A stretch of 64,000 bases of DNA from Intestinimonas butyriciproducens (GTDB lineage Bacteria > Bacillota > Clostridia > Oscillospirales > Butyricicoccaceae), in assembly GCF_016901775.1 (NCBI RefSeq), contig NZ_JACJKW010000009.1, positions 1 to 64,000 of the forward strand. Direction: 5' to 3'. The notes under the pieces were generated by a model that was given only the letters and a program-made list of their open reading frames with translations, was not told the DNA's origin and did no database searches. This document shows positions 1-64,000 of the stretch, piece by piece. The position numbers and the translations under genes are program-made. Position 1 is the stretch's first letter. Every line of letters begins with the position of its first letter.

Positions 1-134
1 AGTAGTCTTTTTACCACCTGCTTATCCCGAAAGCCGTAGTATTCCGCCACTTCCCGCTGTGTCTTTCCTTCTGCCAGCATGGCCTTGATCTCGGGCAGCA
101 GCGCTTGAATGTGTGTATAATTTCGTTTCTTCAT
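1..134 (-). CDS. IS3-family transposase OrfA, N-terminal part (runs off the window)
   Basis: On the minus strand an ATG at 134 opens a frame that stays open to the window edge. The first 44 residues read like the N-terminal helix-turn-helix of an IS3-family OrfA: an MKKRNYTHIQ start, then a KTQREVAEYYGF segment and a basic stretch (KQVVKRLL). OrfA proteins bind the IS ends and act with the DDE integrase encoded by orfB; orfB would lie outside the window. The likely ribosome site (AGGGGG) lies inside the downstream arm of the hairpin at 138-180. Family assignment rests on sequence feel only. Confidence 0.65.
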   Translation of the reverse strand, partial: MKKRNYTHIQALLPEIKAMLAEGKTQREVAEYYGFRDKQVVKRL

Positions 135-137
135 AAT

Positions 138-180
138 AAGACCCCCTGATGTAGTCTATTTTCCTACATCAGGGGGTCTT
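138..180. repeat. Perfect 17-bp inverted repeat ahead of the transposase
   Basis: The arms at 138-154 and 164-180 are perfect complements with a 9-base loop. The downstream arm on the minus strand contains the AGGGGG that would serve as ribosome site of the transposase gene. In other IS elements such hairpins block translation from transcripts that enter from outside; that role is inferred here. Confidence 0.7.
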
Positions 181-242
181 TTGTCACTGTCCGTTTTTAC
201 TGGACCTGTTCACTTCTTCTCCAGGGCTTTTTTATGTTGTTT

Positions 243-1568
243 TCAGATCTCTTCTTTTTTGAAATTGTCGGCATAAAGCAGTTTGCCGTAAAGAAGCATA
301 AAGGAAAAATAGAAACCGGAAGTGACGCTGAAAAGGATGTGTCCGGCCATGACCAGATAGACGGCGCACAGGCCCAGACTGCAAAACACTGCAAAGGCCA
401 CCATGGTGCGCTCCTTGATGAATTTCAGCACAAAGCCGAATCCCAGCTTCAGATAGGGCCACAGCATAAAGACCGCACCCACCAGGCCGTAATAGAAGAG
501 CACTTCAAAGACATCCATTTCGATGATGGCCTTCTGGCTGCCGCGGGTGATGCCGAAGAGCCATTTGTAGACCCCGCCTTCCCGGAAGTCCTGGAAAGCC
601 TCTCCCAGCTTGTTCTGCCGGCCGCTGAGCAAAGCGGTGGTGACGCCTTCCCGACGGGCGATGTTGCCGGTGTTGTTCAGAGAGCTGCTGATGTCGGCAA
701 AGAGATTGCCGGAGAAAAGGGCCAGAATGCCCAGCAGGATCAAACAGGCCAGCGCCATGATCACCAAACGGATCAGGGGTGTCTTTTGCTTTTTGGCAAT
801 GAGCAGATACAGGGAATAGCCCAACAGGCCTCCGCAGGCCACGCCCACAGCGGCAAAAGCGGTTTTGGTGCCGATGAGGCACAGGGTGGCGATGGTGGCC
901 GCCGGGGTATAGACCTGGTAAATATACCGGACAATGCCGCATTTTTTCCGGTCCAGCAGCAGAAAAGTGCAGATGCACACCGGCAAAAGGACCATCAGCA
1001 CGGCAGTGATGTCATTGCCCGAATAGAAGAACCCCCGGGTGCCCCGCAGGCCGAACCGGTCGGCATAGGTGGTGTAGCCCATGCCGGCGGCATAGGCCAC
1101 CAAAATGGAGGTGGACAGCACCGCCAGGGAAAAGGTGATCACACGGTTGATCTGGTGCAGCAGCCGCTCCCGGCTGAGTTTTTTGTGCTGAAAGACCCGC
1201 CAGTAGACAAAGAGCACCACCAGATTGTAGCCAAAGCGGGCAATGTACTGCAAATCGGTAAAGGGGCTGAATTGGTCCATTGGCCAGAAGATCTGCCCGG
1301 CCACCGAAAGCGCCCACACTACGCCAATGGGCACGATGGTCAAAAGGGCCCGTTTATCCCAGCTGAGCAGGAGATAAAGTCCCAAAAGCACCAGCACCGT
1401 CATGCGGATGAGCAGGCTGGGAGTAAAGGCCAGATTGATCTGTTCCCAGGTCCGGTCGTACAGACCTTCCATCACCATGATAAAAAGGCCGTTGCCGATG
1501 TCCAGGAAAGGGTTGATGAAGAGGAACAGCCAGAAAAATTCTTCCAGCTTGTTCGTCACTTTCTGCAT
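243..1568 (-). CDS. O-antigen ligase / polysaccharide polymerase-like membrane protein
   Basis: This 441-residue protein is almost wholly made of hydrophobic segments, roughly 10 to 12 membrane spans, with one extracytoplasmic loop around residues 280-330 that carries an NTGNIARREG stretch and RxxKxxxAF-type residues. This layout fits the O-antigen ligase/Wzy family, which joins or polymerises lipid-linked glycans on the outer face of the membrane. No glycosyltransferase genes lie next to it, so it is an orphan. The start ATG at 1568 follows a weak AGGAGTGATAC ribosome site. The 3' end lies about 30 bp from the inserted IS, which appears to have split its terminator. The exact substrate cannot be told. 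Confidence 0.7.
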   Translation of the reverse strand: MQKVTNKLEEFFWLFLFINPFLDIGNGLFIMVMEGLYDRTWEQINLAFTPSLLIRMTVLVLLGLYLLLSWDKRALLTIVPIGVVWALSVAGQIFWPMDQFSPFTDLQYIARFGYNLVVLFVYWRVFQHKKLSRERLLHQINRVITFSLAVLSTSILVAYAAGMGYTTYADRFGLRGTRGFFYSGNDITAVLMVLLPVCICTFLLLDRKKCGIVRYIYQVYTPAATIATLCLIGTKTAFAAVGVACGGLLGYSLYLLIAKKQKTPLIRLVIMALACLILLGILALFSGNLFADISSSLNNTGNIARREGVTTALLSGRQNKLGEAFQDFREGGVYKWLFGITRGSQKAIIEMDVFEVLFYYGLVGAVFMLWPYLKLGFGFVLKFIKERTMVAFAVFCSLGLCAVYLVMAGHILFSVTSGFYFSFMLLYGKLLYADNFKKEEI

Positions 1569-1618
1569 TGTATCACTCCTAAGATATCACACGCTTGCAT
1601 TTACACACAGTTTATAGT

Positions 1619-1653
1619 ATTTTAGCATAAAAACGCCATAGATACAATGTCAA
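1619..1653 (-). promoter_or_regulatory. Candidate promoter of the O-antigen-ligase-like gene
   Basis: On the minus strand a TTGACA sits at 1648-1653 and an extended -10 (TGC-TAAAAT) at 1619-1627. The spacing between these two is too long for both to be used together; TATGCT 18 bases from the TTGACA is an alternative -10. The exact start is uncertain. Confidence 0.35.
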
Positions 1654-1688
1654 TTTTGACGAAGGATTTGGAAAGAGAGAAAATTTCG

Positions 1689-1717
1689 TTGCCAAGAAAG
1701 GCAGAGAAGGGTACAAT
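1689..1717 (+). promoter_or_regulatory. Sigma-A-type promoter of the ridA-like gene
   Basis: TTGCCA (1689-1694), a 17-base spacer and TACAAT (1712-1717) lie 36 bp ahead of the start codon at 1753. Confidence 0.7.
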
Positions 1718-1752
1718 AAAAACATCCAATGCAATGGAAGGAGAAAAACAAT

Positions 1753-2100
1753 ATGGAAATCAAGCGCTATGAGGGCACTGGCCGGATGAGCCGGGCCGTC
1801 GTCCATGGGGACACCATCTATCTCTGCGGCCAGACCAGCCGGGAGGAAGCCGATGTGCAGGGCCAGACCAAAGCGGTGCTGGGCAAGATCGAGGATCTGC
1901 TGGGCAAATATGGTTCGGATAAAGATCATATCCTCAGCGCCACCATCTATCTGAAGGATATGTCCCTGTTTGACAGCATGAATCAGGTGTGGGACGCTTG
2001 GGTCAACGATGGCCATGAGCCGGCCCGCTGCTGTGTGGAGGCCAAAATGGCTGCTGACTGCATCCTGGTGGAGATCTCCATCATTGCCGCAGTAAAATAA
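1753..2100 (+). CDS. RidA/YjgF/YER057c family protein
   Basis: This 115-residue protein matches the usual length of the RidA family, whose founding members hydrolyse reactive enamine/imine intermediates made by PLP enzymes. It has the family layout: an N-terminal strand with GRMSRAVVHGDTIYLCGQT, a middle helix (QTKAVLGKIEDLLGKYGSDKDHILSATIYLKDM) and a C-terminal PARCCVEAKMA segment where archetypal RidA has PARxxVEV and a catalytic Arg. It may belong to the YoaB-like subgroup. The ATG at 1753 was chosen because AAGGAG lies 9 bp upstream. It is monocistronic, with its own promoter and terminator. Confidence 0.85.
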   Translation: MEIKRYEGTGRMSRAVVHGDTIYLCGQTSREEADVQGQTKAVLGKIEDLLGKYGSDKDHILSATIYLKDMSLFDSMNQVWDAWVNDGHEPARCCVEAKMAADCILVEISIIAAVK

Positions 2101-2106
2101 AAAACG

Positions 2107-2139
2107 AAAAGACGCCGGTTTGCTCCGGCGTCTTTTTTT
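2107..2139. terminator. Rho-independent terminator, probably shared by convergent genes
   Basis: A GACGCCGG...CCGGCGTC hairpin followed by seven T on the plus strand and preceded by A residues ends the ridA-like gene and can also serve the convergent kinase gene. Confidence 0.85.
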
Positions 2140-2146
2140 ATCCGGA

Positions 2147-3214
2147 CTACCGGGGCAGGATCAGGCCGATGAGAAGCAGCATCCCCACCAGCAGGAGGAA
2201 GGCCCAGAAGCTGACAGCCAAAAGGCAGATCCAGGGACGGCGCCGGTCGCAGAAGGGGACTTTGCTCCAGATGTTCCGGTAATTGCCCAGCCAGAGGGTT
2301 TCAACCAGAAAAATCAGGAAAACGCCCACCTGAAAGACCCGCAGTGTGGCCTTTGTTCCCTCTTCCAACTGGATGGAAGAGCACATGGACAAAAGCAGCA
2401 AATACCATAAAACGCCCAGACTGACCCGCCAGACCCGGCCGCTGCGCAGGCCAGGAGGAAGCCAGCTTCGCCAGCCGCTCCGTCCTTCCAGGGGGTGGGG
2501 CCACCGGCGGCGCAGGGCCCGGGTCAGTTCTGTTACCGATTGGAAGCGCCGGGAAGGCTCCATGGCCAGGCATTTCTGCATCACCTGGGCCAATGGGCCT
2601 TGGTAAGTGGGAGGGGAGGGCAGCTGCCCGGTGAGCATTTCGTGGAGCAGCACCCCCAGGGCATAGATATCCGCCGTAGGCTGGGAGGGCGAAAAGCCGT
2701 ATTGTTCCGGGGCGGCATAGCCCGCCGTGCCGATGAGCACCGTGTCCTGTCCCTTTCCGGGAGAGACCGCCTTGGCTGCATTGAAATCCACCAGAAAAAG
2801 CTGGTTCTGAGAGGTGAGGATCAGGTTGCTGGGTTTGATGTCCCGATGAACAATGGGGGGAGAAAGGGCGTGCAAAGGGCGCAGGATGGCGCACAGCTGG
2901 CACAGGATAGAGATGGCCTCATCCCCAGGGAGAGCCCCTTTTTCCTCCAGAATTTCTTTGAGAGAGCGGCCGGAAATATATTCTTCGATGACAAACAGCG
3001 GTCCGTCTCCCTGGACCAGCTGGAAAATGCGGGGAATACCTGGCTGGGGATTCTGCTGAAGATAGCGATACACTTGCAGATCGTAAACCTCCAGGGCTTT
3101 TTTTACATATATTTTTTGTGTTTCGGTGTGCTGTACCAGCCATACCCGGTGATTCTCATTGAGCAGGGCGATCTCCCGGTAATAAGACAGCTGCAGCTGG
3201 CTTTCCAGATCCAT
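2147..3214 (-). CDS. Membrane-anchored Ser/Thr protein kinase (DFN variant)
   Basis: The protein (355 residues from the ATG at 3214) is a Hanks-type kinase followed by membrane segments. The catalytic loop reads HRDIKPSN (residues 123-130). The metal-binding triplet is DFN (143-145) instead of DFG. A Lys pair at 38-39 and Glu77/78 fit the ATP site, but the N-terminal glycine loop is poorly conserved. An APEQYG activation-segment motif follows. Two or three hydrophobic spans occur after about residue 265, so the kinase domain should face the cytoplasm; there are no PASTA repeats. The ATG at 3214 has GGAGG 10 bp upstream; an in-frame ATG at 3226 is too close to it. It is divergent from the small regulator at 3284, with only about 70 bp between them. 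Confidence 0.85.
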   Translation of the reverse strand: MDLESQLQLSYYREIALLNENHRVWLVQHTETQKIYVKKALEVYDLQVYRYLQQNPQPGIPRIFQLVQGDGPLFVIEEYISGRSLKEILEEKGALPGDEAISILCQLCAILRPLHALSPPIVHRDIKPSNLILTSQNQLFLVDFNAAKAVSPGKGQDTVLIGTAGYAAPEQYGFSPSQPTADIYALGVLLHEMLTGQLPSPPTYQGPLAQVMQKCLAMEPSRRFQSVTELTRALRRRWPHPLEGRSGWRSWLPPGLRSGRVWRVSLGVLWYLLLLSMCSSIQLEEGTKATLRVFQVGVFLIFLVETLWLGNYRNIWSKVPFCDRRRPWICLLAVSFWAFLLLVGMLLLIGLILPR

Positions 3215-3236
3215 CTCTTGACCCATCCTCCAGTCC

Positions 3237-3265
3237 TTGGTAATATAAAGGGACAAAGCTATGAT
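3237..3265 (+). promoter_or_regulatory. Promoter of the small regulator gene at 3284
   Basis: TTGGTA (3237-3242), 17 bases, TATGAT (3260-3265). It lies in the short divergent interval with the kinase gene, so the promoters of the two genes must overlap. Confidence 0.6.
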
Positions 3266-3283
3266 ACCATAAGGGAGGAACGG

Positions 3284-3739
3284 ATGAAAGAGCCAAGAAA
3301 GGACAGCACCTCTTCTTTGCTGGAAGTGCTGCGATCGGCCCACCCGGAGGACATTGGCGAATACCATCGCCGGTATCTTCAGGGAAAGGTGCCCACCTTT
3401 GCCGGTTGGGTGGATGAGATCCTGGAGAGCAGAGGAATGACCCGGCAGGAGATTTTCCAGCGGGCCGACATCCCTCAGAAATACGGATATAAACTGCTGT
3501 CGGGAGAAAAGCACACCACCGACCGGGACAAGCTGCTGCGGCTGTTTTTTGCCATGGAGCTGAAACTTTCCCAGGCTCAGCGGGGCTTGGAGCTTTACGG
3601 CCTGGCAGCCCTGTATCCCCGCAAAAAGCGGGATGCCATATTGATCATTGCTTTCAATCGAGGTATATCATGGGTGGATCAGGTGGACGATCTTCTGATC
3701 CAGCATGGCGAACCACCTCTTTCCCGGTGCCGGGACTGA
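3284..3739 (+). CDS. Helix-turn-helix protein divergent from the kinase
   Basis: This 151-residue protein has a central segment (about residues 48-100: GMTRQEIFQRADIPQKYGY, then KLLSGEKHTTDRDKLLRLFFAM) that reads like an XRE/lambda-repressor-type helix-turn-helix. A C-terminal helical part follows (LYPRKKRDAILIIAF, then WVDQVDDLLIQHG). No enzyme motif is seen. AGGGAGG lies 6 bp ahead of the ATG at 3284. The head-to-head arrangement with the membrane kinase suggests that the two belong to one regulatory unit, for example with the HTH protein as regulator or kinase substrate; this is inference. The stop codon lies inside the terminator hairpin. Confidence 0.7.
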   Translation: MKEPRKDSTSSLLEVLRSAHPEDIGEYHRRYLQGKVPTFAGWVDEILESRGMTRQEIFQRADIPQKYGYKLLSGEKHTTDRDKLLRLFFAMELKLSQAQRGLELYGLAALYPRKKRDAILIIAFNRGISWVDQVDDLLIQHGEPPLSRCRD

Positions 3740-3777
3740 TTTCCCCCTGTTTGGGGGAAACAGTCCTGGCTTTTTTT
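3729..3777 (+). terminator. Long Rho-independent terminator overlapping the stop codon
   Basis: An 18- to 19-bp stem (GCCGGGACTG... paired with ...CAGTCCTGGC) closed by a TGTTT loop is followed by seven T. The hairpin starts before the stop codon of the HTH gene. Confidence 0.85.
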
Positions 3778-3835
3778 GTTATGATGCACATTGCAAAGAG
3801 CAAAAAGCACAAAGCAAAGGAAAGGAGGAAGAAAA

Positions 3836-4105
3836 ATGGATGGCAAGACCCTGGCCGGTATCCTGTGGGAAAAGTATCAGGGAGCCAGCCGGAACGAAGC
3901 GGCCTGTCAGGTGCATTTGTTCGGCATCCAGTATGCCGAAGCCCTGCGGGAATGTTCCTGGCCTCTGCGGGAGATCGTCAAAGAGTCGGGCATCGGCATG
4001 GGGTATCTGTCCGAGGTGAACAAAGGCATCAAGCTGGCCCGGTATGTCCAGCTGAAAGAGGAGGTCGTCTCAGACGATGCTCCCACGCAAAATGGGAAAC
4101 TGTAA
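3836..4105 (+). CDS. Small HTH-like protein of unknown function
   Basis: This 89-residue protein starts at an ATG with AAAGGAGGAAGAAAA directly upstream. Residues about 40-75 (PLREIVKESGIGMGYLSEVNKG) resemble the recognition region of a helix-turn-helix protein. It heads a tight three-gene unit (3836-5435) with a small membrane protein and a lipoprotein, so it could be the regulator of that unit. No named family is recognised. Confidence 0.6.
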   Translation: MDGKTLAGILWEKYQGASRNEAACQVHLFGIQYAEALRECSWPLREIVKESGIGMGYLSEVNKGIKLARYVQLKEEVVSDDAPTQNGKL

Positions 4106-4125
4106 GGGAAAGAGAGGAAAAACAA

Positions 4126-4515
4126 ATGAAAACAGCAAAGCTGATCATCGGCATCATCAGCATCGTTCTCACTTTTTTGGTGCTGTTCCAGTCCTGCGCC
4201 GCCGGATTGGGGGACGCCATGATGGATGAAGGAGGCACCAGCGGCTTTTCCGGCCTGCTTGTGGCCATTCTGATGCTCATTGGCGGTATCGTGGCCATTG
4301 CGGCCCGCAACAGCCGGGGCGGTGGGATTTTCTGCACCATACTGTATGCCCTGGCCGGACTTCTGGGCATAACGGCTCAGGGGATCTTCGAAGATCTGGT
4401 GATTTGGGGTGGATTGTGCCTGATTTTTGCCGTGATCTTCCTGATCTCGGTGATCCGGTGGAAAAAGAACCCCCAGCAGCCGGTGGGAAAAGAGGAAAAG
4501 GGGAAAACAGAATGA
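4126..4515 (+). CDS. Small four-span membrane protein
   Basis: This 129-residue protein has four hydrophobic stretches (about residues 5-25, 43-62, 68-85 and 90-112) and a basic, hydrophilic C-terminus. The first span ends in VLFQSCAAGLG, which looks like a lipobox, but a following DAMMDEGG loop and further spans suggest an integral protein. Similar small membrane proteins occur in many Firmicutes without known function. AGAGG precedes the ATG. Its last codons overlap the lipoprotein start (ATGA), which argues for translational coupling. Confidence 0.65.
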   Translation: MKTAKLIIGIISIVLTFLVLFQSCAAGLGDAMMDEGGTSGFSGLLVAILMLIGGIVAIAARNSRGGGIFCTILYALAGLLGITAQGIFEDLVIWGGLCLIFAVIFLISVIRWKKNPQQPVGKEEKGKTE

Positions 4516-5435
4516 AGAAAAGATGGATCGCTCTTCTTTTGGCCCTTGGCATGATCTGGACTTTGTCCGCCTGCACCGGGGAAACTCCCTCCCGCAAGCC
4601 CATCCAGGAAGATGAAGCCGGCGGTCAGCAGCAGGAACAGGCAGGGAAAGAGGAAGAACAGCCGGAAGAAAAGGAAGAGCAGGGTCTTCCCACGGTGGAA
4701 AAGCAGGTGGTTCTGGATCAGGATGGGTTGATGGTCACAGCAGTGGAACTGGCGGAAGATCCCATTTGGGGCATTGGTCTCAAGCTGCTTGTGGAAAACA
4801 ATTCTCAGCAAAATTATGCTCTCCGGTGCGATACCCTGGCGGTCAATGGCTATATGATGAGCACATCCTTGTTTTCCGCCGATGTGTCTGCGGGAAAAAA
4901 GGCTAATGAGACCATGTATTTTTCCGATGGCGATCTGGAAGCAGCAGGGATCGAGACGATCATGGATATCACCGCCCGGTTTACGGCCTATGATCCCGAC
5001 TCCTATGAGGACCTGTGGGGGCCGGTTGAGGTAACACTTCCCACTTCGGCAGCGGGAAGTGAGAAGCAGCCGGCCATGGACCAGGGAAAAGAGCTGTATC
5101 ACCAAAATGGTGTGCGCATCGTGGGCAGCTATGTGGAGGAAGATACTTTCTGGGGCGCCGGTGTGGTGCTGTTTGTGGAAAACACCGGGGAAGAGGATGT
5201 GGTGATTTCCTGTGATGATATGTCTGTCAATGGCTTTATGGTCACGCCGTATTTTCATTGCCAGGTGAATGCCGCCTGCCGGGCTGTGTCCCATATCACT
5301 GTGATGGAAAGTGATATGGAAGCAAACGGAATCCAGGCGGTGGAAAACATTCAGCTGGCCTTCCGGGGATATTCACCGGACAGCTATGATACTCTGTTTG
5401 AAACTGATCCCGTGGATTTTTCGGTGGCGCAATAA
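4512..5435 (+). CDS. Lipoprotein with two tandem copies of one domain
   Basis: This 307-residue protein has a lipoprotein signal (KKRW, hydrophobic core, LSAC lipobox with the Cys near residue 21) and a Glu/Gln-rich linker up to about residue 62. Two copies of a domain of about 110 residues follow. Both carry a FWG/IWG..G..L.VEN motif, a DxxxVNGxM motif and a Y.PDSYxxL motif near the end. The fold is probably an immunoglobulin-like beta sandwich, as in DUF4352-type lipoproteins; function unknown. It should sit on the outer face of the membrane. It is the last gene of the 3836-5435 unit and is followed by a terminator. Confidence 0.75.
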   Translation: MKKRWIALLLALGMIWTLSACTGETPSRKPIQEDEAGGQQQEQAGKEEEQPEEKEEQGLPTVEKQVVLDQDGLMVTAVELAEDPIWGIGLKLLVENNSQQNYALRCDTLAVNGYMMSTSLFSADVSAGKKANETMYFSDGDLEAAGIETIMDITARFTAYDPDSYEDLWGPVEVTLPTSAAGSEKQPAMDQGKELYHQNGVRIVGSYVEEDTFWGAGVVLFVENTGEEDVVISCDDMSVNGFMVTPYFHCQVNAACRAVSHITVMESDMEANGIQAVENIQLAFRGYSPDSYDTLFETDPVDFSVAQ

Positions 5436-5437
5436 AA

Positions 5438-5467
5438 CAAAGCCCCAGGTGCTTACCTGGGGCTTTG
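5438..5467 (+). terminator. Terminator of the lipoprotein unit
   Basis: A perfect AAAGCCCCAGGT-GCTT-ACCTGGGGCTTT hairpin lies just after the stop codon; the T tract is short. Confidence 0.75.
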
Positions 5468-5472
5468 CCATA

Positions 5473-5505
5473 TAAAAAGGCGGGCACCCGAAGGTGCCCG
5501 CCTCA
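5473..5505 (-). terminator. Terminator of the PFOR gene
   Basis: On the minus strand AGGCGGGCACC, a TTCG loop and the complement run into a T tract. It is back-to-back with the preceding plus-strand terminator. Confidence 0.85.
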
Positions 5506-5540
5506 TTTTATTTACCTGTTACGGCCGGAGAAAGGGGAGA

Positions 5541-8500
5541 TTAGTCCCAGTTCTCGGTGGCGCGCTTGGTCAGGCGGTTGTACTTCTTCTTGGCTTCTTC
5601 CGCAGCCAGGGAGTACATAGCCTCAGCCTTCTCGGGGAAGGAACGGGCCAGAGCGGTGTAACGGACTTCTCTCTTGATGAAGTCTTCGTAGTTGCTCTTG
5701 GGCTCCTTGCTGTCCAGCTGGAAGGGGTTCTTGCCCTCGTTCTTCAGTCTGGGATCATAGCGGAACAGATGCCAGTAGCCGGCTTCCACAGCGGCCTTGA
5801 TCTCCAGCTGGCTGTTGCCCATGCCGCCCTTGATGCCGTGCATCTCGCAGGGAGCATAGCCGATGACCAGGGAGGGACCGTGATAGCTTTCGGCCTCAAC
5901 CAGAGCACGAACGGTCTGCTGGTAGTTGGCGCCCATACCGATCTGAGCCACATAGATGTAGCCGTAGCTCATGGAGATGGCAGCCAGATCCTTCTTCTTG
6001 ATGGCCTTGCCGGAAGCGGCAAACTGAGCAACCTGGCCGATCTGAGAGGCCTTGGAAGCCTGGCCGCCGGTGTTGGAGTACACTTCGGTGTCGAAGACCA
6101 TGATGTTCACATCTTCGCCGGAAGCCAGCACATGGTCCACGCCGCCGTAGCCGATGTCATAGGCCCAGCCGTCGCCGCCGAAGATCCACACGCTTCTCTT
6201 GGCCAGGAAGTCCTTGTCCTTCAGGATCTCCTTGGACAGCTCGCAGCCAGCCTCAGCAGCCTTCTCCAGTTCGGGGATCAGGGCATCGGTGGCCTTGCGG
6301 GAAGCAGCGCTGCTGGTCTGGGTGTCCAGATAGGTCTGGCAGGCTTCCTTCAGGGAGCCTTCGGCCTTCTCCATCACCTTTTCCACCTTGGCAGCCAGGC
6401 GCTCCCGCAGCTGACGGGTGGCAATGGCAATGCCCAGGCCGAACTCGGCGTTGTCTTCAAAGAGGGAGTTAGCCCAGGAAGGACCGCGGCCCTGCTTGTT
6501 GACGGTGTAGGGAACAGCAGGTGCGCTGCCGCCCCAGATGGAGGAACAACCAGTGGCGTTGGCAATGCTCATGCGGTCGCCGAACAGCTGAGTGATCAGG
6601 CGGGCATAGGCGGTCTCAACGCAGCCGGCGCAGGCGCCGGAGAACTCAAGCAGAGGCTGCTTGAACTGGCTGCCCTTGACAGTTTCCACAGACAGGCCGG
6701 TATCCTTCTCGCTGATGTGCTTGACAGCGTAATCGAAGGCTTCCTGCTGATCCATCTGGCTGGCCAGGGGCTTCATCACCAGGGCCTTGTTGGGAGCCGG
6801 GCAGATGTTGGCGCAGAGGCCGCAGCCCATGCAGTCCAGAGGATCGACCTGCATAACAAAGGTGTAATTCTCGCAGCCCTTGCCGATCATCTTCTTGCCC
6901 TTCATGGAAGCGGGAGCATTCTTCATTTCTTCCTCGCTCACAGCATAGGGACGGATGGTGGCATGGGGGCAGACGAAGGAGCACTGGGTGCACTGGATGC
7001 AGTTTTCGGGGATCCACTCGGGAACATCCACTGCAACACCGCGCTTCTCATAGGCGGAAACGCCCATGGGGAAGGTGCCGTCGGCGGCCTTCTCAAAGGT
7101 GGAAACAGGCAGCTGGTTGCCCTTCTGCTCGGAGATGGGAACCAGAACATCCTTCACAAAGTCCACCAGCTCGGCCTTGCCCTCGTAGGTCTTTTCCACG
7201 GGAGCGTCCACAGCGGTCTTCCAGGACTCGGGCACATTGATCTCGGTGATGGAATCCACACCGGTGTCGATGGCCTTGTAGTTCATCTGAACGATGTCCT
7301 CGCCCTTGCGGCCGTAGGTCTTCTTGGCAGCTTCCTTCATGTACTGAACAGCGTCATCGATGGGGATGATGTTGGCCAGCTTGAAGAAGGCGGACTGGAG
7401 GATGGTGTTGGTACGCTTGCCCATGCCGATCTCACGGGCCTTGTCGATGGCGTCCACGATGTAGAACTTGATGTTGTTGTTGGCGATGTAGCTCTTCATG
7501 GAAGCGGGCAGATGAGCGTCCAGCTCTTCAGGCTTCCACTGGCAGTTGAGCAGGAAAGTGCCGCCGGGCTTGACATCCTGAACGATGTCGTACTTGTCCA
7601 CATAAGAGGGGTTGTGGCAGGCGACGAAATCCGCACGGCTGACCAGATAGGGAGAGCGGATGGGAGACTTGCCGAAGCGCAGGTGGGAAACGGTCAGACC
7701 GCCTGTCTTCTTGGAGTCGTAGTCAAAGTATGCCTGAGCATACATATCGGTGTGGTCACCGATGATCTTGATGGAGTTCTTGTTGGCGCCCACAGTACCG
7801 TCGCCGCCCAGGCCCCAGAACTTGCAGGAGATGGTGCCTTCGGGGGTGGTGTCAGGAGCGTTCTCAGGATCCTTCAGGGACAGGTTGGTCACATCATCGG
7901 TGATGCCGATGGTGAACTTGCGCTTCATATCCTGGCTGTTCATGTTTTCATAGACAGCGAAGATGTTGCTGCTGGGAGTGTCCTTGCTGCCCAGGCCGTA
8001 ACGGCCGCCGATCACATCGATGTTCCGGCCGGTCTGCTGCAGAGCAGCCACCACATCCAGATACAGAGGCTCGCCCAGAGAGCCAGGCTCCTTGGTGCGG
8101 TCCAGAACGGAGATGGTCTTGACGCTCTCAGGCAGAGCAGCGGCGAACTTCTCGGCCACGAAGGGGCGATACAGACGAACCTTCAGCAGGCCGACCTTCT
8201 CGCCGTGAGCCATCTTGTAGTCGATGACTTCTTCGATGGTGTCGCACACAGAGCCCATAGCCACAATGACATGCTCGGCATCGGCAGCGCCATAGTAGTT
8301 GAACAGCTGATAGTTGGTGCCGATCTTCTCGTTGACCTTGTTCATGTATTCCTCTACGATGCCGGGGATGGCTTCATAGTAGGGGTTGCAGGCTTCGCGG
8401 GCCTGGAAGAAGATGTCGGGGTTCTGAGCGGTGCCCCGCAGAACGGGATGCTCAGGATTGAGGGCGCGGGCACGGAAAGCCTGCACAGCGTCCATATCCA

Positions 8501-9083
8501 CCATTTCCTTCAGGTCTTCGTAATCCCACTGAGCCACCTTCTGGATCTCGTGAGAGGTGCGGAAACCGTCGAAGAAATGCAGGAAGGGAACGCGGCCCTT
8601 GATGGCGGACAGATGGGCAACAGCGCCCAGGTCCATGACTTCCTGAGGATTGGTGCTGGCCAGCATGGCAAAGCCGGTCTGACGGCAAGCCATAACGTCC
8701 TGATGGTCGCCGAAGATGGACAGAGCGTGGGAAGCCAGAGCACGGGCGGAGCAATGGATGACGCCCGGCAGCAGCTCGCCGGCAATCTTGTACATGTTGG
8801 GGATCATCAGCAAAAGGCCCTGGGAGGCGGTGTAGGTGGTGGTCAGCGCACCAGCCGCCAGAGAGCCGTGGACAGCGCCGGCAGCGCCAGCCTCGGACTG
8901 CATCTCAACGACGCGGACTTCCTGTCCGAAAATGTTCTTCTGACCATTGGCAGACCACTGGTCGGCCAAGTCAGCCATTACGGACGAGGGAGTGATGGGG
9001 TAAATCGCAGCGACATCTGTGAACGCATAGGACACATGAGCCGCAGCGGTGTTACCGTCCATGGATTTCATTTTTCTAGCCAT
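5541..9083 (-). CDS. nifJ: Pyruvate:ferredoxin (flavodoxin) oxidoreductase
   Basis: This 1180-residue single-chain PFOR has the normal family length. It converts pyruvate, CoA and oxidised ferredoxin to acetyl-CoA, CO2 and reduced ferredoxin, the central energy step of anaerobes. The N-terminus carries the YPITPSSVMADLADQW motif. Two CxxCxxCxxxCP-type 4Fe-4S clusters lie near residues 690-760 (CIQCTQCSFVCP and CMGCGLCANICP). The C-terminal TPP domain has GACAGC, NATGCSSIWGG and the GDGWAYDIGYGG and YSNTGGQ motifs that bind thiamine diphosphate-Mg. The start is the ATG at 9083 because AAGGAGG lies 9 bp upstream; an earlier in-frame codon at 9101 lies upstream of that site. It is a single-gene transcript with strong promoter and terminator. 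Confidence 0.97.
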   Translation of the reverse strand: MARKMKSMDGNTAAAHVSYAFTDVAAIYPITPSSVMADLADQWSANGQKNIFGQEVRVVEMQSEAGAAGAVHGSLAAGALTTTYTASQGLLLMIPNMYKIAGELLPGVIHCSARALASHALSIFGDHQDVMACRQTGFAMLASTNPQEVMDLGAVAHLSAIKGRVPFLHFFDGFRTSHEIQKVAQWDYEDLKEMVDMDAVQAFRARALNPEHPVLRGTAQNPDIFFQAREACNPYYEAIPGIVEEYMNKVNEKIGTNYQLFNYYGAADAEHVIVAMGSVCDTIEEVIDYKMAHGEKVGLLKVRLYRPFVAEKFAAALPESVKTISVLDRTKEPGSLGEPLYLDVVAALQQTGRNIDVIGGRYGLGSKDTPSSNIFAVYENMNSQDMKRKFTIGITDDVTNLSLKDPENAPDTTPEGTISCKFWGLGGDGTVGANKNSIKIIGDHTDMYAQAYFDYDSKKTGGLTVSHLRFGKSPIRSPYLVSRADFVACHNPSYVDKYDIVQDVKPGGTFLLNCQWKPEELDAHLPASMKSYIANNNIKFYIVDAIDKAREIGMGKRTNTILQSAFFKLANIIPIDDAVQYMKEAAKKTYGRKGEDIVQMNYKAIDTGVDSITEINVPESWKTAVDAPVEKTYEGKAELVDFVKDVLVPISEQKGNQLPVSTFEKAADGTFPMGVSAYEKRGVAVDVPEWIPENCIQCTQCSFVCPHATIRPYAVSEEEMKNAPASMKGKKMIGKGCENYTFVMQVDPLDCMGCGLCANICPAPNKALVMKPLASQMDQQEAFDYAVKHISEKDTGLSVETVKGSQFKQPLLEFSGACAGCVETAYARLITQLFGDRMSIANATGCSSIWGGSAPAVPYTVNKQGRGPSWANSLFEDNAEFGLGIAIATRQLRERLAAKVEKVMEKAEGSLKEACQTYLDTQTSSAASRKATDALIPELEKAAEAGCELSKEILKDKDFLAKRSVWIFGGDGWAYDIGYGGVDHVLASGEDVNIMVFDTEVYSNTGGQASKASQIGQVAQFAASGKAIKKKDLAAISMSYGYIYVAQIGMGANYQQTVRALVEAESYHGPSLVIGYAPCEMHGIKGGMGNSQLEIKAAVEAGYWHLFRYDPRLKNEGKNPFQLDSKEPKSNYEDFIKREVRYTALARSFPEKAEAMYSLAAEEAKKKYNRLTKRATENWD

Positions 9084-9134
9084 GGGGATCTCCTCCTTCA
9101 AAAATATATGAAAGCTACCTAAATAACCGTATCT

Positions 9135-9163
9135 ATTTTAGCAGATTCTTTCCCAAGTGTCCA
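9135..9163 (-). promoter_or_regulatory. Promoter of the PFOR gene
   Basis: TGGACA (9158-9163), 17 bases, and TAAAAT (9135-9140) with a TGC extension on the minus strand. The rest of the 9084-9392 interval holds a small palindrome (TTCACTGAAGTGAA, 9191-9204) and the comM promoter; no gene was found in it. Confidence 0.65.
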
Positions 9164-9307
9164 CAAAAGGCGGGTAAAAAAATAAAAAATTCACTGAAGT
9201 GAACAGAACACCGGAAATAGTGAAAAAATTTTGGCCCCCTGACGAAAAACCGAAAAGCTGGTGGGAGAAAGGGGAAGCATGGGGGAAAAACCGAAAAAAT
9301 AGGGTGT

Positions 9308-9336
9308 TTGACACCGGCGGAGCCCTATTGTATCAT
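9308..9336 (+). promoter_or_regulatory. Promoter of comM
   Basis: TTGACA (9308-9313), 17 bases, TATCAT (9331-9336), about 57 bp ahead of the start codon. Confidence 0.65.
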
Positions 9337-9392
9337 GGATGCAGAGAAAATTGGAAGCTTTCGGAAAGGAAGCGGGGAAGGAGAGAAAAAAG

Positions 9393-10913
9393 ATGGTATC
9401 CAAGGTCATGGCCGCCGGATTGCGGGGAATCCAGGGAGTGCCGGTTTTGTGCGAATGCGACCTGGCCAACGGCCTGCCCGCCTTTGAGATCGTGGGTTTG
9501 CCCGATGCCTCGGTGAAGGAAGCACGGGACCGGGTGCGCTCAGCGGTGAAAAATTGCGGTTTTGATTTCCCCTTGCGGCGCATCACCGTCAACCTGGCTC
9601 CCGCCGACCTGAAAAAAGAAGGGCCGGTGTATGATCTTCCCATTTTGCTGGGGATTCTGCGGGCGTCGGGGCAGATCCCGCCGGTGAGTCCCCGGCAGGC
9701 CTTTCTGGGAGAACTGAGCCTGGATGGGGCGTTGCGGACGGTGACCGGTGTGCTGCCCATGGCCCTGGCCTTGGGGGAAGAAGGGGTGGATACCCTGTTT
9801 GTGCCCCAGGAGAATGGGGCGGAAGCTTCGGTGGCGGCGGGAGTGAAGGTCATTCCCGTGTCCCATGTAAAAGAGCTGGTGGACCATCTGCGGGGAGAAG
9901 CAAAGCTCCAGCCCCTGCCGCCTTATGATTATGCCGGGCGGCGGGAAGAGGGGCCGGATTTTTCCGAGGTGATGGGCCAGGAAAGCGTCAAGCGGGCGCT
10001 GGAGGTGGCCGCCGCCGGTTCCCACCATGTGCTGCTCATCGGTCCGCCAGGGGCCGGCAAGAGCATGCTGGCCCGGCGTCTGCCCTCTATCCTCCCCGAT
10101 CTTTCCTATGAAGAAGCCCTGGAGACCACCAAGATCTTTTCGGTGGCCGGGCTGATGGAGCCGGGAGAACCCATGGTGGTCAGCCGTCCTTTCCGTGCGC
10201 CCCATCACACCGTCTCGGCCGCCGGTCTGTCGGGCGGCGGGAAAAATCCCCGGCCCGGGGAGATCTCCCTGGCCCATAACGGGGTGCTCTTTCTGGATGA
10301 GCTGCCGGAGTTCCGGCGGGATGCCCTGGAGGTGCTTCGCCAGCCCTTGGAGGACGGGGTGGTCACCATCTCCCGGGTGGCGGGAGCCTGTTCCTATCCC
10401 AGCCGGTTTATGCTGGTGTGTGCCATGAACCCCTGCAAATGCGGCTATTACGGTCATCCTTCCGGCCGGTGTACCTGTTCGGAACAGTCGGTGCGCCGCT
10501 ACCGGCAGAAGATCTCCGGGCCATTGCTGGACCGGATCGACATCCATGTGGAGGTGCCCTCGGTGGGCTATGAAGAGCTGCGCCAGCGGAAACCGGCAGA
10601 GCCTTCCGCCGGCATCCGGGAGCGGGTCAACAAGGCCCGGCGCATCCAGCAGGAGAGGTACCGGGGATCGGGCATCCATTGCAACAGCCGCCTGACACCG
10701 GGGCTGATGGACCGGTATTGCCGGCCGGACCGGGAGGGAGAGCAGCTGTTGCGGGCGGCTTTCCAGACCCTGGGGCTGACGGCCCGCTCTTATGACCGGG
10801 TGCTGAAGGTGGCCCGTACCATCGCCGATCTGGCCGGGAGCGAACAGGTGGGAGCCGAGCATATTGCCGAGGCCGTTCAATTCCGCTCCATGGACAAAGA
10901 GCGCTTTCATTAA
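9393..10913 (+). CDS. comM: YifB/ComM family Mg-chelatase-like AAA+ ATPase
   Basis: This 506-residue protein has the usual ComM length. The first ~190 residues are the N-terminal domain (LRGIQGVPVLCECDLANGLPAFEIVGLPD). An AAA+ module follows, with Walker A GPPGAGKS near residue 217 and Walker B LFLDELPEF. A cysteine group (CNPCKCGYYGHP...CTC) and the C-terminal Mg-chelatase-type domain come last. In naturally competent bacteria ComM is a hexameric helicase that aids branch migration during transformation; many non-competent bacteria also carry it. The ATG at 9393 has AAGGAGAG upstream. Confidence 0.92.
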   Translation: MVSKVMAAGLRGIQGVPVLCECDLANGLPAFEIVGLPDASVKEARDRVRSAVKNCGFDFPLRRITVNLAPADLKKEGPVYDLPILLGILRASGQIPPVSPRQAFLGELSLDGALRTVTGVLPMALALGEEGVDTLFVPQENGAEASVAAGVKVIPVSHVKELVDHLRGEAKLQPLPPYDYAGRREEGPDFSEVMGQESVKRALEVAAAGSHHVLLIGPPGAGKSMLARRLPSILPDLSYEEALETTKIFSVAGLMEPGEPMVVSRPFRAPHHTVSAAGLSGGGKNPRPGEISLAHNGVLFLDELPEFRRDALEVLRQPLEDGVVTISRVAGACSYPSRFMLVCAMNPCKCGYYGHPSGRCTCSEQSVRRYRQKISGPLLDRIDIHVEVPSVGYEELRQRKPAEPSAGIRERVNKARRIQQERYRGSGIHCNSRLTPGLMDRYCRPDREGEQLLRAAFQTLGLTARSYDRVLKVARTIADLAGSEQVGAEHIAEAVQFRSMDKERFH

Positions 10914-10936
10914 AAAAAGCTTTCATAACATCCTGT

Positions 10937-11058
10937 TTATACACCGATGGATAGCCTGTTGTGGGCAACAGGGTGTAAACTGTGGACAACTCTGTGGATA
11001 CTGTGGACAACTTGTTGACAGCACATGATTTCCTCATTTATCCCCAATCTGTGGAAAA
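10937..11058. promoter_or_regulatory. Cluster of DnaA-box-like sequences
   Basis: Against TTATNCACA the interval holds six 9-mers with eight matches and one with seven. They are TTATACACC (10937), TGTGGACAA (10981 and 11002), TGTGGATAC (10993), TTATCCCCA (11038), TGTGGAAAA (11050) and the weaker TGTGGGCAA (10960). An A/T-rich stretch follows (11087-11115). The interval lies between comM and gntK, with no dnaA or dnaN nearby. It could be an origin, a DnaA-titration site or a regulatory site. No gene was found between 10914 and 11183. Confidence 0.5.
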
Positions 11059-11183
11059 TGGAAAAAGAAGGGGAAAGAGGTCGGAAATTCAACAAAAAGT
11101 AATCAAAACTTTACAAGCAGGCTCTTTTTGTCAAGGAAAAAAGAAAAGAGAGCAAAAAAAGCAAAGTTTGAAGGGAGGAACCC

Positions 11184-12662
11184 ATGGAAGTTTACTTTGG
11201 TGTGGACATCGGCACTTCCAGCCTGCGCTGCGGAGCTTTTGACCAAGCGGGGCGGCGGCTGTGGATGAGTCAGCAGGAGCTGAATCTGTTTACCGACAGT
11301 CAGGGAGCGGCCCAGCAGGACACGGAAGAAGTGTGGCAGGCTTTTTGCATGGCTTTGAATCAGTGCGCGGCAAAGGGAAAGCCCCGGGGTGTGGGGCTCA
11401 GCGTTTATATGCACTCCCTCCTGGCGGTGGACGGGGATTGGAATCCTTTGACCCCGGTTTTCACCTGGGCCGACAGCCGGGCAGCGGGGGAAGGCCGGAT
11501 GCTGGGAAATCTGCCCCAGACTCCCTCTCTTTACAAAAAGACCGGTTGCCGCTTTTCTCACCCCATGAGTCCGGCGGCCAAAATGCTTTGGCTGAAGAAC
11601 AACCGGCCCCAGGTGTGGGAAAAAGCCGCTCATTTGGTGACGCTGAAGGAATTTCTGGTGCACCGGCTGTGGGGAGAAAATGTGGTGGATCTGTCCGACG
11701 CATCCTCCATGGGGCTGCTTCACATGGGCCGGGGAGAATGGGAGGAAGAGATGCTGGCCCTGGTGGGGGCGGGAAAAGACCGTTTGGGGGCGCTGCGTCC
11801 CTGCACCAGCGCTCTTCCGCCTCTGCCTGCCATGATGGCGGAAAAGCTGGGGATTCCGGCAGATACCCCCTTTGTGCTGGGATCCACCGATGGTGTGCTG
11901 GCCAATGTGGGAGCGGGGGTCTTTTCGCAAGAAAGAATGACCACCAACATCGGTACCAGCGGCGCTTTGCGCACCATGCTCCCTGTGCCCTATGAGGATG
12001 AGGGGCTGAGCCTTTGGTGCTATGCCTTCCGGCCGGAGATGTGGGCGGTGGGAGGCTCCATCAACAATGGAGGGCTGGTGCTCAAATGGCTGCGGGACCG
12101 GTTTCTTCTGCCCCTGGGTGGGGATCGGGCGGGGGCCTATGCCCTGTTTGACCGGTGGGCCGAAAAATTGCCGGTGGGATGTGAGGGGCTGGTGATGTCC
12201 CCGGCCCTCACCGGTGAGCGCTCCCCCGACTGGAACAGTGCCGTAACTGGCGGGATACACGGCCTGCGTCCCTTCCACGGCATCGAGCATATGGCCCGGG
12301 CCGCCATGGAAGGGGTGCTCTTCCGGCTGTACAGCATTTACCGGCTGTTGGGAGAGCGGGGATTTGTCCCGGGAGAACTGGTGGCCGGGGGCGGCTATGC
12401 CCGCTCGGAAGTGTGGCTTCAGATGCAGGCCGACCTCTTTGATTGCCCCATCCAGGTGCCTCGGGAGACCGAGTCCACATTGCTGGGAGCGGCCTACTTG
12501 GCCATGGAAAATCGGGGAAAAGTGCAGTTCGGTCAGCGGCTACGGGGAATGGAGCCGGTGCGCCGCTATGAGCCACGGAAGGAAAACAGGGGCGTATGGC
12601 AGGAGGCCTATGGCCGCTACCAGGAGCTGTATCGCCGTTTGGAACAAGGGAAAGGGGAATGA
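11184..12662 (+). CDS. gntK: FGGY-family gluconate kinase
   Basis: This 492-residue sugar kinase has both FGGY lobes. The N-terminal phosphate-binding segment is VDIGTSSLRCGAF and the substrate-site segment is FTWADSRA. The ATP-site motifs are STDGVLANVGAG and TNIGTSGALRTM, followed by GERSPDWN and a C-terminal VAGGGYARSE. The MHSLLAVD and HPMSPAAKMLWLK stretches are typical of the GntK branch rather than xylulokinase. It makes 6-phosphogluconate from gluconate and ATP. The gene directly overlaps a 6-phosphogluconate dehydrogenase, which strengthens the assignment. AAGGGAGG precedes the ATG. No gluconate permease lies nearby. Confidence 0.85.
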   Translation: MEVYFGVDIGTSSLRCGAFDQAGRRLWMSQQELNLFTDSQGAAQQDTEEVWQAFCMALNQCAAKGKPRGVGLSVYMHSLLAVDGDWNPLTPVFTWADSRAAGEGRMLGNLPQTPSLYKKTGCRFSHPMSPAAKMLWLKNNRPQVWEKAAHLVTLKEFLVHRLWGENVVDLSDASSMGLLHMGRGEWEEEMLALVGAGKDRLGALRPCTSALPPLPAMMAEKLGIPADTPFVLGSTDGVLANVGAGVFSQERMTTNIGTSGALRTMLPVPYEDEGLSLWCYAFRPEMWAVGGSINNGGLVLKWLRDRFLLPLGGDRAGAYALFDRWAEKLPVGCEGLVMSPALTGERSPDWNSAVTGGIHGLRPFHGIEHMARAAMEGVLFRLYSIYRLLGERGFVPGELVAGGGYARSEVWLQMQADLFDCPIQVPRETESTLLGAAYLAMENRGKVQFGQRLRGMEPVRRYEPRKENRGVWQEAYGRYQELYRRLEQGKGE

Positions 12663-12664
12663 TC

Positions 12665-14080
12665 ATGGAAAGGGAACAAACCTGTCAGGGCGGGCTCATC
12701 GGCCTGGGGGTGATGGGCTGGAATCTGGCCCAGCAGCTGGGGGAAAAGGGCGTGTGTCTGGGGATCTATAACCGCACCGGTCAAGTGACCGATGAACGCC
12801 TGAAGGGGTATGGTGGAGAAAATCTGCATCCCTTTTACACCCTGGAAGAGCTGTGCAGTGCTTTGGAGCGGCCCCGGAAAATCATTCTGATGGTCAAGGC
12901 CGGGCAGGCAGTGGATGGGATTCTGGACAGCCTTCTGTCTTTGCTGGAGCCAGGGGATGTAGTCATCGACGGCGGAAACTCCTATTTCAAGGACACCCAG
13001 AACCGGGCAAAGCGGTGCCGGGAGAAAGGGGTCGTCTTTGTGGGAGCCGGGATCTCCGGCGGCGAGGAAGGGGCCAGACACGGGGCGGCCATCATGCCGG
13101 GATGCTCTCAGCAGGTGTGGCCGCTGATCGCGCCCTTGCTTCTTCCTGCCGCGGCTCAAGCGGAAGGAGAGCCCTGCTGCACGCCTCTGGAAGGGGACGG
13201 CGCCGGCCATTTTGTGAAAATGGTTCACAACGGCATTGAATATGCCGATATGCAGCTGATCGCCGAATGTGTTTATCTGCTGCGCCGGGGGGCAGGCTGG
13301 ACGCCGGAAAAGCTGGCGCCGCTGTTTGAAGAATGGAATAAGGGAGAGCTGGAAAGCTATCTGGTGGAGATCACCGGTCATATCCTCGCCCAGCGGGACG
13401 AAGAGACAGGCAAGCCCATGGTGGATGTGATCCGGGGCCGGGCAGGGAACAAAGGCACCGGCAAATGGACTACCATGGAAGGGCTGGATCTGGGCCAGCC
13501 GGTGCCCACCATCGCCCAGGCCGTCTTTGCCCGGTACCTTTCCGCTCAGGAGGAGGAGCGGCAGAAGGCATCCCTGGTGCTGGAAAATGGAACGACTGCT
13601 TTTGTGATGAAAGAAGAGCAGGATATGGCGGAAGCCCTGCGCCGGGCTTTGTATTGTGCCAAGGTCTGTGCCTATGCCCAGGGCTTTGCTCTGATGAGCC
13701 GGGCTGGGCAGGAATATGGCTGGAAGCTGAAACTGGACCGGGTGGCCGCCATGTTCCGGGGTGGATGCATCATCAGAGCACGGTTTTTGAATGAAATCCG
13801 AAAGGCCTATGAGCAGCAGCCGGATCTGTCCAATCTGCTGCTGCATCCGGCTTTTTCCAGGAAGATGGGAGAGTATGTCCTTTCCCTTCGTCAGGTGGTG
13901 GCCTGGGGCGCTCTCAGCGGGATCGCCCTGCCTGCCTTTTCCAGTGCCTTGAGCTATTATGACGGCCTGCGGGATCCGGTGGGGTCAGCTTCCCTTATCC
14001 AGGCCCAGCGGGATTATTTCGGCGCCCACACCTTCCAGCGGGTGGACAGGGAAGGAATGTTCCATCGCCAGTGGTTTTAA
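12665..14080 (+). CDS. gnd: 6-phosphogluconate dehydrogenase, decarboxylating
   Basis: This 471-residue enzyme oxidises 6-phosphogluconate to ribulose 5-phosphate and CO2. The Rossmann motif GLIGLGVMGWNLAQ is near the N-terminus and is followed by NRT, typical of NADP users. The substrate-site motif GHFVKMVHNGIEY holds the catalytic Lys and the HN pair. The DVIRGRAGNKGTGKWT segment corresponds to the conserved KGTGKW. The C-terminal FGAHTFQRVD tail completes the dimer active site. The ATG at 12665 is preferred because AAAGGGG lies 7 bp upstream; the ATG at 12659 overlaps the gntK stop and has no room for a ribosome site. It forms an operon with gntK. Confidence 0.93.
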   Translation: MEREQTCQGGLIGLGVMGWNLAQQLGEKGVCLGIYNRTGQVTDERLKGYGGENLHPFYTLEELCSALERPRKIILMVKAGQAVDGILDSLLSLLEPGDVVIDGGNSYFKDTQNRAKRCREKGVVFVGAGISGGEEGARHGAAIMPGCSQQVWPLIAPLLLPAAAQAEGEPCCTPLEGDGAGHFVKMVHNGIEYADMQLIAECVYLLRRGAGWTPEKLAPLFEEWNKGELESYLVEITGHILAQRDEETGKPMVDVIRGRAGNKGTGKWTTMEGLDLGQPVPTIAQAVFARYLSAQEEERQKASLVLENGTTAFVMKEEQDMAEALRRALYCAKVCAYAQGFALMSRAGQEYGWKLKLDRVAAMFRGGCIIRARFLNEIRKAYEQQPDLSNLLLHPAFSRKMGEYVLSLRQVVAWGALSGIALPAFSSALSYYDGLRDPVGSASLIQAQRDYFGAHTFQRVDREGMFHRQWF

Positions 14081-14082
14081 CA

Positions 14083-14121
14083 GAAAAGAGAGCCCCAGGC
14101 TGCGGCCTGGGGCTCTCTTTT
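14083..14121. terminator. Bidirectional terminator between gnd and blaR1
   Basis: AAAAGAGAGCCCCAGGC and its perfect complement form a hairpin with T residues on both strands, serving both convergent genes. Confidence 0.88.
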
Positions 14122-14128
14122 GCTTGGA

Positions 14129-15382
14129 TCAGGGTACATATTGCTGCTGAATCTGGGTGACTGCGCCTTGCTGGACGGTGATCCAGTAGGGGCTTGCCTG
14201 GAAATAATCCTGGCTTTCAAATAACTGGGCAAATTGTGAAAAATCTTCACATTCCCGGCTTTCAAAATTGCCCTCCGGGTCCAGGTAAGTGCAGGTCACC
14301 TGGGGACTCACCGAAACACTTTCCCACTGGGTTTCCGGATTGTGGAGATAAAATCCGCCCGGCATATCTTCCAGGGAGATCCCCGCTTTCTCCATTTCCT
14401 GGGTGTCGGTATCGGTGATCCACTGGGCCTTGTCCAGGGAGAGAGAGGAAGAGGCAGGGTCTGGCCCGGACAGAAAAGCCAGGTACCGGCCGTCTTCGGC
14501 CTGGGCAGAGGGGGAAGACCGGGGGCTGAAGAGAAAAAACAGGCACAGAATCAGAACGCCTGCCGTCAGAAGGGTCAGGATCCAGGCGGCGGGTTTGCGG
14601 AAAGAAAGCACTCGCCGGATACGCTTTTGGGGGCTGATCTGTCCGAATGCGGGAGAAAATGGAGTCCGGCCCGGCGCCGACAGCGCCAGCAGGGAAAAAG
14701 AATAGCCCTTTTTTTCTTCCGAAGAAAACGAGCGGATGGTTCTTTCGTCGCAGGCCATCTCCATATCCTGGGCAAAGAGGAAAAAGGAAATCCACACCAG
14801 GGGATGGAACCAATAAATGCAGGCGGCCAGATAGAATAAGGGTTTGAACACATGATCCAGTCGGGCGATGTGGCTTCTTTCGTGGGCGATGACAAAGGGA
14901 CGCATGGCTTCCGGTGTGTGGGCAGGAAGAACGATCAAAGGCCGGAAAATTCCAAAGACAAAGGGAGTGGGGATGGGAGAGGAAAGAACCACATTGTCAC
15001 ATAGTTTCTGGGCTCCTTGCAGCCTCTTTTTCAAAGAAAGAAGGGAAAGCAGTCCTTTCAGTAGGAAAAGAGCCAGCCCGATCAGCCAGAGGAGGGACAG
15101 CAGGCCCAGCCAATCGAAAGATCCGGCGGCCGGTGCAGCCTGAGGGGAGGCGGTGAGGGCCTGCGGCAGAAGGATGTCCGGTGCGGGGATGGCCGGAAGA
15201 GGGCTTGCGGCCTTTGGCAGAGAAAAGGGGCAGAGAAGGCGAAACAGCACACCCAGCCACAAAAGGCAGGTGAGATACTTGGGGAAGGGGCGGAGACAAA
15301 GCCGCAGCAGAAGCACAAGGCCTACGGCCACAGCAATCTCCAGCCATCCCTGGCTCAGGGTTAAAAAGAGGGTCTTGATCAC
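14129..15382 (-). CDS. blaR1: BlaR1/MecR1-type M56 antirepressor metalloprotease
   Basis: The protein (417 residues from a GTG at 15382) has four hydrophobic spans and a zinc protease motif HERSH (about residues 167-171) in the cytoplasmic loop. An EMACDE segment supplies the third zinc ligand. After the last span (about 275-295) an extracytoplasmic domain of about 120 residues follows. It lacks the penicillin-binding SxxK domain of true BlaR1, so the signal sensed is unknown. Family members cleave the paired BlaI repressor. GGAAGGAG lies 8 bp ahead of the GTG; an in-frame ATG at 15400 has no ribosome site. It follows blaI directly. Confidence 0.85.
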   Translation of the reverse strand: MIKTLFLTLSQGWLEIAVAVGLVLLLRLCLRPFPKYLTCLLWLGVLFRLLCPFSLPKAASPLPAIPAPDILLPQALTASPQAAPAAGSFDWLGLLSLLWLIGLALFLLKGLLSLLSLKKRLQGAQKLCDNVVLSSPIPTPFVFGIFRPLIVLPAHTPEAMRPFVIAHERSHIARLDHVFKPLFYLAACIYWFHPLVWISFFLFAQDMEMACDERTIRSFSSEEKKGYSFSLLALSAPGRTPFSPAFGQISPQKRIRRVLSFRKPAAWILTLLTAGVLILCLFFLFSPRSSPSAQAEDGRYLAFLSGPDPASSSLSLDKAQWITDTDTQEMEKAGISLEDMPGGFYLHNPETQWESVSVSPQVTCTYLDPEGNFESRECEDFSQFAQLFESQDYFQASPYWITVQQGAVTQIQQQYVP

Positions 15383-15387
15383 AGCGA

Positions 15388-15744
15388 TCACTCCTTCCAT
15401 TGTCGGATCATCTGTTCCAGGCTTTCGATTTCCTCCGAACTCAATTTTGTGCGGGAAGTGAAGGCGGCGAGAAAATGGGGCAGGGAACCGCCAAAGGTCT
15501 CTTTCACAAAATCCTGGCTTTGCAAAGCCAGAAAGTCCTCCCGGCTCATTAGGGGACGCACCTGCCCGTTCCGGTTTTCGAAAAGGCCCTGCTGGCACAA
15601 GCGGCGCAGCATGGTGTAAGTGGTGGATTTTTTCCATTGAAAAGCATCGCTGCACAGGGTTACCAGTTGGCCGGAGGGCAGTGGGGCATGGTCCCAGATC
15701 AGCTGGGCCAGCCGTTCTTCCATCACGCCCAGTTTCCGTTCCAT
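15388..15744 (-). CDS. blaI: BlaI/MecI-family repressor
   Basis: This 118-residue winged-helix regulator has the family layout: MEERLAQLIWDHAPLPSGQL, then WKKSTTYTMLRRLCQQG as recognition helix and wing, then a helical dimerisation tail that includes the usual cleavage region. It should repress its own operon until BlaR1 cleaves it. AAGGAGG lies at ideal distance from the ATG at 15744. The gene starts the blaI-blaR1 operon and is preceded by nested dyads over the promoter. Confidence 0.9.
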   Translation of the reverse strand: MERKLGVMEERLAQLIWDHAPLPSGQLVTLCSDAFQWKKSTTYTMLRRLCQQGLFENRNGQVRPLMSREDFLALQSQDFVKETFGGSLPHFLAAFTSRTKLSSEEIESLEQMIRQWKE

Positions 15745-15758
15745 ACAATCACCTCCTT

Positions 15759-15814
15759 GGTTTAATGGATTTAAACTACAATTTGAGTTTAACATCATTA
15801 AACCAAAAAGTCAA
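15759..15814 (-). promoter_or_regulatory. blaI promoter with nested operator dyads
   Basis: On the minus strand TTGACT (15809-15814), 17 bases, TAAACT (15786-15791). An inner dyad TTAAACT-N8-AGTTTAA (15771-15792) overlaps the -10, and an outer dyad GGTTTAATG/CATTAAACC spans 15759-15804. This fits autorepression by BlaI. Confidence 0.6.
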
Positions 15815-16050
15815 GAAAAAACACCCCCATTTCCAGGGTGATTGAAATGGTTGGAAGCCTATATAGTAAAAAACTGTTGGTCCTTCGTTTATCAATTCGT
15901 AAAAACCGGCGACCTGTGCGTCGGTTTTTACACTTCTCAAGGGGCCAGTGTACGCCAAAGGCGTGCATGCAGCCCCTTGCAAAAACTCGGAAAAATGGCC
16001 TTTGCCACTTTTTCGACACAAAAAACACCCCGGTTCTGGGGTGTTTTTTT
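15815..16050 (+). repeat. Structured terminator-flanked repeat, copy A
   Basis: Between two related hairpins (15815-15840 and 16018-16050, both beginning AAAAAACACCCC) lies an element with three stems in plus orientation: H1 15899-15931, H2 15939-15978 and H3 15987-16016. H1 reads GTAAAAACCG/CGGTTTTTAC, while copies B and C have a GCAAAAAGC stem. H2 is identical to copy B. The flanking hairpins have diverged from each other. The adjoining SIR2-type gene is on the minus strand, so this copy has the opposite orientation relative to its gene from copies B, C and D. Confidence 0.8.
16018..16050 (-). terminator. Terminator of the SIR2-type gene
   Basis: A short CACCCC/GGGGTG hairpin with T residues on both sides begins within the stop codon of the gene. 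It is also the right flank of repeat copy A. Confidence 0.8.
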
Positions 16051-16969
16051 ATGGATCTTCCTGGCAAAAGCGGCCCAGTTTCAGTAGGTTTTCTTTCAGA
16101 TCGCCGCCCACCGGCAAAGCCCGATCTCCCAGCTTCTCGGGAGTGGAGGGGTAGTCCCGGTTGAAGCGGATCAGCCGGGCGTTTGGCCATAGCCAGGTGA
16201 GGCGCTGGAAATAGTGACGGATCAGGCCAGGGGAGTTGAAACCCACACCCAGTTCCAGAAACAGGGTGGAGGCCTGTTCCGCCTCTTTCATAAAGTCCTC
16301 GAAGGGTTGTTTGTTCTTCATGGTTTCCCGGGGGATAAAGCAGTCCGGGCCCCGCAGGTTCTGTACCAGGGGAGCGCCGCAGTGAGGGCAATGAGGGATG
16401 TCCTCCGGCGGGCAGGAAAAGGAAACAGGGTCAATATCCCGGGCGATCTGCCGGTAAAAAGGTTCTCCGTCCCACAGGGTATCGCAGCAGGGACGGGAAC
16501 ACTGCAAAAGGGCAATGGAGCCTTGGGGTTCAAAGACACGCCGGGGATCAAAACCCCCTTTGATGAACTGGCCGTCAATGTTGCTGGTGAGGACAAAATA
16601 GTCCTTGTCTTTCAGGATGTGGAGCAGATGGGTATAAGCGGGAATCACCGGGTAGTCAAACCGGGCCCAGAGAGCTTCGGCAGCCAGCATGGCCCATTTC
16701 TGCTCCTGGGTACGGTCCGGGTCCCACAGAGCTTTCCACAAATGGTCATATCCTCTTTTTGAAAGCTGGGGAAATACCTGTTCCAAAGTTTCATGGCTCA
16801 TATAGTCCATCCCGCCGGCAGCCGAAAGACCGGCAGCCCCGCCCACCACGATTTTATCTGCTTCTTTGATCCAGCGGGCGGCCTGACGCAGCGTGGGGGT
16901 GTTGTCCTGGGAAGCCAGAAGGGCCGCATGACGGGCATAGGCTTCCATTCGCTCTTTGTAAGTGCTCAC
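16049..16969 (-). CDS. SIR2-family (macrodomain-type, His-to-Gln) protein
   Basis: This 306-residue protein has the sirtuin NAD site (GGAAGLSAAGGMDY, residues 43-56) and the SNIDGQF motif (129-135). It also has a zinc-ribbon cysteine set (CSRPCC and CPHCG) and a C-terminal VGFNSPG/IRFNRD part that closes the NAD pocket. The general base His of deacetylase sirtuins (N-x-D-x-x-H) is Gln134 here, as in class M sirtuins (SirTM), some of which act as protein ADP-ribosyltransferases. The macrodomain, GcvH-like and lipoate-ligase partners of SirTM operons are not nearby. The start is a GTG at 16969 with GGGGG upstream. Confidence 0.8.
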   Translation of the reverse strand: MSTYKERMEAYARHAALLASQDNTPTLRQAARWIKEADKIVVGGAAGLSAAGGMDYMSHETLEQVFPQLSKRGYDHLWKALWDPDRTQEQKWAMLAAEALWARFDYPVIPAYTHLLHILKDKDYFVLTSNIDGQFIKGGFDPRRVFEPQGSIALLQCSRPCCDTLWDGEPFYRQIARDIDPVSFSCPPEDIPHCPHCGAPLVQNLRGPDCFIPRETMKNKQPFEDFMKEAEQASTLFLELGVGFNSPGLIRHYFQRLTWLWPNARLIRFNRDYPSTPEKLGDRALPVGGDLKENLLKLGRFCQEDP

Positions 16970-17030
16970 AGTTTTTCCCCCTTTTCATCGGATAGTAACA
17001 GCATACCGTTTTTGGGGACAAAAATCAAAC

Positions 17031-17060
17031 AAAAAAAGAGGGCGGAATGGTTTCCGCCCG
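17031..17060 (-). terminator. Terminator downstream of the 31-residue peptide gene
   Basis: On the minus strand GGGCGGAA-loop-TTCCGCCC is followed by C and a run of seven T. It lies between the small peptide gene and the SIR2-type gene, which shows that the small gene is a separate transcript. Confidence 0.75.
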
Positions 17061-17139
17061 AAAAACAAAAACGCAGCAGCCCACAGCTGCCGCTATCATA
17101 AAACTGCCGAAGCAGTGGATGACCGCCGGAAGGCCCGGG

Positions 17140-17235
17140 TTACTTCTGGCTCACATAAGGGGATTCCCCACCGAAGATGAAATCGTCCAGATCGCCCACA
17201 GAAATGGCCTTGATGGTATTTGTGGTGTTTTTCAT
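17140..17235 (-). CDS. 31-residue peptide of unknown function
   Basis: On the minus strand an ATG at 17235 has a strong AAGGAGGAACCT ribosome site and encodes 31 residues. The N-terminal half is polar (KNTTNTIK), a GDLDDFIFGG segment follows in the middle, and the end is ESPYVSQK. A Rho-independent terminator follows at 17031-17060. The gene is isolated between the divergent class II RNR gene and the SIR2-type gene. The Asp-rich stretch ending in Gly-Gly recalls leader peptides cut by bacteriocin-type peptidases, but no modification or export gene is adjacent. No family is recognised. Confidence 0.5.
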   Translation of the reverse strand: MKNTTNTIKAISVGDLDDFIFGGESPYVSQK

Positions 17236-17475
17236 AGGTTCCTCCTTTCTTCCTTATTGCAAATACAGCATAGCGGGAATTTGTGTATTTTCCATAAGGA
17301 TAATGTAAAAAAATCGCAAATCTGCACAAGCGTCAGCGGGTCCATAAACCATTGTATGCAGTGGGAAGGCAATTAGTACAGAAAACGGAAATTGGCAGAT
17401 CGGATAGGAGAGAAAAAACAGAGCGATGATTTTTGGGTATCTTGCGACAAAATCCCATCTTCCAGTGAATTGCGA

Positions 17476-17504
17476 TTGACAGGGACGGAAGGGAAAGATA
17501 CAAT
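17476..17504 (+). promoter_or_regulatory. Promoter of the class II RNR gene
   Basis: TTGACA (17476-17481), 17 bases, TACAAT (17499-17504). The interval 17236-17589 otherwise holds the small-gene promoter region and the leader of nrdJ; no cobalamin riboswitch was recognised in it. Confidence 0.75.
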
Positions 17505-17541
17505 ATATAGCGGATTGCAAAAAGAGAACATACAATTTGAG
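17498..17541 (+). promoter_or_regulatory. Candidate NrdR box pair
   Basis: ATACAATATATAGCGG (17498-17513) resembles the NrdR box (ACACAATATATAGTGT), with 13 of 16 positions matching, and overlaps the -10. A second ATACAAT starts exactly 32 bp downstream (17530) but matches only in its first half. NrdR sites normally occur as pairs about 31-32 bp apart upstream of RNR genes. The second box is weak. Confidence 0.4.
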
Positions 17542-17589
17542 GGAATTGCCGGGCCCTTGGGGGCTGCGGCAGGAGGAGTGGAGGAAACC

Positions 17590-19872
17590 ATGAATATCAC
17601 GGAAAACGCCAAAACGGTGTTGGAAAAACGCTATTTGATCCGGGATGCCCAAGGCAAAGCGCTGGAAACGGTGCCCCAGCTGTTTCAGCGGGTGGCCAGC
17701 GCCATCGCCCAGGCCGACCGGAATTACGACCCCCAGGCCGATGTGGAGAAAACGGCCCAGGAATTTTACGATACCATGACCGATCTTCGCTTTTTGCCCA
17801 ATTCTCCCACCCTGATGAATGCCGGGCGGGATCTGGGACAGCTTTCCGCCTGCTTTGTTTTGCCGGTGGGTGACAGCATGGAGGAAATTTTTGAAGCGGT
17901 GAAGCAGGCTGCGCTCATCCATAAATCCGGCGGCGGCACCGGCTTTTCCTTCTCTCGTCTGCGTCCCCGGGGCAGTGTGGTCAACTCCACCGGCGGCGTG
18001 GCTTCTGGTCCCATCAGCTTTATGAAGGTGTTCAACACCGCCACCGAAGCGGTGAAGCAGGGCGGTACCCGCCGGGGGGCCAATATGGGCATCCTCCAGG
18101 TGGACCATCCCGACATTCTGGATTTTATCTCCTGCAAGAGCGACAACAGCGAGATCAATAATTTCAATATTTCCGTGGCCGTTACCGAAGGCTTTATGCA
18201 GGCCGTGCACGCCGGGGAGGATTATCCTCTCATTGACCCCCGCACAAAGCAGGAGGTGGGCCGTCTCAATGCCCGGGAGGTTTATGACAAGATCGTGGAT
18301 GCCGCCTGGCGCAACGGCGAGCCGGGTATTGTCTTTATCGACCGGCTCAACCGGGACAATGTGGTGCCCTCCCAGGGCCGCATCGAGTCCACAAACCCCT
18401 GCGGCGAACAGCCGCTGCTGCCCTATGAATCCTGCAACCTGGGTTCCATCAACCTGGCCCAGATGGTCAAGGGGGAAGGGAAGAAGGAGATCGACTGGGA
18501 CAAGCTGGGGCAGACAGTGGACACCGCCATCCATTTTCTGGACAATGTGATCGATGTGAACAAATACCCCATCCCGGAGATCGACCGGGTGACAAAGCTC
18601 ACCCGGAAAGTGGGACTGGGAGTCATGGCTTTTGCCGATTTACTTATGCTGCTGGGCGTACCCTATAACTCCCAGGAGGGCGTGGAGATCGGCCAGCAGG
18701 TCATGGGCTTTATCCAGCGGCGGGCCAAGGAACAGAGCTGCCGCCTGGCCGAACAAAGAGGGGCCTTCCCTCTCTTCGGGGAGAGCATCTACAAAGACGA
18801 AACTCCCATCCGCAATGCCACCGTCACCACCATCGCCCCCACCGGCACTCTGTCCATCATCGCCGGGGTTTCCGGCGGGGTGGAGCCGGTATTTGCCTTT
18901 GCCTTCATCCGCAATGTGATGGATGGGGACGAGCTGATCGAAGTCAATCCCCTTCTCCGCCGGCGCCTGGAGGAGCGGGGCCTTTACAGCGACGAGCTGA
19001 TGAAAAAGGTCATTGCCCAGGGCTCTTTGCAGCACATCGACGAGATTCCTCAGGACATTAAGGATGTGTTTGTCTGCGCCCACGATGTGTCCCCTCAGTG
19101 GCATATCCGGATGCAGGCCGCTTTCCAGAAGCACACCGACAACGCTGTGTCCAAAACGGTGAATTTCCCCCATTCGGCGACAAGGGAAGATGTGGACAAG
19201 GTTTATCAGCTGGCCTATGAACTGGGCTGCAAGGGTGTCACCATTTACCGGGATGGCAGCCGCGGCTCCCAGGTGCTCAACATCGGCAAGGTGAGCAAGG
19301 AGGCCAAAAGCGATGAGGAGCCTCAGGCCGAACCCAGCTCGGCACAGCAGCAGAACCGTCTGGAACCCCGGCCCCGTCCGGCGGTGACCATGGGCATCAC
19401 CGAAAAGGTGAAAATTGGCTGCGGCAATCTGTATGTGACGGTAAATTACGATGAAAACGGCATTTGTGAGGTCTTTACCAACACCGGCCGCCACGGAGGA
19501 TGCCCCAGTCAGTCGGAAGCCACCGCACGCCTGGTGTCCATCGCTCTGCGCAGCGGCATCGATGTGCAGACCATCATCGGTCAGCTGAAGGGCATCCGCT
19601 GTCCCTCCACCATCCGCCAGCCGGGGATGAAGGTGACCTCCTGTCCCGATGCCATCGCCCGGGCCATTGAAAAAGTGATGCGCAGCCAGAATGGGGGCCA
19701 GATGCCCTCGGCCGTGCAGGAAATGGAGCGGGAGCTGAACCAGGGGGCCAGGGAAGAGGAAGTGGATCACTCCATTGCCGGAATGCGCTTCTGTCCCGAA
19801 TGCGGCGCACCGGTGGTGCATGAAGGCGGCTGTGTCATCTGCCGTCAGTGCGGCTATTCCAAGTGCGGTTGA
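17590..19872 (+). CDS. nrdJ: Adenosylcobalamin-dependent (class II) ribonucleotide reductase
   Basis: This 760-residue protein reduces ribonucleotides to deoxyribonucleotides with adenosylcobalamin as radical source. Near the N-terminus is LPNSPTLMNAGRDLGQLSACFVL, which holds the first redox Cys. HKSGGGTGFSFSRLRP follows, and the catalytic NPCGEQPLLPYESCNLGS lies mid-protein. The C-terminal ~150 residues form an accessory region ending in a zinc-type set (CPECG...CRQCGYSKCG) with the redox-active C-terminal Cys pair. The ATG at 17590 has GGAGG upstream; the open frame extends further upstream across the promoter, so that part is not coding. Confidence 0.94.
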   Translation: MNITENAKTVLEKRYLIRDAQGKALETVPQLFQRVASAIAQADRNYDPQADVEKTAQEFYDTMTDLRFLPNSPTLMNAGRDLGQLSACFVLPVGDSMEEIFEAVKQAALIHKSGGGTGFSFSRLRPRGSVVNSTGGVASGPISFMKVFNTATEAVKQGGTRRGANMGILQVDHPDILDFISCKSDNSEINNFNISVAVTEGFMQAVHAGEDYPLIDPRTKQEVGRLNAREVYDKIVDAAWRNGEPGIVFIDRLNRDNVVPSQGRIESTNPCGEQPLLPYESCNLGSINLAQMVKGEGKKEIDWDKLGQTVDTAIHFLDNVIDVNKYPIPEIDRVTKLTRKVGLGVMAFADLLMLLGVPYNSQEGVEIGQQVMGFIQRRAKEQSCRLAEQRGAFPLFGESIYKDETPIRNATVTTIAPTGTLSIIAGVSGGVEPVFAFAFIRNVMDGDELIEVNPLLRRRLEERGLYSDELMKKVIAQGSLQHIDEIPQDIKDVFVCAHDVSPQWHIRMQAAFQKHTDNAVSKTVNFPHSATREDVDKVYQLAYELGCKGVTIYRDGSRGSQVLNIGKVSKEAKSDEEPQAEPSSAQQQNRLEPRPRPAVTMGITEKVKIGCGNLYVTVNYDENGICEVFTNTGRHGGCPSQSEATARLVSIALRSGIDVQTIIGQLKGIRCPSTIRQPGMKVTSCPDAIARAIEKVMRSQNGGQMPSAVQEMERELNQGAREEEVDHSIAGMRFCPECGAPVVHEGGCVICRQCGYSKCG

Positions 19873-19928
19873 TTCTTTTTCTCTGTTTACAATTTAGCTA
19901 TTCATACAGCATAAAAAAGTGGTAAACT

Positions 19929-19962
19929 AAAAGGACCGGGGAAGATCTTCCCCGGTCCTTTT
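19929..19962. terminator. 34-bp perfectly palindromic terminator
   Basis: AAAAGGACCGGGGAAGA and its exact complement form a bidirectional hairpin after nrdJ. Confidence 0.85.
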
Positions 19963-20017
19963 GCCAAGGCAACAAATGATAAGAAAACACCGCCTTATAG
20001 CGGATGGAGGGACAACG

Positions 20018-20548
20018 ATGAAAATTCAGACAACCCGCCTGCTTCTGCGGGATTATCGTCCGGAGGATCTGGACGCTTATTTTGATCTGCATTCCCAGCC
20101 CCAGGTGTGGGAGCAGAGCCGGGAGAAGGCTATTTCCCAAAAGGGAGAGGCATCCAAGATGCTGGGAGATCTGATCTCCCACCAGATTTCCAGCGATGTG
20201 GGCTATCGGGCTCTGTGCCTGAAGGACGGCACCTACATCGGGGAAGCGGGAATCCTGCAAGTGGAAAAAGAATATGGCCGCTGCCGTCTGGGATGCAATC
20301 TCCTGCCGGAATACTGGGGGCAGGGCTATGCCGCAGAGATTACCCAGGCTCTTTTGCATCTGACTTTTGCCATGCTCAAACTGGAGAGGGCAGAAGCCTA
20401 TGTCCTGTCAGACAATGCCCGGGCCTGCCGGGCCATGGAAAAGGCGGGACTTATGAAAGAAGGGGTATTGCGCCGCTACCATCGGGAAGGAAAAAACTAC
20501 CGGGATGTGTGCCTTTACGCCATGATCCGGGAAGAATGGAAAGAATAG
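20018..20548 (+). CDS. GNAT-family N-acetyltransferase (RimJ/RimL-like)
   Basis: This 176-residue protein begins with the MKIQTTRLLLRDYRPEDLDAYF segment typical of the RimJ/RimL/acetyltransf_3 branch. It has the acetyl-CoA site in LLPEYWGQGYAAEITQALL (the Q/RxxGxA-type motif) and the VLSDNARACRAMEKAGL segment near the end. It transfers acetyl groups from acetyl-CoA to an unknown amine, possibly a ribosomal N-terminus or a small molecule. GGATGGAGG precedes the ATG. It is a single gene between two terminators. Confidence 0.85.
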   Translation: MKIQTTRLLLRDYRPEDLDAYFDLHSQPQVWEQSREKAISQKGEASKMLGDLISHQISSDVGYRALCLKDGTYIGEAGILQVEKEYGRCRLGCNLLPEYWGQGYAAEITQALLHLTFAMLKLERAEAYVLSDNARACRAMEKAGLMKEGVLRRYHREGKNYRDVCLYAMIREEWKE

Positions 20549-20555
20549 AAAAAAG

Positions 20556-20588
20556 AAAAACGCCGCAGAGATTTTCTGCGGCGTTTTG
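20556..20588. terminator. Bidirectional terminator between the GNAT gene and typA
   Basis: CGCCGCAGA/TCTGCGGCG hairpin with T residues on both sides between convergent genes. Confidence 0.85.
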
Positions 20589-20600
20589 ATTGAAAATCGC

Positions 20601-22418
20601 TTATTTGTTTTTGCTGGCGGCCCGGAGACGCTGGGCCCGATCCAGTTCCCGCTTGCGGATACGCAGGCTCTTGGGGGTGACTTCCAAAAGCTCGTCATCG
20701 CTGAGAAATTCCAGGCTGGCGTCCAGGCTGAGAACGGTGGGAGGGGTCAGACGCAAAGCTTCGTCGCTGCCCGAAGCACGCATATTGGTGACATGCTTCT
20801 TTTTGCACACATTCACATCCAGGTCCTGGGATTTGGGGGAATACCCCACCACCATGCCGGCGTAGACCGGGGTGCCGGGGGTGATGAACAGAGTGCCCCG
20901 TTCCTGGGCATTGTAAAGGCCATAAGTCACCGCTTCGCCGGTTTCAAAGGCGATGAGGGAGCCGGTATTCCGACGGGCGATGTCTCCCTTGTAGGGCTCA
21001 TAGCCGTGGAAAATGGTGTTCATGATGCCTTCGCCACGGGTGTCGGTGAGGAACTCGCTGCGATAGCCGAAGAGACCCCGGGAGGGGATGAGAAATTCCA
21101 GCCGTACCCGGCTGCCCTGGGGGGTCATATGGGTCATTTCCGCCTTGCGGGAGCCCATTTTTTCCATGACAGAGCCCAGAGCATCCTCGGGAATGTCGAT
21201 GACCAGCTCTTCAATGGGCTCGCACTTGACCCCGTCGATGGTCTTGTAGAGCACCCGCGGGGGGCCTACCTGAAGCTCATATCCTTCCCGGCGCATATTT
21301 TCCACCAGAATGGACAGGTGCATTTCGCCCCGGCCCAGCACACGGAAGGCATCGGCTGTGTCGGTCTCTTCCACACGCAGGGATACATCCCGCAGCAGTT
21401 CCCGCATCAGACGGTCGCGGATCTGGCGGGAGGTGACAAATTTGCCTTCCCGACCGGCAAAGGGACTGTCGTTGACCGAAAAGACCATTTCCACAGTGGG
21501 TTCGGAGATCTTTACAAAAGGCACAGCTTCCACAGCGGCGGGGTCGCACACGGTGTTGCCGATGTTGATGCCGGCAATGCCGGAGAAGGCCACAATGTCT
21601 CCGCCGGTGGCCTGGGCCACAGGCACCCGCTGCAAGCCTTCAAACTGGTACATGGATACGATCTTGGCTTTGTAGGATACATCGGGATTGTGATAATCCA
21701 CCACAGCCACTTCCTGGTTCTGGCGCAGCTGGCCCCGTTCAATGCGGCCAATGGCGATACGGCCCACATAGTCGTTATAGTCGATGGAGGAGACCAGCAC
21801 CTTGGTGGGGCCTTCCACATATTCCGGAGCATCGATGTGGCTCAGGATAGTTTCAAACAAAGGCACCAGATCGCTGCCGGCGTCGTCGGGAGCCAGGGAG
21901 GCGGTGCCCTGACGGCCGGAACAGAAGATGACGGGGGATTCGATCTGCTCTTCTGTGGCGTCCAGATCCAGCAGCAGTTCCAGCACTTCGTCCACCACTT
22001 CCAGGGGACGGGCATCGGGGCGGTCTACCTTGTTGACCACAACGATGATCTTGTGGCCCAGTTCCAGCGCCTTTTGCAGGACAAAGCGGGTCTGGGGCAT
22101 GGGGCCCTCAAAGGCGTCCACCAGCAAAAGGACGCCGTCCACCATTTTCAGCACCCGTTCCACTTCGCCGCCGAAGTCGGCGTGGCCGGGGGTGTCGATG
22201 ATGTTGATCTTCACATCCTTATAGTGGACAGAGGTGTTCTTGGCCAGAATGGTGATGCCACGCTCCCGTTCGATGGCGTTGTTGTCCATCACCCGGTCCT
22301 GCACAGCCTGGTTTTCGCGGAAAGCGCCGCCCTGCTTGAGCATTTCGTCCACCAGGGTGGTTTTGCCGTGGTCGACATGGGCGATAATGGCGATGTTGCG
22401 CAAATCGTTTCTCAGCAA
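20601..22418 (-). CDS. typA: Ribosome-associated translational GTPase TypA/BipA
   Basis: This 605-residue GTPase has G1 [10 protein letters not shown]2 ERGITI, G3 [11 protein letters not shown] and G4 [10 protein letters not shown], followed by domain II, an EF-G-like domain V and the BipA-specific C-terminal domain. It binds the ribosome and aids assembly, chiefly at low temperature or under stress. The start is taken as the TTG at 22418. It has GAGGAG 8 bp upstream and gives an N-terminus ([12 protein letters not shown]) that lines up with the family; a GTG at 22427 abuts the ribosome site. Confidence 0.95.
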
Positions 22419-22582
22419 GTATGTCACTCCTCAAAAGAGAATAAAATCACAGAAAGGGCGGAGGATGTCCTCCGCGCCATTTTGACAAATTATTATATCA
22501 CAGCTTCGGGGTGTTTGCATCCCTTTTTTCAAAAAAGTTCTCCAAATCTTTTGCAGGAAAGAGAAACTCGGTAATGGAAAAT

Positions 22583-22598
22583 ATTATTGAACAATAAT
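22583..22598. promoter_or_regulatory. Perfect palindrome ahead of an orphan BlaI-type gene
   Basis: ATTATTG-AA-CAATAAT lies three bases upstream of the -35 of the gene at 22681 and is a candidate operator. Confidence 0.4.
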
Positions 22599-22600
22599 GA

Positions 22601-22629
22601 TTGACAGTTTCGCCTTGAGAAGGTATATT
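22601..22629 (+). promoter_or_regulatory. Promoter of the orphan BlaI-type gene
   Basis: TTGACA (22601-22606), 17 bases, TATATT (22624-22629). Confidence 0.75.
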
Positions 22630-22680
22630 AAATAGTAAAAGAACTGTACAAAATAGGGATAGAAAAAGGATGAGACGAAA

Positions 22681-23076
22681 ATGATGAGATTGACCAAAAG
22701 TGAAATGGAAATTATGACCGTTTTGTGGGAAGCGGATCATCCCCTGTCCCGGACAGAAATTCTGGAACATTCCAAGGAAAAGAGCTGGAAGGACAGCTCC
22801 ATTCATATTCTGCTCAACAGTATGCTGGAAAAGGGCGCTGTGGAAGTGGCCGGATTTGAGAAAATGGGCAGCCATTATGGCCGGACTTATGCACCGGCTC
22901 TCAGTGAATCCCAGTATGCGGCCCAGCAGATCAAATCCATGTCTTCTTATAAAAAGTCCCAGGGCCAGGCTATGCGGTGTATTTTCAGTGCTCTGTTGGA
23001 TGACAGCAATGTGGATGATGACACCCTTCGGGATCTGGAAAAAATGTTGCGGGATCGGCGCACGAAAAACAAGTAA
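22681..23076 (+). CDS. Orphan BlaI/MecI/CopY-family regulator
   Basis: This 131-residue protein opens with RLTKSEMEIMTVLWEADHPLSRTEIL and SIHILLNSMLEKGAVEV, the winged-helix pattern of the BlaI family, followed by a basic C-terminal tail. Unlike the blaI at 15388 it has no adjacent M56 protease, so its inducer or target is not shown by context. The nearest downstream gene, the S41 lipoprotein, is beyond a terminator. The double ATG at 22681/22684 leaves a one-codon ambiguity. Confidence 0.82.
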   Translation: MMRLTKSEMEIMTVLWEADHPLSRTEILEHSKEKSWKDSSIHILLNSMLEKGAVEVAGFEKMGSHYGRTYAPALSESQYAAQQIKSMSSYKKSQGQAMRCIFSALLDDSNVDDDTLRDLEKMLRDRRTKNK

Positions 23077-23120
23077 CCAATTTTTGCTTTGCACAAGTTG
23101 ATCTTTCCTATATTGTAATC

Positions 23121-23160
23121 AAAGCCTCGCTGCGGTATTTCTGCGGCGAGGCTTTTGTTT
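23121..23160 (+). terminator. Terminator of the orphan BlaI-type gene
   Basis: AGCCTCGC...GCGAGGCT hairpin with an interrupted inner stem, followed by TTTTGTTTT. The rest of 23077-23339 is A/T-rich and contains a possible -10 (TACAAT at 23231) but no gene. Confidence 0.75.
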
Positions 23161-23339
23161 TGCTTTTTTACATAAAATGAAAGGAAATTTTTCTCACATT
23201 CTGTCCATATTCAATATTTCCGAAATGTGATACAATGTTGAAAAATAGTTTAAATGTCTATTATACAAAAATAATTTAAGAAACGAAAAATTAAAAAACA
23301 CAGATAAGAGAATGAAAATACGCCAAAGGAGGAATCGGG

Positions 23340-24671
23340 ATGAATCAGAGAAAAAGAATGTGGAGTTTGCTGCTGGCCGGACTGGTTTTGCTGTCGGCCT
23401 GCCAGAAAAGCGATCCGGCCCCCAAGGAGGACACAGCACCGGAAAAGCAGGAGGAGGAGACTGATCAGAAGGCTTTTGACCCGGCCTCCTACACCAATGC
23501 CATGATGTTGGAAGACTATGATTTTTTCTGGACTACTCTGGAAGAGAATTGCGCCACATTGGGATTGATGGAAACAAAAAGGCCTTTGAAAATAGAGCAG
23601 CTGAAAGAAGAATACCGGGAGAGAGTGGCTGCGGTGCCGGATGGACAGGCGGAGACCTTTTTGCGCATTATGGATGATTTGAATGGAAAAATACGAACTT
23701 TTGCTCATATCCAGGCAGTCAGCCCCATTGTTTATCGCCGGTATCTGGATGGTGATGTATGGGAAAGCGACACCCAAGAAGAATTGTTTGCCTCACCATT
23801 GGTGCAGGGGTTTTACAGCTGGGCAGAGTCCCTTCCCAGCGTGAAGAAAGAACTGGAACAGGTGCAGGAGACGGAAACGGTGGAAGACAATAGCGATTAC
23901 GCGTCCAATGTTCTTTTATCCCGGGAGGGAGACACGGCGATCATTCAGCTGAAAACGCTTGTGTTTTTTGGGGAGGAAGCAAACCAAGCTGTGATAAAAA
24001 ACTTGAAAGATTTTTGCCTCGAGAACTTGGATGCGCAGGATTTTATCATCGATATCACTGGAAATTCCGGAGGCAACAGCCAGATCTGGGCGGAAGGCTT
24101 GGAGCCTTTGTGGGCTGGAAAGACATTCACTCATAGAGAAGTAGCAGCTTACAAACTGGGAGATGTCAATGTTCAGATGTGGGATGGTTGGCCGGAGAAC
24201 GACCCGGATGTGGAATTGAAATCGGTTTCTGACCTGACTACCATGGACTATCCCAAGCTGGATATGGAATCTTTGAAGGGCTGCGATGGGGTGGCCATCA
24301 AGACTGTTGTGGATGATTACACCGATGTGGAGAACCCGGATGGAAAAGAATTTGAAGGTCGGATCTGGATTCTGATTGATGGAGGTGTGGCCTCGTCCTC
24401 GGAACTTTTGGTTCACTTTGCAAAAGGAAATGAGCCTTGCACTTTGGTAGGTACTCAAAGTGGAGGTTCGAGCGGCGGCATGACACCGCCCTATAATATG
24501 GATGCTGCGATGCCCAACTGCGGCATGTTGGTGCGGTACGATCCTTTCTATTTCATCAATGAAGATGGCGTTTGTTTGGACCTGGAAGGTACCCACCCGG
24601 ATATCGAGATCGAGTCCGGTGAGACTGCTATGCAGCGGTGCTTGAAGGAGATCAAAAAGCTGCAAAAATAA
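23340..24671 (+). CDS. S41-family peptidase-like lipoprotein
   Basis: This 443-residue protein has a lipoprotein signal (LLLAGLVLLSAC, Cys about residue 21) and a charged linker. A helical N-terminal part follows (YDFFWTTLEENCATLG...). The C-terminal S41/tail-specific-protease-like domain has DITGNSGGNSQIWAE and WILIDGGVASSSELLVHF, where the Ser within ASSSE is the probable nucleophile, and VGTQSGGSSGGM further on. No PDZ domain is obvious. It should act outside the membrane, on proteins or peptides not known. AAAGGAGG precedes the ATG. Codon use is more A/T-rich than in the neighbours. Confidence 0.75.
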   Translation: MNQRKRMWSLLLAGLVLLSACQKSDPAPKEDTAPEKQEEETDQKAFDPASYTNAMMLEDYDFFWTTLEENCATLGLMETKRPLKIEQLKEEYRERVAAVPDGQAETFLRIMDDLNGKIRTFAHIQAVSPIVYRRYLDGDVWESDTQEELFASPLVQGFYSWAESLPSVKKELEQVQETETVEDNSDYASNVLLSREGDTAIIQLKTLVFFGEEANQAVIKNLKDFCLENLDAQDFIIDITGNSGGNSQIWAEGLEPLWAGKTFTHREVAAYKLGDVNVQMWDGWPENDPDVELKSVSDLTTMDYPKLDMESLKGCDGVAIKTVVDDYTDVENPDGKEFEGRIWILIDGGVASSSELLVHFAKGNEPCTLVGTQSGGSSGGMTPPYNMDAAMPNCGMLVRYDPFYFINEDGVCLDLEGTHPDIEIESGETAMQRCLKEIKKLQK

Positions 24672-24682
24672 GAAATATTCCT

Positions 24683-24716
24683 GCCGCCCGGTTCGGATGG
24701 ACCGGGCGGTATTTGC
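24683..24716 (+). terminator. Terminator of the S41 lipoprotein gene
   Basis: CCGCCCGGT-loop-ACCGGGCGG followed by a T-rich stretch. Confidence 0.75.
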
Positions 24717-24804
24717 TTGTTTACAAGATAACGATTGAAGAAAAGAAAAAAACCTGCCATAATAAAAAATAAAATGAGCGAAACATTGGAAGTGATAATA
24801 TATT

Positions 24805-27468
24805 ATGGATTCGGTTTGTATCGGGATCCTGGCCCATGTGGACGCGGGGAAAACCACTTTGTCGGAAGGAATGCTGTATCAAAGCGGCCAGTTGAAAAGG
24901 CTGGGGCGGGTGGATCACAAGGACGCGTTTCTGGACACCGAGGAACAGGAGCGGCAGCGGGGAATTACCATTTTTTCCAAGCAGGCGGTGCTTCAGCTGG
25001 GGGACAGGCCGGTAACTTTGCTGGATACCCCTGGTCATGTGGATTTTTCCAGTGAAATGGAGCGAGTGCTCAGTGTGCTGGATTATGCCGTGCTGGTCAT
25101 CAGCGGCACCGATGGAGTGCAGAGCCACACCCGCACTCTATGGCGGCTTTTGCGCCGGTATCATATTCCCACATTTTTGTTTATCAATAAAATGGATTTG
25201 CCCGGTACTCACCGGCAAAGCCTGATGGAGCAGCTGCGCCGTCAGTTGGACGGCGGCTGTGTGGACTTTGATCCCCATCGTCCGCCGGAAGAGCTGTGGG
25301 AAGAAGCGGCAGTGTGCGATGAGGACGCAATGGCCGCCTATCTGGACAGCGGTTGTATGGAGACAGAGGATCTGTCCAGCCTGATTGCCCAGCGGAAGCT
25401 GTTTCCCTGTTATTTTGGGTCGGCTCTCCGGCTGCAGGGGGTGACGGAACTTCTGGAAGGGCTGGAGCGGTACACCGCCCCCCGGACCTATGGGCAGGAA
25501 TTGGCCGCCCGGGTTTATAAAATCGGACGGGACCCCCAAGGCGCCCGCCTGACCTATCTGAAAGTGACAGGGGGTACTTTGCGGGTGAAGGCCCTTCTGT
25601 CCGGCAAAGGCCGGGCTGGGGAGGAACCATGGGAAGAGAAAGTGGATCAGATCCGCATTTATTCCGGCGCCCGGTACCGGACCGTAGATCAGGCTACGGC
25701 CGGGACGGTGTGCGCCGTTACCGGGTTGAGCCGCACATGGGCCGGAGAAGGTCTGGGGGTCGAAGCGGGAAGCCCCCTGCCGGTGCTGGAACCGGTGCTC
25801 ACTTACCAGGTGATCCTGCCGCCGGATAAAGACCCCCATACTGCTCTGTCCCAGCTGCGTCAGCTGGAAGAAGAGGATCCCCAGCTTCATCTGGTATGGA
25901 ATGAGCAGCTGCGGCAGATCCACATCCAACTGATGGGACAGGTGCAGCTGGAAATTCTGCAGAAGGTCATCGCTCAGCGTTTTTCTATGGAAGTGTCTTT
26001 CGGTCAGGGGAACATCGTATACAAAGAGACCATCGCAAACAAAGTGGAAGGAGTAGGACATTACGAGCCTCTGCGCCACTACGCCGAAGTCCATCTGATT
26101 CTGGAGCCGGGAGAGCGGGGCAGCGGCCTTTGTTTCGATGTCCAGTGCCCGGAAGAGGTGCTGGAGCGTTCCTGGCAGCGGCTGGTGCTCAGCCACCTGG
26201 AGGAAAAGACCCATCTGGGAGTGCTCACCGGCTCCCCCATTACCGATATGAAAATCACCCTGGTGGGAGGTCGGGCCCATGAAAAGCACACCGAAGGGGG
26301 CGATTTCCGTCAGGCAACCTATCGGGCGGTGCGGCAAGGGTTGATGCAGGCCGAAAGCGTGCTGCTGGAGCCTTGGTATGATCTGCGGCTGGAGCTGCCT
26401 CCCGGATCTGTGGGACGGGCCATGGCCGATATCCAGCGGATGGGCGGCGTGGTGTCGCCGCCGGAAAATCAGGGAGAAGAAGCCGTGCTTACCGGCCGGG
26501 CGCCGGTATCGGCCTTGGGGGATTACGCCGCCCAGGTGACGGCTTACACCAAAGGCCAGGGCCGCCTGTCTTTGGCATTGGGGGGATATGCTCCCTGCCA
26601 CGATCAGCAGCAGGTGGTGGAGCAGATGGGTTACGATCCACAGAGGGATCTGGAAAACAGCCCGGATTCGGTGTTCTGTGCCCACGGAGCAGGGTTTGCC
26701 GTCAAATGGGATCAGGTACCGGAATATATGCACCTGCCCTCTTTTTTGGAAAAGAAGCGGGAGGAAACCGTAGAAGCAATTCCCGCCGCTCCGGCGGTTT
26801 CCCGGTATACCGGCTCTTTGGAAGAGGACAAAGAGCTGATGGCCATCTATGAGCGGACCTACGGGCCCATTCGCCGCCGGGATTTCGAAAGCCGGGCCAA
26901 AAAGCCGCCGGAGAAGTCAGAGCAGCCAGAGGAAGAAAAGCCAGCCATGCGGCAGACCCTTTCCGGTCCAGGGCTTTCCCGCCGGGAGGAATATCTGCTG
27001 GTGGACGGCTACAACATCATTTTTGCCTGGGACGAGCTGAAGACCATCGCCCAAAAGAGCATGGACACCGCACGGCAGATCCTGATGGATATCCTCAGCA
27101 ATTACCAGGGCTACCGGGGAAACCATGTGATATTGGTTTTTGACGCCTATAAAGTGCCGGGGAATCTGGGAAGTGTCAGCCGGTATCATAACATCCATGT
27201 GGTCTATACCAAGGAAGCGGAGACGGCAGACAGCTATATTGAAAAAACCACCTATTCCATCGCCCGGCACCACAAGGTGCAGGTGGCCACTTCGGACAAC
27301 CTGGAGCAGGTGATCATTCTGGGTCATGGTGCGCTGCGCATTTCCGCTGCTGAACTGCGCGCCCAGGTGGGACAAGTGAAGCAGCAGATCGACCAGATTC
27401 TGGAGGAGAGCCGCCGGGGAAAGAATCAGGCCCTGGGGCATGCTTTGGAAAAGGCCAGGGAAAAATAG
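24805..27468 (+). CDS. TetM/EF-G-like translational GTPase fused to a YacP/Rae1-like NYN domain
   Basis: This 887-residue fusion has G1 AHVDAGKTTL, G2 QRGITI, G3 DTPGHVDFSSE, G4 NKMD and a G5-like FGSAL, then domains II to V as in TetM/EF-G up to about residue 645. The domain IV part includes QGNIVYKETI. A charged linker (about 690-725) follows. From residue ~728 a NYN (PIN-like) nuclease domain has LLVDGYNIIFAW, LVFDAYKV, TADSYIEKTT and VATSDNLEQ, which hold the acidic residues of YacP/Rae1. Rae1 of Bacillus cuts mRNA in the ribosomal A site; TetM/EF-G domain IV enters the same site. The fusion suggests a GTPase-targeted ribosome-bound nuclease; this is inference. Tetracycline protection is possible but unproven. 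Confidence 0.85.
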   Translation: MDSVCIGILAHVDAGKTTLSEGMLYQSGQLKRLGRVDHKDAFLDTEEQERQRGITIFSKQAVLQLGDRPVTLLDTPGHVDFSSEMERVLSVLDYAVLVISGTDGVQSHTRTLWRLLRRYHIPTFLFINKMDLPGTHRQSLMEQLRRQLDGGCVDFDPHRPPEELWEEAAVCDEDAMAAYLDSGCMETEDLSSLIAQRKLFPCYFGSALRLQGVTELLEGLERYTAPRTYGQELAARVYKIGRDPQGARLTYLKVTGGTLRVKALLSGKGRAGEEPWEEKVDQIRIYSGARYRTVDQATAGTVCAVTGLSRTWAGEGLGVEAGSPLPVLEPVLTYQVILPPDKDPHTALSQLRQLEEEDPQLHLVWNEQLRQIHIQLMGQVQLEILQKVIAQRFSMEVSFGQGNIVYKETIANKVEGVGHYEPLRHYAEVHLILEPGERGSGLCFDVQCPEEVLERSWQRLVLSHLEEKTHLGVLTGSPITDMKITLVGGRAHEKHTEGGDFRQATYRAVRQGLMQAESVLLEPWYDLRLELPPGSVGRAMADIQRMGGVVSPPENQGEEAVLTGRAPVSALGDYAAQVTAYTKGQGRLSLALGGYAPCHDQQQVVEQMGYDPQRDLENSPDSVFCAHGAGFAVKWDQVPEYMHLPSFLEKKREETVEAIPAAPAVSRYTGSLEEDKELMAIYERTYGPIRRRDFESRAKKPPEKSEQPEEEKPAMRQTLSGPGLSRREEYLLVDGYNIIFAWDELKTIAQKSMDTARQILMDILSNYQGYRGNHVILVFDAYKVPGNLGSVSRYHNIHVVYTKEAETADSYIEKTTYSIARHHKVQVATSDNLEQVIILGHGALRISAAELRAQVGQVKQQIDQILEESRRGKNQALGHALEKAREK

Positions 27469-27477
27469 AAGAGATAG

Positions 27478-27601
27478 AAAAGCCGCCCCAAAAGGCGGCT
27501 TTTCAGATTGTCGATAAACCGATGTGGCCAGAGGAAAGGGGTTTCTTTACCTCTTATTGATTCGCAAAAACTCGAAAAAGCCGCCCCAAAAGGCGGCTTT
27601 T
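27478..27601 (+). repeat. Structured terminator-flanked repeat, copy D (internally deleted)
   Basis: A 26-bp hairpin (AAAAGCCGCCCC... symmetrical) at 27478-27503 is repeated exactly at 27576-27601. The 72 bp between begin CAGATTGTCG, as in copy B (CAGACTGTCG), and run to ATTCGCAAAAACTCGA. There the part before H1 joins directly to the part before H3, so H1 and H2 are missing. The junction falls on the GCAAAAA that occurs at both sites in the full copies, as expected for a deletion between short direct repeats. Either hairpin can end the upstream GTPase-NYN gene and the convergent small gene. Confidence 0.8.
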
Positions 27602-27606
27602 TTCTT

Positions 27607-27816
27607 TTACAGTTCAAAATCTTCCTTGGTGAATTTTTTCTGGGAAGGGTTTGCAGGGGGGCGGGGGATGCGGCGCAATGGATCGTAGCGGTAATGGCGG
27701 CAGCAGAAATCAAAATCCACCGGGCCTTTCAGACTGCAAAGCACCAGCCGGTCATCCAGATCGGAGGAGTGCTCGCAAAAGGCGCAGCAGCGCTTAATCT
27801 CAGGGTCAAAAAGCAT
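27607..27816 (-). CDS. Small cysteine-rich protein (zinc-ribbon-like)
   Basis: This 69-residue protein has Cys at CCAFC, LCS and FCC positions in its first 40 residues, a likely metal site, and a basic Pro-rich tail (RRIPRPPANPSQKKF). Similar short proteins appear common in this group of bacteria, with no known role. GGAAGGAGG precedes the ATG at 27816. Its promoter lies inside the end of ylbJ, so it may be made both with ylbJ and alone. Confidence 0.65.
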   Translation of the reverse strand: MLFDPEIKRCCAFCEHSSDLDDRLVLCSLKGPVDFDFCCRHYRYDPLRRIPRPPANPSQKKFTKEDFEL

Positions 27817-27846
27817 AGGCTTTTCCTCCTTCCGGTTTGTGTTATC

Positions 27847-29025
27847 CTACCCTGTCTTTTTTCTATTATACCGGCTTATGAGGGGTGTGACAATGGTTTT
27901 TCCCCATTTTCCTTTTCCCAGGCGGGTGAGAAACCAGAGGATCAGGCAAAGCAGGCTGGAAAAGAGAAAAATGGACAGGGGAGACAGGGAAGCGGGACCG
28001 GTCTGGAAGAGCAGACCGCCGGCTGCGGCAGTCTGGGCCGGAAGGCGCAGGGCGATAAAATAGGTAAACAGAGCAGACAGCACGCCATGGGTCATTTTCC
28101 CCAGAAAATAGGGGACGGCAGAAAGACCGCTGCTGGTCAAAAAAGACAGAGACTGGAAATGGACGCTGAGACCGCCGAAAGCCAGGAGAAAAGCGGCGGC
28201 AGAAAGGCGAAGGGGCAAGGCACCGGTCACTTCCGAAAGCCCCCAGATGCCGGTGGTCATTTCCAGGCACCCGGACAGAACCGGCGCGGCAAAATCCTGG
28301 GAGACTCCCAGTCTTTCCAATAGCGAGAGAAGAAATCCGGTGATACCCATCTGTTCCAGCAGGCCGATGCACAAACCGAAAAAGAGGACAAAGGCGCACA
28401 CATTGAGCAAAGAGGACATGGATGAGGTGACGCTTTCCACCAATGCGTGGCTGAAGGGCATGGATTTTTCTGAGGAAAGGGGAGAAAGACGGCGGGGAGA
28501 GGAAGAACCATAAAAGCGGAAAATCAGGCCGGTGCAAAGGCTGGCCGCCACATGGCATCCCCAGAGCACAAGTCCGGCCTGGAGACTGTGGAAAACGGCC
28601 AGGCCCGCCACGCCCAGGATGAATGCCGGGCCGCAGTTGTTGCAAAATGCCAGAAGACGCTGGGTTTCCTCCCGGGAGCACAGTTTTTGTTCATAAAGGG
28701 CACAGGCGGTTTTGGCTCCCACAGGGTATCCACCCAGCAGTCCCAGGGCAAACACCGGGGCGCAGACGCCGGGAAGACGAAAGAGAACTTTCACCGGTTT
28801 TTCCAGCAGCCGCCCGCATTTGGCGGCAGCACCGGTGCGCACCATCAGCCCGGAAAATACGAAAAAGGGAAACAGGGAAGGAATGAGCACCTGGGCACAA
28901 AGAGAAAGCCCCTGGCGCAGGCTTTCCGAGGCCTCCCGGCCATAGCGCAAAAGGCCATAGGCAAAGAGGCACAGTCCCACATCGGGGAGAATGGAAAGAA
29001 GGGGGGAAAGAAGATTTTTTTTCAT
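27847..29025 (-). CDS. ylbJ: Sporulation integral membrane protein YlbJ
   Basis: This 392-residue protein has about nine hydrophobic spans and the nucleoside-recognition/gate-type motif FVFSGLMVRTG and LGGYPVGAKTACALYE near residues 60-120, with the FCNNCGPAFILG segment characteristic of YlbJ. In Bacillus ylbJ is made in the mother cell under sigma-E and is needed for spore cortex formation. The ATG at 29025 has GAGGTGA upstream. It is divergent from yqfC-yqfD, also sigma-E genes in Bacillus, so the 100-bp interval 29026-29124 probably holds paired mother-cell promoters, though I could not place them firmly. Confidence 0.9.
   Translation of the reverse strand: MKKNLLSPLLSILPDVGLCLFAYGLLRYGREASESLRQGLSLCAQVLIPSLFPFFVFSGLMVRTGAAAKCGRLLEKPVKVLFRLPGVCAPVFALGLLGGYPVGAKTACALYEQKLCSREETQRLLAFCNNCGPAFILGVAGLAVFHSLQAGLVLWGCHVAASLCTGLIFRFYGSSSPRRLSPLSSEKSMPFSHALVESVTSSMSSLLNVCAFVLFFGLCIGLLEQMGITGFLLSLLERLGVSQDFAAPVLSGCLEMTTGIWGLSEVTGALPLRLSAAAFLLAFGGLSVHFQSLSFLTSSGLSAVPYFLGKMTHGVLSALFTYFIALRLPAQTAAAGGLLFQTGPASLSPLSIFLFSSLLCLILWFLTRLGKGKWGKTIVTPLISRYNRKKTG
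27865..27893 (-). promoter_or_regulatory. Promoter of the small Cys-rich gene, inside ylbJ
   Basis: TTGTCA (27888-27893), 17 bases, TATAAT (27865-27870) on the minus strand, within the last codons of ylbJ. Confidence 0.65.
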
Positions 29026-29124
29026 ATCGGCTTCACCTCGCTGAGATATATGAAGGGGACAGGCAAAAATAGCACCTTTGGAGCATAGGAATAGGTGGCA
29101 GATAAACAAAAGCGGGGTGAATGG

Positions 29125-29436
29125 ATGAAAAAGAAAAAATGGAAAAAGCCCCGGCCACGGCAGGAGAGCTTGCGGGAGTGCCTGGCCCGTGCAGCGGAAG
29201 AGCTGGAGCTGTCCGCTTCGACGGTGCTGGATATTCCGGAACTGGAATGCAGTCCACGGGAGGTGCTGCTGGAGCGCCACCATGGGGTGCTGGAATACAC
29301 CGATGAGCGCATCCGGGTGGCAGCCCGGGATGTGACGGTGGAGATCCGGGGCATGGAACTGCGTCTGGGGGCTATGAGCCAGGGGGCGCTGCACATCCGG
29401 GGCCAGGTGGCCGCGGTGGAATTTATCCGATCGTGA
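29125..29436 (+). CDS. yqfC: Sporulation protein YqfC
   Basis: This 103-residue protein starts with a very basic stretch (KKKKWKKPRPRQ). An ELELSASTVLDIPELEC segment and the repetitive beta-type LEYTDERIRVAARDVTVEIRG part typical of the YabP/YqfC family follow. Family members are mother-cell proteins of the forming spore. The ATG at 29125 has GGGGTGA upstream. It is followed 10 bp later by yqfD, the conserved Firmicute order. Confidence 0.88.
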   Translation: MKKKKWKKPRPRQESLRECLARAAEELELSASTVLDIPELECSPREVLLERHHGVLEYTDERIRVAARDVTVEIRGMELRLGAMSQGALHIRGQVAAVEFIRS

Positions 29437-29446
29437 GGGATGACTG

Positions 29447-30653
29447 ATGCTTCTTGGGCTGATCAATTATGTGCGGGGCTGGGTACGGGTGGAGATCCGG
29501 GGAGCGGCCATTGAACGCTTCCTCAATCTCTGCGCTCAGAATGATATCGCCTTCTGGGATGTGCGCCGTCTGGCCCCCGATGTGGTGCAGGCCACCGTAC
29601 ACATCCAGGGATTCCGGCAGCTGCGCCATTTCACCCGGCGGATGATGTGTTCGGTGCACATCGTCAAAAAGAGGGGTGTGCCTTTTTACACCCATCGCTT
29701 GCTGCCCCGGGTGGCCTTGTGGGGCGGCGCTTTGGTGTGTGCCGGGGCTCTTTTGGCGGCTACCCGGTTTTTGTGGGTGGTGGATGTGACCGGCTGTGAT
29801 CACACTCTCCAGGCCGAAGCTCTGCGTCTGGCCGAGGAAGCCGGTTTGCGTCCCGGCGTGGGGAAAAACAAGGTGGACAGCGAAGAAGTACGCAGCTATA
29901 TCATGACAAACAGCGACAATTTTTCTTTTGTGGCGGTAAATATCAATGGAAGTCAGGCCCAGATTTTGGCCTATGGGCGGAAGGAGACACCGGAGATGGT
30001 GCCGGTGGATGAACCCTGCGATGTGGTGGCCGACAAGGACGGGATCATCGAGAGCATCCAGATCAAGGCCGGATTGGGAATGAAACAGGCGGGGGATACT
30101 GTGGTGCAGGGGGATATCCTGGTCACCGGCACCATGGTCAGCGCCCTGGAGGAAGTGTATGAGGTTCACGCAATGGCCGATGTGACGCTGCGCACCTGGC
30201 ACACTCTGGAGCAGGTGATGCCTACAACGGTGCAGACAAAGGTACCCACCGGACGGGAAAAGGTGCGCCGTTTTCTGGTGATCGGCTCCCGGCGCATTCA
30301 GCTTTCTTTCGTTGAAAAGGAGCCTTTCCCGTGTTATGATATCATTATGGAAGAAAAGCAGCTGAAACTCACCGAAAACACCCCTCTTCCGGTGAAGCTG
30401 GTCACCGAGCGGTATGTGGAGTATACCCCAAAGGACTATGTTGTCACGCAGGAGACGGCGGAAAAGGTGATGGAGCAGCGCCTGGAGGAGTTATTGGAGC
30501 TGACCTTGCCGGAGGCCCAGGTGGAAAGCCGCCAGTTCCAATGCCAATATGAAGTCCCCTTTGCCCGGAGTTCTTTACAGGTGGAGTGCCGGGAGCAGGC
30601 GGGCGTTTTGCAGGAAGTATCGGGCATTTCCCGAAAAACAACGGAGGAAGGCA

Positions 30654-30661
<8 letters not shown>
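29447..30661 (+). CDS. yqfD: Sporulation protein YqfD
   Basis: This 404-residue protein has the YqfD layout: an N-terminal cytoplasmic part (YVRGWVRVEIRGAAIERFLNLC), one membrane span near residues 90-110 and a long outer part with the FVAVNINGSQAQI segment and a C-terminal EYTPKDYVVTQETAEKVMEQRL. In Bacillus it belongs to the sigma-E regulon. GAGG lies 10 bp ahead of the ATG. Its end overlaps the phoH start by 8 bp, so the three genes yqfC-yqfD-phoH are coupled. Confidence 0.9.
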
Positions 30662-31658
<997 letters not shown>

Positions 31659-31660
31659 GA

Positions 31661-31695
31661 AAAAAGGGAAAGCGCAATCTGCGCTTTCCCTTTTG
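31661..31695. terminator. Bidirectional terminator after phoH
   Basis: AAAAGGGAAAGCGCA and its complement around an ATC loop, with T residues on both strands; shared with the convergent DUF2812 gene. Confidence 0.88.
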
Positions 31696-31702
31696 ATTTT
31701 TG

Positions 31703-32914
31703 TTACCAGTTCAGGCTTTGGGCGAAAATAGGGGCCCATTCCGCCAAGGGCATGGTGTAACTGGGGGAAGTCTGGTAGAAGGACACTTTCAGCACGGTTT
31801 CTCCTTTCACCATCACCAGAGTGGGGAAAATGGCGGTGTAGCCTGTGACCGAGTCCACTCCCAATTCTGCGGCTGAGGGGGTGGAGAGGGCTTGGTAGTG
31901 GGAGGGGCCTTTTTTGTCATACCATTGCAGTTCTTTGGCCAGGAGCCGGGCCAGAAGCGGGGAAACGGTGTGATAATATTCCACATTGATGCCGCCCTGA
32001 AGGGTTTTTTCTTCATTTTTTACCGTTCCTGTCTGGCCAAATTCAATAAAGGAAGGGGCCAGCCAGGAAGAGCGGAGGGTGACTTCATTGCCAAAGCCCA
32101 TATCTCTCAAGGTGAACTGACCCTGGGGCAGCAGGTCGGCCATGGTGGCAAAGGGCACGGGCTCTTTAAAATCCGCAAGGGACACGGTATCCGCTTTGTC
32201 GGTATCCCGCTGCCAGGCCGTCAGCACCAATCCGATCCACACAGCCAGCAGGGTAAGAAAAACACCTTTTGCGGCAAAATGCCGCCGGGCGGATTTTTTC
32301 CAGTCCTTGTGGTAGTTTGCGGGCAGGCCCTCTTGCAAACGGCGGCTCAGCTTCCGCAGATGGAAAAATTCCCGCAAGGGAGAAAAAATCGTCCACAGGA
32401 TCAGCAGATGGCCCAGAAGGAAAATGGGAGCGCCCAGGTGAATGGCCCCTCGGAGAATGCCCCCTTTCATGGAGAAAAGGGGATAGATGACCAGCCAGAA
32501 AAATGTGGGAAACAGAGTCTGGCGCTGGCGGCGGCGCACCTTTTCCAAGGCCAGGGCCTGGACCTGGGGATCGGTGTTCAATTCAGCGGCCTGGGGGTCG
32601 TCGGTGGCAAAGATATAGAAATCTCCCCGGCTGGCGATATACTCCCATCCGGCCAGGCGGCTCAGTTCTTCCGCCTCTTCATCGGGGCGGTCCTGATCGG
32701 AAAACAGGCCGGTGGGGTGAGGGGCGGCTTCCAGACGGTAACGGCGCTGTTTTCCCTCTCCCCGGCGGAAGGAGGCAAAACCAAAGAGAAAGCCGTCTTT
32801 TTCCAGAAACAGACCTTCTTCCGCCAGATCGGAAAGCCAGCTTTCGGTGCCTTCGATGTCATAGGCCGGACAAGGGGGCAGACGGTATGCGGTAGAGCGT
32901 GGGCTTCTTTTCAT
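31703..32914 (-). CDS. DUF2812 domain membrane protein
   Basis: This 403-residue protein starts with a DUF2812-like domain (YDIEGTESWLSDLAEEGLFLEKDGFLFGFASF and LAGWEYIASRGDFYIFATDD), then has two or three membrane spans (about 137-190 and 215-235) and a C-terminal outer domain of about 165 residues. DUF2812 genes are usually paired with PadR regulators and their job is unknown. Here the ATG at 32914 overlaps the padR stop by ATGA. AAGGAGG lies 10 bp upstream. Confidence 0.8.
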   Translation of the reverse strand: MKRSPRSTAYRLPPCPAYDIEGTESWLSDLAEEGLFLEKDGFLFGFASFRRGEGKQRRYRLEAAPHPTGLFSDQDRPDEEAEELSRLAGWEYIASRGDFYIFATDDPQAAELNTDPQVQALALEKVRRRQRQTLFPTFFWLVIYPLFSMKGGILRGAIHLGAPIFLLGHLLILWTIFSPLREFFHLRKLSRRLQEGLPANYHKDWKKSARRHFAAKGVFLTLLAVWIGLVLTAWQRDTDKADTVSLADFKEPVPFATMADLLPQGQFTLRDMGFGNEVTLRSSWLAPSFIEFGQTGTVKNEEKTLQGGINVEYYHTVSPLLARLLAKELQWYDKKGPSHYQALSTPSAAELGVDSVTGYTAIFPTLVMVKGETVLKVSFYQTSPSYTMPLAEWAPIFAQSLNW

Positions 32915-33231
32915 GGCAGAAAACCTCCTTCGCTTTGGGCATCTGCCAGGCAGCGGCGCAGCCGCTCCACTTCCTCCAGATAGGCCGCACGGCCTTTGGG
33001 GGTGATCCGGTAGGTGCGCTTGCGTCCTTCCACCTGGCTGGGAGAGAGATACCCTTCTTTTTCAAACTTGGCCAGCAGAGTGTACAGGGTGGCCGGTCCC
33101 AAGCGGAAGCGGCCGCCGGTCTTTTCTTCCACAAAGGCCGCCACTTCCGCCCCGCATTTTTCCTCCCGCCAAAAGGCCATGAGCACATAAAACATGGACT
33201 CGGTGAGAATCTCCAGGGACTTTTTCGGCAT
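32911..33231 (-). CDS. PadR-family transcriptional repressor
   Basis: This 106-residue protein has the PadR winged helix: ILTESMFYVLMAFWREEKCGAEV, LGPATLYTLLAKFEKEGYLS and KRTYRITPKGRAAYLEEVERL, with a short C-terminal dimer helix. It should repress itself and the following DUF2812 gene from the 30-bp palindrome directly upstream. AGGAGGTGAGCCC precedes the ATG at 33231. Confidence 0.9.
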   Translation of the reverse strand: MPKKSLEILTESMFYVLMAFWREEKCGAEVAAFVEEKTGGRFRLGPATLYTLLAKFEKEGYLSPSQVEGRKRTYRITPKGRAAYLEEVERLRRCLADAQSEGGFLP

Positions 33232-33245
33232 GGGCTCACCTCCTG

Positions 33246-33275
33246 ATATCGTCAAACGATATCGTTTGACGATAT
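33246..33275. promoter_or_regulatory. PadR operator: two overlapping palindromes
   Basis: A 30-bp perfect palindrome is made of two 17-bp palindromes, ATATCGT-CAA-ACGATAT (33246-33262) and ATATCGT-TTG-ACGATAT (33259-33275), that share their ATAT. It directly abuts the -10 and lies 15 bp before the padR start. Confidence 0.75.
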
Positions 33276-33302
33276 TATAATATTTGGGGATGGTTCTGTC
33301 AA
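33274..33302 (-). promoter_or_regulatory. Full-consensus promoter of padR-DUF2812
   Basis: On the minus strand TTGACA (33297-33302), 17 bases, TATAAT (33274-33279), a perfect sigma-A promoter whose -10 touches the operator. Confidence 0.85.
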
Positions 33303-33315
33303 TATGGGGGCCGGA

Positions 33316-33344
33316 TTGTAATTTTTGGGGAAAGGGAGTATAAT
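33316..33344 (+). promoter_or_regulatory. Promoter of ybeY-era
   Basis: TTGTAA (33316-33321), 17 bases, TATAAT (33339-33344). Confidence 0.75.
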
Positions 33345-33381
33345 AAAACCATATGTGCACCAGAGAAAGGAAGTGAGGCCG

Positions 33382-33894
33382 GTGAGCAGTCTCAAGATCC
33401 GCTTTTCCGGGGACAAGGAGTGCCGGGACAAACAGGCCGAGGAACTGATGAAAAAAAGCTCCCGGGCGGCGCTGAAGAAGGTGGCCCCCGATTGGCATTG
33501 TTCGGTGGATATCACTCTGACCAATGATGAGGGCATCTGCCAGATCAACGGGGAGTACCGGGACAAGCCGGTGCCCACCGACATTTTGTCCTTTCCCCTG
33601 CTGGATATGGTCAATGGGGAATATGAGGGCGATCTGGAAATGGAAGTGGACCCGGATACCGGCCTGGTGCCTTTGGGAGATATGATTCTGTCGGTGGAGC
33701 GGGCCCGGGCCCAGGCGGAGGAATATGGCCATTCCTTTGACCGGGAATGTGCTTATCTCACCGTTCACTCCATGCTCCACCTGCTGGGGTATGACCATGA
33801 GCGGGAGGAAGAGGATCGGCGTCTTATGCGGAATCTGGAAGAAGAGATCATGCAGGAGCTGGGGCTTCTGCGGGAGACAGGAGAGAATCTATGA
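33382..33894 (+). CDS. ybeY: Endoribonuclease YbeY
   Basis: This 170-residue protein has the zinc motif HSMLHLLGYDHE (H-x3-H-x5-H) near residues 133-144 and the upstream DKPVPTDILSFPLLD segment of the family. YbeY acts in 16S rRNA 3'-end maturation and ribosome quality control. A GTG at 33382 is the chosen start because GGAAGTGAGG lies just upstream. The stop overlaps the era start by ATGA. Confidence 0.95.
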   Translation: MSSLKIRFSGDKECRDKQAEELMKKSSRAALKKVAPDWHCSVDITLTNDEGICQINGEYRDKPVPTDILSFPLLDMVNGEYEGDLEMEVDPDTGLVPLGDMILSVERARAQAEEYGHSFDRECAYLTVHSMLHLLGYDHEREEEDRRLMRNLEEEIMQELGLLRETGENL

Positions 33895-34781
33895 TCGAAA
33901 AAACCGGCGTCTTTTCGGTGGTGGGCCGGCCCAATGTGGGCAAATCCACCCTGACCAACACCTTGTGCGGGGCCAAGGTGGCCATCGTGAGCAACAAGCC
34001 CCAAACCACCCGCAACCGGATTACCGGCGTGCTCAGCCAGGATCCTTATCAGATGGTGTTTTTGGATACCCCCGGTCTGCACAAAGCCAAAAATGCTTTG
34101 GGCGACTTCATGGTGAAGGTGGTCAACAAAACGGTGGCCGATGTGGATGCTGCCATTTTGCTGGTGGAGCCGGTGGCCCGCATCGGCATTCCGGAGCAGA
34201 TGCTCATCGACCGGATCAAAGGGGAGAAGATGCCCTGTATCCTGGTGATCAACAAGATCGACACCGTGGAAAAGGAAGAGCTGCTGGAAGTGATGGCCCT
34301 CTATGGCGGAGCCCATGACTTTACCGCCGTCATCCCCCTCAGCGCCCGCACAGGGGAAGGCAAGCAGGAATTGCTCCGGGAGCTGGAAAAGCTGTGCATG
34401 CCCTCTCCGGCGCTGTTTCCCGAGGAGATGATTTCCGATCAGCCGGAGCGTCAGCTGGTGGCCGAGATCATCCGGGAAAAGATGCTCCAGAAGCTGGACA
34501 AGGAAGTGCCCCACGGTGTGGCGGTGGAGATCGAAAAATGGCAGGAACGGGAGGATGGCCTGGTGGCCATCAACGCGGTGATCTACTGCGAGAGAAAGAG
34601 CCACAAGGGCATTATCATCGGCAAAAGCGGGGTCATGCTCAAGGAGATCGGCTCCACAGCCCGTTTTGAGATCCAGAAGCTGCTGGATGCCAAAGTCCAT
34701 CTGGAACTGTGGGTGAAGGTCAAAGAAGACTGGCGGAACCATCCCAATCAGATCCGGAATTTTGGTTATGAGGATGAATAA
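33891..34781 (+). CDS. era: GTPase Era
   Basis: This 296-residue protein has G1 GRPNVGKST (residues 10-18), the PQTTRNRITG switch region, G3 DTPGLHK, G4 NKID and G5 SAR, then a C-terminal KH domain (KGIIIGKSGVMLKEIGSTARFEIQKLL). Era binds the 3' end of 16S rRNA and helps 30S assembly. It ends WRNHPNQIRNFGYEDE; the same 16 residues are encoded again, with other codons, at 34922-34972. In Bacillus era is followed directly by yqzL-recO; here 313 bp intervene. Confidence 0.96.
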   Translation: MIEKTGVFSVVGRPNVGKSTLTNTLCGAKVAIVSNKPQTTRNRITGVLSQDPYQMVFLDTPGLHKAKNALGDFMVKVVNKTVADVDAAILLVEPVARIGIPEQMLIDRIKGEKMPCILVINKIDTVEKEELLEVMALYGGAHDFTAVIPLSARTGEGKQELLRELEKLCMPSPALFPEEMISDQPERQLVAEIIREKMLQKLDKEVPHGVAVEIEKWQEREDGLVAINAVIYCERKSHKGIIIGKSGVMLKEIGSTARFEIQKLLDAKVHLELWVKVKEDWRNHPNQIRNFGYEDE

Positions 34782-34918
34782 AAGAGCATAGCAAAGGCCG
34801 GGCCAGTCTTCTTGGGCGCGAAAGCGCCCCGGCCGCAGGCCGTAAGGGTTTTCCTGGCTGTGCCGGGAAAACCTATTGAAATGAAAGGGGACCCTCGAAA
34901 AGCCTGCTTTTGGGGAGA

Positions 34919-34972
34919 GACTGGAGAAATCACCCGAATCAAATCAGAAACTTTGGCTACGAGGACGAATAA
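34919..34972 (+). pseudogene. Displaced second copy of the era 3' end
   Basis: In one frame this stretch reads D-WRNHPNQIRNFGYEDE-stop, identical in protein to the last 17 residues of Era, but with 12 base changes that are all synonymous (for example AGA for CGG twice). Upstream similarity to era stops at the Asp codon. The 137 bp between the real era stop and this remnant match nothing I recognise. The remnant is probably left from insertion or recombination at the end of era. The rest of 34782-35094 shows no gene. Confidence 0.75.
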
Positions 34973-35094
34973 AGTCGTCGGGAAAGGTTTTTCGTCCGTT
35001 TTTCCGGCGTGGCCATCTTTTTCCATGACTGGCGTCATTTTTCATGTGTTTTTCCCTTGCCTGGGCGGTACACTGAAAACAGGAGGGATGCCCG

Positions 35095-35208
35095 GTGAAG
35101 GAAGAAGAAAACTCTGTCTCTCAGCAGGCCTGGCAGCTTTTTTGCCGCACCGGCCTGCCGGAAGCCTATTTGGTTTATGTGATAGAAAAGGAGCGGGAAG
35201 AGCCGTAA
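35095..35208 (+). CDS. yqzL: YqzL-family small protein
   Basis: This 37-residue protein starts at a GTG with AGGAGGG 7 bp upstream. Its core WQLFCRTGLPEAYLVYVIEKE matches the YqzL pattern (W-x-x-F-x-x-TG-x-x-x-x-YL), and it lies between era and recO as in Bacillus. The function of YqzL is unknown. It ends 26 bp before the recO start and is probably co-transcribed with it. Confidence 0.8.
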   Translation: MKEEENSVSQQAWQLFCRTGLPEAYLVYVIEKEREEP

Positions 35209-35234
35209 AAAGGTTCTTCCCTACATAAGGATTC

Positions 35235-35996
35235 ATGCATTTGACCACAAAAGGTCTGGTCATCCGCACGGTGGACTGGCGGGACAGCGACCGGCTGCTG
35301 ACGGTGATGACCGAAGATTATGGAAAAATCACGGTAAAAGCCCCGGGTATCCGGCGGAAAAGCAGCCGCATGGGTTGGGCCGGGCAGTTGTTTGCCTATT
35401 GCCAGTTTACCCTGTATGAAAAAAATGGCCGTCTCACTTTGCAGGACGCCCAGATGCTGGAGCAGTTTTTTTCCCTTTCCCAGGATTTGGACGCTCTGGC
35501 GCTGGGCTCCTATTTCTGCGAGCTGCTGGCCACCGAAGGGGAAGAGGATGTGCCGGCTCCCGGCATGCTTCGCCTGGCTCTCAACAGCCTGTATGCTCTG
35601 GCCCATCATCTGTACGATATCCGGCAGATCAAGGCGGCTTTTGAACTGCGTTTTCTGGCCATCGCCGGCTATGAGCCCGATCTGTGGAAGTGTGCCGCCT
35701 GCGGCGCCGACCCGGAAGAGCCCATGGTCAATCTGGAGCGGGGGCAGCTTCACTGTGCCGTTTGCCGGGGAGCCATTGGCCGGAGTGTCAGCGCTCCTTT
35801 GAGCAGGGCCGCTTTACAGGCGGCCCGGTATGTGCTGCGGTGCGATCTGAAAAAGCTCTTTTCTTTCCGGCTGGAGGAAGGGGATCTGGAGCTGCTGGGG
35901 GCTTTTGCCGAAGCCTATTGCCTCACCCGCCTGGAGCGGGGTTTTCAGACGCTGGACTTTTACCGATCCCTGGGAGGGGGAATAAAAGAAATATGA
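35235..35996 (+). CDS. recO: DNA repair protein RecO
   Basis: This 253-residue protein has an N-terminal OB fold (TTKGLVIRTVDWRDSDRLLTVMTEDYGKITVKAPGIRR), a helical middle and a zinc finger (CAACG...CAVCRG, about residues 154-177). RecO anneals SSB-coated single strands and loads RecA together with RecR. The stop overlaps the mutS2 ATG. Confidence 0.94.
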   Translation: MHLTTKGLVIRTVDWRDSDRLLTVMTEDYGKITVKAPGIRRKSSRMGWAGQLFAYCQFTLYEKNGRLTLQDAQMLEQFFSLSQDLDALALGSYFCELLATEGEEDVPAPGMLRLALNSLYALAHHLYDIRQIKAAFELRFLAIAGYEPDLWKCAACGADPEEPMVNLERGQLHCAVCRGAIGRSVSAPLSRAALQAARYVLRCDLKKLFSFRLEEGDLELLGAFAEAYCLTRLERGFQTLDFYRSLGGGIKEI

Positions 35997-38377
35997 CGGA
36001 ATTGCAGAAAAAATCCTGCCGCACTCTGGAACTGCACAAGGTTCTGGAGCTGCTGGAAAAAGAAGCGGTCTCCCCGAGGGCCAAGGAAATGGCCCGGGCG
36101 CTGGAGCCGGAAGACAATCTGGTGGGCTGTGAGCGTTTGCAGCAGCAAACCGAGGACGCTGTCCGTCTGGCAGGGATGCTGGGCAGTCCGTCCTTCTCCG
36201 GCGTGCGGGATGTGTCCGCCGGATTGGAACGGGCCAAGGTGGGCGGCAGCCTGAATATGAAGGAGCTGCTGGATATCGGCGCTTTGCTGCGGGCGGCCCG
36301 CACTGGAAAAGGGTATCTGGAAAAGGATACGCAGGTGGAAACCGTTTTGGCCGATTACTTCCGCCGCCTCAGCGGAAATAAATACTTAGAGGATAAAATT
36401 GAGCAATCTATCCTCTCAGAAGAAGAAATCGCCGATACAGCCAGCTCGGAACTGAGGGAGATCCGGCGTCGTATTCGCACGGCGGCCTCCCGCATCCGGG
36501 AGACTCTGAACCGGATCATCTCTTCTCCCAGCTATGCCAAGGTGCTCCAGGACACTGTGGTCACCACCCGGGGCGACCGGTATGTGGTGCCGGTGAAAGC
36601 GGAGTTCAAAGGGAGCATCCCCGGCCTGGTGCACGATGTAAGTTCCAGCGGGGCCACGGTGTTTGTGGAGCCCATGCAGGTGGTGGAACTGAACAACACC
36701 ATAAGAGAAGAGCGTTCCAAGGAGAAAAACGAAATCGACCGGATCCTGATGGAGCTGTCGGCAGAGGTGGGAGCCTTTGCAAGCACCATCCAGCAGGATT
36801 ATGACATTTTGTGTACCCTGGACTTTATCTTTGCCAAAGCCAAACTGGCCTATAAGATGAAGGCCTGCCGTCCCAAGCTGCTGGAAAAAGGCCAGACCCG
36901 CCTGGAGCGGGCCCGGCATCCTTTGCTGCCCCGGGAAACGGCGGTGCCCATCACCTTTACCATCGGCGGCAAGACCGATGCCGTTATTATCACCGGCCCC
37001 AACACCGGCGGCAAGACGGTGAGCCTGAAAACCCTGGGCCTTCTTACTTTGATGGCCCAGTGCGGCTTGCAGCTGCCCTGCGGAGACGAGAGCACGGTGC
37101 GGGTGTGCAAAAATATTCTGGCCGATATTGGTGACGAGCAGAGCATTGAGCAGTCATTGTCCACCTTCTCTTCCCATATGAAGAATATTGTGGAGATCCT
37201 GGAAGAGACGGGAGAAGGCAGCATGGTGCTGATGGATGAGCTGGGAGCCGGTACCGATCCGGTGGAAGGCGCGGCCCTGGCCGTGGCCATCATTGAGCAT
37301 CTGCGCCAGCAGGGAGTGCTGGTGGCGGCCACCACCCACTATGCAGAACTGAAAACCTATGCCCTGGAGACCCGGGGGGTGGAGAATGCCTCCTGTGAGT
37401 TTGATGTGTCCACCCTGAAACCCACCTATAAGCTGGTGTTTGGCATTCCGGGCAAATCCAACGCCTTTGCCATTTCCCAGCGTCTGGGGCTGAGCATGGA
37501 GATCATCCAAAAGGCCAAAAGCGGCATGGACAGTCAGAACATCCAGTTTGAAGATGTGATCCGCACCCTGGAAGAAAAACGGCAGCAGATGGAAAACCAG
37601 CTGCAGCTGGCACAAAGAGAGCGGCAGAAAGCCCAGGAGGACAAAGAGAAGGCGGAAAAGGCCTATGCTTCCATTGAGGAAGAGCGGAAGAAGCTGCTGG
37701 AGGATGCCCGGAAACAGGCCCAGAAGCTAATCGATGAGGCCCGCAAGGCCGCCGATGACACGGTGGAGGAACTGCGCCGCCTGCGGCGGGAGCAAAGCCG
37801 GAATCCGGCAGAAGAGAACCTGTCCCAGGCCCGGGCCGTGATGATGGGCCATCTTTCCGAGGCGGAGAAAAAAGCCATCCAGAAAAAGATCAAAAAACAG
37901 GCGGCGCCCTTGCCCCGCCCCTTGCAGAAGGGGGATGTGGTGGAGATCGTCTCCAACGGGATGCGCTGCACTGTGGTGGAGACGCCCAAGCCCGGCCAGC
38001 CGGTGCAGCTTTCGGCGGGAATTATGAAGCTGACAGCCAAGGAAAAGGAATTGCAGCTGATTTCGGCGGCGCCAGCCCAAAAGAAGGAAAAGGGCAGCGT
38101 GCGCACCCAGGCGCCGTCCCAGCCCACCAGGGGCAGCAGCGAGCTGGATCTGCGGGGCATGACGGCAGAAGAAGCCGTGATGGAGCTGGACCGGTTTTTG
38201 GATCTGGCCTTCCGGCTGCGCCTGCCCTCGGCCACCATCATTCACGGCAAGGGCACCGGCGTGCTGCGCCAGGCCGTCCATTCCCGGCTGAAAGGAGCCC
38301 GGCAGGTGAAATCCTTCCGATTGGGCGCCTATGGCGAAGGGGAAAATGGCGTGACCATTGTACAGATGAATATATAG
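35993..38377 (+). CDS. mutS2: Endonuclease MutS2
   Basis: This 794-residue protein has MutS-type core domains, Walker A GPNTGGKTVSLKTLG near residue 335, the STFSSHMKNIVEIL and MDELGAGTDPVEGAAL signature, a long coiled coil (about 520-610: MENQLQLAQRERQKAQEDKEK...) and a C-terminal Smr nuclease domain from about 715 (LDLRGMTAEEAVMELDRF, IIHGKGTGVLRQAV). It lacks the mismatch-binding domain of MutS. MutS2 acts in recombination control and, in some bacteria, in rescue of collided ribosomes through its Smr domain. It is coupled to recO. Confidence 0.95.
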   Translation: MTELQKKSCRTLELHKVLELLEKEAVSPRAKEMARALEPEDNLVGCERLQQQTEDAVRLAGMLGSPSFSGVRDVSAGLERAKVGGSLNMKELLDIGALLRAARTGKGYLEKDTQVETVLADYFRRLSGNKYLEDKIEQSILSEEEIADTASSELREIRRRIRTAASRIRETLNRIISSPSYAKVLQDTVVTTRGDRYVVPVKAEFKGSIPGLVHDVSSSGATVFVEPMQVVELNNTIREERSKEKNEIDRILMELSAEVGAFASTIQQDYDILCTLDFIFAKAKLAYKMKACRPKLLEKGQTRLERARHPLLPRETAVPITFTIGGKTDAVIITGPNTGGKTVSLKTLGLLTLMAQCGLQLPCGDESTVRVCKNILADIGDEQSIEQSLSTFSSHMKNIVEILEETGEGSMVLMDELGAGTDPVEGAALAVAIIEHLRQQGVLVAATTHYAELKTYALETRGVENASCEFDVSTLKPTYKLVFGIPGKSNAFAISQRLGLSMEIIQKAKSGMDSQNIQFEDVIRTLEEKRQQMENQLQLAQRERQKAQEDKEKAEKAYASIEEERKKLLEDARKQAQKLIDEARKAADDTVEELRRLRREQSRNPAEENLSQARAVMMGHLSEAEKKAIQKKIKKQAAPLPRPLQKGDVVEIVSNGMRCTVVETPKPGQPVQLSAGIMKLTAKEKELQLISAAPAQKKEKGSVRTQAPSQPTRGSSELDLRGMTAEEAVMELDRFLDLAFRLRLPSATIIHGKGTGVLRQAVHSRLKGARQVKSFRLGAYGEGENGVTIVQMNI

Positions 38378-38416
38378 AGATAAAGGAAGAAGAAAGAGAA
38401 GGGAACGGTGGTATGA

Positions 38417-39157
38417 ATGCCCGGATTGGGCACATTGATCAACATGGGAATGATTTTGGCTGGAAGCCTTGTGGGCATGCTCATTGGCAAAGGCGTGCCT
38501 GAGCGGTTCAGCAAGATCATTTTTCAGGCCCTGGGAGCGGCCACTTTCCTCATCGGGCTGTCCGGGGTTTTCACCGGAATGCTGCAGGTGGGCGAAACCG
38601 GTGCGTTGGAAAGCCAGCACACCTTATTGCTCATCCTCTCTTTGGTGTTGGGCGGCATTGTGGGAGAACTTCTGCGGTTGGACCGGCTGTTTGACAAGGC
38701 GGGAGAAGCCATTAAAAACCGCTTTGGCGGAAAAGAAGGCCAGCGGGATGTGGGAGCGGGCTTTGCCAACTGCACCATCCTGTTCTGTGCTGGAGCCATG
38801 GCCATTGTGGGAGCGGTGCAGGACGGGCTTCTGGGGGATCCTACCATTCTCATTGCCAAAGGGATTCTGGATGGTATCGTATCGGTGCTCTTTGCCACGG
38901 TCTACGGTCTGGGAGTGCCTCTCAGCGCCCTGTCTGTGGGAATTTATCAGGGTGTGGTGACCCTGCTGGCCGTCTTGATCGAACCCTATCTCACCGATCT
39001 GGTGGTGCTTCAGATGTCTTTGGTGGGAAGCGCTGTGCTGATGCTCATCGCATTCAACCTGTGGGATGTGAAAAAATTCAATGTGGCCAATCTGATCCCG
39101 GCCGCCTTTATGCCGCTGCTCTTTTCCCTTTTTCAGGGAGTGCTGGGCCTCCTTTAA
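38417..39157 (+). CDS. DUF554 (YqgA/YdfK-type) membrane protein
   Basis: This 246-residue protein has six or seven hydrophobic spans and the DUF554 pattern: GTLINMGMILAGSLVGMLIG at the start, GDGLLGD-like VQDGLLGDPTILIAKGILDGIVS in the middle, and GVPLSALSVGIYQG. Function unknown; possibly a transporter. It lies 39 bp after mutS2, without a clear terminator between, so it may share the transcript. Confidence 0.88.
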   Translation: MPGLGTLINMGMILAGSLVGMLIGKGVPERFSKIIFQALGAATFLIGLSGVFTGMLQVGETGALESQHTLLLILSLVLGGIVGELLRLDRLFDKAGEAIKNRFGGKEGQRDVGAGFANCTILFCAGAMAIVGAVQDGLLGDPTILIAKGILDGIVSVLFATVYGLGVPLSALSVGIYQGVVTLLAVLIEPYLTDLVVLQMSLVGSAVLMLIAFNLWDVKKFNVANLIPAAFMPLLFSLFQGVLGLL

Positions 39158-39175
39158 GTTAGGTGTAAATGCCCC

Positions 39176-39204
39176 TTGCACATTCGTGACGAATCTGTTA
39201 AAAT
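39176..39204 (+). promoter_or_regulatory. Promoter of the HPr-like gene with a palindrome in its spacer
   Basis: TTGCAC (39176-39181), 17 bases, TAAAAT (39199-39204). ATTCGT-G-ACGAAT (39182-39194), a perfect palindrome, fills most of the spacer and is a candidate operator. Confidence 0.65.
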
Positions 39205-39240
39205 AATTACAATAGAAGCATAGAAAGCGGGGTAGCTTAA

Positions 39241-39504
39241 ATGTTTTCCAAAGAAGTTACTGTAAACAATCAGGTGGGCCTGTATGCCAGACCGGCCACT
39301 TTCTTTATTCAGAAAGCCAACGAATTTCGCAGCACCATCATGGTGGAAAAAGAGAACCGCAAGGTCAATGCCAAGAGTCTGCTGGGTGTCCTGTCCCTGG
39401 GCATCACCAAGGGCACGGTGATCAACATTTCCGCCGAGGGTTCCGATGAGGAAGAGGCTGTCAACGCCCTGTGCACTCTGGTGGCTTCCAACTTCGGAGA
39501 ATAA
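39241..39504 (+). CDS. HPr/Crh-like protein with Tyr15 in place of His15
   Basis: This 87-residue protein has the full HPr fold pattern (VGLYARPATFFIQKANEF, then VNAKSLLGVLSLGITKGT, then EEEAVNALCTLV). HPr carries phosphate on His15 during PTS sugar transport; here residue 15 is Tyr, so PTS transfer is not expected. Ser46, the target of HPr kinase, is kept within AKSLLG. Crh of Bacillus similarly has Gln15 and Ser46 and acts only in carbon regulation; a like role is inferred. GGGGTAGC upstream is a modest ribosome site. Confidence 0.85.
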   Translation: MFSKEVTVNNQVGLYARPATFFIQKANEFRSTIMVEKENRKVNAKSLLGVLSLGITKGTVINISAEGSDEEEAVNALCTLVASNFGE

Positions 39505-39552
39505 GCCTACATACCGGGCAACGGACCCGGGCCGTACACGAATCCATCGCCG

Positions 39553-39601
39553 GCGCCGCGTGAACATTCATGCGGCGCCCGCTCTTTGTGGGCGTTTTTT
39601 T
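39553..39601 (+). terminator. Terminator after the HPr-like gene
   Basis: A GGCGCCGC...GCGGCGCC stem (39553-39579) overlaps a CGCCC...GGGCG hairpin followed by seven T (39595-39601). The uvrC start lies 18 bp further on. Confidence 0.75.
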
Positions 39602-39618
39602 CGCCGGAGGACAGGACT

Positions 39619-41454
39619 ATGTATGAAGAACTGAAGGAAAAAGCCCTTCTGCTCCCTCTTCTGCCTGGGGTTTACATCATGCGGGACGCAGGGGGCGAGA
39701 TCATCTATATCGGCAAGGCCAAGGCGCTGAAAAACCGGGTGAGCCAGTATTTTTCCAATTTGGCATCCCATACGCCGAAAACCTTGAAAATGGTCTCCCA
39801 GGTCCAGGATTTTGAGACCATCATCACCGGAAGCGAGTTTGAGGCTTTGCTTTTGGAGTGCGCCCTGATCAAAAAGCACAAGCCCAAATACAATATTTTG
39901 CTGAAGGACGACAAGGGCTATCCTTTCCTGCGCCTGTCCAAGGAGGAATATCCCCGGTTCTCCATCGTTTCCAAACCGGCGGAGGACGGAGCACGGTATT
40001 TTGGCCCCTATGGCGGCCGCAGCGGAGCCAAAAAGGCACTGGATACTGCGTTGCTCACCTTCAAACTGCCCACCTGTTCCTTGAAATTTCCCCGGGATAT
40101 CGGCAAAAGCCGTCCCTGTCTCAATGCTCATATCGGCCGGTGCTGCGCCGTGTGCTCGGGGAAGGTGTCCAAAGGGGAGTACAACCGGCTGATTGGCCAG
40201 GTGTGCCGTCTGCTGGAGGGAAAGTATCAGGGATTGGCGGAGGAATTGCGCCAGGAAATGGAGCAGGCCGCCGAAGAGATGCAATTTGAGCGGGCCGCCG
40301 CTTTGCGGGACCGGATGCGGGCGGTGGAGCGGCTGGGGAGAGATCAGCTGATCATTTCCGGCGCTCTTTCCGATCTGGATGTGATCGCCTGCCAGGTGCT
40401 GGGCAGCCGGGGCTGTGTGGTGATGCTCAACTATATCGGCGGCAATCTTCTGGACAAGAAGAAAGAATTTTTCGACGGTGTCACCCCGGATGACATGGGC
40501 GATCTGCTGGAAGGTTTTATCAAGCAGTATTACACCATGACCCAGCGTTCTCCCCGGGTGGTGCTGGTGAATCAGCAGCTGGAAGATCAGGAGATGCTTT
40601 CCCAATGGCTTGGTACATTGCGGAAGGGAAAGGTCTATGTGCAGGTGCCCCAGCGGGGAGAAAAGCGGAAGCAGATAGAGTTGGCCATGGAAAATGCCTG
40701 CCAGGAACTGGAACTTCTGGACAAGCGGGAGCAAAAGACCTCCCGGTCCCTGGAACTGCTGGCGGAGATCCTGGGCCTTCCGGCCCCGCCCCAGCGAATC
40801 GAAGGGTACGACATCTCCAATCTGGCGGGAACCGGCACGGTGGCGGCTATGGCAGTGATGGAAAAGGGCCGGTTTCACAAAAGTGCCTATCGCCGCTTCC
40901 AGATCAAAGAAGCGCTGGGGGGAGACGACTATGGATCCCTGGCCGAGACCATGGACCGGCGTCTCAAACGGGCCGAAGAAGGAGACAAAGGCTTCTTGCC
41001 CCTGCCTGACCTGCTGCTCATCGACGGCGGACAGGGCCAGGTGAACGCAGTGCATCAGGTGCTCAGGGAGCATGGGCAGAACATCCCGGTGTTCGGCATG
41101 GTGAAAGATGACCACCACCGCACCAGGGCGCTGGTGGACGGCGATGGGAACGAGTTTGGCATCCGCACAAAGCCTGCGGTGTTCTCCCTGGTGGGCAATT
41201 TGCAGGAGGAGACCCATCGGTTTGCCATTGAGTATCAGAAGAATCTGCGGGGACGCAGCGTGAAGGAGAGTACCTTGTCCCGCATCCCCGGCCTGGGAGA
41301 GCAGCGCATCCGGGCGCTGCGGAAGAAATTCGGCACCCTGGCCGCCATCCGCCAGTGCAGCGAGGAAGAACTGGCCCAGGTTTTGCCCCGGAATGTGGCA
41401 AAACAGGTGCGGGAATATTTTGACGCCCAAGGGGCGAAGGAGGAAAAACCATGA
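39619..41454 (+). CDS. uvrC: UvrABC excinuclease subunit C
   Basis: This 611-residue protein has an N-terminal GIY-YIG nuclease domain (LPGVYIMRDAGGEIIYIGKAKALKNRVSQYF), a UVR motif near residue 205-240 and a C-terminal RNase-H-like nuclease half (RIEGYDISNLAGTGTVAAM, LLIDGGQGQVNAV). A helix-hairpin-helix tail (LSRIPGLGEQRIRALRKKFGTLAAIRQCSEEEL) ends it. UvrC cuts on both sides of a lesion in nucleotide excision repair. GGAGG precedes the ATG at 39619. It is coupled to rsmD (ATGA overlap). Confidence 0.96.
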   Translation: MYEELKEKALLLPLLPGVYIMRDAGGEIIYIGKAKALKNRVSQYFSNLASHTPKTLKMVSQVQDFETIITGSEFEALLLECALIKKHKPKYNILLKDDKGYPFLRLSKEEYPRFSIVSKPAEDGARYFGPYGGRSGAKKALDTALLTFKLPTCSLKFPRDIGKSRPCLNAHIGRCCAVCSGKVSKGEYNRLIGQVCRLLEGKYQGLAEELRQEMEQAAEEMQFERAAALRDRMRAVERLGRDQLIISGALSDLDVIACQVLGSRGCVVMLNYIGGNLLDKKKEFFDGVTPDDMGDLLEGFIKQYYTMTQRSPRVVLVNQQLEDQEMLSQWLGTLRKGKVYVQVPQRGEKRKQIELAMENACQELELLDKREQKTSRSLELLAEILGLPAPPQRIEGYDISNLAGTGTVAAMAVMEKGRFHKSAYRRFQIKEALGGDDYGSLAETMDRRLKRAEEGDKGFLPLPDLLLIDGGQGQVNAVHQVLREHGQNIPVFGMVKDDHHRTRALVDGDGNEFGIRTKPAVFSLVGNLQEETHRFAIEYQKNLRGRSVKESTLSRIPGLGEQRIRALRKKFGTLAAIRQCSEEELAQVLPRNVAKQVREYFDAQGAKEEKP

Positions 41455-42005
41455 GAGTGATCACCGGCACGGCCCGGGGGCGGAAGCTGGAGGCGCCCAA
41501 AGGGCGCAGTACCCGTCCTACCACCGATCGGGTGAAAGAATCCATCTTCAATATCATCCAGTTTGATATCGAAGGCCGCCGGGTGCTGGACCTGTTTGCA
41601 GGTTCGGGGCAAATGGGCATCGAATGCCTTTCCCGGGGGGCAGAAAGCTGTGTGTTTGTGGAAAGCGACCCTGCCGCCCAGAAGGTGGTGGAGCGGAATA
41701 TTGCCGCCACCGGCTTTGAGGGCTCCAGCCGCCTGATCCGGGGGGATGCCTTCGGCGCCCTTTCCAGCCTGCGGGGACAGAAATTCGGGTTGATCCTGCT
41801 GGATCCGCCCTATGGTGGTGAATTGCTCAACCAGGCGCTTCGGCAGATAGCGGAAATTGACATCCTGCAAACAGGTGGTATAATAGTATGCGAAAGCGCC
41901 CGGGAGGATCTGATCCAGCCTTTGGAGGAGCCTTATCGGGTGAAAAAGCAGTACCGCTATGGCGCCATTGCCATCACCACCTTCACCCGGGAGGAAGCAG
42001 AATGA
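41451..42005 (+). CDS. rsmD: 16S rRNA (guanine966-N2)-methyltransferase RsmD
   Basis: This 184-residue SAM-dependent methyltransferase has the RsmD N-terminus (MRVITGTARGRKLEAPKG...TRPTTDRVKESIFNII), SAM motif I VLDLFAGSGQMGIECLSRGA and catalytic LLDPPYGG. It methylates G966 of 16S rRNA in the 30S subunit. It overlaps both uvrC upstream and coaD downstream by ATGA, giving a tight three-gene unit. The rsmD-coaD pair is conserved in Firmicutes. Confidence 0.94.
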   Translation: MRVITGTARGRKLEAPKGRSTRPTTDRVKESIFNIIQFDIEGRRVLDLFAGSGQMGIECLSRGAESCVFVESDPAAQKVVERNIAATGFEGSSRLIRGDAFGALSSLRGQKFGLILLDPPYGGELLNQALRQIAEIDILQTGGIIVCESAREDLIQPLEEPYRVKKQYRYGAIAITTFTREEAE

Positions 42006-42502
42006 GCCTGGCCATCATCCCCGGAAGCTATGATCCGCCTACATTGGGTCATGTGGAGCTGATCCGCCGGGCGGCCCGTTTGTTTGACCGGGTCATTGCC
42101 CTGGTGATGGTCAACGACCAGAAGCAGGCTCTCTTTTCTCTGGAGGAGCGGTTTTCTCTGGTGAAGGAGAGCGTGGCAGATATTCCTGGGGCGGAAGCCG
42201 ATTTTTTCGGCGGCATGACCTATGACTATATCAAAGACCATGGGGTCAACGCCATCGTCAAGGGACTGCGCAATGCACAAGATTTTGTTTATGAATGTGA
42301 GATCGCCCGATTCAACCAGCTTCATGCCCCTCAGGCCGAGACTTTGTTTTTATATGCCGAACCCCGCTGGGATCATGTGAGTTCCAGTCGTGTGAAGGAG
42401 GCATTTCTGGCCGGGGAGGATGTGAGCGGCTGGGTGACGCCGTCTGTAAGGCAGGCTCTGGAACAGAAATTGGGCGAACAGCGTCACAACCACCGACAAT
42501 AA
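42002..42502 (+). CDS. coaD: Phosphopantetheine adenylyltransferase
   Basis: This 166-residue nucleotidyltransferase has the GSYDPPTLGHVELIRRAARLFD motif (T/HxGH type) at the N-terminus and the SSSRVKE motif near residue 128. It makes dephospho-CoA from ATP and 4'-phosphopantetheine, the fourth step of CoA synthesis. Length is normal for the family. It is translationally coupled to rsmD. Confidence 0.95.
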   Translation: MSLAIIPGSYDPPTLGHVELIRRAARLFDRVIALVMVNDQKQALFSLEERFSLVKESVADIPGAEADFFGGMTYDYIKDHGVNAIVKGLRNAQDFVYECEIARFNQLHAPQAETLFLYAEPRWDHVSSSRVKEAFLAGEDVSGWVTPSVRQALEQKLGEQRHNHRQ

Positions 42503-42520
42503 AGATAGGGGAATGGAACA

Positions 42521-43018
42521 ATGCCGGCAAACACAATCGACGAAATGGTAACTACGCTGTACGAAATGATCCAGGACGCAGGGGGAATTCCTTTGATGGG
42601 TGACCGGTGCGTCATTGAGCGGGAAAAGGCTTTGGATATTCTGGATGAGATCCGGGCCAATATTCCCTCTGATCTGAAAATGGCCCGGGAGATCGTGGAA
42701 AAGCGCAACGAGATGATCACTGCGGGAAAACGGGAGGCTGAGGTCATCCGCAAGCAGGCGGAAGAGCTGGCCCGGCAGAAGGTCAACGACAATGACATCA
42801 CCAACGAAGCCCGCCGCCGCAGCGCTGAGATCATCAGCACAGCAGAGAAGCGGGCCAAGGAGCTGATGGGTGCCGCCAATGCCTATTGCGATGACGCGAT
42901 GAAGCGCACCGAAGAAGCCATTGCCCAGGCTTTGGAGGAAGTGCGTTCTTCCCGGGTGAAATTCCGTCAGGCGGCCCGGGCAGAGAGTCGGACGGCGGAA
43001 GAGGCTCCCCAGGAATAA
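42521..43018 (+). CDS. Coiled-coil protein of unknown function (follows coaD)
   Basis: This 165-residue, highly charged protein is nearly all helix: an N-terminal TIDEMVTTLYEMIQDAGGIPLMGDRCVIEREKALDILDEI segment, then about 90 residues of Ala/Glu/Lys/Arg-rich heptads. It recalls ATPase- or F-type-b-subunit-like proteins that often follow coaD in Clostridia, with no assigned role; some relatives resemble cell-division scaffolds. It ends at a strong terminator. No membrane segment is seen. Confidence 0.7.
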   Translation: MPANTIDEMVTTLYEMIQDAGGIPLMGDRCVIEREKALDILDEIRANIPSDLKMAREIVEKRNEMITAGKREAEVIRKQAEELARQKVNDNDITNEARRRSAEIISTAEKRAKELMGAANAYCDDAMKRTEEAIAQALEEVRSSRVKFRQAARAESRTAEEAPQE

Positions 43019-43057
43019 AAAGAAGCAGCAGAGCCATTTTGGATGGGTTTTCTATGA

Positions 43058-43100
43058 ACCCCCGGCGCCGGAATTGTTACCGGCGCCGGGGGTATTTTTT
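43058..43100 (+). terminator. Terminator after the coiled-coil gene
   Basis: ACCCCCGGCGCCGG and its complement around an AATTGTT loop, followed by ATTTTTT. Confidence 0.88.
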
Positions 43101-43190
43101 GCTTTTTGCAGAATTTGAAATATTTTTGCTGAAACGGTAGAAATGAGATATTATTTTTGGAAAATGACGGAAAGAAAACAAAATGCGGGC

Positions 43191-43219
43191 TTTACACCAC
43201 TGAAGCGATGTGATACACT
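43191..43219 (+). promoter_or_regulatory. Promoter of the YerC-like gene
   Basis: TTTACA (43191-43196), 17 bases, TACACT (43214-43219). Confidence 0.6.
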
Positions 43220-43289
43220 ATAAGTACCTTTCTCAAGGTTTTTCCCGTTTGAAATTTGGAGAAAATAAAAGACAAAGGAGACTGGGAAA

Positions 43290-43577
43290 ATGCATGTGAG
43301 ACCGAAAGAAGAAAGCATGGACGAGCTGTTCCGGGCCATTTTGATGCTGAAAGATCTGGATGAGTGCCGGGCTTTTTTTGACGATCTGTGCACCGTCACC
43401 GAGCTGATGGCCATGCAGCAGCGTCTTATTGTGGCCAAGCTCTTGAAAAAAGGCTGCATTTACAGCGATATCGTGGAAAAGACAGGGGCCAGCACCGCTA
43501 CCATCAGCCGGGTCAACCGGGCTCTCAGCTATGGCAAGGGCGGCTATAACATCATTCTGGAGCAGCTGGAGAAATGA
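43290..43577 (+). CDS. YerC/YecD-family TrpR-like DNA-binding protein
   Basis: This 95-residue protein carries the TrpR-type region DDLCTVTELMAMQQRLIVAKLLKKGCIYSDIVEKTGASTATISRVNRAL, including the turn GASTATISR. Unlike TrpR it has no known ligand. AAAGGAGACTGGG precedes the ATG at 43290. The stop overlaps the start of the following methyltransferase (ATGA). Confidence 0.88.
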   Translation: MHVRPKEESMDELFRAILMLKDLDECRAFFDDLCTVTELMAMQQRLIVAKLLKKGCIYSDIVEKTGASTATISRVNRALSYGKGGYNIILEQLEK

Positions 43578-44317
43578 TCGCCTATTCCGCTTTGGCGGCG
43601 GTGTATGATGCCCTGACCGGGGATGTGCCCTATGAGCAGTGGGCCGTTTTTGCCCAAAAGGCCTTTGCCAAGGCAAAAAAACCGGTGAAATTGGTGTTGG
43701 AGCTGGCCTGTGGCACCGGCAGCCTGACCCGGCTTTTGGGTCAGGCCGGCTATGAGATGATCGCCTGCGATCTGTCTGCCGATATGTTGGCTGTGGCCCG
43801 GGAAAAGTGCGGGGAGCTTTCCTGCCCGCCGGTGTTTCTCTGCCAGGATATGTGTCAGCTGGATCTGTACGGCACCATCGATGCCGCTGTTTGCTGCCTG
43901 GACAGCATCAACTATCTCACTGAGCTTCGGCAGCTGAAACAGGCTTTCGCCCGGGTTTCCTTGTTTTTGGAACCGGGGGGCCTGTTTTTGTTTGATGTGA
44001 AAACACCGCTGGCTTTTGAGGAGATGGGCGGCCTTTCCAGCGTGGAAGAGCTGGATGAGGCCTTTTGCGCCTGGCAGTATGGCTATGACCGGAAAAGCCA
44101 TCGGGCCCAGCATCAGGTGGATGTGTTCCTTCAGGAAGAAGACGGAACCTGGAGCCGGAATACCGAGTGGCATGAGCAGCGGGCCTATACCCGTGAGCAG
44201 CTGGAGCAGGCCCTTTTGCAGGCTGGGCTGCGGGTGCGCCATGCCTATGGCTCACCAGGAGGGCAGCGGGCGGGGGAACAGACCCGGCGTCTCTTTTTTG
44301 TAGCAGAAAAACTCTGA
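43574..44317 (+). CDS. Class I SAM-dependent methyltransferase
   Basis: This 247-residue protein has motif I VLELACGTGSLTRLLGQAGYEM, an acidic second strand (CDLSADML) and CLDSINYL, then a C-terminal FFVAEK. It resembles small-molecule methyltransferases; the substrate is not evident. It is coupled to the TrpR-like regulator and precedes hslO by 35 bp, so the three may form one unit. Confidence 0.85.
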   Translation: MIAYSALAAVYDALTGDVPYEQWAVFAQKAFAKAKKPVKLVLELACGTGSLTRLLGQAGYEMIACDLSADMLAVAREKCGELSCPPVFLCQDMCQLDLYGTIDAAVCCLDSINYLTELRQLKQAFARVSLFLEPGGLFLFDVKTPLAFEEMGGLSSVEELDEAFCAWQYGYDRKSHRAQHQVDVFLQEEDGTWSRNTEWHEQRAYTREQLEQALLQAGLRVRHAYGSPGGQRAGEQTRRLFFVAEKL

Positions 44318-44352
44318 TGTTTTGCAGAAAATCACCATTCCATGGAGGAAAT

Positions 44353-45240
44353 ATGACAGATTACTTGATTCGCGGTATGACGAAAGACGGCTTCGTGTCG
44401 GTGAGCGCAGTGGAATGCACCGGCCTGGTGGAGCGGGCCCGTCAGATTCACCACACCCTGCCCCTGGCCACGGCGGCCCTGGGGCGTACGCTGGCTGCGG
44501 CGTCCATGATGGGCGATGGCCTGAAAAGCGATAATGGTTCGGTGACAGTACAGATCAGGGGCGGCGGTCCGCTGGGGGCTATCACCGCGGTGGCCGATCA
44601 CAAGGGCAATGTGCGTGGTTATCTTCAGAACCCGGCTGTGGATCTGCCCTTGCGTGCCGATGGCAAGCTGGATGTAGGGTTTGGCGTGGGACGCCAGGGG
44701 CTGCTTACGGTCATCAAAGACATCGGCGCCCGGGAGCCCTTTTCCGGGAAAGTGGCTCTCCGCTCGGGAGAGATTGCGGAAGACATCGCCGGCTATTATG
44801 CCGAAAGCGAACAGACGCCCACGGTGTGTGCGCTGGGTGTGCTGGTGGGACGGGATCAGCAGGTAACGGCTGCCGGCGGTTACCTGGTGCAGCTGCTGCC
44901 CGGTGCACCGGACAGCTTGGTGGATCAGCTGGAAAAAAACTTTACTTCCATGCCCAGTGTTACAAGCCTGCTCAGCCAGGGCAAAACAATGGAAGAGATC
45001 ATGGACCAGGCTCTGGAAGGACTTTTGTTCCATGTGCTGGAGAAGCATCCGGTGGCCTATGAGTGCCATTGTTCCCGGCAGAAGGTGGAGCAGGCCCTGA
45101 TCAGCATGGGAGAAAAAGAACTGCGGGAGCTGCGGGACAGTGGCGAGGATGCTCACATCACCTGTCAGTTCTGTGACGCCGAATATGTGTTTTCCACAGA
45201 GGATCTGACAGCCCTTTTAAAGCAGGCCAAACGGCCTTGA
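44353..45240 (+). CDS. hslO: Redox-regulated chaperone Hsp33
   Basis: This 295-residue protein has the Hsp33 core (DYLIRGMTKDGFVSVSAVECTGLVERARQIH) and the C-terminal zinc switch of four Cys (CHC...CQFC, about residues 238-276). Oxidation releases zinc and activates the holdase. In an anaerobe this protects against oxygen exposure. The ATG at 44353 has GGAGGAAAT upstream; an upstream in-frame codon at 44317 overlaps the methyltransferase stop and lacks a ribosome site. Confidence 0.95.
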   Translation: MTDYLIRGMTKDGFVSVSAVECTGLVERARQIHHTLPLATAALGRTLAAASMMGDGLKSDNGSVTVQIRGGGPLGAITAVADHKGNVRGYLQNPAVDLPLRADGKLDVGFGVGRQGLLTVIKDIGAREPFSGKVALRSGEIAEDIAGYYAESEQTPTVCALGVLVGRDQQVTAAGGYLVQLLPGAPDSLVDQLEKNFTSMPSVTSLLSQGKTMEEIMDQALEGLLFHVLEKHPVAYECHCSRQKVEQALISMGEKELRELRDSGEDAHITCQFCDAEYVFSTEDLTALLKQAKRP

Positions 45241-45247
45241 GAGATAA

Positions 45248-45277
45248 AGAAAAAGGGGGCGCTGCCCCCTTTTTAAA
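45248..45277 (+). terminator. Terminator of hslO
   Basis: AAAAAGGGGGC-GCT-GCCCCCTTTTT. Confidence 0.85.
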
Positions 45278-45304
45278 AAATCTCAAGGAAAAATCAAAAA
45301 AAGG

Positions 45305-45333
45305 TTGACAGATGGAGCTCTAGCCGGTATAAT
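45305..45333 (+). promoter_or_regulatory. Upstream promoter of the tRNA operon (perfect consensus)
   Basis: TTGACA (45305-45310), 17 bases, TATAAT (45328-45333). Confidence 0.85.
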
Positions 45334-45387
45334 AATTATCGTCGCCGCAAGGTGTGTGACAGAAAAAAGAATGAAAAAACTTTTTTC

Positions 45388-45416
45388 TTGACAAACACCG
45401 TTCTCTCTGTTAGAAT
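45388..45416 (+). promoter_or_regulatory. Downstream promoter of the tRNA operon
   Basis: TTGACA (45388-45393), 17 bases, TAGAAT (45411-45416), 21 bp before the first tRNA. Two strong promoters in tandem are usual for stable RNA operons. Confidence 0.85.
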
Positions 45417-45437
45417 AGAGAAGCTCGCTGCGAATGA

Positions 45438-45513
45438 GGGAGCATAGCTCAGCTGGGAGAGCATCTGCCTTACAAGCAGAGGGTCACAGGTTCGAGCCCT
45501 GTTGTTCCCACCA
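45438..45513 (+). tRNA. tRNA-Val (anticodon TAC)
   Basis: A 76-nt cloverleaf with acceptor GGGAGCA/TGTTCCC (one G-T pair), anticodon loop CTTACAA, GGTTCGAGCC T-loop region and encoded CCA. Confidence 0.95.
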
Positions 45514-45519
45514 ATTTAT

Positions 45520-45596
45520 GGCCGTGTAGTTCAGTTGGTTAGAACGCTAGCCTGTCACGCTAGAGGTCGACGGTTCGAGCCCGTTCACGGTCGCCA
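45520..45596 (+). tRNA. tRNA-Asp (anticodon GTC)
   Basis: A 77-nt cloverleaf with acceptor GGCCGTG/CACGGTC, anticodon loop CTGTCAC and encoded CCA. GTC tRNAs are queuosine targets, and a GluQ-RS gene lies at 50619. Confidence 0.95.
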
Positions 45597-45600
45597 ATTT

Positions 45601-45676
45601 GCCTCTGTAGCTCAGTTGGTAGAGCAGGGGACTGAAAATCCCCGTGTCGCTGGTTCGATTCCGGCCGGAGGCACCA
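45601..45676 (+). tRNA. tRNA-Phe (anticodon GAA)
   Basis: A 76-nt cloverleaf with acceptor GCCTCTG/CGGAGGC, anticodon loop CTGAAAA and encoded CCA. Confidence 0.95.
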
Positions 45677-45679
45677 CTT

Positions 45680-45755
45680 GCGGATGTAGCTCATCTGGTA
45701 GAGCGCCACCTTGCCAAGGTGGAGGTAGCGAGTTCGAGCCTCGTCATCCGCTCCA
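45680..45755 (+). tRNA. tRNA-Gly (anticodon GCC)
   Basis: A 76-nt cloverleaf with acceptor GCGGATG/CATCCGC, anticodon loop TTGCCAA and encoded CCA. Confidence 0.95.
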
Positions 45756-45757
45756 AA

Positions 45758-45792
45758 ATATGGCAGGAATGTGTTTTGCATTCCTGCCATAT
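45758..45792. repeat. Perfect 14-bp-arm hairpin between tRNA-Gly and tRNA-Cys
   Basis: ATATGGCAGGAATG (45758-45771) pairs perfectly with 45779-45792 around a 7-base loop. It has no T tract, so it is not an ordinary terminator; a processing site is possible. Confidence 0.75.
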
Positions 45793-45812
45793 ATCTAAAC
45801 TGTATATGGTAT

Positions 45813-45887
<75 letters not shown>

Positions 45888-45921
45888 AAAAAAGACTACA
45901 CCATCAGGTGTAGTCTTTTTT
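45888..45921. terminator. Terminator of the tRNA operon
   Basis: AGACTACACC-ATCA-GGTGTAGTCT with T runs on both strands; also fits the convergent gene ending at 45929. Confidence 0.88.
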
Positions 45922-45928
45922 CTTTTTC

Positions 45929-46351
45929 TCAGCGCTGCTCTCTGTGGGAGTATTCCGAAGAGCCGGATGGTGCGATAGGATCCCAGGGAGGAGACAGGCG
46001 AAAGTGCAGATGCCAGCAAGGGGCAGAAAAAGGAAGAAAAGAGCGGATTTCCACATCCACAGAGTCTGTGGGCTCCATCAGCTTGTAGGACAGATGGATG
46101 TGCACTTGTTCCCCTGTGTTCAAAGGGCGAAAAGCCGTATTGGCATAAAAAAGAGGTTGGCCGGACACCAGACCGGGAGCCAACGGTGTTCCTTGCTGAA
46201 ATGCACGGCACAGAACAGAAGAAGCAAAACTTTCCCCATCCGGGCCTGCGTGGGTGTATTCCAGAGCGATCCATAGCAAAAAGGAACCCTGTTTTTCACG
46301 GCATGGGCGCCAGAACAGCAGGTGGATCGGATCTTTTTCAAAAGCTTCCAT
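45929..46351 (-). CDS. Hypothetical protein divergent from an XRE regulator
   Basis: This 140-residue protein (start ATG at 46351, AGGAGG 9 bp upstream) has no signal peptide or membrane span. Visible features are an N-terminal FEKDPIHLLFWRPCREKQGSFLLW segment, a middle HAGPDGESFASSVLCRAFQQG and a C-terminal RLSPPWDPIAPSGSSEYS. It shares a short control region with the XRE-type gene at 46463, so it may be the regulated gene. No family is recognised. Confidence 0.6.
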   Translation of the reverse strand: MEAFEKDPIHLLFWRPCREKQGSFLLWIALEYTHAGPDGESFASSVLCRAFQQGTPLAPGLVSGQPLFYANTAFRPLNTGEQVHIHLSYKLMEPTDSVDVEIRSFLPFSAPCWHLHFRLSPPWDPIAPSGSSEYSHREQR

Positions 46352-46383
46352 ATGGTGTGGCCTCCTGGAAGAAAATATGCTTT

Positions 46384-46452
46384 TAGTCATCTTTACGGTA
46401 AGACTACCAAATGACTGTGATAAAGTCAAGAAAAATAGTCATCTTTATGGTA
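46384..46452. promoter_or_regulatory. 17-bp direct repeat in the divergent control region
   Basis: TAGTCATCTTTACGGTA (46384-46400) recurs as TAGTCATCTTTATGGTA (46436-46452), 52 bp later, with an inverted AATGACT between. The first lies upstream of the minus-strand gene, the second just ahead of the XRE gene; a likely regulator-binding pair. Confidence 0.5.
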
Positions 46453-46462
46453 GAGGATTGCC

Positions 46463-46741
46463 GTGAAAATTTATGATTACCAGGGCAGAAGCAATATCTG
46501 CGGAAAACAGATCCGCCGCTTTCGCCGGGAACGGAAGCTGTCCCAGGGAGAATTGGCGGCCAAGCTGCAGCTCCAGGAGGTGCAGCTGGATCAGAAGGCG
46601 GTAAGCCGGGTGGAAATGGGAGAGCGGTTTGTGGCGGATTTTGAGCTGGTGGCCTTTTCCCGGGCGCTGCGGGTATCCTTGGAAGAACTTCTGGGGATAT
46701 CAGGCTTTTCAGAAAAAGGCGGCGGTGATACAATAGGATAA
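46463..46741 (+). CDS. XRE-family helix-turn-helix regulator
   Basis: This 92-residue protein has GKQIRRFRRERKLSQGELAAKLQLQEVQLDQKAVSRVEMGERFVADFELVAFSRALRVSLEELLG, a clear XRE helix-turn-helix with a short basic N-terminus. The start is a GTG at 46463 with AGAGG upstream. It probably binds the direct repeats flanking the divergent interval, and it is followed by rarA 22 bp later, which may share its transcript. Confidence 0.85.
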   Translation: MKIYDYQGRSNICGKQIRRFRRERKLSQGELAAKLQLQEVQLDQKAVSRVEMGERFVADFELVAFSRALRVSLEELLGISGFSEKGGGDTIG

Positions 46742-46763
46742 AAAGCAGGAAGGAGATGGGGGA

Positions 46764-48083
46764 ATGCAACAATCCCTTTTTGCCCCCAAAGACCTGAGCC
46801 AACCCTTGGCCGACCGGCTGCGTCCCCAGACGCTGGAGGAATATGTGGGACAGGAGCATCTTCTGGGGCCGGGGAAGGTGCTGCGGCAGATGATAGAGCA
46901 AGATGAGGTGCCTTCCATGATCTTCTGGGGCCCGCCGGGGGTGGGTAAGACCACTCTGGCCCGGATCATTGCCCGGCATACCAAGGCGGAGTTTGTCAAT
47001 TTCAGTGCTGTGACCAGCGGCATCAAAGAGCTGCGCCAGGTGATGGTCCAGGCGGAAACTACCCGGCTTCTGGGCCAGAAAACCATTTTGTTCATTGACG
47101 AGATCCATCGATTCAACAAAGCCCAGCAGGATGCATTCCTTCCCTATGTGGAAAAAGGAAGTATCGTTCTCATTGGCGCTACCACAGAAAACCCCTCTTT
47201 TGAGATCAACTCGGCGCTGCTATCCCGATGCAAGGTATTTGTGCTGCAAGCTCTCAGCGGGGAGGATCTGTTGAAGATGCTCCAGCGGGCGGTGACTTCT
47301 CCAAAGGGATTGGGAGCGCAGAATGTACATATTCACACGGCTCTTTTGGAGAAGATTGCCCTGTTTGCCAATGGAGATGCCCGGGTGGCCCTCAATACAT
47401 TGGAGATGGTGGCCCTCAACGGGGAAAAAACACCGGGGGGAGTGTTGGTCACAGAGGATATCCTGAATCAGTGCATTGGTCAGCGCTCCCTGCTTTATGA
47501 CAAGAATGGAGAGGAACACTACAACCTGATTTCCGCTTTGCACAAATCCATGCGCAACAGTGATCCGGATGCCGCTATGTATTGGCTGGCCCGGATGCTG
47601 GAAGCAGGGGAGGACCCTCTGTATGTGGCACGAAGACTGATCCGTTTTGCCAGTGAGGATGTGGGTTTGGCGGACAGCCGGGCGCTGTCTCTGGCGGTGG
47701 AAGTCTATCAGGCCTGTCATTTTATCGGCGTTCCGGAATGCAATGTGATTCTGGCTCAGGCCGTGGTCTATCTTTCCTTGGCTCCTCGTTCCAATGCCCT
47801 GTATGTGGGGTATGAGCAGGCCAAGCGGGATGCGCTCAAGCAGCTGGCCCAGCCGGTGCCGCTCCATCTGCGCAACAGCCCTACTCAGCTTATGCGGGAG
47901 CTCCACTATGGAGAGGGCTATCAATATGCCCACGATACCCAGGAAAAGCTCACGGATATGGAATGTCTGCCCGAATCTCTTCGGGGAAAGCGATACTACA
48001 ATCCCACAGAACAAGGTCTGGAAAAGCGTTTCAAAGAGCGATTGGAACAAATCCGGCAGTGGAAAAAACACCGGCAAACATAG
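46764..48083 (+). CDS. rarA: Replication-associated recombination protein A (MgsA/RarA)
   Basis: This 439-residue AAA+ ATPase starts with FAPKDLSQPLADRLRPQTLEEYVGQEHLLG. It has Walker A GPPGVGKT (56-63), Walker B FIDEIHRFNKAQQDAFLP and an SRC sensor region, then the RarA C-terminal tetramerisation part (SDPDAAMYWLARMLEAGEDP, DVGLADSRAL). RarA acts at stalled replication forks. AAGGAGATGGGGG precedes the ATG at 46764. A repeat of family B lies in its 3' end. Confidence 0.95.
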   Translation: MQQSLFAPKDLSQPLADRLRPQTLEEYVGQEHLLGPGKVLRQMIEQDEVPSMIFWGPPGVGKTTLARIIARHTKAEFVNFSAVTSGIKELRQVMVQAETTRLLGQKTILFIDEIHRFNKAQQDAFLPYVEKGSIVLIGATTENPSFEINSALLSRCKVFVLQALSGEDLLKMLQRAVTSPKGLGAQNVHIHTALLEKIALFANGDARVALNTLEMVALNGEKTPGGVLVTEDILNQCIGQRSLLYDKNGEEHYNLISALHKSMRNSDPDAAMYWLARMLEAGEDPLYVARRLIRFASEDVGLADSRALSLAVEVYQACHFIGVPECNVILAQAVVYLSLAPRSNALYVGYEQAKRDALKQLAQPVPLHLRNSPTQLMRELHYGEGYQYAHDTQEKLTDMECLPESLRGKRYYNPTEQGLEKRFKERLEQIRQWKKHRQT

Positions 48084-48084
48084 C

Positions 48085-48316
48085 AAAAAGGCCCTTTGGG
48101 GCCTTTTTCAGACTGTCGTAAAACATATCTGGCTAGGGGGAACTGTTGACCCTACCCTTTATCAATCCGCAAAAAGCTGCGACCTGTGCGTGGCTTTTTG
48201 CACTTCTCAAGGGGCCAGTGTACGCCAAAGGCGTGCATGCAGCCCCTTGCAAAAACTCGACAAAGTGGCTTTGCCACTTTGTCGACATGTTTAAAAAGGC
48301 CCTTTGGGGCCTTTTT
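48085..48316 (+). repeat. Structured terminator-flanked repeat, copy B (fullest copy)
   Basis: The rarA terminator core GGCCCTTTGGGGCC with its A and T runs (48085-48108) recurs exactly, 24 bp long, at 48293-48316. The 184 bp between hold a left part beginning CAGACTGTCG (shared with copy D), then stems H1 48169-48201, H2 48209-48248 and H3 48257-48285. H3 is a perfect 13-bp stem (TCGACAAAGTGGC, TTT loop). No reading frame fits the element. Confidence 0.85.
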
Positions 48317-48322
48317 GTTTTA

Positions 48323-48351
48323 TTGACAGAACGGAGTCGCTGTGATATACT
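48323..48351 (+). promoter_or_regulatory. Promoter of the DUF6530-like gene
   Basis: TTGACA (48323-48328), 17 bases, TATACT (48346-48351), starting 7 bp after the second terminator copy of repeat B. Confidence 0.8.
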
Positions 48352-48403
48352 CCAAAAGCACTGAATAAGTAATTTACTAATTTACTGCATACAGGAGGAA
48401 ATT

Positions 48404-48883
48404 ATGAAGATCCCAACCACGCTGAAGCACAAACCGGTGGTCGTGGTAGAAAACTACGAAGAAGTGGATGGCCGCATGGCCTATCACAGCGATGCCAAAG
48501 GTCTTTCTCTGGGCCTGGCCCAATGGAACGATCGGGGCAAGGTGGATATTTCCGCCAAGGTATGGCGCTATACCGGGGAGAAGTGGTCCCGTCAGTCGGA
48601 GGAACTGCCTCTTCACCGGGCGCTGGATCTGGCGATCCTCATCAGTCAGGCCCGGCTGTATTTCCGGGAGGCCTATCGTTTTCCCAAGCTCTATGAAGAA
48701 GAAGGGGGGCCGGTGGCCCGGGTCGGGCTGCAGGGAGATGCCATGACAGTGGATATCTGCCGGGAGAATCCCCATATTGATGAGGATATTGCGCTATTCT
48801 ATCAGGCTCTGGCCCAGGATGACGAAATGCTGGGTGAGCGCTTTCGGGTGCTGGCCCGTATCCTGCGGGAAATGGGCTATTAA
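48404..48883 (+). CDS. DUF6530-like protein
   Basis: This 159-residue soluble protein starts IPTTLKHKPVVVVENYEEVDGRMAYHSDAKGLSLGLAQWNDRGKVDISAKVWRYTG and contains RQSEELPLHRALDLAILISQA. This pattern I associate with the DUF6530 family of gut Firmicutes, of unknown function. ACAGGAGGAAATT precedes the ATG. It is a single gene between its own promoter and a terminator that is part of repeat C. Confidence 0.65.
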   Translation: MKIPTTLKHKPVVVVENYEEVDGRMAYHSDAKGLSLGLAQWNDRGKVDISAKVWRYTGEKWSRQSEELPLHRALDLAILISQARLYFREAYRFPKLYEEEGGPVARVGLQGDAMTVDICRENPHIDEDIALFYQALAQDDEMLGERFRVLARILREMGY

Positions 48884-48888
48884 AAAGG

Positions 48889-49083
48889 CCGCCCCTATGA
48901 CGGGGCGGCATAAATGGTCATCCGGCCATAATCAATTCGCAAAAAGCCGCGACCGGTGCGTGGCTTTTTGCACCTCTCAAGGGGCTAGTGTACGCAGAAG
49001 CGTGCACGCAGACCCTTGCAAAAACTCGACAAAGTGGCTTGAGCCACTTTGTCGGTCTTAGACCGCCCCTATGACGGGGCGGC
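48889..49083 (+). repeat. Structured terminator-flanked repeat, copy C
   Basis: The 21-bp hairpin CCGCCCCTATGACGGGGCGG(C) at 48889-48909 is repeated exactly at 49063-49083. The 153 bp between hold H1 48939-48971 (GCAAAAAGCC stem), H2 48979-49017 and H3 49026-49055. The H2 tip has lost one C-G pair (GC-AGAA-GC where A and B have GCC-AAA-GGC), so the stem stays paired. The left part is shorter than in B. The first flank ends the upstream gene, the second can end the convergent MATE gene. Confidence 0.85.
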
Positions 49084-49088
49084 GTGGA

Positions 49089-50471
49089 TCATTGATAAAG
49101 CTGTACATCGTCGGGCATGGCCAGCCGCTCGTCCAAAAGCCGGTTGATGTTGCTTAAAAACACGGCGCTGGTCAGAATGGCGCAGAGCAGGTCGGTGACA
49201 GGCTCTGCGAAAAAGGTGGCCTGGGCTCCCAGAAAGTGGGGAAGTGCCAGGGTGAAAACCAGAAAGACCCCTTTGCGGATCAGGGACAGGCTGAGGGCTC
49301 CCCGGGCGATGCCCAGGGCGGTAAAGGTGTCCACAAACTCATACTGGAAGGCCAGAGGGATCACCGAGAAGGTGAACACCCGGATGGCCCAGGAGGACAG
49401 ACGAAGCAGTTCTTCGTTGCGGGTGAAGATCATGGCGAAATAATAACCGGCCAGCTGGCTGATCAGGAACATAATGCCGGTGAAAATCAGACATAGTGTG
49501 AGCACTTTGCGGATGGCCAGGCGGATGCGGTCCACATTTTTTGCACCGTAATTGAAGCTGTGAATGGGTTGGGTTCCGCCGGTGATGCCGCCCAGGGGCA
49601 TGGTGATCAGCTGCATATAACTGAGCACAATGGTGGCCACGGTGATATAGGTGTCCCCCATCTGAGCGCCGCCGTAGTGCTGGAGTACGCTGTTGAGAGC
49701 GATGAGCAGCACACTGTCGGTGGCGATGATGGTAAAAGGAGACAGTCCGAACAGCAGGATCCGCCGCATGATGGAAGGGGAGTAGCCCCCCAACGTGAGG
49801 GAGATCTGGGGTTTGCGGCTGCGGAGGAACCAAAGCACAAAAAAGCAGCTGACAGCCTGGGAGATCACGGTGGCCAAGGCGGCTCCACGCACACCCAATC
49901 CCAGCAGGAAGATGAACACCGGATCCAGCAGCACATTCAGGATTGCGCCGATGATCACCGTAGCCATTCCTATGGCAGAATAGCCCTGGCAGATGATGTA
50001 CTGGTTCAGTCCCACAGATAAAATGGCAAACAGAGTGCCCAGCACATAGATGGTCATATAGTCATTGGCATAGCCGTAAGTGGCGCCGCTGGCGCCAAAG
50101 GCCATGAGCATGGGCTTTTTCAGCAAAAGAGCGGCGCCAGTCAGCAAAAGAGCCAGAGCACACAGCAGCAGAAAGGCATTGGCCAGGATTTTCTGAGCGC
50201 CTTCTTTGTTTTTTTCACCCAGACGGATGGCCATCAGCGGCGCCCCGCCCAAGCCCGCCAAAAAGGAAAAAGAAGAGATCAGGGTGACAATGGGACCGCA
50301 GACACCCACGCCGGCCAGCGCCAGATCACCCACATGGGGAATGTGGCCAATGTACATTCGGTCCACAATACCGTAAAACACATTGACAAATTGGGCCAGC
50401 ATTGAGGGAATCGCCAGTTTGAGAACCAGTTTTCCAATAGGGTCTCTGCCCAGATCGTTGGTCTTTGACAT
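49089..50471 (-). CDS. MATE-family efflux transporter
   Basis: This 460-residue protein has about 12 membrane spans in two related halves, with the MATE N-terminus (LGRDPIGKLVLKLAIPSMLAQFVNVFYGIVDRMYIG) and the second-half PLGGITGGTQPIHSFNYGA. It should export drugs or metabolites with Na+ or H+ gradients; the substrate is unknown. The ATG at 50471 gives the normal family length. Two possible upstream starts (50492, 50513) lack better ribosome sites. Confidence 0.88.
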   Translation of the reverse strand: MSKTNDLGRDPIGKLVLKLAIPSMLAQFVNVFYGIVDRMYIGHIPHVGDLALAGVGVCGPIVTLISSFSFLAGLGGAPLMAIRLGEKNKEGAQKILANAFLLLCALALLLTGAALLLKKPMLMAFGASGATYGYANDYMTIYVLGTLFAILSVGLNQYIICQGYSAIGMATVIIGAILNVLLDPVFIFLLGLGVRGAALATVISQAVSCFFVLWFLRSRKPQISLTLGGYSPSIMRRILLFGLSPFTIIATDSVLLIALNSVLQHYGGAQMGDTYITVATIVLSYMQLITMPLGGITGGTQPIHSFNYGAKNVDRIRLAIRKVLTLCLIFTGIMFLISQLAGYYFAMIFTRNEELLRLSSWAIRVFTFSVIPLAFQYEFVDTFTALGIARGALSLSLIRKGVFLVFTLALPHFLGAQATFFAEPVTDLLCAILTSAVFLSNINRLLDERLAMPDDVQLYQ

Positions 50472-50618
50472 AGTTTGCGCCCTGCTTTCCATAATGGTTG
50501 CGGTCTGTCCCAAGGACAGCCTTATATAGACTACTCTGGGGAGCGCTGAATTGCAAGGGAAAAGAAGAAATTTTCAGATTTTCCAAAAAATATTTGAAAA
50601 AAGGAAGGAGAATGGGCG

Positions 50619-51572
50619 ATGGAATCCATCAAAGGGCGGTTTGCCCCCAGCCCTACAGGGCGGATGCATCTGGGCAATGCCTTTTGCGCCCTTTTGGCCT
50701 GGCTTTCGGCCCGCAGCCAGGGAGGAAGCCTTTTGCTGCGCATGGAGGATCTGGATCCCCAGCGCAGCCGGGAAAGCTATGCCCGCTTGCTGATGGAAGA
50801 CCTTCGGTGGCTGGGGCTGGATTGGGATGAAGGCGCCGGCGTTTCTGGAGAGCAGGAGGAATTGTACTGGCAGAGCCGCCGGAAAGAGGAATATGAAAAA
50901 GCTTTGGCCATGCTGAAGCAGCAGGAGCTGCTGTATCCCTGTTTTTGCACCCGGGCAGAGCTGCACGCCGCAGAAGCCCCCCATGCCTCCGATGGACAGG
51001 TGATTTACAGTGGCCGCTGCCGGGGACTGACGCCGCAGGAGCGGCAGGCAAAGGAAAAACACCGCCGGCCGGCCATTCGCATTGCCGTGCCGGAAGAAGT
51101 GATCTCCTTCACCGATGGATGCCGGGGCGTATACGCAGAGAACCTGGCCCGGGACTGTGGAGATTTTATCCTGCGGCGCTCCGATGGGGTCTTTGCCTAT
51201 CAGTTGGCGGTAACCTGGGATGATGGAGTGATGGGAGTGAGTCAGGTGGTGCGGGGCAGCGACCTTCTTTCCTCCACCCCACGGCAGATCTGGCTTCAGC
51301 GTTTGTGGGGGTTTCCTCAGCCCCAGTATTATCATGTGCCCCTGCTTCTGGCCCCGGATGGCCGCCGTCTGTCCAAACGGGATGGAGATCTGGATCTGGG
51401 AGCTTTGCGCAGCCGGATCGGACCGGAAGAGCTGATAGGAAAACTGGCCTTTTGGGCAGGGATTTTGCCCAAAGAAGAAGCGGTCGCCCCCCGGGAGCTT
51501 ACTTCTTTGTTTGGCTGGGAAAAAGTGAGAAAACAGGATATTTTGCTGGATGGGTCCATGTTGGATTTTTAA
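50619..51572 (+). CDS. gluQ: Glutamyl-Q tRNA(Asp) synthetase
   Basis: This 317-residue protein is a GluRS catalytic core without the anticodon-binding domain: RFAPSPTGRMHLGNAF (HIGH region), a zinc set CFC...Y-x3-C (CFCTRAEL and YSGRC), VVRGSDLLSSTPRQIWL, and the KMSKS-like RLSKRDGD. GluQ-RS adds Glu to queuosine in the anticodon of tRNA-Asp. A tRNA-Asp (GTC) gene lies at 45520. GGAAGGAG precedes the ATG at 50619. Confidence 0.92.
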   Translation: MESIKGRFAPSPTGRMHLGNAFCALLAWLSARSQGGSLLLRMEDLDPQRSRESYARLLMEDLRWLGLDWDEGAGVSGEQEELYWQSRRKEEYEKALAMLKQQELLYPCFCTRAELHAAEAPHASDGQVIYSGRCRGLTPQERQAKEKHRRPAIRIAVPEEVISFTDGCRGVYAENLARDCGDFILRRSDGVFAYQLAVTWDDGVMGVSQVVRGSDLLSSTPRQIWLQRLWGFPQPQYYHVPLLLAPDGRRLSKRDGDLDLGALRSRIGPEELIGKLAFWAGILPKEEAVAPRELTSLFGWEKVRKQDILLDGSMLDF

Positions 51573-51576
51573 AAGG

Positions 51577-51606
51577 AAAAAAGCCGCCTGCAGGGGCGGC
51601 TTTTTT
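51577..51606. terminator. Bidirectional terminator after gluQ
   Basis: AAAAAAGCCGCC-loop-GGCGGCTTTTTT. Confidence 0.88.
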
Positions 51607-51613
51607 CATAAGG

Positions 51614-51844
51614 CTATTGCAAGGCCAGGATCAGCCGCTGCCGGTGGCGGGAGCAGCGCATGGCCAGGCACAGATGACGGTTGAGTTTGCGGCACAGAGA
51701 AAGCAGGCGGCGGCTTCGGAAACTGTCTGGCGCAGGAAGGCCGGGCAGCAGCCAAAGGTTCCCCCATAGCTGATAGAGCCGGATGAGCCCATGGTGCCAC
51801 AGGGTGAGCAGTCGATAAGCGAACAGTTGGAGAGTGTGTTTCAT
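51614..51844 (-). CDS. Small basic protein, uncertain
   Basis: This 76-residue frame (ATG at 51844, AGAGGA upstream) encodes a Leu/Arg/His-rich peptide (LFAYRLLTLWHHGLIRLYQLWGNLWLL, then RSRRLLSLCRKLNRHLCLAMRCSRHRQ). It ends 8 bp from the terminator shared with gluQ, which is where a real gene would end, and a TATAAT lies about 60 bp upstream. No family is recognised, and the odd composition means it could be a chance frame. Confidence 0.4.
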   Translation of the reverse strand: MKHTLQLFAYRLLTLWHHGLIRLYQLWGNLWLLPGLPAPDSFRSRRLLSLCRKLNRHLCLAMRCSRHRQRLILALQ

Positions 51845-52000
51845 TGCAGGAGTCCTCTTTCTTGTGGTTTCCGTAAGTGATGCGATCCCGATGCTCCTAT
51901 TATACATAGGATATATGGAGGAAGGTGTCGAATTTTCGGGAGAAAAAAAGATTTTCTATTTTTGTTGCCGAAGAGGGAGGAAGAGGGAAGAAAAAGAAAA

Positions 52001-52038
52001 AAGAAGCGCTGTTTTGAAAAAACAGACGCTTCTTTTGT
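52001..52038. terminator. Terminator-like hairpin downstream of the ABC operon
   Basis: AGAAGCG-CTGTTTT...AACAG-CGCTTCT followed by TTTTG. Between it and the permease stop at 52154 lies a very GC-rich stem region (52050-52105). No gene was found in 51845-52153. Confidence 0.6.
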
Positions 52039-52153
52039 GCTTTTTTGGCTGCGGGGCGCGGTACAGCCGCCTGCGCCCGCCCGTTGGCAGCGCCCCCCGC
52101 AAAGGATATGGTATCACAGAGACATGGTCGGAAACCGTCGCAGCAGGGCGTTT

Positions 52154-52933
52154 TTATTCCAGATTGAGCTTGCGGGACAAAATGTAATTTGTGATGGCGA
52201 AAAAGCCTGCCAGGAAAAACAGTTCCACCACGATGCTCAGCAGCAGAGCCACATTCAATGCCCATCTGCTGGACATGGGGAAGACCCACTGCACAGCCAG
52301 GTTCCCCAGCACACCCATCAGGATCTGCACCAGGAAGTTCAGGGCCAGGAAGGCGCCGAAGGAGGTGAGCAGCCGCTTGTTGGCGTTCAGCTGCCCCAGG
52401 GCCATGCTGGCATAGAGCATCATGGTGAAGGCCAGTATGCCGAGGGCAGCGAACAGGAAAAACTCTCCACAGGCTGTGAGGATCTGGGCGTTCAGGCTGC
52501 CCCGGCGGATGAGGGTGACGATGGCCTTGAAAAAGTCTCCCAGCATCCCCTTTTCATAGGCCAGGATGACAAAGGCCAGGATGGCGGCAATGCTGCTGAA
52601 AATGTACCAAACCAGAGAGGTGAGGGATTTGCACAAGATGTGCTGCCAGGGCCGTACCGGCAAGGTCATGGACAGATACCCTTCTTCGCCCAGCAGGTTT
52701 TTGTAAAACCGCTGGAGAGAGACCACCAGAGTGAGGATGCATACCGCCATAAGCAAGAAGCCGAACAAAGAGGAGATCACCACCTGGAAGAGACTCAGAA
52801 AGAAGGAATTGGAGAAGTCCTTGTTGAAGACAAAGAGCCGGGTAAGGAAAGAGGTGATCAGCAGGGCGCCATAGACGGGCAGAAAGGTGCGCCCTGTGGA
52901 CTTAAATTCGTATTTCAGCAGTTTATTTAGCAT
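52154..52933 (-). CDS. ABC transporter permease
   Basis: This 259-residue protein has six hydrophobic segments and starts NKLLKYEFKSTGRTFLPVYGALLITSF, the pattern of ABC-2-type permeases of the YtrB/CcmB-like class. It pairs with the ATPase whose gene overlaps it by 7 bp (ATGCTAA). Substrate unknown; GntR/YtrA-controlled ABC pairs often respond to cell-envelope agents. Confidence 0.85.
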   Translation of the reverse strand: MLNKLLKYEFKSTGRTFLPVYGALLITSFLTRLFVFNKDFSNSFFLSLFQVVISSLFGFLLMAVCILTLVVSLQRFYKNLLGEEGYLSMTLPVRPWQHILCKSLTSLVWYIFSSIAAILAFVILAYEKGMLGDFFKAIVTLIRRGSLNAQILTACGEFFLFAALGILAFTMMLYASMALGQLNANKRLLTSFGAFLALNFLVQILMGVLGNLAVQWVFPMSSRWALNVALLLSIVVELFFLAGFFAITNYILSRKLNLE

Positions 52934-53625
52934 TTGTATACCTCCCGGAACAAAGCGTCCACAGATTTTCCGTTTTTCTCCCGGATCTCGTCCACCGAGG
53001 ACACCAGGGCCACCCGGCCCTCGGCCAGGAAGATCACATCGTCCAGCACTTTTTCGATGTCGGCGATCAGATGGGTAGAAAGGACGATGCTGGCCTGTTC
53101 GTCGTAATTTGTAATGATGGTATTGAGAATGTAATCCCGGGCCGCCGGGTCCACGCCGCCGATGGGTTCATCCAGCAGATAAAGCTGGGCTTTGCGGCTC
53201 ATCACCAAAATCAACTGCACCTTTTCTTTTGTGCCCTTGGACAAAGCCTTCAGCCGTTGTCTTTCGTCGATATCCAGACGGCGGAGCATATCCCGGGCCC
53301 GGCTGGCGTCAAAATTCTGATAGAAATCGGAAAAATAGCTGATGATATCCGATACCCGCATCCAGTCGTTGAGATAATTTTTGTCCGGCAGATAGGATAC
53401 CGCCAGATGGCTTTCCACTCCCGGACGCTTGCCGCATACCAATATTTCGCCGGCGGTGGGGGTCAAAAGACCGTTGGCCAGCTTGATCAAAGTACTCTTT
53501 CCGCTGCCATTGGGCCCCAGAAGCCCTACGATCCGGCCAGGGGAAATGGTCAGGTCCACATTGGACAGCGCCGGTTTTCTGCCATAGGATTTGGTCAGAT
53601 TGCGGCATTCCAGTAAAGCGTTCAT
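52927..53625 (-). CDS. ABC transporter ATP-binding protein
   Basis: This 232-residue ATPase has Walker A GPNGSGKSTLIKL, a signature loop in the variant form LSKGTKEKVQLI, Walker B LYLLDEPIGGVDP and the switch STHLI. LSKG for LSGG is common in this YtrB-like branch. GGAGGGAG precedes the ATG at 53625, which overlaps the end of the GntR-type gene. Confidence 0.92.
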   Translation of the reverse strand: MNALLECRNLTKSYGRKPALSNVDLTISPGRIVGLLGPNGSGKSTLIKLANGLLTPTAGEILVCGKRPGVESHLAVSYLPDKNYLNDWMRVSDIISYFSDFYQNFDASRARDMLRRLDIDERQRLKALSKGTKEKVQLILVMSRKAQLYLLDEPIGGVDPAARDYILNTIITNYDEQASIVLSTHLIADIEKVLDDVIFLAEGRVALVSSVDEIREKNGKSVDALFREVYKC

Positions 53626-53993
53626 CGTTTTTCTCCCTCCACATGAATTTGTAGTTGCTCCAAAGCCTGCTGGGGGGTGAATCCCAAACCGGTCATGCTT
53701 TGGATGAAATTTTCCAAAATACCTTGGCACAGCTGTTGTCGAAGGCGCTGAATGACTTCGTCATCCTCGGTGACAAAGCGGCCCGCTGTGCGCTGGGTGA
53801 AAAGCAGCCCGTCGGTCTCCAGCTCAGCCAGGGCTTTCTGCATGGTATTGGGGTTGACCGCCGCCTGGGCCGCCAGGTCCCGTACGGAGGGCAGCTTGCT
53901 GCCTGGGGGATAGGCTCCGGAAAGAATCAGCCGCTTTATCTGCTCCACCAGCTGGGCATAGATGGGGCGGTCGCTGTCAAATTGCCAGGCCAT
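53622..53993 (-). CDS. GntR-family (YtrA-type) repressor
   Basis: This 123-residue protein has the GntR winged helix (PIYAQLVEQIKRLILSGAYPPGSKLPSVRDLAAQAAVNPNTMQKALAELETDGLL) and only a short C-terminal helix, the mark of the YtrA subfamily. It heads the regulator-ATPase-permease operon, all overlapping, and should repress it from the dyad just upstream. Confidence 0.92.
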   Translation of the reverse strand: MAWQFDSDRPIYAQLVEQIKRLILSGAYPPGSKLPSVRDLAAQAAVNPNTMQKALAELETDGLLFTQRTAGRFVTEDDEVIQRLRQQLCQGILENFIQSMTGLGFTPQQALEQLQIHVEGEKR

Positions 53994-54018
53994 AGGCTTA
54001 CACTCCTTTTTGTATCAT

Positions 54019-54067
54019 TGTATTAAGAACATAGTACAATAATACAGTTGACCGTTTGCTTTGTCAA
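54019..54067 (-). promoter_or_regulatory. Promoter and operator of the GntR-ABC operon
   Basis: On the minus strand TTGACA (54062-54067), 17 bases, TATTAT (54039-54044). TGTATTA-N14-TAATACA (54019-54046) overlaps the -10, a likely YtrA-type operator. Confidence 0.7.
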
Positions 54068-54133
54068 GAGGGAATTTTCAAAAAAAGAAAAAGCCACCCG
54101 AAGGCGGCTGAAGGAGCGTTTCCTGACAGATGC

Positions 54134-54790
54134 TCAGAGGAAATCCTCCCAGGACAGAGAGTGTTCTGGTTCCACGACCAGGAATTGTTCATCCCACCGG
54201 CCGGACACCAGCTTTTCCAATATGCGGACGCTGCCCGGGACATGGCGTACAGCGCATTGGGTCAGAGCAGCATCCCGCTGCACCTGGCGCAGATGGGCGG
54301 GGGAATAGCTGTCATAGGTTCCGGTGTCGATGATATCGATATGGGTAAACCAATCAAACCAGTGGTGGAAAAGCGCCCGGCCCTGGGATTCTCCATGGCT
54401 TTGGCAAAGGCGTTTTTCCATACTTTCAAGGGAAATATTTCCGGCATCCGGTTCCCGGAAATAAAAATGGCCCTTTTGTTTTAAGTTGGAGGCCTTTCGG
54501 TCATCGGTGTGAAGCAGCAGGGTAATGCAGTCATCCACACAGGGAATCACAATACGCTGTCGGGCCGTGAGATCCCCCCAGGAGCCGCCGCAAAAGCCCA
54601 TGGCCACCAAAACGGTGTCCACCGACTGATCCAGTGAGTCCAGCGTCTTTTGAATCTGACGGCGCATTTCTTTGGGATCTGCATGGTATTTTCTGTCCAG
54701 CCAGATCATCGGATGGCTGGTGTGCATTCTTTCCTGGGCGGCCTCCACATCTTTGGTCAGAGAAGAGCAGGCCAGCAAAACAGCTTTCAA
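54134..54790 (-). CDS. DUF1638 domain protein
   Basis: This 218-residue protein starts at a TTG (54790) with AAAGGAGGG 8 bp upstream. It has KAVLLACSSL at the start, VDTVLVAMGFCGGSWGDLTA in the middle and IVIPCVDDCITLLLH, the pattern of DUF1638, then FTHIDIIDTGTYD. Relatives occur near methyltransferase/corrinoid systems in anaerobes; no such partner is adjacent. Conserved Cys at ACSS, GFCGG and IPCVDDC hint at a metal site. Confidence 0.8.
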   Translation of the reverse strand: MKAVLLACSSLTKDVEAAQERMHTSHPMIWLDRKYHADPKEMRRQIQKTLDSLDQSVDTVLVAMGFCGGSWGDLTARQRIVIPCVDDCITLLLHTDDRKASNLKQKGHFYFREPDAGNISLESMEKRLCQSHGESQGRALFHHWFDWFTHIDIIDTGTYDSYSPAHLRQVQRDAALTQCAVRHVPGSVRILEKLVSGRWDEQFLVVEPEHSLSWEDFL

Positions 54791-54810
54791 GAAAAGCCCT
54801 CCTTTGCGAA

Positions 54811-54842
54811 AGAAAAGACCGCCGGAGAAAGTCCGGCGGTCT
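54811..54842 (-). terminator. Terminator upstream of the DUF1638 gene
   Basis: On the minus strand AGACCGCCGGA-loop-TCCGGCGGTCT then TTTTC; it ends the gene at 54894-55307 and lies 21 bp before the DUF1638 start. Confidence 0.75.
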
Positions 54843-54893
54843 CCAGGGGAAGTGTAGCACCGGGAGGAAGGCGTGTCAAGGGAGAGGGGAAGA

Positions 54894-55307
54894 TCAAAAA
54901 GCGATGGTGGTATCCGGGGTGTGTGGATTGGAGAGCACATCCATGGGCAGACGGTCCAGCCAATCCTCTCCCCATTTTTTCCGGGTCTCCAGCACCAGTT
55001 CGGTTCCCACAGAGGTGAGCTGCCGGCGGGTTTTGTCCGGGCTGGCGGTCATGGAGGGAGCCGCGCCGGAATAATAACCGCCGCAGGAGCGGGGCGAGCG
55101 GCCATAGCGCTGGGCAAACACCGAAATATCCGCTGCCGTCACGCTGCCGCCCTGGCGGTAGACTTCCTCCAGAATGGCGGCCCGGCGCACTTCTCCCACC
55201 GTTGCGGTGATCGGCTCATTTTGCTCTTCCCGTTCCAATGCCTGGATCAATCCGTTCACCTGCGCCTGGATCTCTTTCAACTGATGCAGAATTTCTTGCT
55301 GTGTCAT
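54894..55307 (-). CDS. Hypothetical protein, possible DNA-binding
   Basis: This 137-residue protein has an N-terminal amphipathic helix (QQEILHQLKEIQAQVNGLIQALEREEQNE). It then has a segment VGEVRRAAILEEVYRQGGSVTAADISVFAQRYGRSPRSCGGYYSG that could be a winged helix, and a Lys/Arg-rich part. AAAGGAG precedes the ATG at 55307. The promoter is surrounded by TTACGAA-type repeats, which would fit self-regulation. Family not recognised. Confidence 0.6.
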   Translation of the reverse strand: MTQQEILHQLKEIQAQVNGLIQALEREEQNEPITATVGEVRRAAILEEVYRQGGSVTAADISVFAQRYGRSPRSCGGYYSGAAPSMTASPDKTRRQLTSVGTELVLETRKKWGEDWLDRLPMDVLSNPHTPDTTIAF

Positions 55308-55367
55308 GGTCTATTCTCCTTTTGAATTTCGTAAATTGAATCGTTCTTCGAAAACTATCATGAAAGA

Positions 55368-55396
55368 ATTGTACCACAAGAAAGTTCGTAAGTCAA
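55368..55396 (-). promoter_or_regulatory. Promoter with TTACGAA-type repeats
   Basis: On the minus strand TTGACT (55391-55396), 17 bases, TACAAT (55368-55373). TTCGTA (55385) and TACGAA (55405) form an inverted repeat around the -35, and a further TTTCGTAAA lies at 55327. Confidence 0.6.
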
Positions 55397-55563
55397 TATC
55401 GTAATACGAAATGATTAACGAGAGCCCGCGGCAGGGATGGATGAGAAACTTGACGAAAAACTTGCAATGTTTTTATAATAGAATTAAATAAAAAAACGAA
55501 AGGAGAGGTGCTTTGTGGCAAGGAAAAGACAAAGCAAAGAGCGTCTCGGGAAGGAGGGGCGCT

Positions 55564-56946
55564 ATGACTGAGGAAAAATGGAATTTGCGAGGGTATCTGG
55601 GAGACAGGGATTTTTATAAGAATGTGGTGCGGATCGCCATTCCTGTTTCCTTGCAGCAGCTGATCACGGTGGGGATCAATCTGATGGATACCATCATGCT
55701 CAGCAGCATGGGAGATGCCCAGCTTTCGGCCTCGGCTCTGGCCGGGCAGTTTATCAATCTGTTTCAAATCTTCTGCATGGGCATCGGCATGGGAGCTTCT
55801 GTGCTCACTTCCCGGTTCTGGGGAATGCAGGACAAGGAGGGACTGCGGAAAGCCATTACCATCATGCTTCGCATCTGCCTGGCTTTTGCCGCTGTATTCA
55901 CCCTGGCCACTCTGATCAGCCCTCAGATGGTCATGCGGATCTATACATCGGAAAAGGTGACAGTGGATTATGGTGTGCTCTATCTCCGCTGGCTGCTGCC
56001 CACTTATTTCTGTATGGGCCTGTCTTTGACCTGCACCATCGTGCTGCGCAGCGTCAGCCAGGTTCGTTTGCCGCTGTTCTGCTCGATTCTGGCCTTTTTT
56101 ATCAACATCTTTTTCAACTGGGTGTTTATTTTCGGCCATCTGGGTGCGCCCCGGATGGAAATCGCCGGCGCAGCATTGGGAACGCTGATTTCCCGTGTGT
56201 TTGAGCTGGTGTTCATTTGCGGTTATTTCTTTTTCAGGGATCAGAAGATCGGCTACCGCGTGGGTCATTTGTTTATGAAGTGCCGGGATCTTCTGAGTGA
56301 ATATCTGCGCATCAGTATTCCTGTGTTGATCAGTGATGGCTTGCTGGCCTTGGGCAACAATGCCGTCGCCATGATCACCGGACGGCTGGGCACGGCCTTT
56401 GTGGCGGCCAACTCGGTGACCACCGTGGTGCAGCAGCTCAGTTCGGTGCTGACGCAGGGTATTTCCAATGCCAGCGGCATCATCACCGGCCACACCATGG
56501 GCCGGGGAGAATATGACAAGGCGCAGAAACAGGGGTATACTTTCCTGGGGTTGGGATTTTTTGTGGGATGCCTGGCGGCAGTGGTGATTTTGCTGCTGCG
56601 CAGTCCTATCATCAATTATTATCAGGTGACGCCCCAGGCCAAAGAGATCGCCTGGAGCCTGATGGATGCCATCGGCTTCATCATCATTTTCCAGGCCATG
56701 AACTCCATTCTGACCAAAGGCGTGCTGCGGGCCGGAGGCGATACCAAGTTTTTGATGGTAGGGGACATCCTCTTTCTGTGGGTGGCTTCCATCCCCTTGG
56801 GGTATCTGGCCGGCATGGTGCTCCATTGGTCCCCCTTCTGGATCTATACCATGCTGAAAGTCGATCAGATCATCAAATGCATTTGGTGTGTCTTCCGGCT
56901 GCGGAGTCGAAAATGGATCAAGGTCATTCATGGCACCAAAGGTTGA
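55564..56946 (+). CDS. MATE-family efflux transporter
   Basis: This 460-residue protein has 12 predicted spans and the MATE-type VVRIAIPVSLQQLITVGINLMDTIMLSSMGDAQLSASALAGQF in the first half, with NSILTKGVLRAGGDTKFLMVGDILFLWV near the end. It differs clearly from the other two MATE proteins in the window. AAGGAGGGG precedes the ATG at 55564; a TTG at 55513 also has a ribosome site, so a 17-residue longer form is possible. Confidence 0.9.
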   Translation: MTEEKWNLRGYLGDRDFYKNVVRIAIPVSLQQLITVGINLMDTIMLSSMGDAQLSASALAGQFINLFQIFCMGIGMGASVLTSRFWGMQDKEGLRKAITIMLRICLAFAAVFTLATLISPQMVMRIYTSEKVTVDYGVLYLRWLLPTYFCMGLSLTCTIVLRSVSQVRLPLFCSILAFFINIFFNWVFIFGHLGAPRMEIAGAALGTLISRVFELVFICGYFFFRDQKIGYRVGHLFMKCRDLLSEYLRISIPVLISDGLLALGNNAVAMITGRLGTAFVAANSVTTVVQQLSSVLTQGISNASGIITGHTMGRGEYDKAQKQGYTFLGLGFFVGCLAAVVILLLRSPIINYYQVTPQAKEIAWSLMDAIGFIIIFQAMNSILTKGVLRAGGDTKFLMVGDILFLWVASIPLGYLAGMVLHWSPFWIYTMLKVDQIIKCIWCVFRLRSRKWIKVIHGTKG

Positions 56947-56963
56947 GAGATCATTTCTTTTGC

Positions 56964-57006
56964 AAAAAGCCCTTTTGCAGCTTTTGCTGCAAAAGGGCTT
57001 TTCTTG
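56964..57006. terminator. Bidirectional terminator with 17-bp perfect stem
   Basis: AAAAGCCCTTTTGCAGC, a TTTT loop and the exact complement, with T runs; shared by the convergent MATE and ABC genes. Confidence 0.88.
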
Positions 57007-57019
57007 TGGGAAGAAGCTG

Positions 57020-59815
57020 TTATTCGGTGCGCAAAGCGGCCACAGGGTCTTTTTTCGCCGCATTTTTAGCGGGGAGCAAGCCGCCCAGCATGGTGATCAG
57101 GATACTGAGCAGAACCAGAAGACCACCGTAGGTCATGGGCAGGGATACCGTCAGTGCGGAGGCATCCAGCAGGCTTTGCAGAATGGCGTTGATGGGGATG
57201 GTGAGCAAGATGGAAACCACAACCCCCAGCACTCCGGCCAGACAGCCGATAATGAAGGTCTCGGCATTGAATACCTGAGAGATATTCCCTTTGGAAGCGC
57301 CCATGGCCCGGAGAATACCGATTTCCTTGGTGCGTTCCAGAACGGAAATGTGGGTGATAATGCCGATCATGATGCAGGACACCACCAGGGATACCGCTAC
57401 AAAGGCGATGAGTACATAGGAAATGATGTCCACGATGGAAGTGAGGGACTGGGTCATCAGCTCTACATAGTCGGTATAGGTGATCTGATTTTCTTCGCTG
57501 GCCTCTTTGTTATAGTCGGCGATGCATTGGGATACCGACTCTTTGTCCTCAAAACTGTCGGTGTAGATGCTGATGGTGGAAGGGGCGTCATAGCTCACCT
57601 TTCCGAAGCTTTCCATATTTTCTTCATAAGAGGCTCCGGCGATATATCCATCGTAGATGGACAGCAGAATGTCCGGATCCGGCGAGCCAGACAGCCACAG
57701 ATCCATGGCCTGGGCCAGAGCAGCCTCATCGGCGCTTCCCATGGAGGAGCCCATGGCGCCGCCTTGGGAAAGCTGACTGGGATCGCCGGAAAAATTCATT
57801 GCTGTTTTATTTTGGGACAGATAATACTGGATCATCTGGAACATAGCGGCCTTGTCCGATACGCCCATAGCGGAAAGATAGGCTTTGGCATCCTCCACCT
57901 TTTCTTCCTGGCTGGGGGCTTCAAACTCCATGCCGTTGAGCACATTGACATCCGGTGTCTGTTCCTGGGCCGTCACCACAGCACTGGCATTGGTGTGCTG
58001 GATCACATAATCGGTCAACTGGGCGGTGTAGGCCACAGGCGTGGAAATGGTGGCGTTGGCGGCATCTTTTTTCGGGCGTATCACACCGGAAATGGTGAGG
58101 GGAAGCCCGCTTTCCACCAGCTGTTCCTGCTGGGGAGCTCCATCGGCTGTATAGGAAAAGGTACCGTCAGGTTTTTGTGTATAGCGGTCGGAGGCGGGAA
58201 CCAGGTAAAAAAGATGTCCGCAGATGGTCTCATAATCCCAGGTGAGGGAATCGGCTTCCGAACCGCCGGCGATCTGTTCCTGGATCTGCTGATATTGCTG
58301 GGCCGAAATCAGCCCCAGCTGGTACAGGGAAGAGGTGGGGAGGGAGTTGTTTTCATCCAGCACCAGAACCACCTGATTGTATTCTTCCGGCCAGGAACCA
58401 TAGAGCAGGTCATAGCTGTCGGTGACTACCTGGCTGATGGCTTGCTCATCGGTGCCGGCCATCAGCTGGGAAAAGTTTTTCGCCTGAGAGGAAGCCACGC
58501 CACCCATCATCATGGGCATGGATTCCATTCCGGTGGGCATGGAACCAAAACCGTTTTTTTCGCTGCCGGAAATCTCTTCCGGATCGGCATTGGTGTTCAC
58601 CAAAACCCCATCGGGATCATAAGAATACACATCGAAGTTCACATCGTAGGAATAAACCACGCCGTTTTCGCCCAGATAGGAGCGGATGGGACTGTCCGGG
58701 TCATCCAGGTAGCTTTTGAAGGCGGTGAGATTGTTTTCAATCACGCTGGAAGCAATGGTTTCACTGACCTGGATATCGGTATAGTCGGCGTGAACACCTT
58801 CCTCCGGGCTGGTCTGCTCCTGGTCTTTTTTTGTCATTCCCAGTCCCATCATGCTGTTCATCATGCCGGTCATGTCCAATGTTTCTGCGCTGATGGTGAT
58901 GGGGTAGGAGGTCATGGTTTCTTTTTGAATATCGGCAATATAATTGTTTACCCCAGAGGACAGAGCCAGGATCAGGGCGATGCCGATGATGCCGATGGAG
59001 CCGGCAAAAGCGGTGAGAAGAGTCCGGCCCTTTTTGGTACGCAGATTGTTGAAGCTGAGGGAAAGGGATGTGGGAAAAGACATTTTGGCCCGGCCCATAT
59101 TCCGGTGCTCTGCTTGCAGCTGTTTTTCTTTTTCCGGATCGAAGGGATCGGAATCATGGGTGATTTTGCCGTCCCGCAATTTGACGATACGGGTGGAATA
59201 TTCCTCGGCCAGTTCCGGGTTGTGGGTCACCATCACCACCAGACGGTCTTTGGCAACTTCCCGCAAAAGGTCCATGATCTGGATACTGGTTTCGCTGTCC
59301 AGGGCGCCAGTGGGCTCGTCGGCCAGCAGAATGTCCGGATCATTGACCAGGGCCCGGGCGATGGCCACCCGCTGCATCTGGCCGCCGGACATCTGATTGG
59401 GGCGTTTGTGCATCTGATCCCCCAGCCCCACTTGCTCCAATGCCTTTTTGGCCCGCTGGCGGCGTTGATTCCGGGAAATACCGGAAATGGTCAGCGCCAG
59501 TTCCACATTGGAAAGCACCGATTGATGGGGAATGAGGTGATAACTTTGGAACACGAAGCCAATGGTGTGGTTCCGGTAGGAATCCCAGTCACGGTCTTTG
59601 TATTGCTTGGTAGAGATGCCATTGATGATCAGATCGCCGGTGTCGTAACGGTCCAGCCCTCCAATGATATTCAGCAGGGTGGTTTTTCCCGAACCGCTGG
59701 GGCCCAGGATGGAGACAAATTCATTGTCCCGCAGATTCAGGCTTACATCCCGCAGCGCGTGCTGCACCAGCTCACCGGTTTTGTATTGCTTGGATATGTG
59801 TTTTATTTGAAGCAT
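57020..59815 (-). CDS. MacB-like ABC transporter, fused ATPase and FtsX-type permease
   Basis: This 931-residue protein has an N-terminal ATPase (Walker A GPSGSGKTTLLN, QMSGGQMQRVAIARAL signature, LLADEPTGALD) up to about residue 230. One membrane span follows near 265-290, then a large outer domain of about 500 residues, and three spans at the C-terminus with the FtsX pattern (RTKEIGILRAMGASKGNISQVF). MacB/LolD-type pumps work by mechanotransmission, not by moving substrate through the membrane. The outer domain is Met/Ser/Gly-rich in places (residues ~430-445). GAAAGGAGCC precedes the ATG. Confidence 0.9.
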   Translation of the reverse strand: MLQIKHISKQYKTGELVQHALRDVSLNLRDNEFVSILGPSGSGKTTLLNIIGGLDRYDTGDLIINGISTKQYKDRDWDSYRNHTIGFVFQSYHLIPHQSVLSNVELALTISGISRNQRRQRAKKALEQVGLGDQMHKRPNQMSGGQMQRVAIARALVNDPDILLADEPTGALDSETSIQIMDLLREVAKDRLVVMVTHNPELAEEYSTRIVKLRDGKITHDSDPFDPEKEKQLQAEHRNMGRAKMSFPTSLSLSFNNLRTKKGRTLLTAFAGSIGIIGIALILALSSGVNNYIADIQKETMTSYPITISAETLDMTGMMNSMMGLGMTKKDQEQTSPEEGVHADYTDIQVSETIASSVIENNLTAFKSYLDDPDSPIRSYLGENGVVYSYDVNFDVYSYDPDGVLVNTNADPEEISGSEKNGFGSMPTGMESMPMMMGGVASSQAKNFSQLMAGTDEQAISQVVTDSYDLLYGSWPEEYNQVVLVLDENNSLPTSSLYQLGLISAQQYQQIQEQIAGGSEADSLTWDYETICGHLFYLVPASDRYTQKPDGTFSYTADGAPQQEQLVESGLPLTISGVIRPKKDAANATISTPVAYTAQLTDYVIQHTNASAVVTAQEQTPDVNVLNGMEFEAPSQEEKVEDAKAYLSAMGVSDKAAMFQMIQYYLSQNKTAMNFSGDPSQLSQGGAMGSSMGSADEAALAQAMDLWLSGSPDPDILLSIYDGYIAGASYEENMESFGKVSYDAPSTISIYTDSFEDKESVSQCIADYNKEASEENQITYTDYVELMTQSLTSIVDIISYVLIAFVAVSLVVSCIMIGIITHISVLERTKEIGILRAMGASKGNISQVFNAETFIIGCLAGVLGVVVSILLTIPINAILQSLLDASALTVSLPMTYGGLLVLLSILITMLGGLLPAKNAAKKDPVAALRTE

Positions 59816-59872
59816 AGATGGCTCCTTTCGTTGTGATGATGCGCCGCCCTTGCCGGAATGTGCCGGAACAGG

Positions 59873-59912
59873 GGGGCGAAAACGCCCCGAAAAACCATGG
59901 TTTTTCAGGGCG
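59873..59912 (-). promoter_or_regulatory. Leader with two mutually exclusive hairpins
   Basis: CGCCCC (59883-59888) can pair either with GGGGCG (59873-59878, AAAA loop) or, through a GAAAAACC/GGTTTTTC stem, with AGGGCG (59907-59912). On the minus strand these lie in the leader of the MacB-like gene. No T tract follows, so attenuation is not shown. Confidence 0.35.
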
Positions 59913-60037
59913 GTGACAGCGGACGAAAAGCAGGCCGTGCAGGAGTTGCTGCATCAGAAGCTCTGCCGGATTTATTGCACTTTACCTTGGCACAAATGTC
60001 CATACTGTTTTCATACTGTCAGCGGCAGAAAAATGGG

Positions 60038-60712
60038 TTACTGGGATGACTCATTTTCTATGGGGCCTACATAAAACGCAGCCATGTCATCCAGGCGCAG
60101 GCAAGCCAATCGCCGGAGCGGCTCGTTACGGTTTCCGCAGCCGCAGTCGATGTCCAATACACCATTTCCCTGCCAGATGGAGAAGGCAGAGCCTGGAGAA
60201 GAGGAAAGAAAAACGGTTGGAGTGTGGCCCACGATGCACAGTGTGTCTGGATCAGGGCTTGTGGCGTTTGGATCCACTCGGCCCCAGATGCGCGTTTCCC
60301 GGTCCGGACCGGGGCAGCCGTGGACCAGGTGAAAGTTTTGTCCATTTACCGCAATGTCCAGGTGATCCGGAAGCCCAGCGAGAAAATGCAGAATCGCATG
60401 CCGCTGTCTGGGAGTGCGGCGGTAGAGCAAAGTGCGGTAGGTGCCCATGCCGCCGTTTTGCCGCCATAGTTCCCGGGCCCCTATTTCCTGATGCAGGCCC
60501 AAGGTGCTCAGGCACATTTGCTCATGGTTTCCCAGCAGCATGGTGATGTTGGCAGATGTCATGATCTGCTCCAGAAGTTCCACCCCATGGGGACCTCGAT
60601 CGATCACATCTCCCAGAATGTATAAATGGTCCTGGGAGGAAAATTGGATTTTTTCCAGCATCTTTTCAAAAAGATCCCTTTCTCCGTGAAGATCGGACAT
60701 ACAGTAAGTCAC
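60038..60712 (-). CDS. Metallophosphoesterase (Ser/Thr phosphatase-like)
   Basis: This 224-residue enzyme (GTG start at 60712, AGAGG 8 bp upstream; GTG and ATG at 60721/60718 are alternatives) has the metal motifs MSDLHGE (D-x-H), ILGDVIDRGPH, LLGNHEQM, HLVHGCPGP and IVGHTPT. These are typical of the PPP/ApaH/PrpE group. It may act on phosphoproteins or on diadenosine polyphosphates. A single-gene transcript. Confidence 0.88.
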   Translation of the reverse strand: MTYCMSDLHGERDLFEKMLEKIQFSSQDHLYILGDVIDRGPHGVELLEQIMTSANITMLLGNHEQMCLSTLGLHQEIGARELWRQNGGMGTYRTLLYRRTPRQRHAILHFLAGLPDHLDIAVNGQNFHLVHGCPGPDRETRIWGRVDPNATSPDPDTLCIVGHTPTVFLSSSPGSAFSIWQGNGVLDIDCGCGNRNEPLRRLACLRLDDMAAFYVGPIENESSQ

Positions 60713-60824
60713 ACACATCACCTCTTTGGGTATGAAAAAGTGGGAATAGAAAAATCCCTGCCATGTTATGGGGCAAGGATTTATATGCGGCGGAAAAAAG
60801 GAGAGCGTATGTTTTCCCCTCTCT

Positions 60825-60852
60825 ATTATACTATCAGACAGGATTCATGCAA
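60825..60852 (-). promoter_or_regulatory. Promoter of the metallophosphoesterase gene
   Basis: On the minus strand TTGCAT (60847-60852), 16 bases, TATAAT (60825-60830). The remainder of 60713-60971 shows no other gene. Confidence 0.6.
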
Positions 60853-60971
60853 GAGCAATGGGTTTTTTGGATGGTTTGCTTTGGGATCTTTGCTGCACCG
60901 GACACGGGATAGGGCAACTGCATGACAGATGGAGATGGAAATTGTCGCCATCATGGGGCGCGAGGGGGAAT

Positions 60972-62321
60972 TTATGCTTTTGCCTTGCTGCGCGATGCGC
61001 GGTTCAGGTAAATGTAAAATCCCACATTCAGCAGGATACCCACCGCCGTAGAGGCCGGAGCGGCAAGACCGATTTTGGTCAGGCTGGCCTGGGGCTGGAT
61101 GCTCATCACATAGGCCAGAGGCAGGCGGACCAGGAGGGTTTGAACCAATCCCTGAACCATAACCCAGACGGTTTTTTGGTTGCCGTTAAAATAACCGATC
61201 ATGCTGAACAGCACAGCGGTCACAATGGTTTCCGGCGCAAAGCCTTTCAAATAGTCAAAGCCTTTTTGGATCACGGCACCGTCGGTGGAAAAGAAGCCGG
61301 CCAGCACATCGCCCTTCAGCATCACCAGGGTAAAGACCACACAGCCAAACCCAAGTCCCACGCCGATGCCGGTAAACATGGAGCGTTTTGCCCGTTTGTC
61401 ATTGCCGGCCCCCACATTCTGAGAAACAAAGGAGGCCATGGATTGCATCAATGCACTGGGAACCAGCATGGCAAAATTGACGATCTTGCTGGCAACGCCA
61501 TAGCCGGAAGAGGCCTCCAGTCCCAGGCGGTTGACAAAGGCGCAAAGGGCCAGGAAGGAAAGTTGGGTCAAACATTCCTGAAGAGCCAGGGGCAGTCCGA
61601 TCTCAAGAAATTTCCGGCACTGTGGATTGAGCCGAAAATCTTTTTTGGTAAGAGTGAAAGGAAGATCCTTTTTGAAAAGCATCACCATAGCGCAGACAAC
61701 GCTGATGGCTTGGGCAAAGACGGTGGCAAGAGCTGCGCCTGCTGCATCCATACGGAATACGGCCACCAGCAAAAGATCTCCGATAATATTGACCACACAG
61801 GCAACCAGGACAAACAGCAGCGGCGATCTGCTGTTGCCCAACCCACGGAAAATGGCGGAGAGAAGATTGTATGCCACAATGAAGAAAATGCCCATACCGC
61901 AGATGCGTACATAGCTTATAGTAAGATCCAGGGATTCTTTGGGCGCTTGCATCAATAAAGAGATCGGCTTTGCAAAGCAGACCAGGATGATGCACAGCCC
62001 CACGGAGATGAAGGCAAAGACCACAGCGGAGCCACCCAGAACGGGAGGAATTTTCTCCGGCTTTTTTTCACCCAGATATTGGGCGATCAAAACGGTGATG
62101 CCCATGGCCAGCTGTGTCACCACAAAGGTGACCAGATTCAGAACCTGGCTTCCGGTGGAGACGGCAGAAAGCCCGGAGGTGGAACCGAATCGGCCCACAA
62201 CAAGCAAGTCCACAGCTCCATAAGCGGCCTGGAGAATCAGTGCGCCCAGGATGGGAACCATAAACCAGAACAGCTTTTTTATGATGCTGCCTTGGGTAAA
62301 ATCAGCTTTGTCCTTCGTCAA
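60972..62321 (-). CDS. MATE-family efflux transporter under MarR control
   Basis: This 449-residue protein (TTG start at 62321, AAAGGAG 8 bp upstream) has 12 spans and the MATE motifs FTQGSIIKKLFWFMVPILGALILQAAYGAVDLLVVGRFG and VVAYNLLSAIFRGLGNSRSPLLF. Its start overlaps the end of the MarR-type gene by 20 bp, so the two are co-expressed. Such marR-mate pairs usually give inducible drug efflux. Confidence 0.9.
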   Translation of the reverse strand: MTKDKADFTQGSIIKKLFWFMVPILGALILQAAYGAVDLLVVGRFGSTSGLSAVSTGSQVLNLVTFVVTQLAMGITVLIAQYLGEKKPEKIPPVLGGSAVVFAFISVGLCIILVCFAKPISLLMQAPKESLDLTISYVRICGMGIFFIVAYNLLSAIFRGLGNSRSPLLFVLVACVVNIIGDLLLVAVFRMDAAGAALATVFAQAISVVCAMVMLFKKDLPFTLTKKDFRLNPQCRKFLEIGLPLALQECLTQLSFLALCAFVNRLGLEASSGYGVASKIVNFAMLVPSALMQSMASFVSQNVGAGNDKRAKRSMFTGIGVGLGFGCVVFTLVMLKGDVLAGFFSTDGAVIQKGFDYLKGFAPETIVTAVLFSMIGYFNGNQKTVWVMVQGLVQTLLVRLPLAYVMSIQPQASLTKIGLAAPASTAVGILLNVGFYIYLNRASRSKAKA

Positions 62322-62763
62322 TGGAAATTCTCCTTTCGCACATGACCTGATAAAATCGCTCAATGGTTTGGATGGTGCAGCGGGCATCCTCCTGGGAGAT
62401 ATGGCTGAGAAGAGGGGCCAGTTGGTTGAAATAGTGTTCGTTGTATTTTTGTGAAAGCTGTTTTCCGGCCGGCGTAATGGAAATGTAAGTGATCCGGCCA
62501 TCGTTTGCAGAGGGGTGCTTGCAGAGGTAACCCTTGTCCTCCATCTCCTTTACGGTCCGCGTCACGCCGGGGCGGGGAATGTGCAGCGCTTCGCTGATAT
62601 CGGATATCTTTACCTGGGAACCTTGTTTTTCCAGACATTCGATGATATCCAGATAGTGAATATAGGAAGGGGTGACTCCCTCCGGCAAGGGGGGCAGTAA
62701 ATCCCGGATTCGTTTTGCCTGATAGCAGGCATCAAACATTGCCTTGATTGTTTTGATATCCAT
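62302..62763 (-). CDS. MarR-family regulator
   Basis: This 153-residue protein has the MarR winged helix (YIHYLDIIECLEKQGSQVKISDISEALHIPRPGVTRTVKEMEDKGYLCKHPSANDGRITYISITPAGKQL), with the DGR wing and the TPAG motif, between dimerisation helices. ATGGAGGAAGCC precedes the ATG at 62763. It should repress the marR-mate operon from the palindrome that overlaps its promoter. Confidence 0.92.
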   Translation of the reverse strand: MDIKTIKAMFDACYQAKRIRDLLPPLPEGVTPSYIHYLDIIECLEKQGSQVKISDISEALHIPRPGVTRTVKEMEDKGYLCKHPSANDGRITYISITPAGKQLSQKYNEHYFNQLAPLLSHISQEDARCTIQTIERFYQVMCERRISIDEGQS

Positions 62764-62779
62764 TTGGCTTCCTCCATAT

Positions 62780-62822
62780 AGTTACCTTTGGTAATTATAT
62801 GGGCATTCCAACGGATTGTCAA
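62780..62822 (-). promoter_or_regulatory. Full-consensus promoter with MarR operator
   Basis: On the minus strand TTGACA (62817-62822), 17 bases, TATAAT (62794-62799). TTACC-TTT-GGTAA (62782-62794) adjoins the -10. No gene was seen in the A/T-rich stretch 62823-63021. Confidence 0.8.
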
Positions 62823-63021
62823 GCAGGATTTGAAATATATTTCAAGGGGCGCAGAGCAAACAGGAGCATTGGGACCGTGCTTCAGAACCTACCTTGAACA
62901 AGGAAAGGCGCTGTTTGAATCAGAAAATCGTTCTTGAGTGTATGGACAGGATACCATATAATAAATAACAAAATTGCCAGATGAACCAGGGCGTTCTTCT
63001 GGAAGAAAGTGTGGCCACAGG

Positions 63022-63657
63022 ATGAAAGAAATTCGTCTGGAACAGTTTGATTCGGCTCAGGATATGATTTTGTTTTTCAATGATTTGGTGAATGTGAAGG
63101 CTTCGCCTGGCTTCTTTTGGGGAAAAGATGAAGTGGATTTTTGGGCGCAGGAAATGAAAAAGGAAAGTATCCGGATTTTTCAATATGATTATTTGCGGCC
63201 ATTCAATGATGGACTTGCAGAGGGAGAAGAGGATCTGGAATTGAGCCAACAGCGAAAAGACTTTCTCAATCAAAGGGGAAAGCGGAAAATAGAAAATAGA
63301 AAAATCGCAGAATCGGTGTTGATGTTTCTCAATCCCTTGTTTACAGAACTTCAGATGGCCTCCCAAAACACATGGATAGATCTGGTGAGCAAAAGCGGGA
63401 TTTTTATTGGAACTTTCACTTTTGAAAAATTCCACAAAATCCTCCTGTCCCAATGGGGAGAGAATATAGGAACTATTTATGTGTTTCCCTGGCGCAGAAG
63501 TGAATTTTTCTCAGCTCCCTTTGGAATGGAAACTTTTTTGAAGATGGATATCAGCCCAGAATGCAGAGAGGATTTTCGAAGAAGAGAGAGGGATATGCTG
63601 GCCGAAGCGGCAAAGAAGTGTCAGGTTTTGATTGAAATACCAAAGCATCCGCAGTAA
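63022..63657 (+). CDS. Hypothetical protein, A/T-rich
   Basis: This 211-residue soluble protein has no signal peptide or span. Visible features are IRLEQFDSAQDMILFFNDLVNVKASPGFFWGKDEVDFWAQEM near the start, an FEKFHKILLSQWGENIGTIYVFPWRR part, and a charged C-terminal helix (CREDFRRRERDMLAEAAKKCQ). Its codons are much more A/T-rich than those of its neighbours and its ribosome site is weak, so it may have been acquired. No family is recognised. Confidence 0.6.
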   Translation: MKEIRLEQFDSAQDMILFFNDLVNVKASPGFFWGKDEVDFWAQEMKKESIRIFQYDYLRPFNDGLAEGEEDLELSQQRKDFLNQRGKRKIENRKIAESVLMFLNPLFTELQMASQNTWIDLVSKSGIFIGTFTFEKFHKILLSQWGENIGTIYVFPWRRSEFFSAPFGMETFLKMDISPECREDFRRRERDMLAEAAKKCQVLIEIPKHPQ

Positions 63658-63667
63658 ATACAAAAAG

Positions 63668-63699
63668 AAAACCCCGAAGCCACAGGGCTTCGGGGTTTT
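63668..63699. terminator. Bidirectional terminator between the hypothetical gene and rpsI
   Basis: AAAACCCCGAAGCC-loop-GGCTTCGGGGTTTT. Confidence 0.88.
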
Positions 63700-63718
63700 G
63701 AACACTTTTTGAAACAAA

Positions 63719-64000
63719 TTAGCGCTTGGAGAACTGAGGAGCGCGACGGGCAGCCTTCAGGCCGTACTTCTTGCGTTCCTTCATTCTGGGGTCGCGGGTG
63801 AGGAAGCCGGCCTTCTTCAGCAGGGGACGGTATTCCTCGTTGGCCTGCAGCAGAGCGCGGGCCACGCCAAAGCGGATAGCGCCGGCCTGGCCGGTGAAGC
63901 CGCCGCCCTGAACCTTTACATCCAGGTCGAACTGGCCGGTGACACCCACCAGCTCCAGGGGCTGCTTGACGATGGTCTTCAGAGTGTCCAGACCAAAGTA
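63719..64000 (-). CDS. rpsI: 30S ribosomal protein S9, C-terminal part (gene runs off the window)
   Basis: The frame on the minus strand is open to the window edge and ends with the S9 pattern: [56 protein letters not shown]. The SKR end reaches toward the P site tRNA in the 30S subunit. rplM would normally precede it, outside the window. Confidence 0.97.

Follow-up and report, generated by a model that had tools for sequence, protein, structure and literature searches.

Miniature elements between duplicated terminator hairpins in Intestinimonas butyriciproducens and their probable mobilization by an IS1182-type transposase

The window, that is, the whole 64,000-nucleotide stretch of Intestinimonas butyriciproducens DNA that was analyzed, contains four sites (A, B, C and D) in which a short element lies between two hairpins of the terminator type. 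Their features are the following:

48085–48108, + strand: site B, left copy of the target terminator hairpin (target-site duplication), 24/24 identical to 48293–48316
48109–48292, + strand: site B, miniature element between the hairpin copies, with CAGACTGTCG near its start (left end) and TGTCGACATG near its right end
48169–48201, + strand: site B, internal hairpin H1, 13 bp with a 7-nt loop and a conserved G.U pair; 98.8% of cells paired, two-sided changes in 5 of 13 pairs
48208–48249, + strand: site B, internal hairpin H2 (helices 2 and 3); 95.3% and 97.7% paired, two-sided changes in 3 of 17 pairs
48257–48285, + strand: site B, hairpin H3, in the right terminal region; 95.2% paired, two-sided changes in 9 of 13 pairs; inverted match
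48293–48316, + strand: site B, right terminator hairpin copy, 24/24 identical to 48085–48108
48886–48909, + strand: site C, left terminator hairpin copy, 23/24 identical to 49060–49083
48910–49059, + strand: site C, element with shortened left end, 90% identity to B over 125 columns
49060–49083, + strand: site C, right terminator hairpin copy, 23/24 identical to 48886–48909
27478–27503, + strand: site D, left terminator hairpin copy, 26/26 identical to 27576–27601
27504–27575, + strand: site D, putative internally deleted element, left part retained and H1-H2-H3 gone, from sequence comparison
27576–27601, + strand: site D, right terminator hairpin copy, 26/26 identical to 27478–27503
15816–15840, + strand: site A, left hairpin copy, diverged, with a 12-bp exact run
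15841–16019, + strand: site A, element, 89% identity to B over 148 columns
16020–16049, + strand: site A, right terminator hairpin copy, forming a diverged hairpin pair with 15816–15840

The flanking hairpin at site B has the sequence AAAAAGGCCCTTTGGGGCCTTTTT. The earlier note had proposed that each site carries its own terminator twice, and this pairing was recovered at B, C (where 21 bp match perfectly) and D, while at A the two hairpins have diverged and 12 bp is the longest exact run. The same note had ascribed one design to all four sites; hairpin pairs do flank the element at A, B, C and D, but D is without the hairpin core. Pairwise identity among the cores of the other three sites, A, B and C, is 83–90% over 125–148 columns. 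What D has in common with B is limited to some 70 bp on the left side (70% identity) and, as only this left part is kept and the hairpin core is absent, it looks like an internal deletion of the element, judging from the letters alone. Five clustered tRNA genes occupy positions 45438–45884 of the window on the + strand.

The core is not confined to these four sites. A DNA search of the own genome with positions 48100–48300, in which 40 of 91 candidates were scored, gave at least 42 matches. The final two are short inverted matches within copies, which leaves 40 copies. A covariance model built from 40 copies gave at least 87 matches (best 150 of 1,453 candidates scored), 76 of them at 72 bits or more and 11 below 40 bits; ten of these 11 weak matches overlap a listed copy on the opposite strand. 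Thus, at least 76 strong copies (≥72 bits) are present in the 2.58-Mb genome, in agreement with the repeat family that had been postulated from the window.

A comparison of the flanks showed that the likeness of the two flanks extends to most of the copies scored. Of 43 copies extracted, two were dropped because a flank was missing, and the best flank-to-flank alignment score of the remaining 41 had a median of 22; the 1,640 mismatched pairs gave a median of 6, with 11 as the 99% value and 17 as the maximum. The score exceeded the 99% value in 30 of the 41 copies, barely so at A (12), and stayed at or below it in the other 11. Site C is among the latter and represents a scoring miss, since its left end is deleted and the projected boundary was misplaced. 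Alike flanks pair within a locus and not across loci. The 3' end of an open reading frame faces the copy at a distance of 150 bp or less in 42 of the 43 copies and in 258 of 519 controls, a crude test in which spurious reverse-strand reading frames raise both counts.

Short TGTCG/CGACA sequences had been suggested as possible terminal inverted repeats, and consensus ends could indeed be recovered from the genome copies. The left-end consensus is CAGACTGTCGAAAAACC (39 ends read) and the right-end consensus, reading inward, is GAGCGTGTCGAAAAAGT (28 read); the right end carries TGTCGAAAAA and the terminal inverted repeats are imperfect. The ends were located by a loose CAGnnTGTC search, which biases the result toward that consensus.

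These ends also occur in insertion sequences of relatives. PF13751 was found in 15 of the 87 family genomes, and genome G046 contains a complete IS (locus L060) with a 492-aa transposase, ends CAGTCTGTCGAAAAAG and CAGCCTGTCGAGAAAC and a 30-bp hairpin on each side. The transposase (P0001) scores 403.5 bits with the NCBIfam IS1182 model NF033551 (cut-off 270), in addition to matching PF13751, PF05598 and PF01609, and the IS shares the ends of the element (CAGnCTGTCGAAAAA). The left-end consensus of the element (39 ends) and that of the IS (16 ends of eight IS) agree in 16 of 17 positions, two of the 16 being only 50% conserved in the IS. The statement in the earlier note that no IS-like ends could be named has to be corrected, as the elements have terminal inverted repeats and these match IS1182-family IS of relatives. 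The motif TGTCGAA, inside the shared end CAGnCTGTCGAAAAA of element and IS, resembles the Spo0A box, probably by coincidence.

Homologues of P0001 (E 1e-40) are present in 19 of 295 genomes of the order, the own genome not among them. Flanking repeats were looked for at all 30 homologue loci, and the ends were examined at 20 of these. In twelve IS copies (from nine genomes, G046 included) both CAGnnTGTC-type ends and the flanks could be read; these copies are about 1.33–1.57 kb long, with one transposase gene enclosed by terminal inverted repeats. Four of the twelve (L222, L240, L246 and L249) represent the same IS inserted repeatedly in a single genome. A hairpin is found at both ends in 12/12. 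The two hairpins are identical in nine copies (seven genomes of seven genera), with lengths of 20, 23, 26, 27, 28, 30, 30, 31 and 34 bp, and L227 has the same 35-bp hairpin on both sides with 33/35 identical positions, so that 10/12 copies show the same hairpin twice. L222 and L224 carry two different hairpins. More distant homologues examined (e.g. L230, L231, L235, L243) showed no such ends or duplications, and ISCaa15, another member of the IS1182 family, is tabulated with 4-bp repeats (PMC3196728). Hairpin duplication is thus not a trait of the whole IS1182 family. In G644, the genome of L222, L240, L246 and L249, the transposase has one in-frame TGA in all five listed IS copies, which may mean that the copies are dead, that the codon is recoded or that another genetic code is used.

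Orthologous sites without the element were sought in the relatives. The site B query matched 18 of the 87 family genomes, the own one included, several solely over the 36-nt H1 hairpin. In G053, the sole genome of the same genus, no element match was found; its matches to the flanks (68–98% identity) lie on scattered contigs and the flanks are rearranged, which prevented a clean comparison, and G053 was dropped as a source of empty sites for A–D. The family sample includes Agathobaculum, since G009 has a locus exactly in common with Ca. Agathobaculum merdipullorum; the genus is placed within Butyricicoccaceae in the NCBI taxonomy. When an Agathobaculum element with its flanks was used as query, matches were obtained in 25/25 Agathobaculum genomes, flanking genes included, and many of them span the element itself.

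The clearest case is locus L136 (G011:C87, Ca. A. pullistercoris), where the element lies between two copies of AAAGCCGCCCGATCGGGCGGCTT. At the orthologous site of G025 the left flank aligns at 86% and the right flank at 81%, and what the two alignments have in common is exactly one 23-bp hairpin. The filled site of G011 thus has two identical hairpins, and the orthologous site of G025 has a single homologous one and no element. One similar hairpin is also seen in G013. In G008 and G017 an element follows the hairpin at this site, with no second hairpin seen, G008 continuing with other sequence and the G017 contig coming to an end. In addition, an IS-like end adjoins the same terminator in G023, at a contig end. 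From the comparison of L197, L198 and L200 with L136, this one terminator was seen to be occupied repeatedly: an element sits there in three genomes (G011, G008 and G017), the IS-like end in G023. This may correspond either to an old insertion or to a reused target.

The other comparison concerns L213 (A. desmolans, G003), where the element is bracketed by the doubled hairpin AAAATCCGCCTTTTGGGCGGATTT. The same neighbor genes are separated by spacers of 67–71 bp with one hairpin each in G019, G022 and G015, and by a 103-bp spacer with one hairpin and possible element remnants in G006. As the single hairpins do not align to the doubled hairpin of L213, this locus is weaker evidence for an empty site; among the empty sites, G025 alone has a hairpin whose homology to its doubled counterpart is plain. 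No element-free site with two hairpins was seen among the orthologous L136 and L213 sites examined. The L140 locus (A. desmolans) was rejected as an empty site because the matches to its two neighbor genes lie apart in most relatives; G014 has these genes close together, with a spacer that is too different. The expectation that empty sites would carry a single terminator was borne out in Agathobaculum relatives; the window loci A–D supplied none of these sites.

This evidence has to be weighed against a reverse order of events, in which the terminator was duplicated first, either in tandem or when similar terminators recombined, and its two copies trapped the element at a later time. Terminators duplicate easily, and the different end hairpins of L222 and L224 are a possible product of recombination between copies. 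Nevertheless, the G025 site has one hairpin, the flanks are alike within loci only and the same structure occurs in nine IS across seven genera, which makes a prior duplication highly improbable. Insertion into a terminator with duplication of the whole hairpin, as originally proposed, is in turn supported by the flank scores, the single hairpin of G025 and the matching IS.

We conclude that the elements are, with high likelihood, MITE-like non-autonomous transposons moved by an IS1182-family DDE transposase. The putative partner IS has the features expected of the IS1182 family (transposase, terminal inverted repeats and the palindromic insertion reported for some members), and the element has those expected of a MITE of this type in its shared ends, equal target duplication and empty site. 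An autonomous partner in the same genome was not found; IS of the partner type were found in other genera. Neither PF13751 (E 0.001) nor P0001 (E 1e-40) gave a match in the own genome, where only the IS1182 type of transposase was sought; a mover with matching ends is present in the relatives. A MITE can outlive its autonomous partner. The IS1182-type transposase is probably the mover; the donor is only inferred from relatives and is less certain for the lack of a partner, and the repeat is classed as MITE-like for the same reason. A high copy number, an intergenic position and an abundance of hairpins are also what would be expected of REP/BIME-like repeats mobilized by a Y1 (RAYT) transposase. 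Such elements are not known to have target duplications or DDE-type terminal inverted repeats, both of which are present here, and on these grounds we consider this origin very unlikely.

Element and IS both sit between two terminator hairpin copies of variable length. In a set of 36 perfect duplications (17 from the own genome, ten from Agathobaculum/Butyricicoccus and nine from IS) the length ranges from 18 to 37 bp and is correlated with hairpin length (r=0.80); these were picked as perfect and hairpin-forming and hence cannot alone prove hairpin targeting. In the nine IS the ends are placed 0–1 nt from the predicted hairpin feet. The target would be recognized through its shape rather than its sequence, and the transposase would join the ends at both feet of an extruded stem-loop, an inference for which there are no cruciform strand-transfer data. 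Because stems of any length bring their 5' feet together at the junction, the stretch duplicated would be the hairpin itself (18–37 bp) and not a fixed stagger; a fixed staggered cut, we infer, would not yield the observed length pattern. With a terminator left on each side insertions may be nearly harmless, and this might account for the high copy number. The dense repeat family of these Clostridia would then be explained as insertions that spare gene ends.

The transposase family, the targeting of palindromes and MITEs as such are already known. Other IS1182-family members are reported by Siguier et al., whom PMC4923244 and PMC5678879 both cite on this point, to target palindromes, and ISfinder is said to give direct repeats of 0–60 bp for the family; they are alike in family and palindromic target, and neither complete-hairpin duplication nor miniature companions are described for them in the literature searched. 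Short fixed target duplications are usual in bacterial MITEs, unlike the variable-length hairpin duplication and the interior H1 of the present element, the latter absent from the nine IS checked. Otherwise, bacterial MITEs are described as short, non-coding, multicopy and intergenic, with terminal inverted repeats and target duplication (PMC10969869). A close parallel is provided by IS1272 and TnSha1, IS1182-family members of staphylococci whose targets are inverted repeats with no consensus in sequence, in many cases the hairpins of terminators, and which delete or replace the stem-loop with no duplication (PMC4923244, PMC5678879). They share with the present IS the transposase family and the hairpin target, whereas here the hairpin is kept and doubled, and the present IS and elements are consequently not of the stem-loop replacement type. 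Hairpin duplication figures in that work merely as a hypothesis, drawn as pathway b of Fig 13, an alternative to the IS1272 outcome (PMC5678879). The claim in the earlier note that no parallel duplicates the hairpin thus has to be amended, given such close relatives and a duplication proposed as a possible outcome (PMC5678879, PMC4923244). Among the papers listed in literature searches, none was recognized as describing whole-hairpin duplication or this repeat. As far as these sources go, the duplication of a whole terminator hairpin by IS and miniature element, the single-hairpin empty site and the covarying interior are new. They provide natural repeated cases of an outcome which the IS1272 work consulted presents as no more than hypothetical (PMC5678879), and the contrast with a hairpin-deleting relative makes it directly testable whether and how a DDE transposase takes an extruded hairpin as target.

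The interior of the element forms a covarying set of hairpins. In the 40-copy alignment two-sided changes affect 17 of 43 pairs, with 47 cells observed against 8.4 in shuffles (0 of 500 shuffles reach 47), and the G.U pair of H1 is kept in 31 of 40 copies. Among 83 model matches in 79 H1-selected loci, 40 of 43 pairs show two-sided changes, a figure that overstates covariation because the alignment was fitted to the model and selected by H1. Hairpin-templated repair can create compensatory changes, and part of those seen here may come from it and not from selection; the retention of the G.U pair indicates that repair is not the whole cause. In Rfam searches only tRNAs reached the gathering score in the window, and in eight loci (E up to 5) all hits on the element were below gathering, none of them to a group II intron. 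These hits were read as chance matches, the best being RNAI in L136 (33.8 bits vs 47). A Gut-1 RNA match (L149:4574–4654, 49.1 bits vs a gathering score of 50) lies upstream of the H1-H2-H3 unit, outside the element.

The strong covariation of H1–H3, and the conserved G.U pair, which suggests that one strand works as RNA or single-stranded DNA, raise the question of whether the mover could be the structured RNA H1-H2-H3 itself, retro-copied into terminators like group IIC introns, with the IS1182-like ends being coincidental. Group IIC introns likewise home beside terminators. However, the element has a doubled hairpin and ends that match a DDE IS, equal duplications flank nine IS that lack the H1 motif, and Rfam gives no group II match in the window at gathering score or in the eight loci (E up to 5), so that the conserved ribozyme domains of these introns are not in evidence; we find such a mover scarcely credible. 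Compatible with transposition by IS1182-type ends, it is conceivable, albeit doubtful, that H1-H2-H3 is an undescribed structured nucleic acid (RNA or transposition ssDNA) captured as cargo by hairpin-duplicating ends of this type, and that its H1 (AAAAnnn-GCGACMTGTGCGT-nnnTTTT) recurs in several clostridial groups. If so, each insertion would set H1-H2-H3 in an insulated slot between two terminators.

A scan of genome contigs with the H1 pattern gave at least 79 stretches, many in Agathobaculum and Butyricicoccus. The stretches listed contain 81 H1 hits, five too close to an end and 76 assessable. A hairpin-forming direct repeat of 18–34 bp surrounds H1 in ten of the 76 loci (L091, L107, L130, L136–L140, L147 and L151), not all of them with recognizable ends; in most of the remaining loci listed no such repeat was found. 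In a class sample of 391 genomes, where the family had a single further representative, H1 was found 59 times in the own genome and once in each of two others, and viral contigs gave 0 matches. Single hits to the pattern in Rickettsiales, Chloroflexota, Phycisphaeraceae, Nitrosospira, Arenicella, Erysipelotrichaceae and Doudnabacteria were set aside as possibly due to chance; the four set-aside taxa that were re-tested gave one H1 hit each. Five assemblies of Candidatus Saccharibacteria have one H1-like hairpin per genome (L095, L097, L111, L153, L163), which in L097 adjoins the RNase P RNA gene, L111 being the orthologous place.

Without transposon ends, H1 is found at corresponding genomic sites of several Agathobaculum species (L033, L035, L036, L037, L038, L041; L112/L134/L148; L101/L122/L157; L128/L155). 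At these orthologous Agathobaculum sites H1 is nearly invariant while H2 and the flanks vary, as if it had a host function; at the first of them the motif is not retained in A. desmolans (L144). Finally, Oscillospiraceae MAGs contain neighboring repeated H1-H2-H3 units, five in L146:6937–7734 and two in L120:3763–4114, and from this adjacency the hairpin set appears to multiply there in another way.
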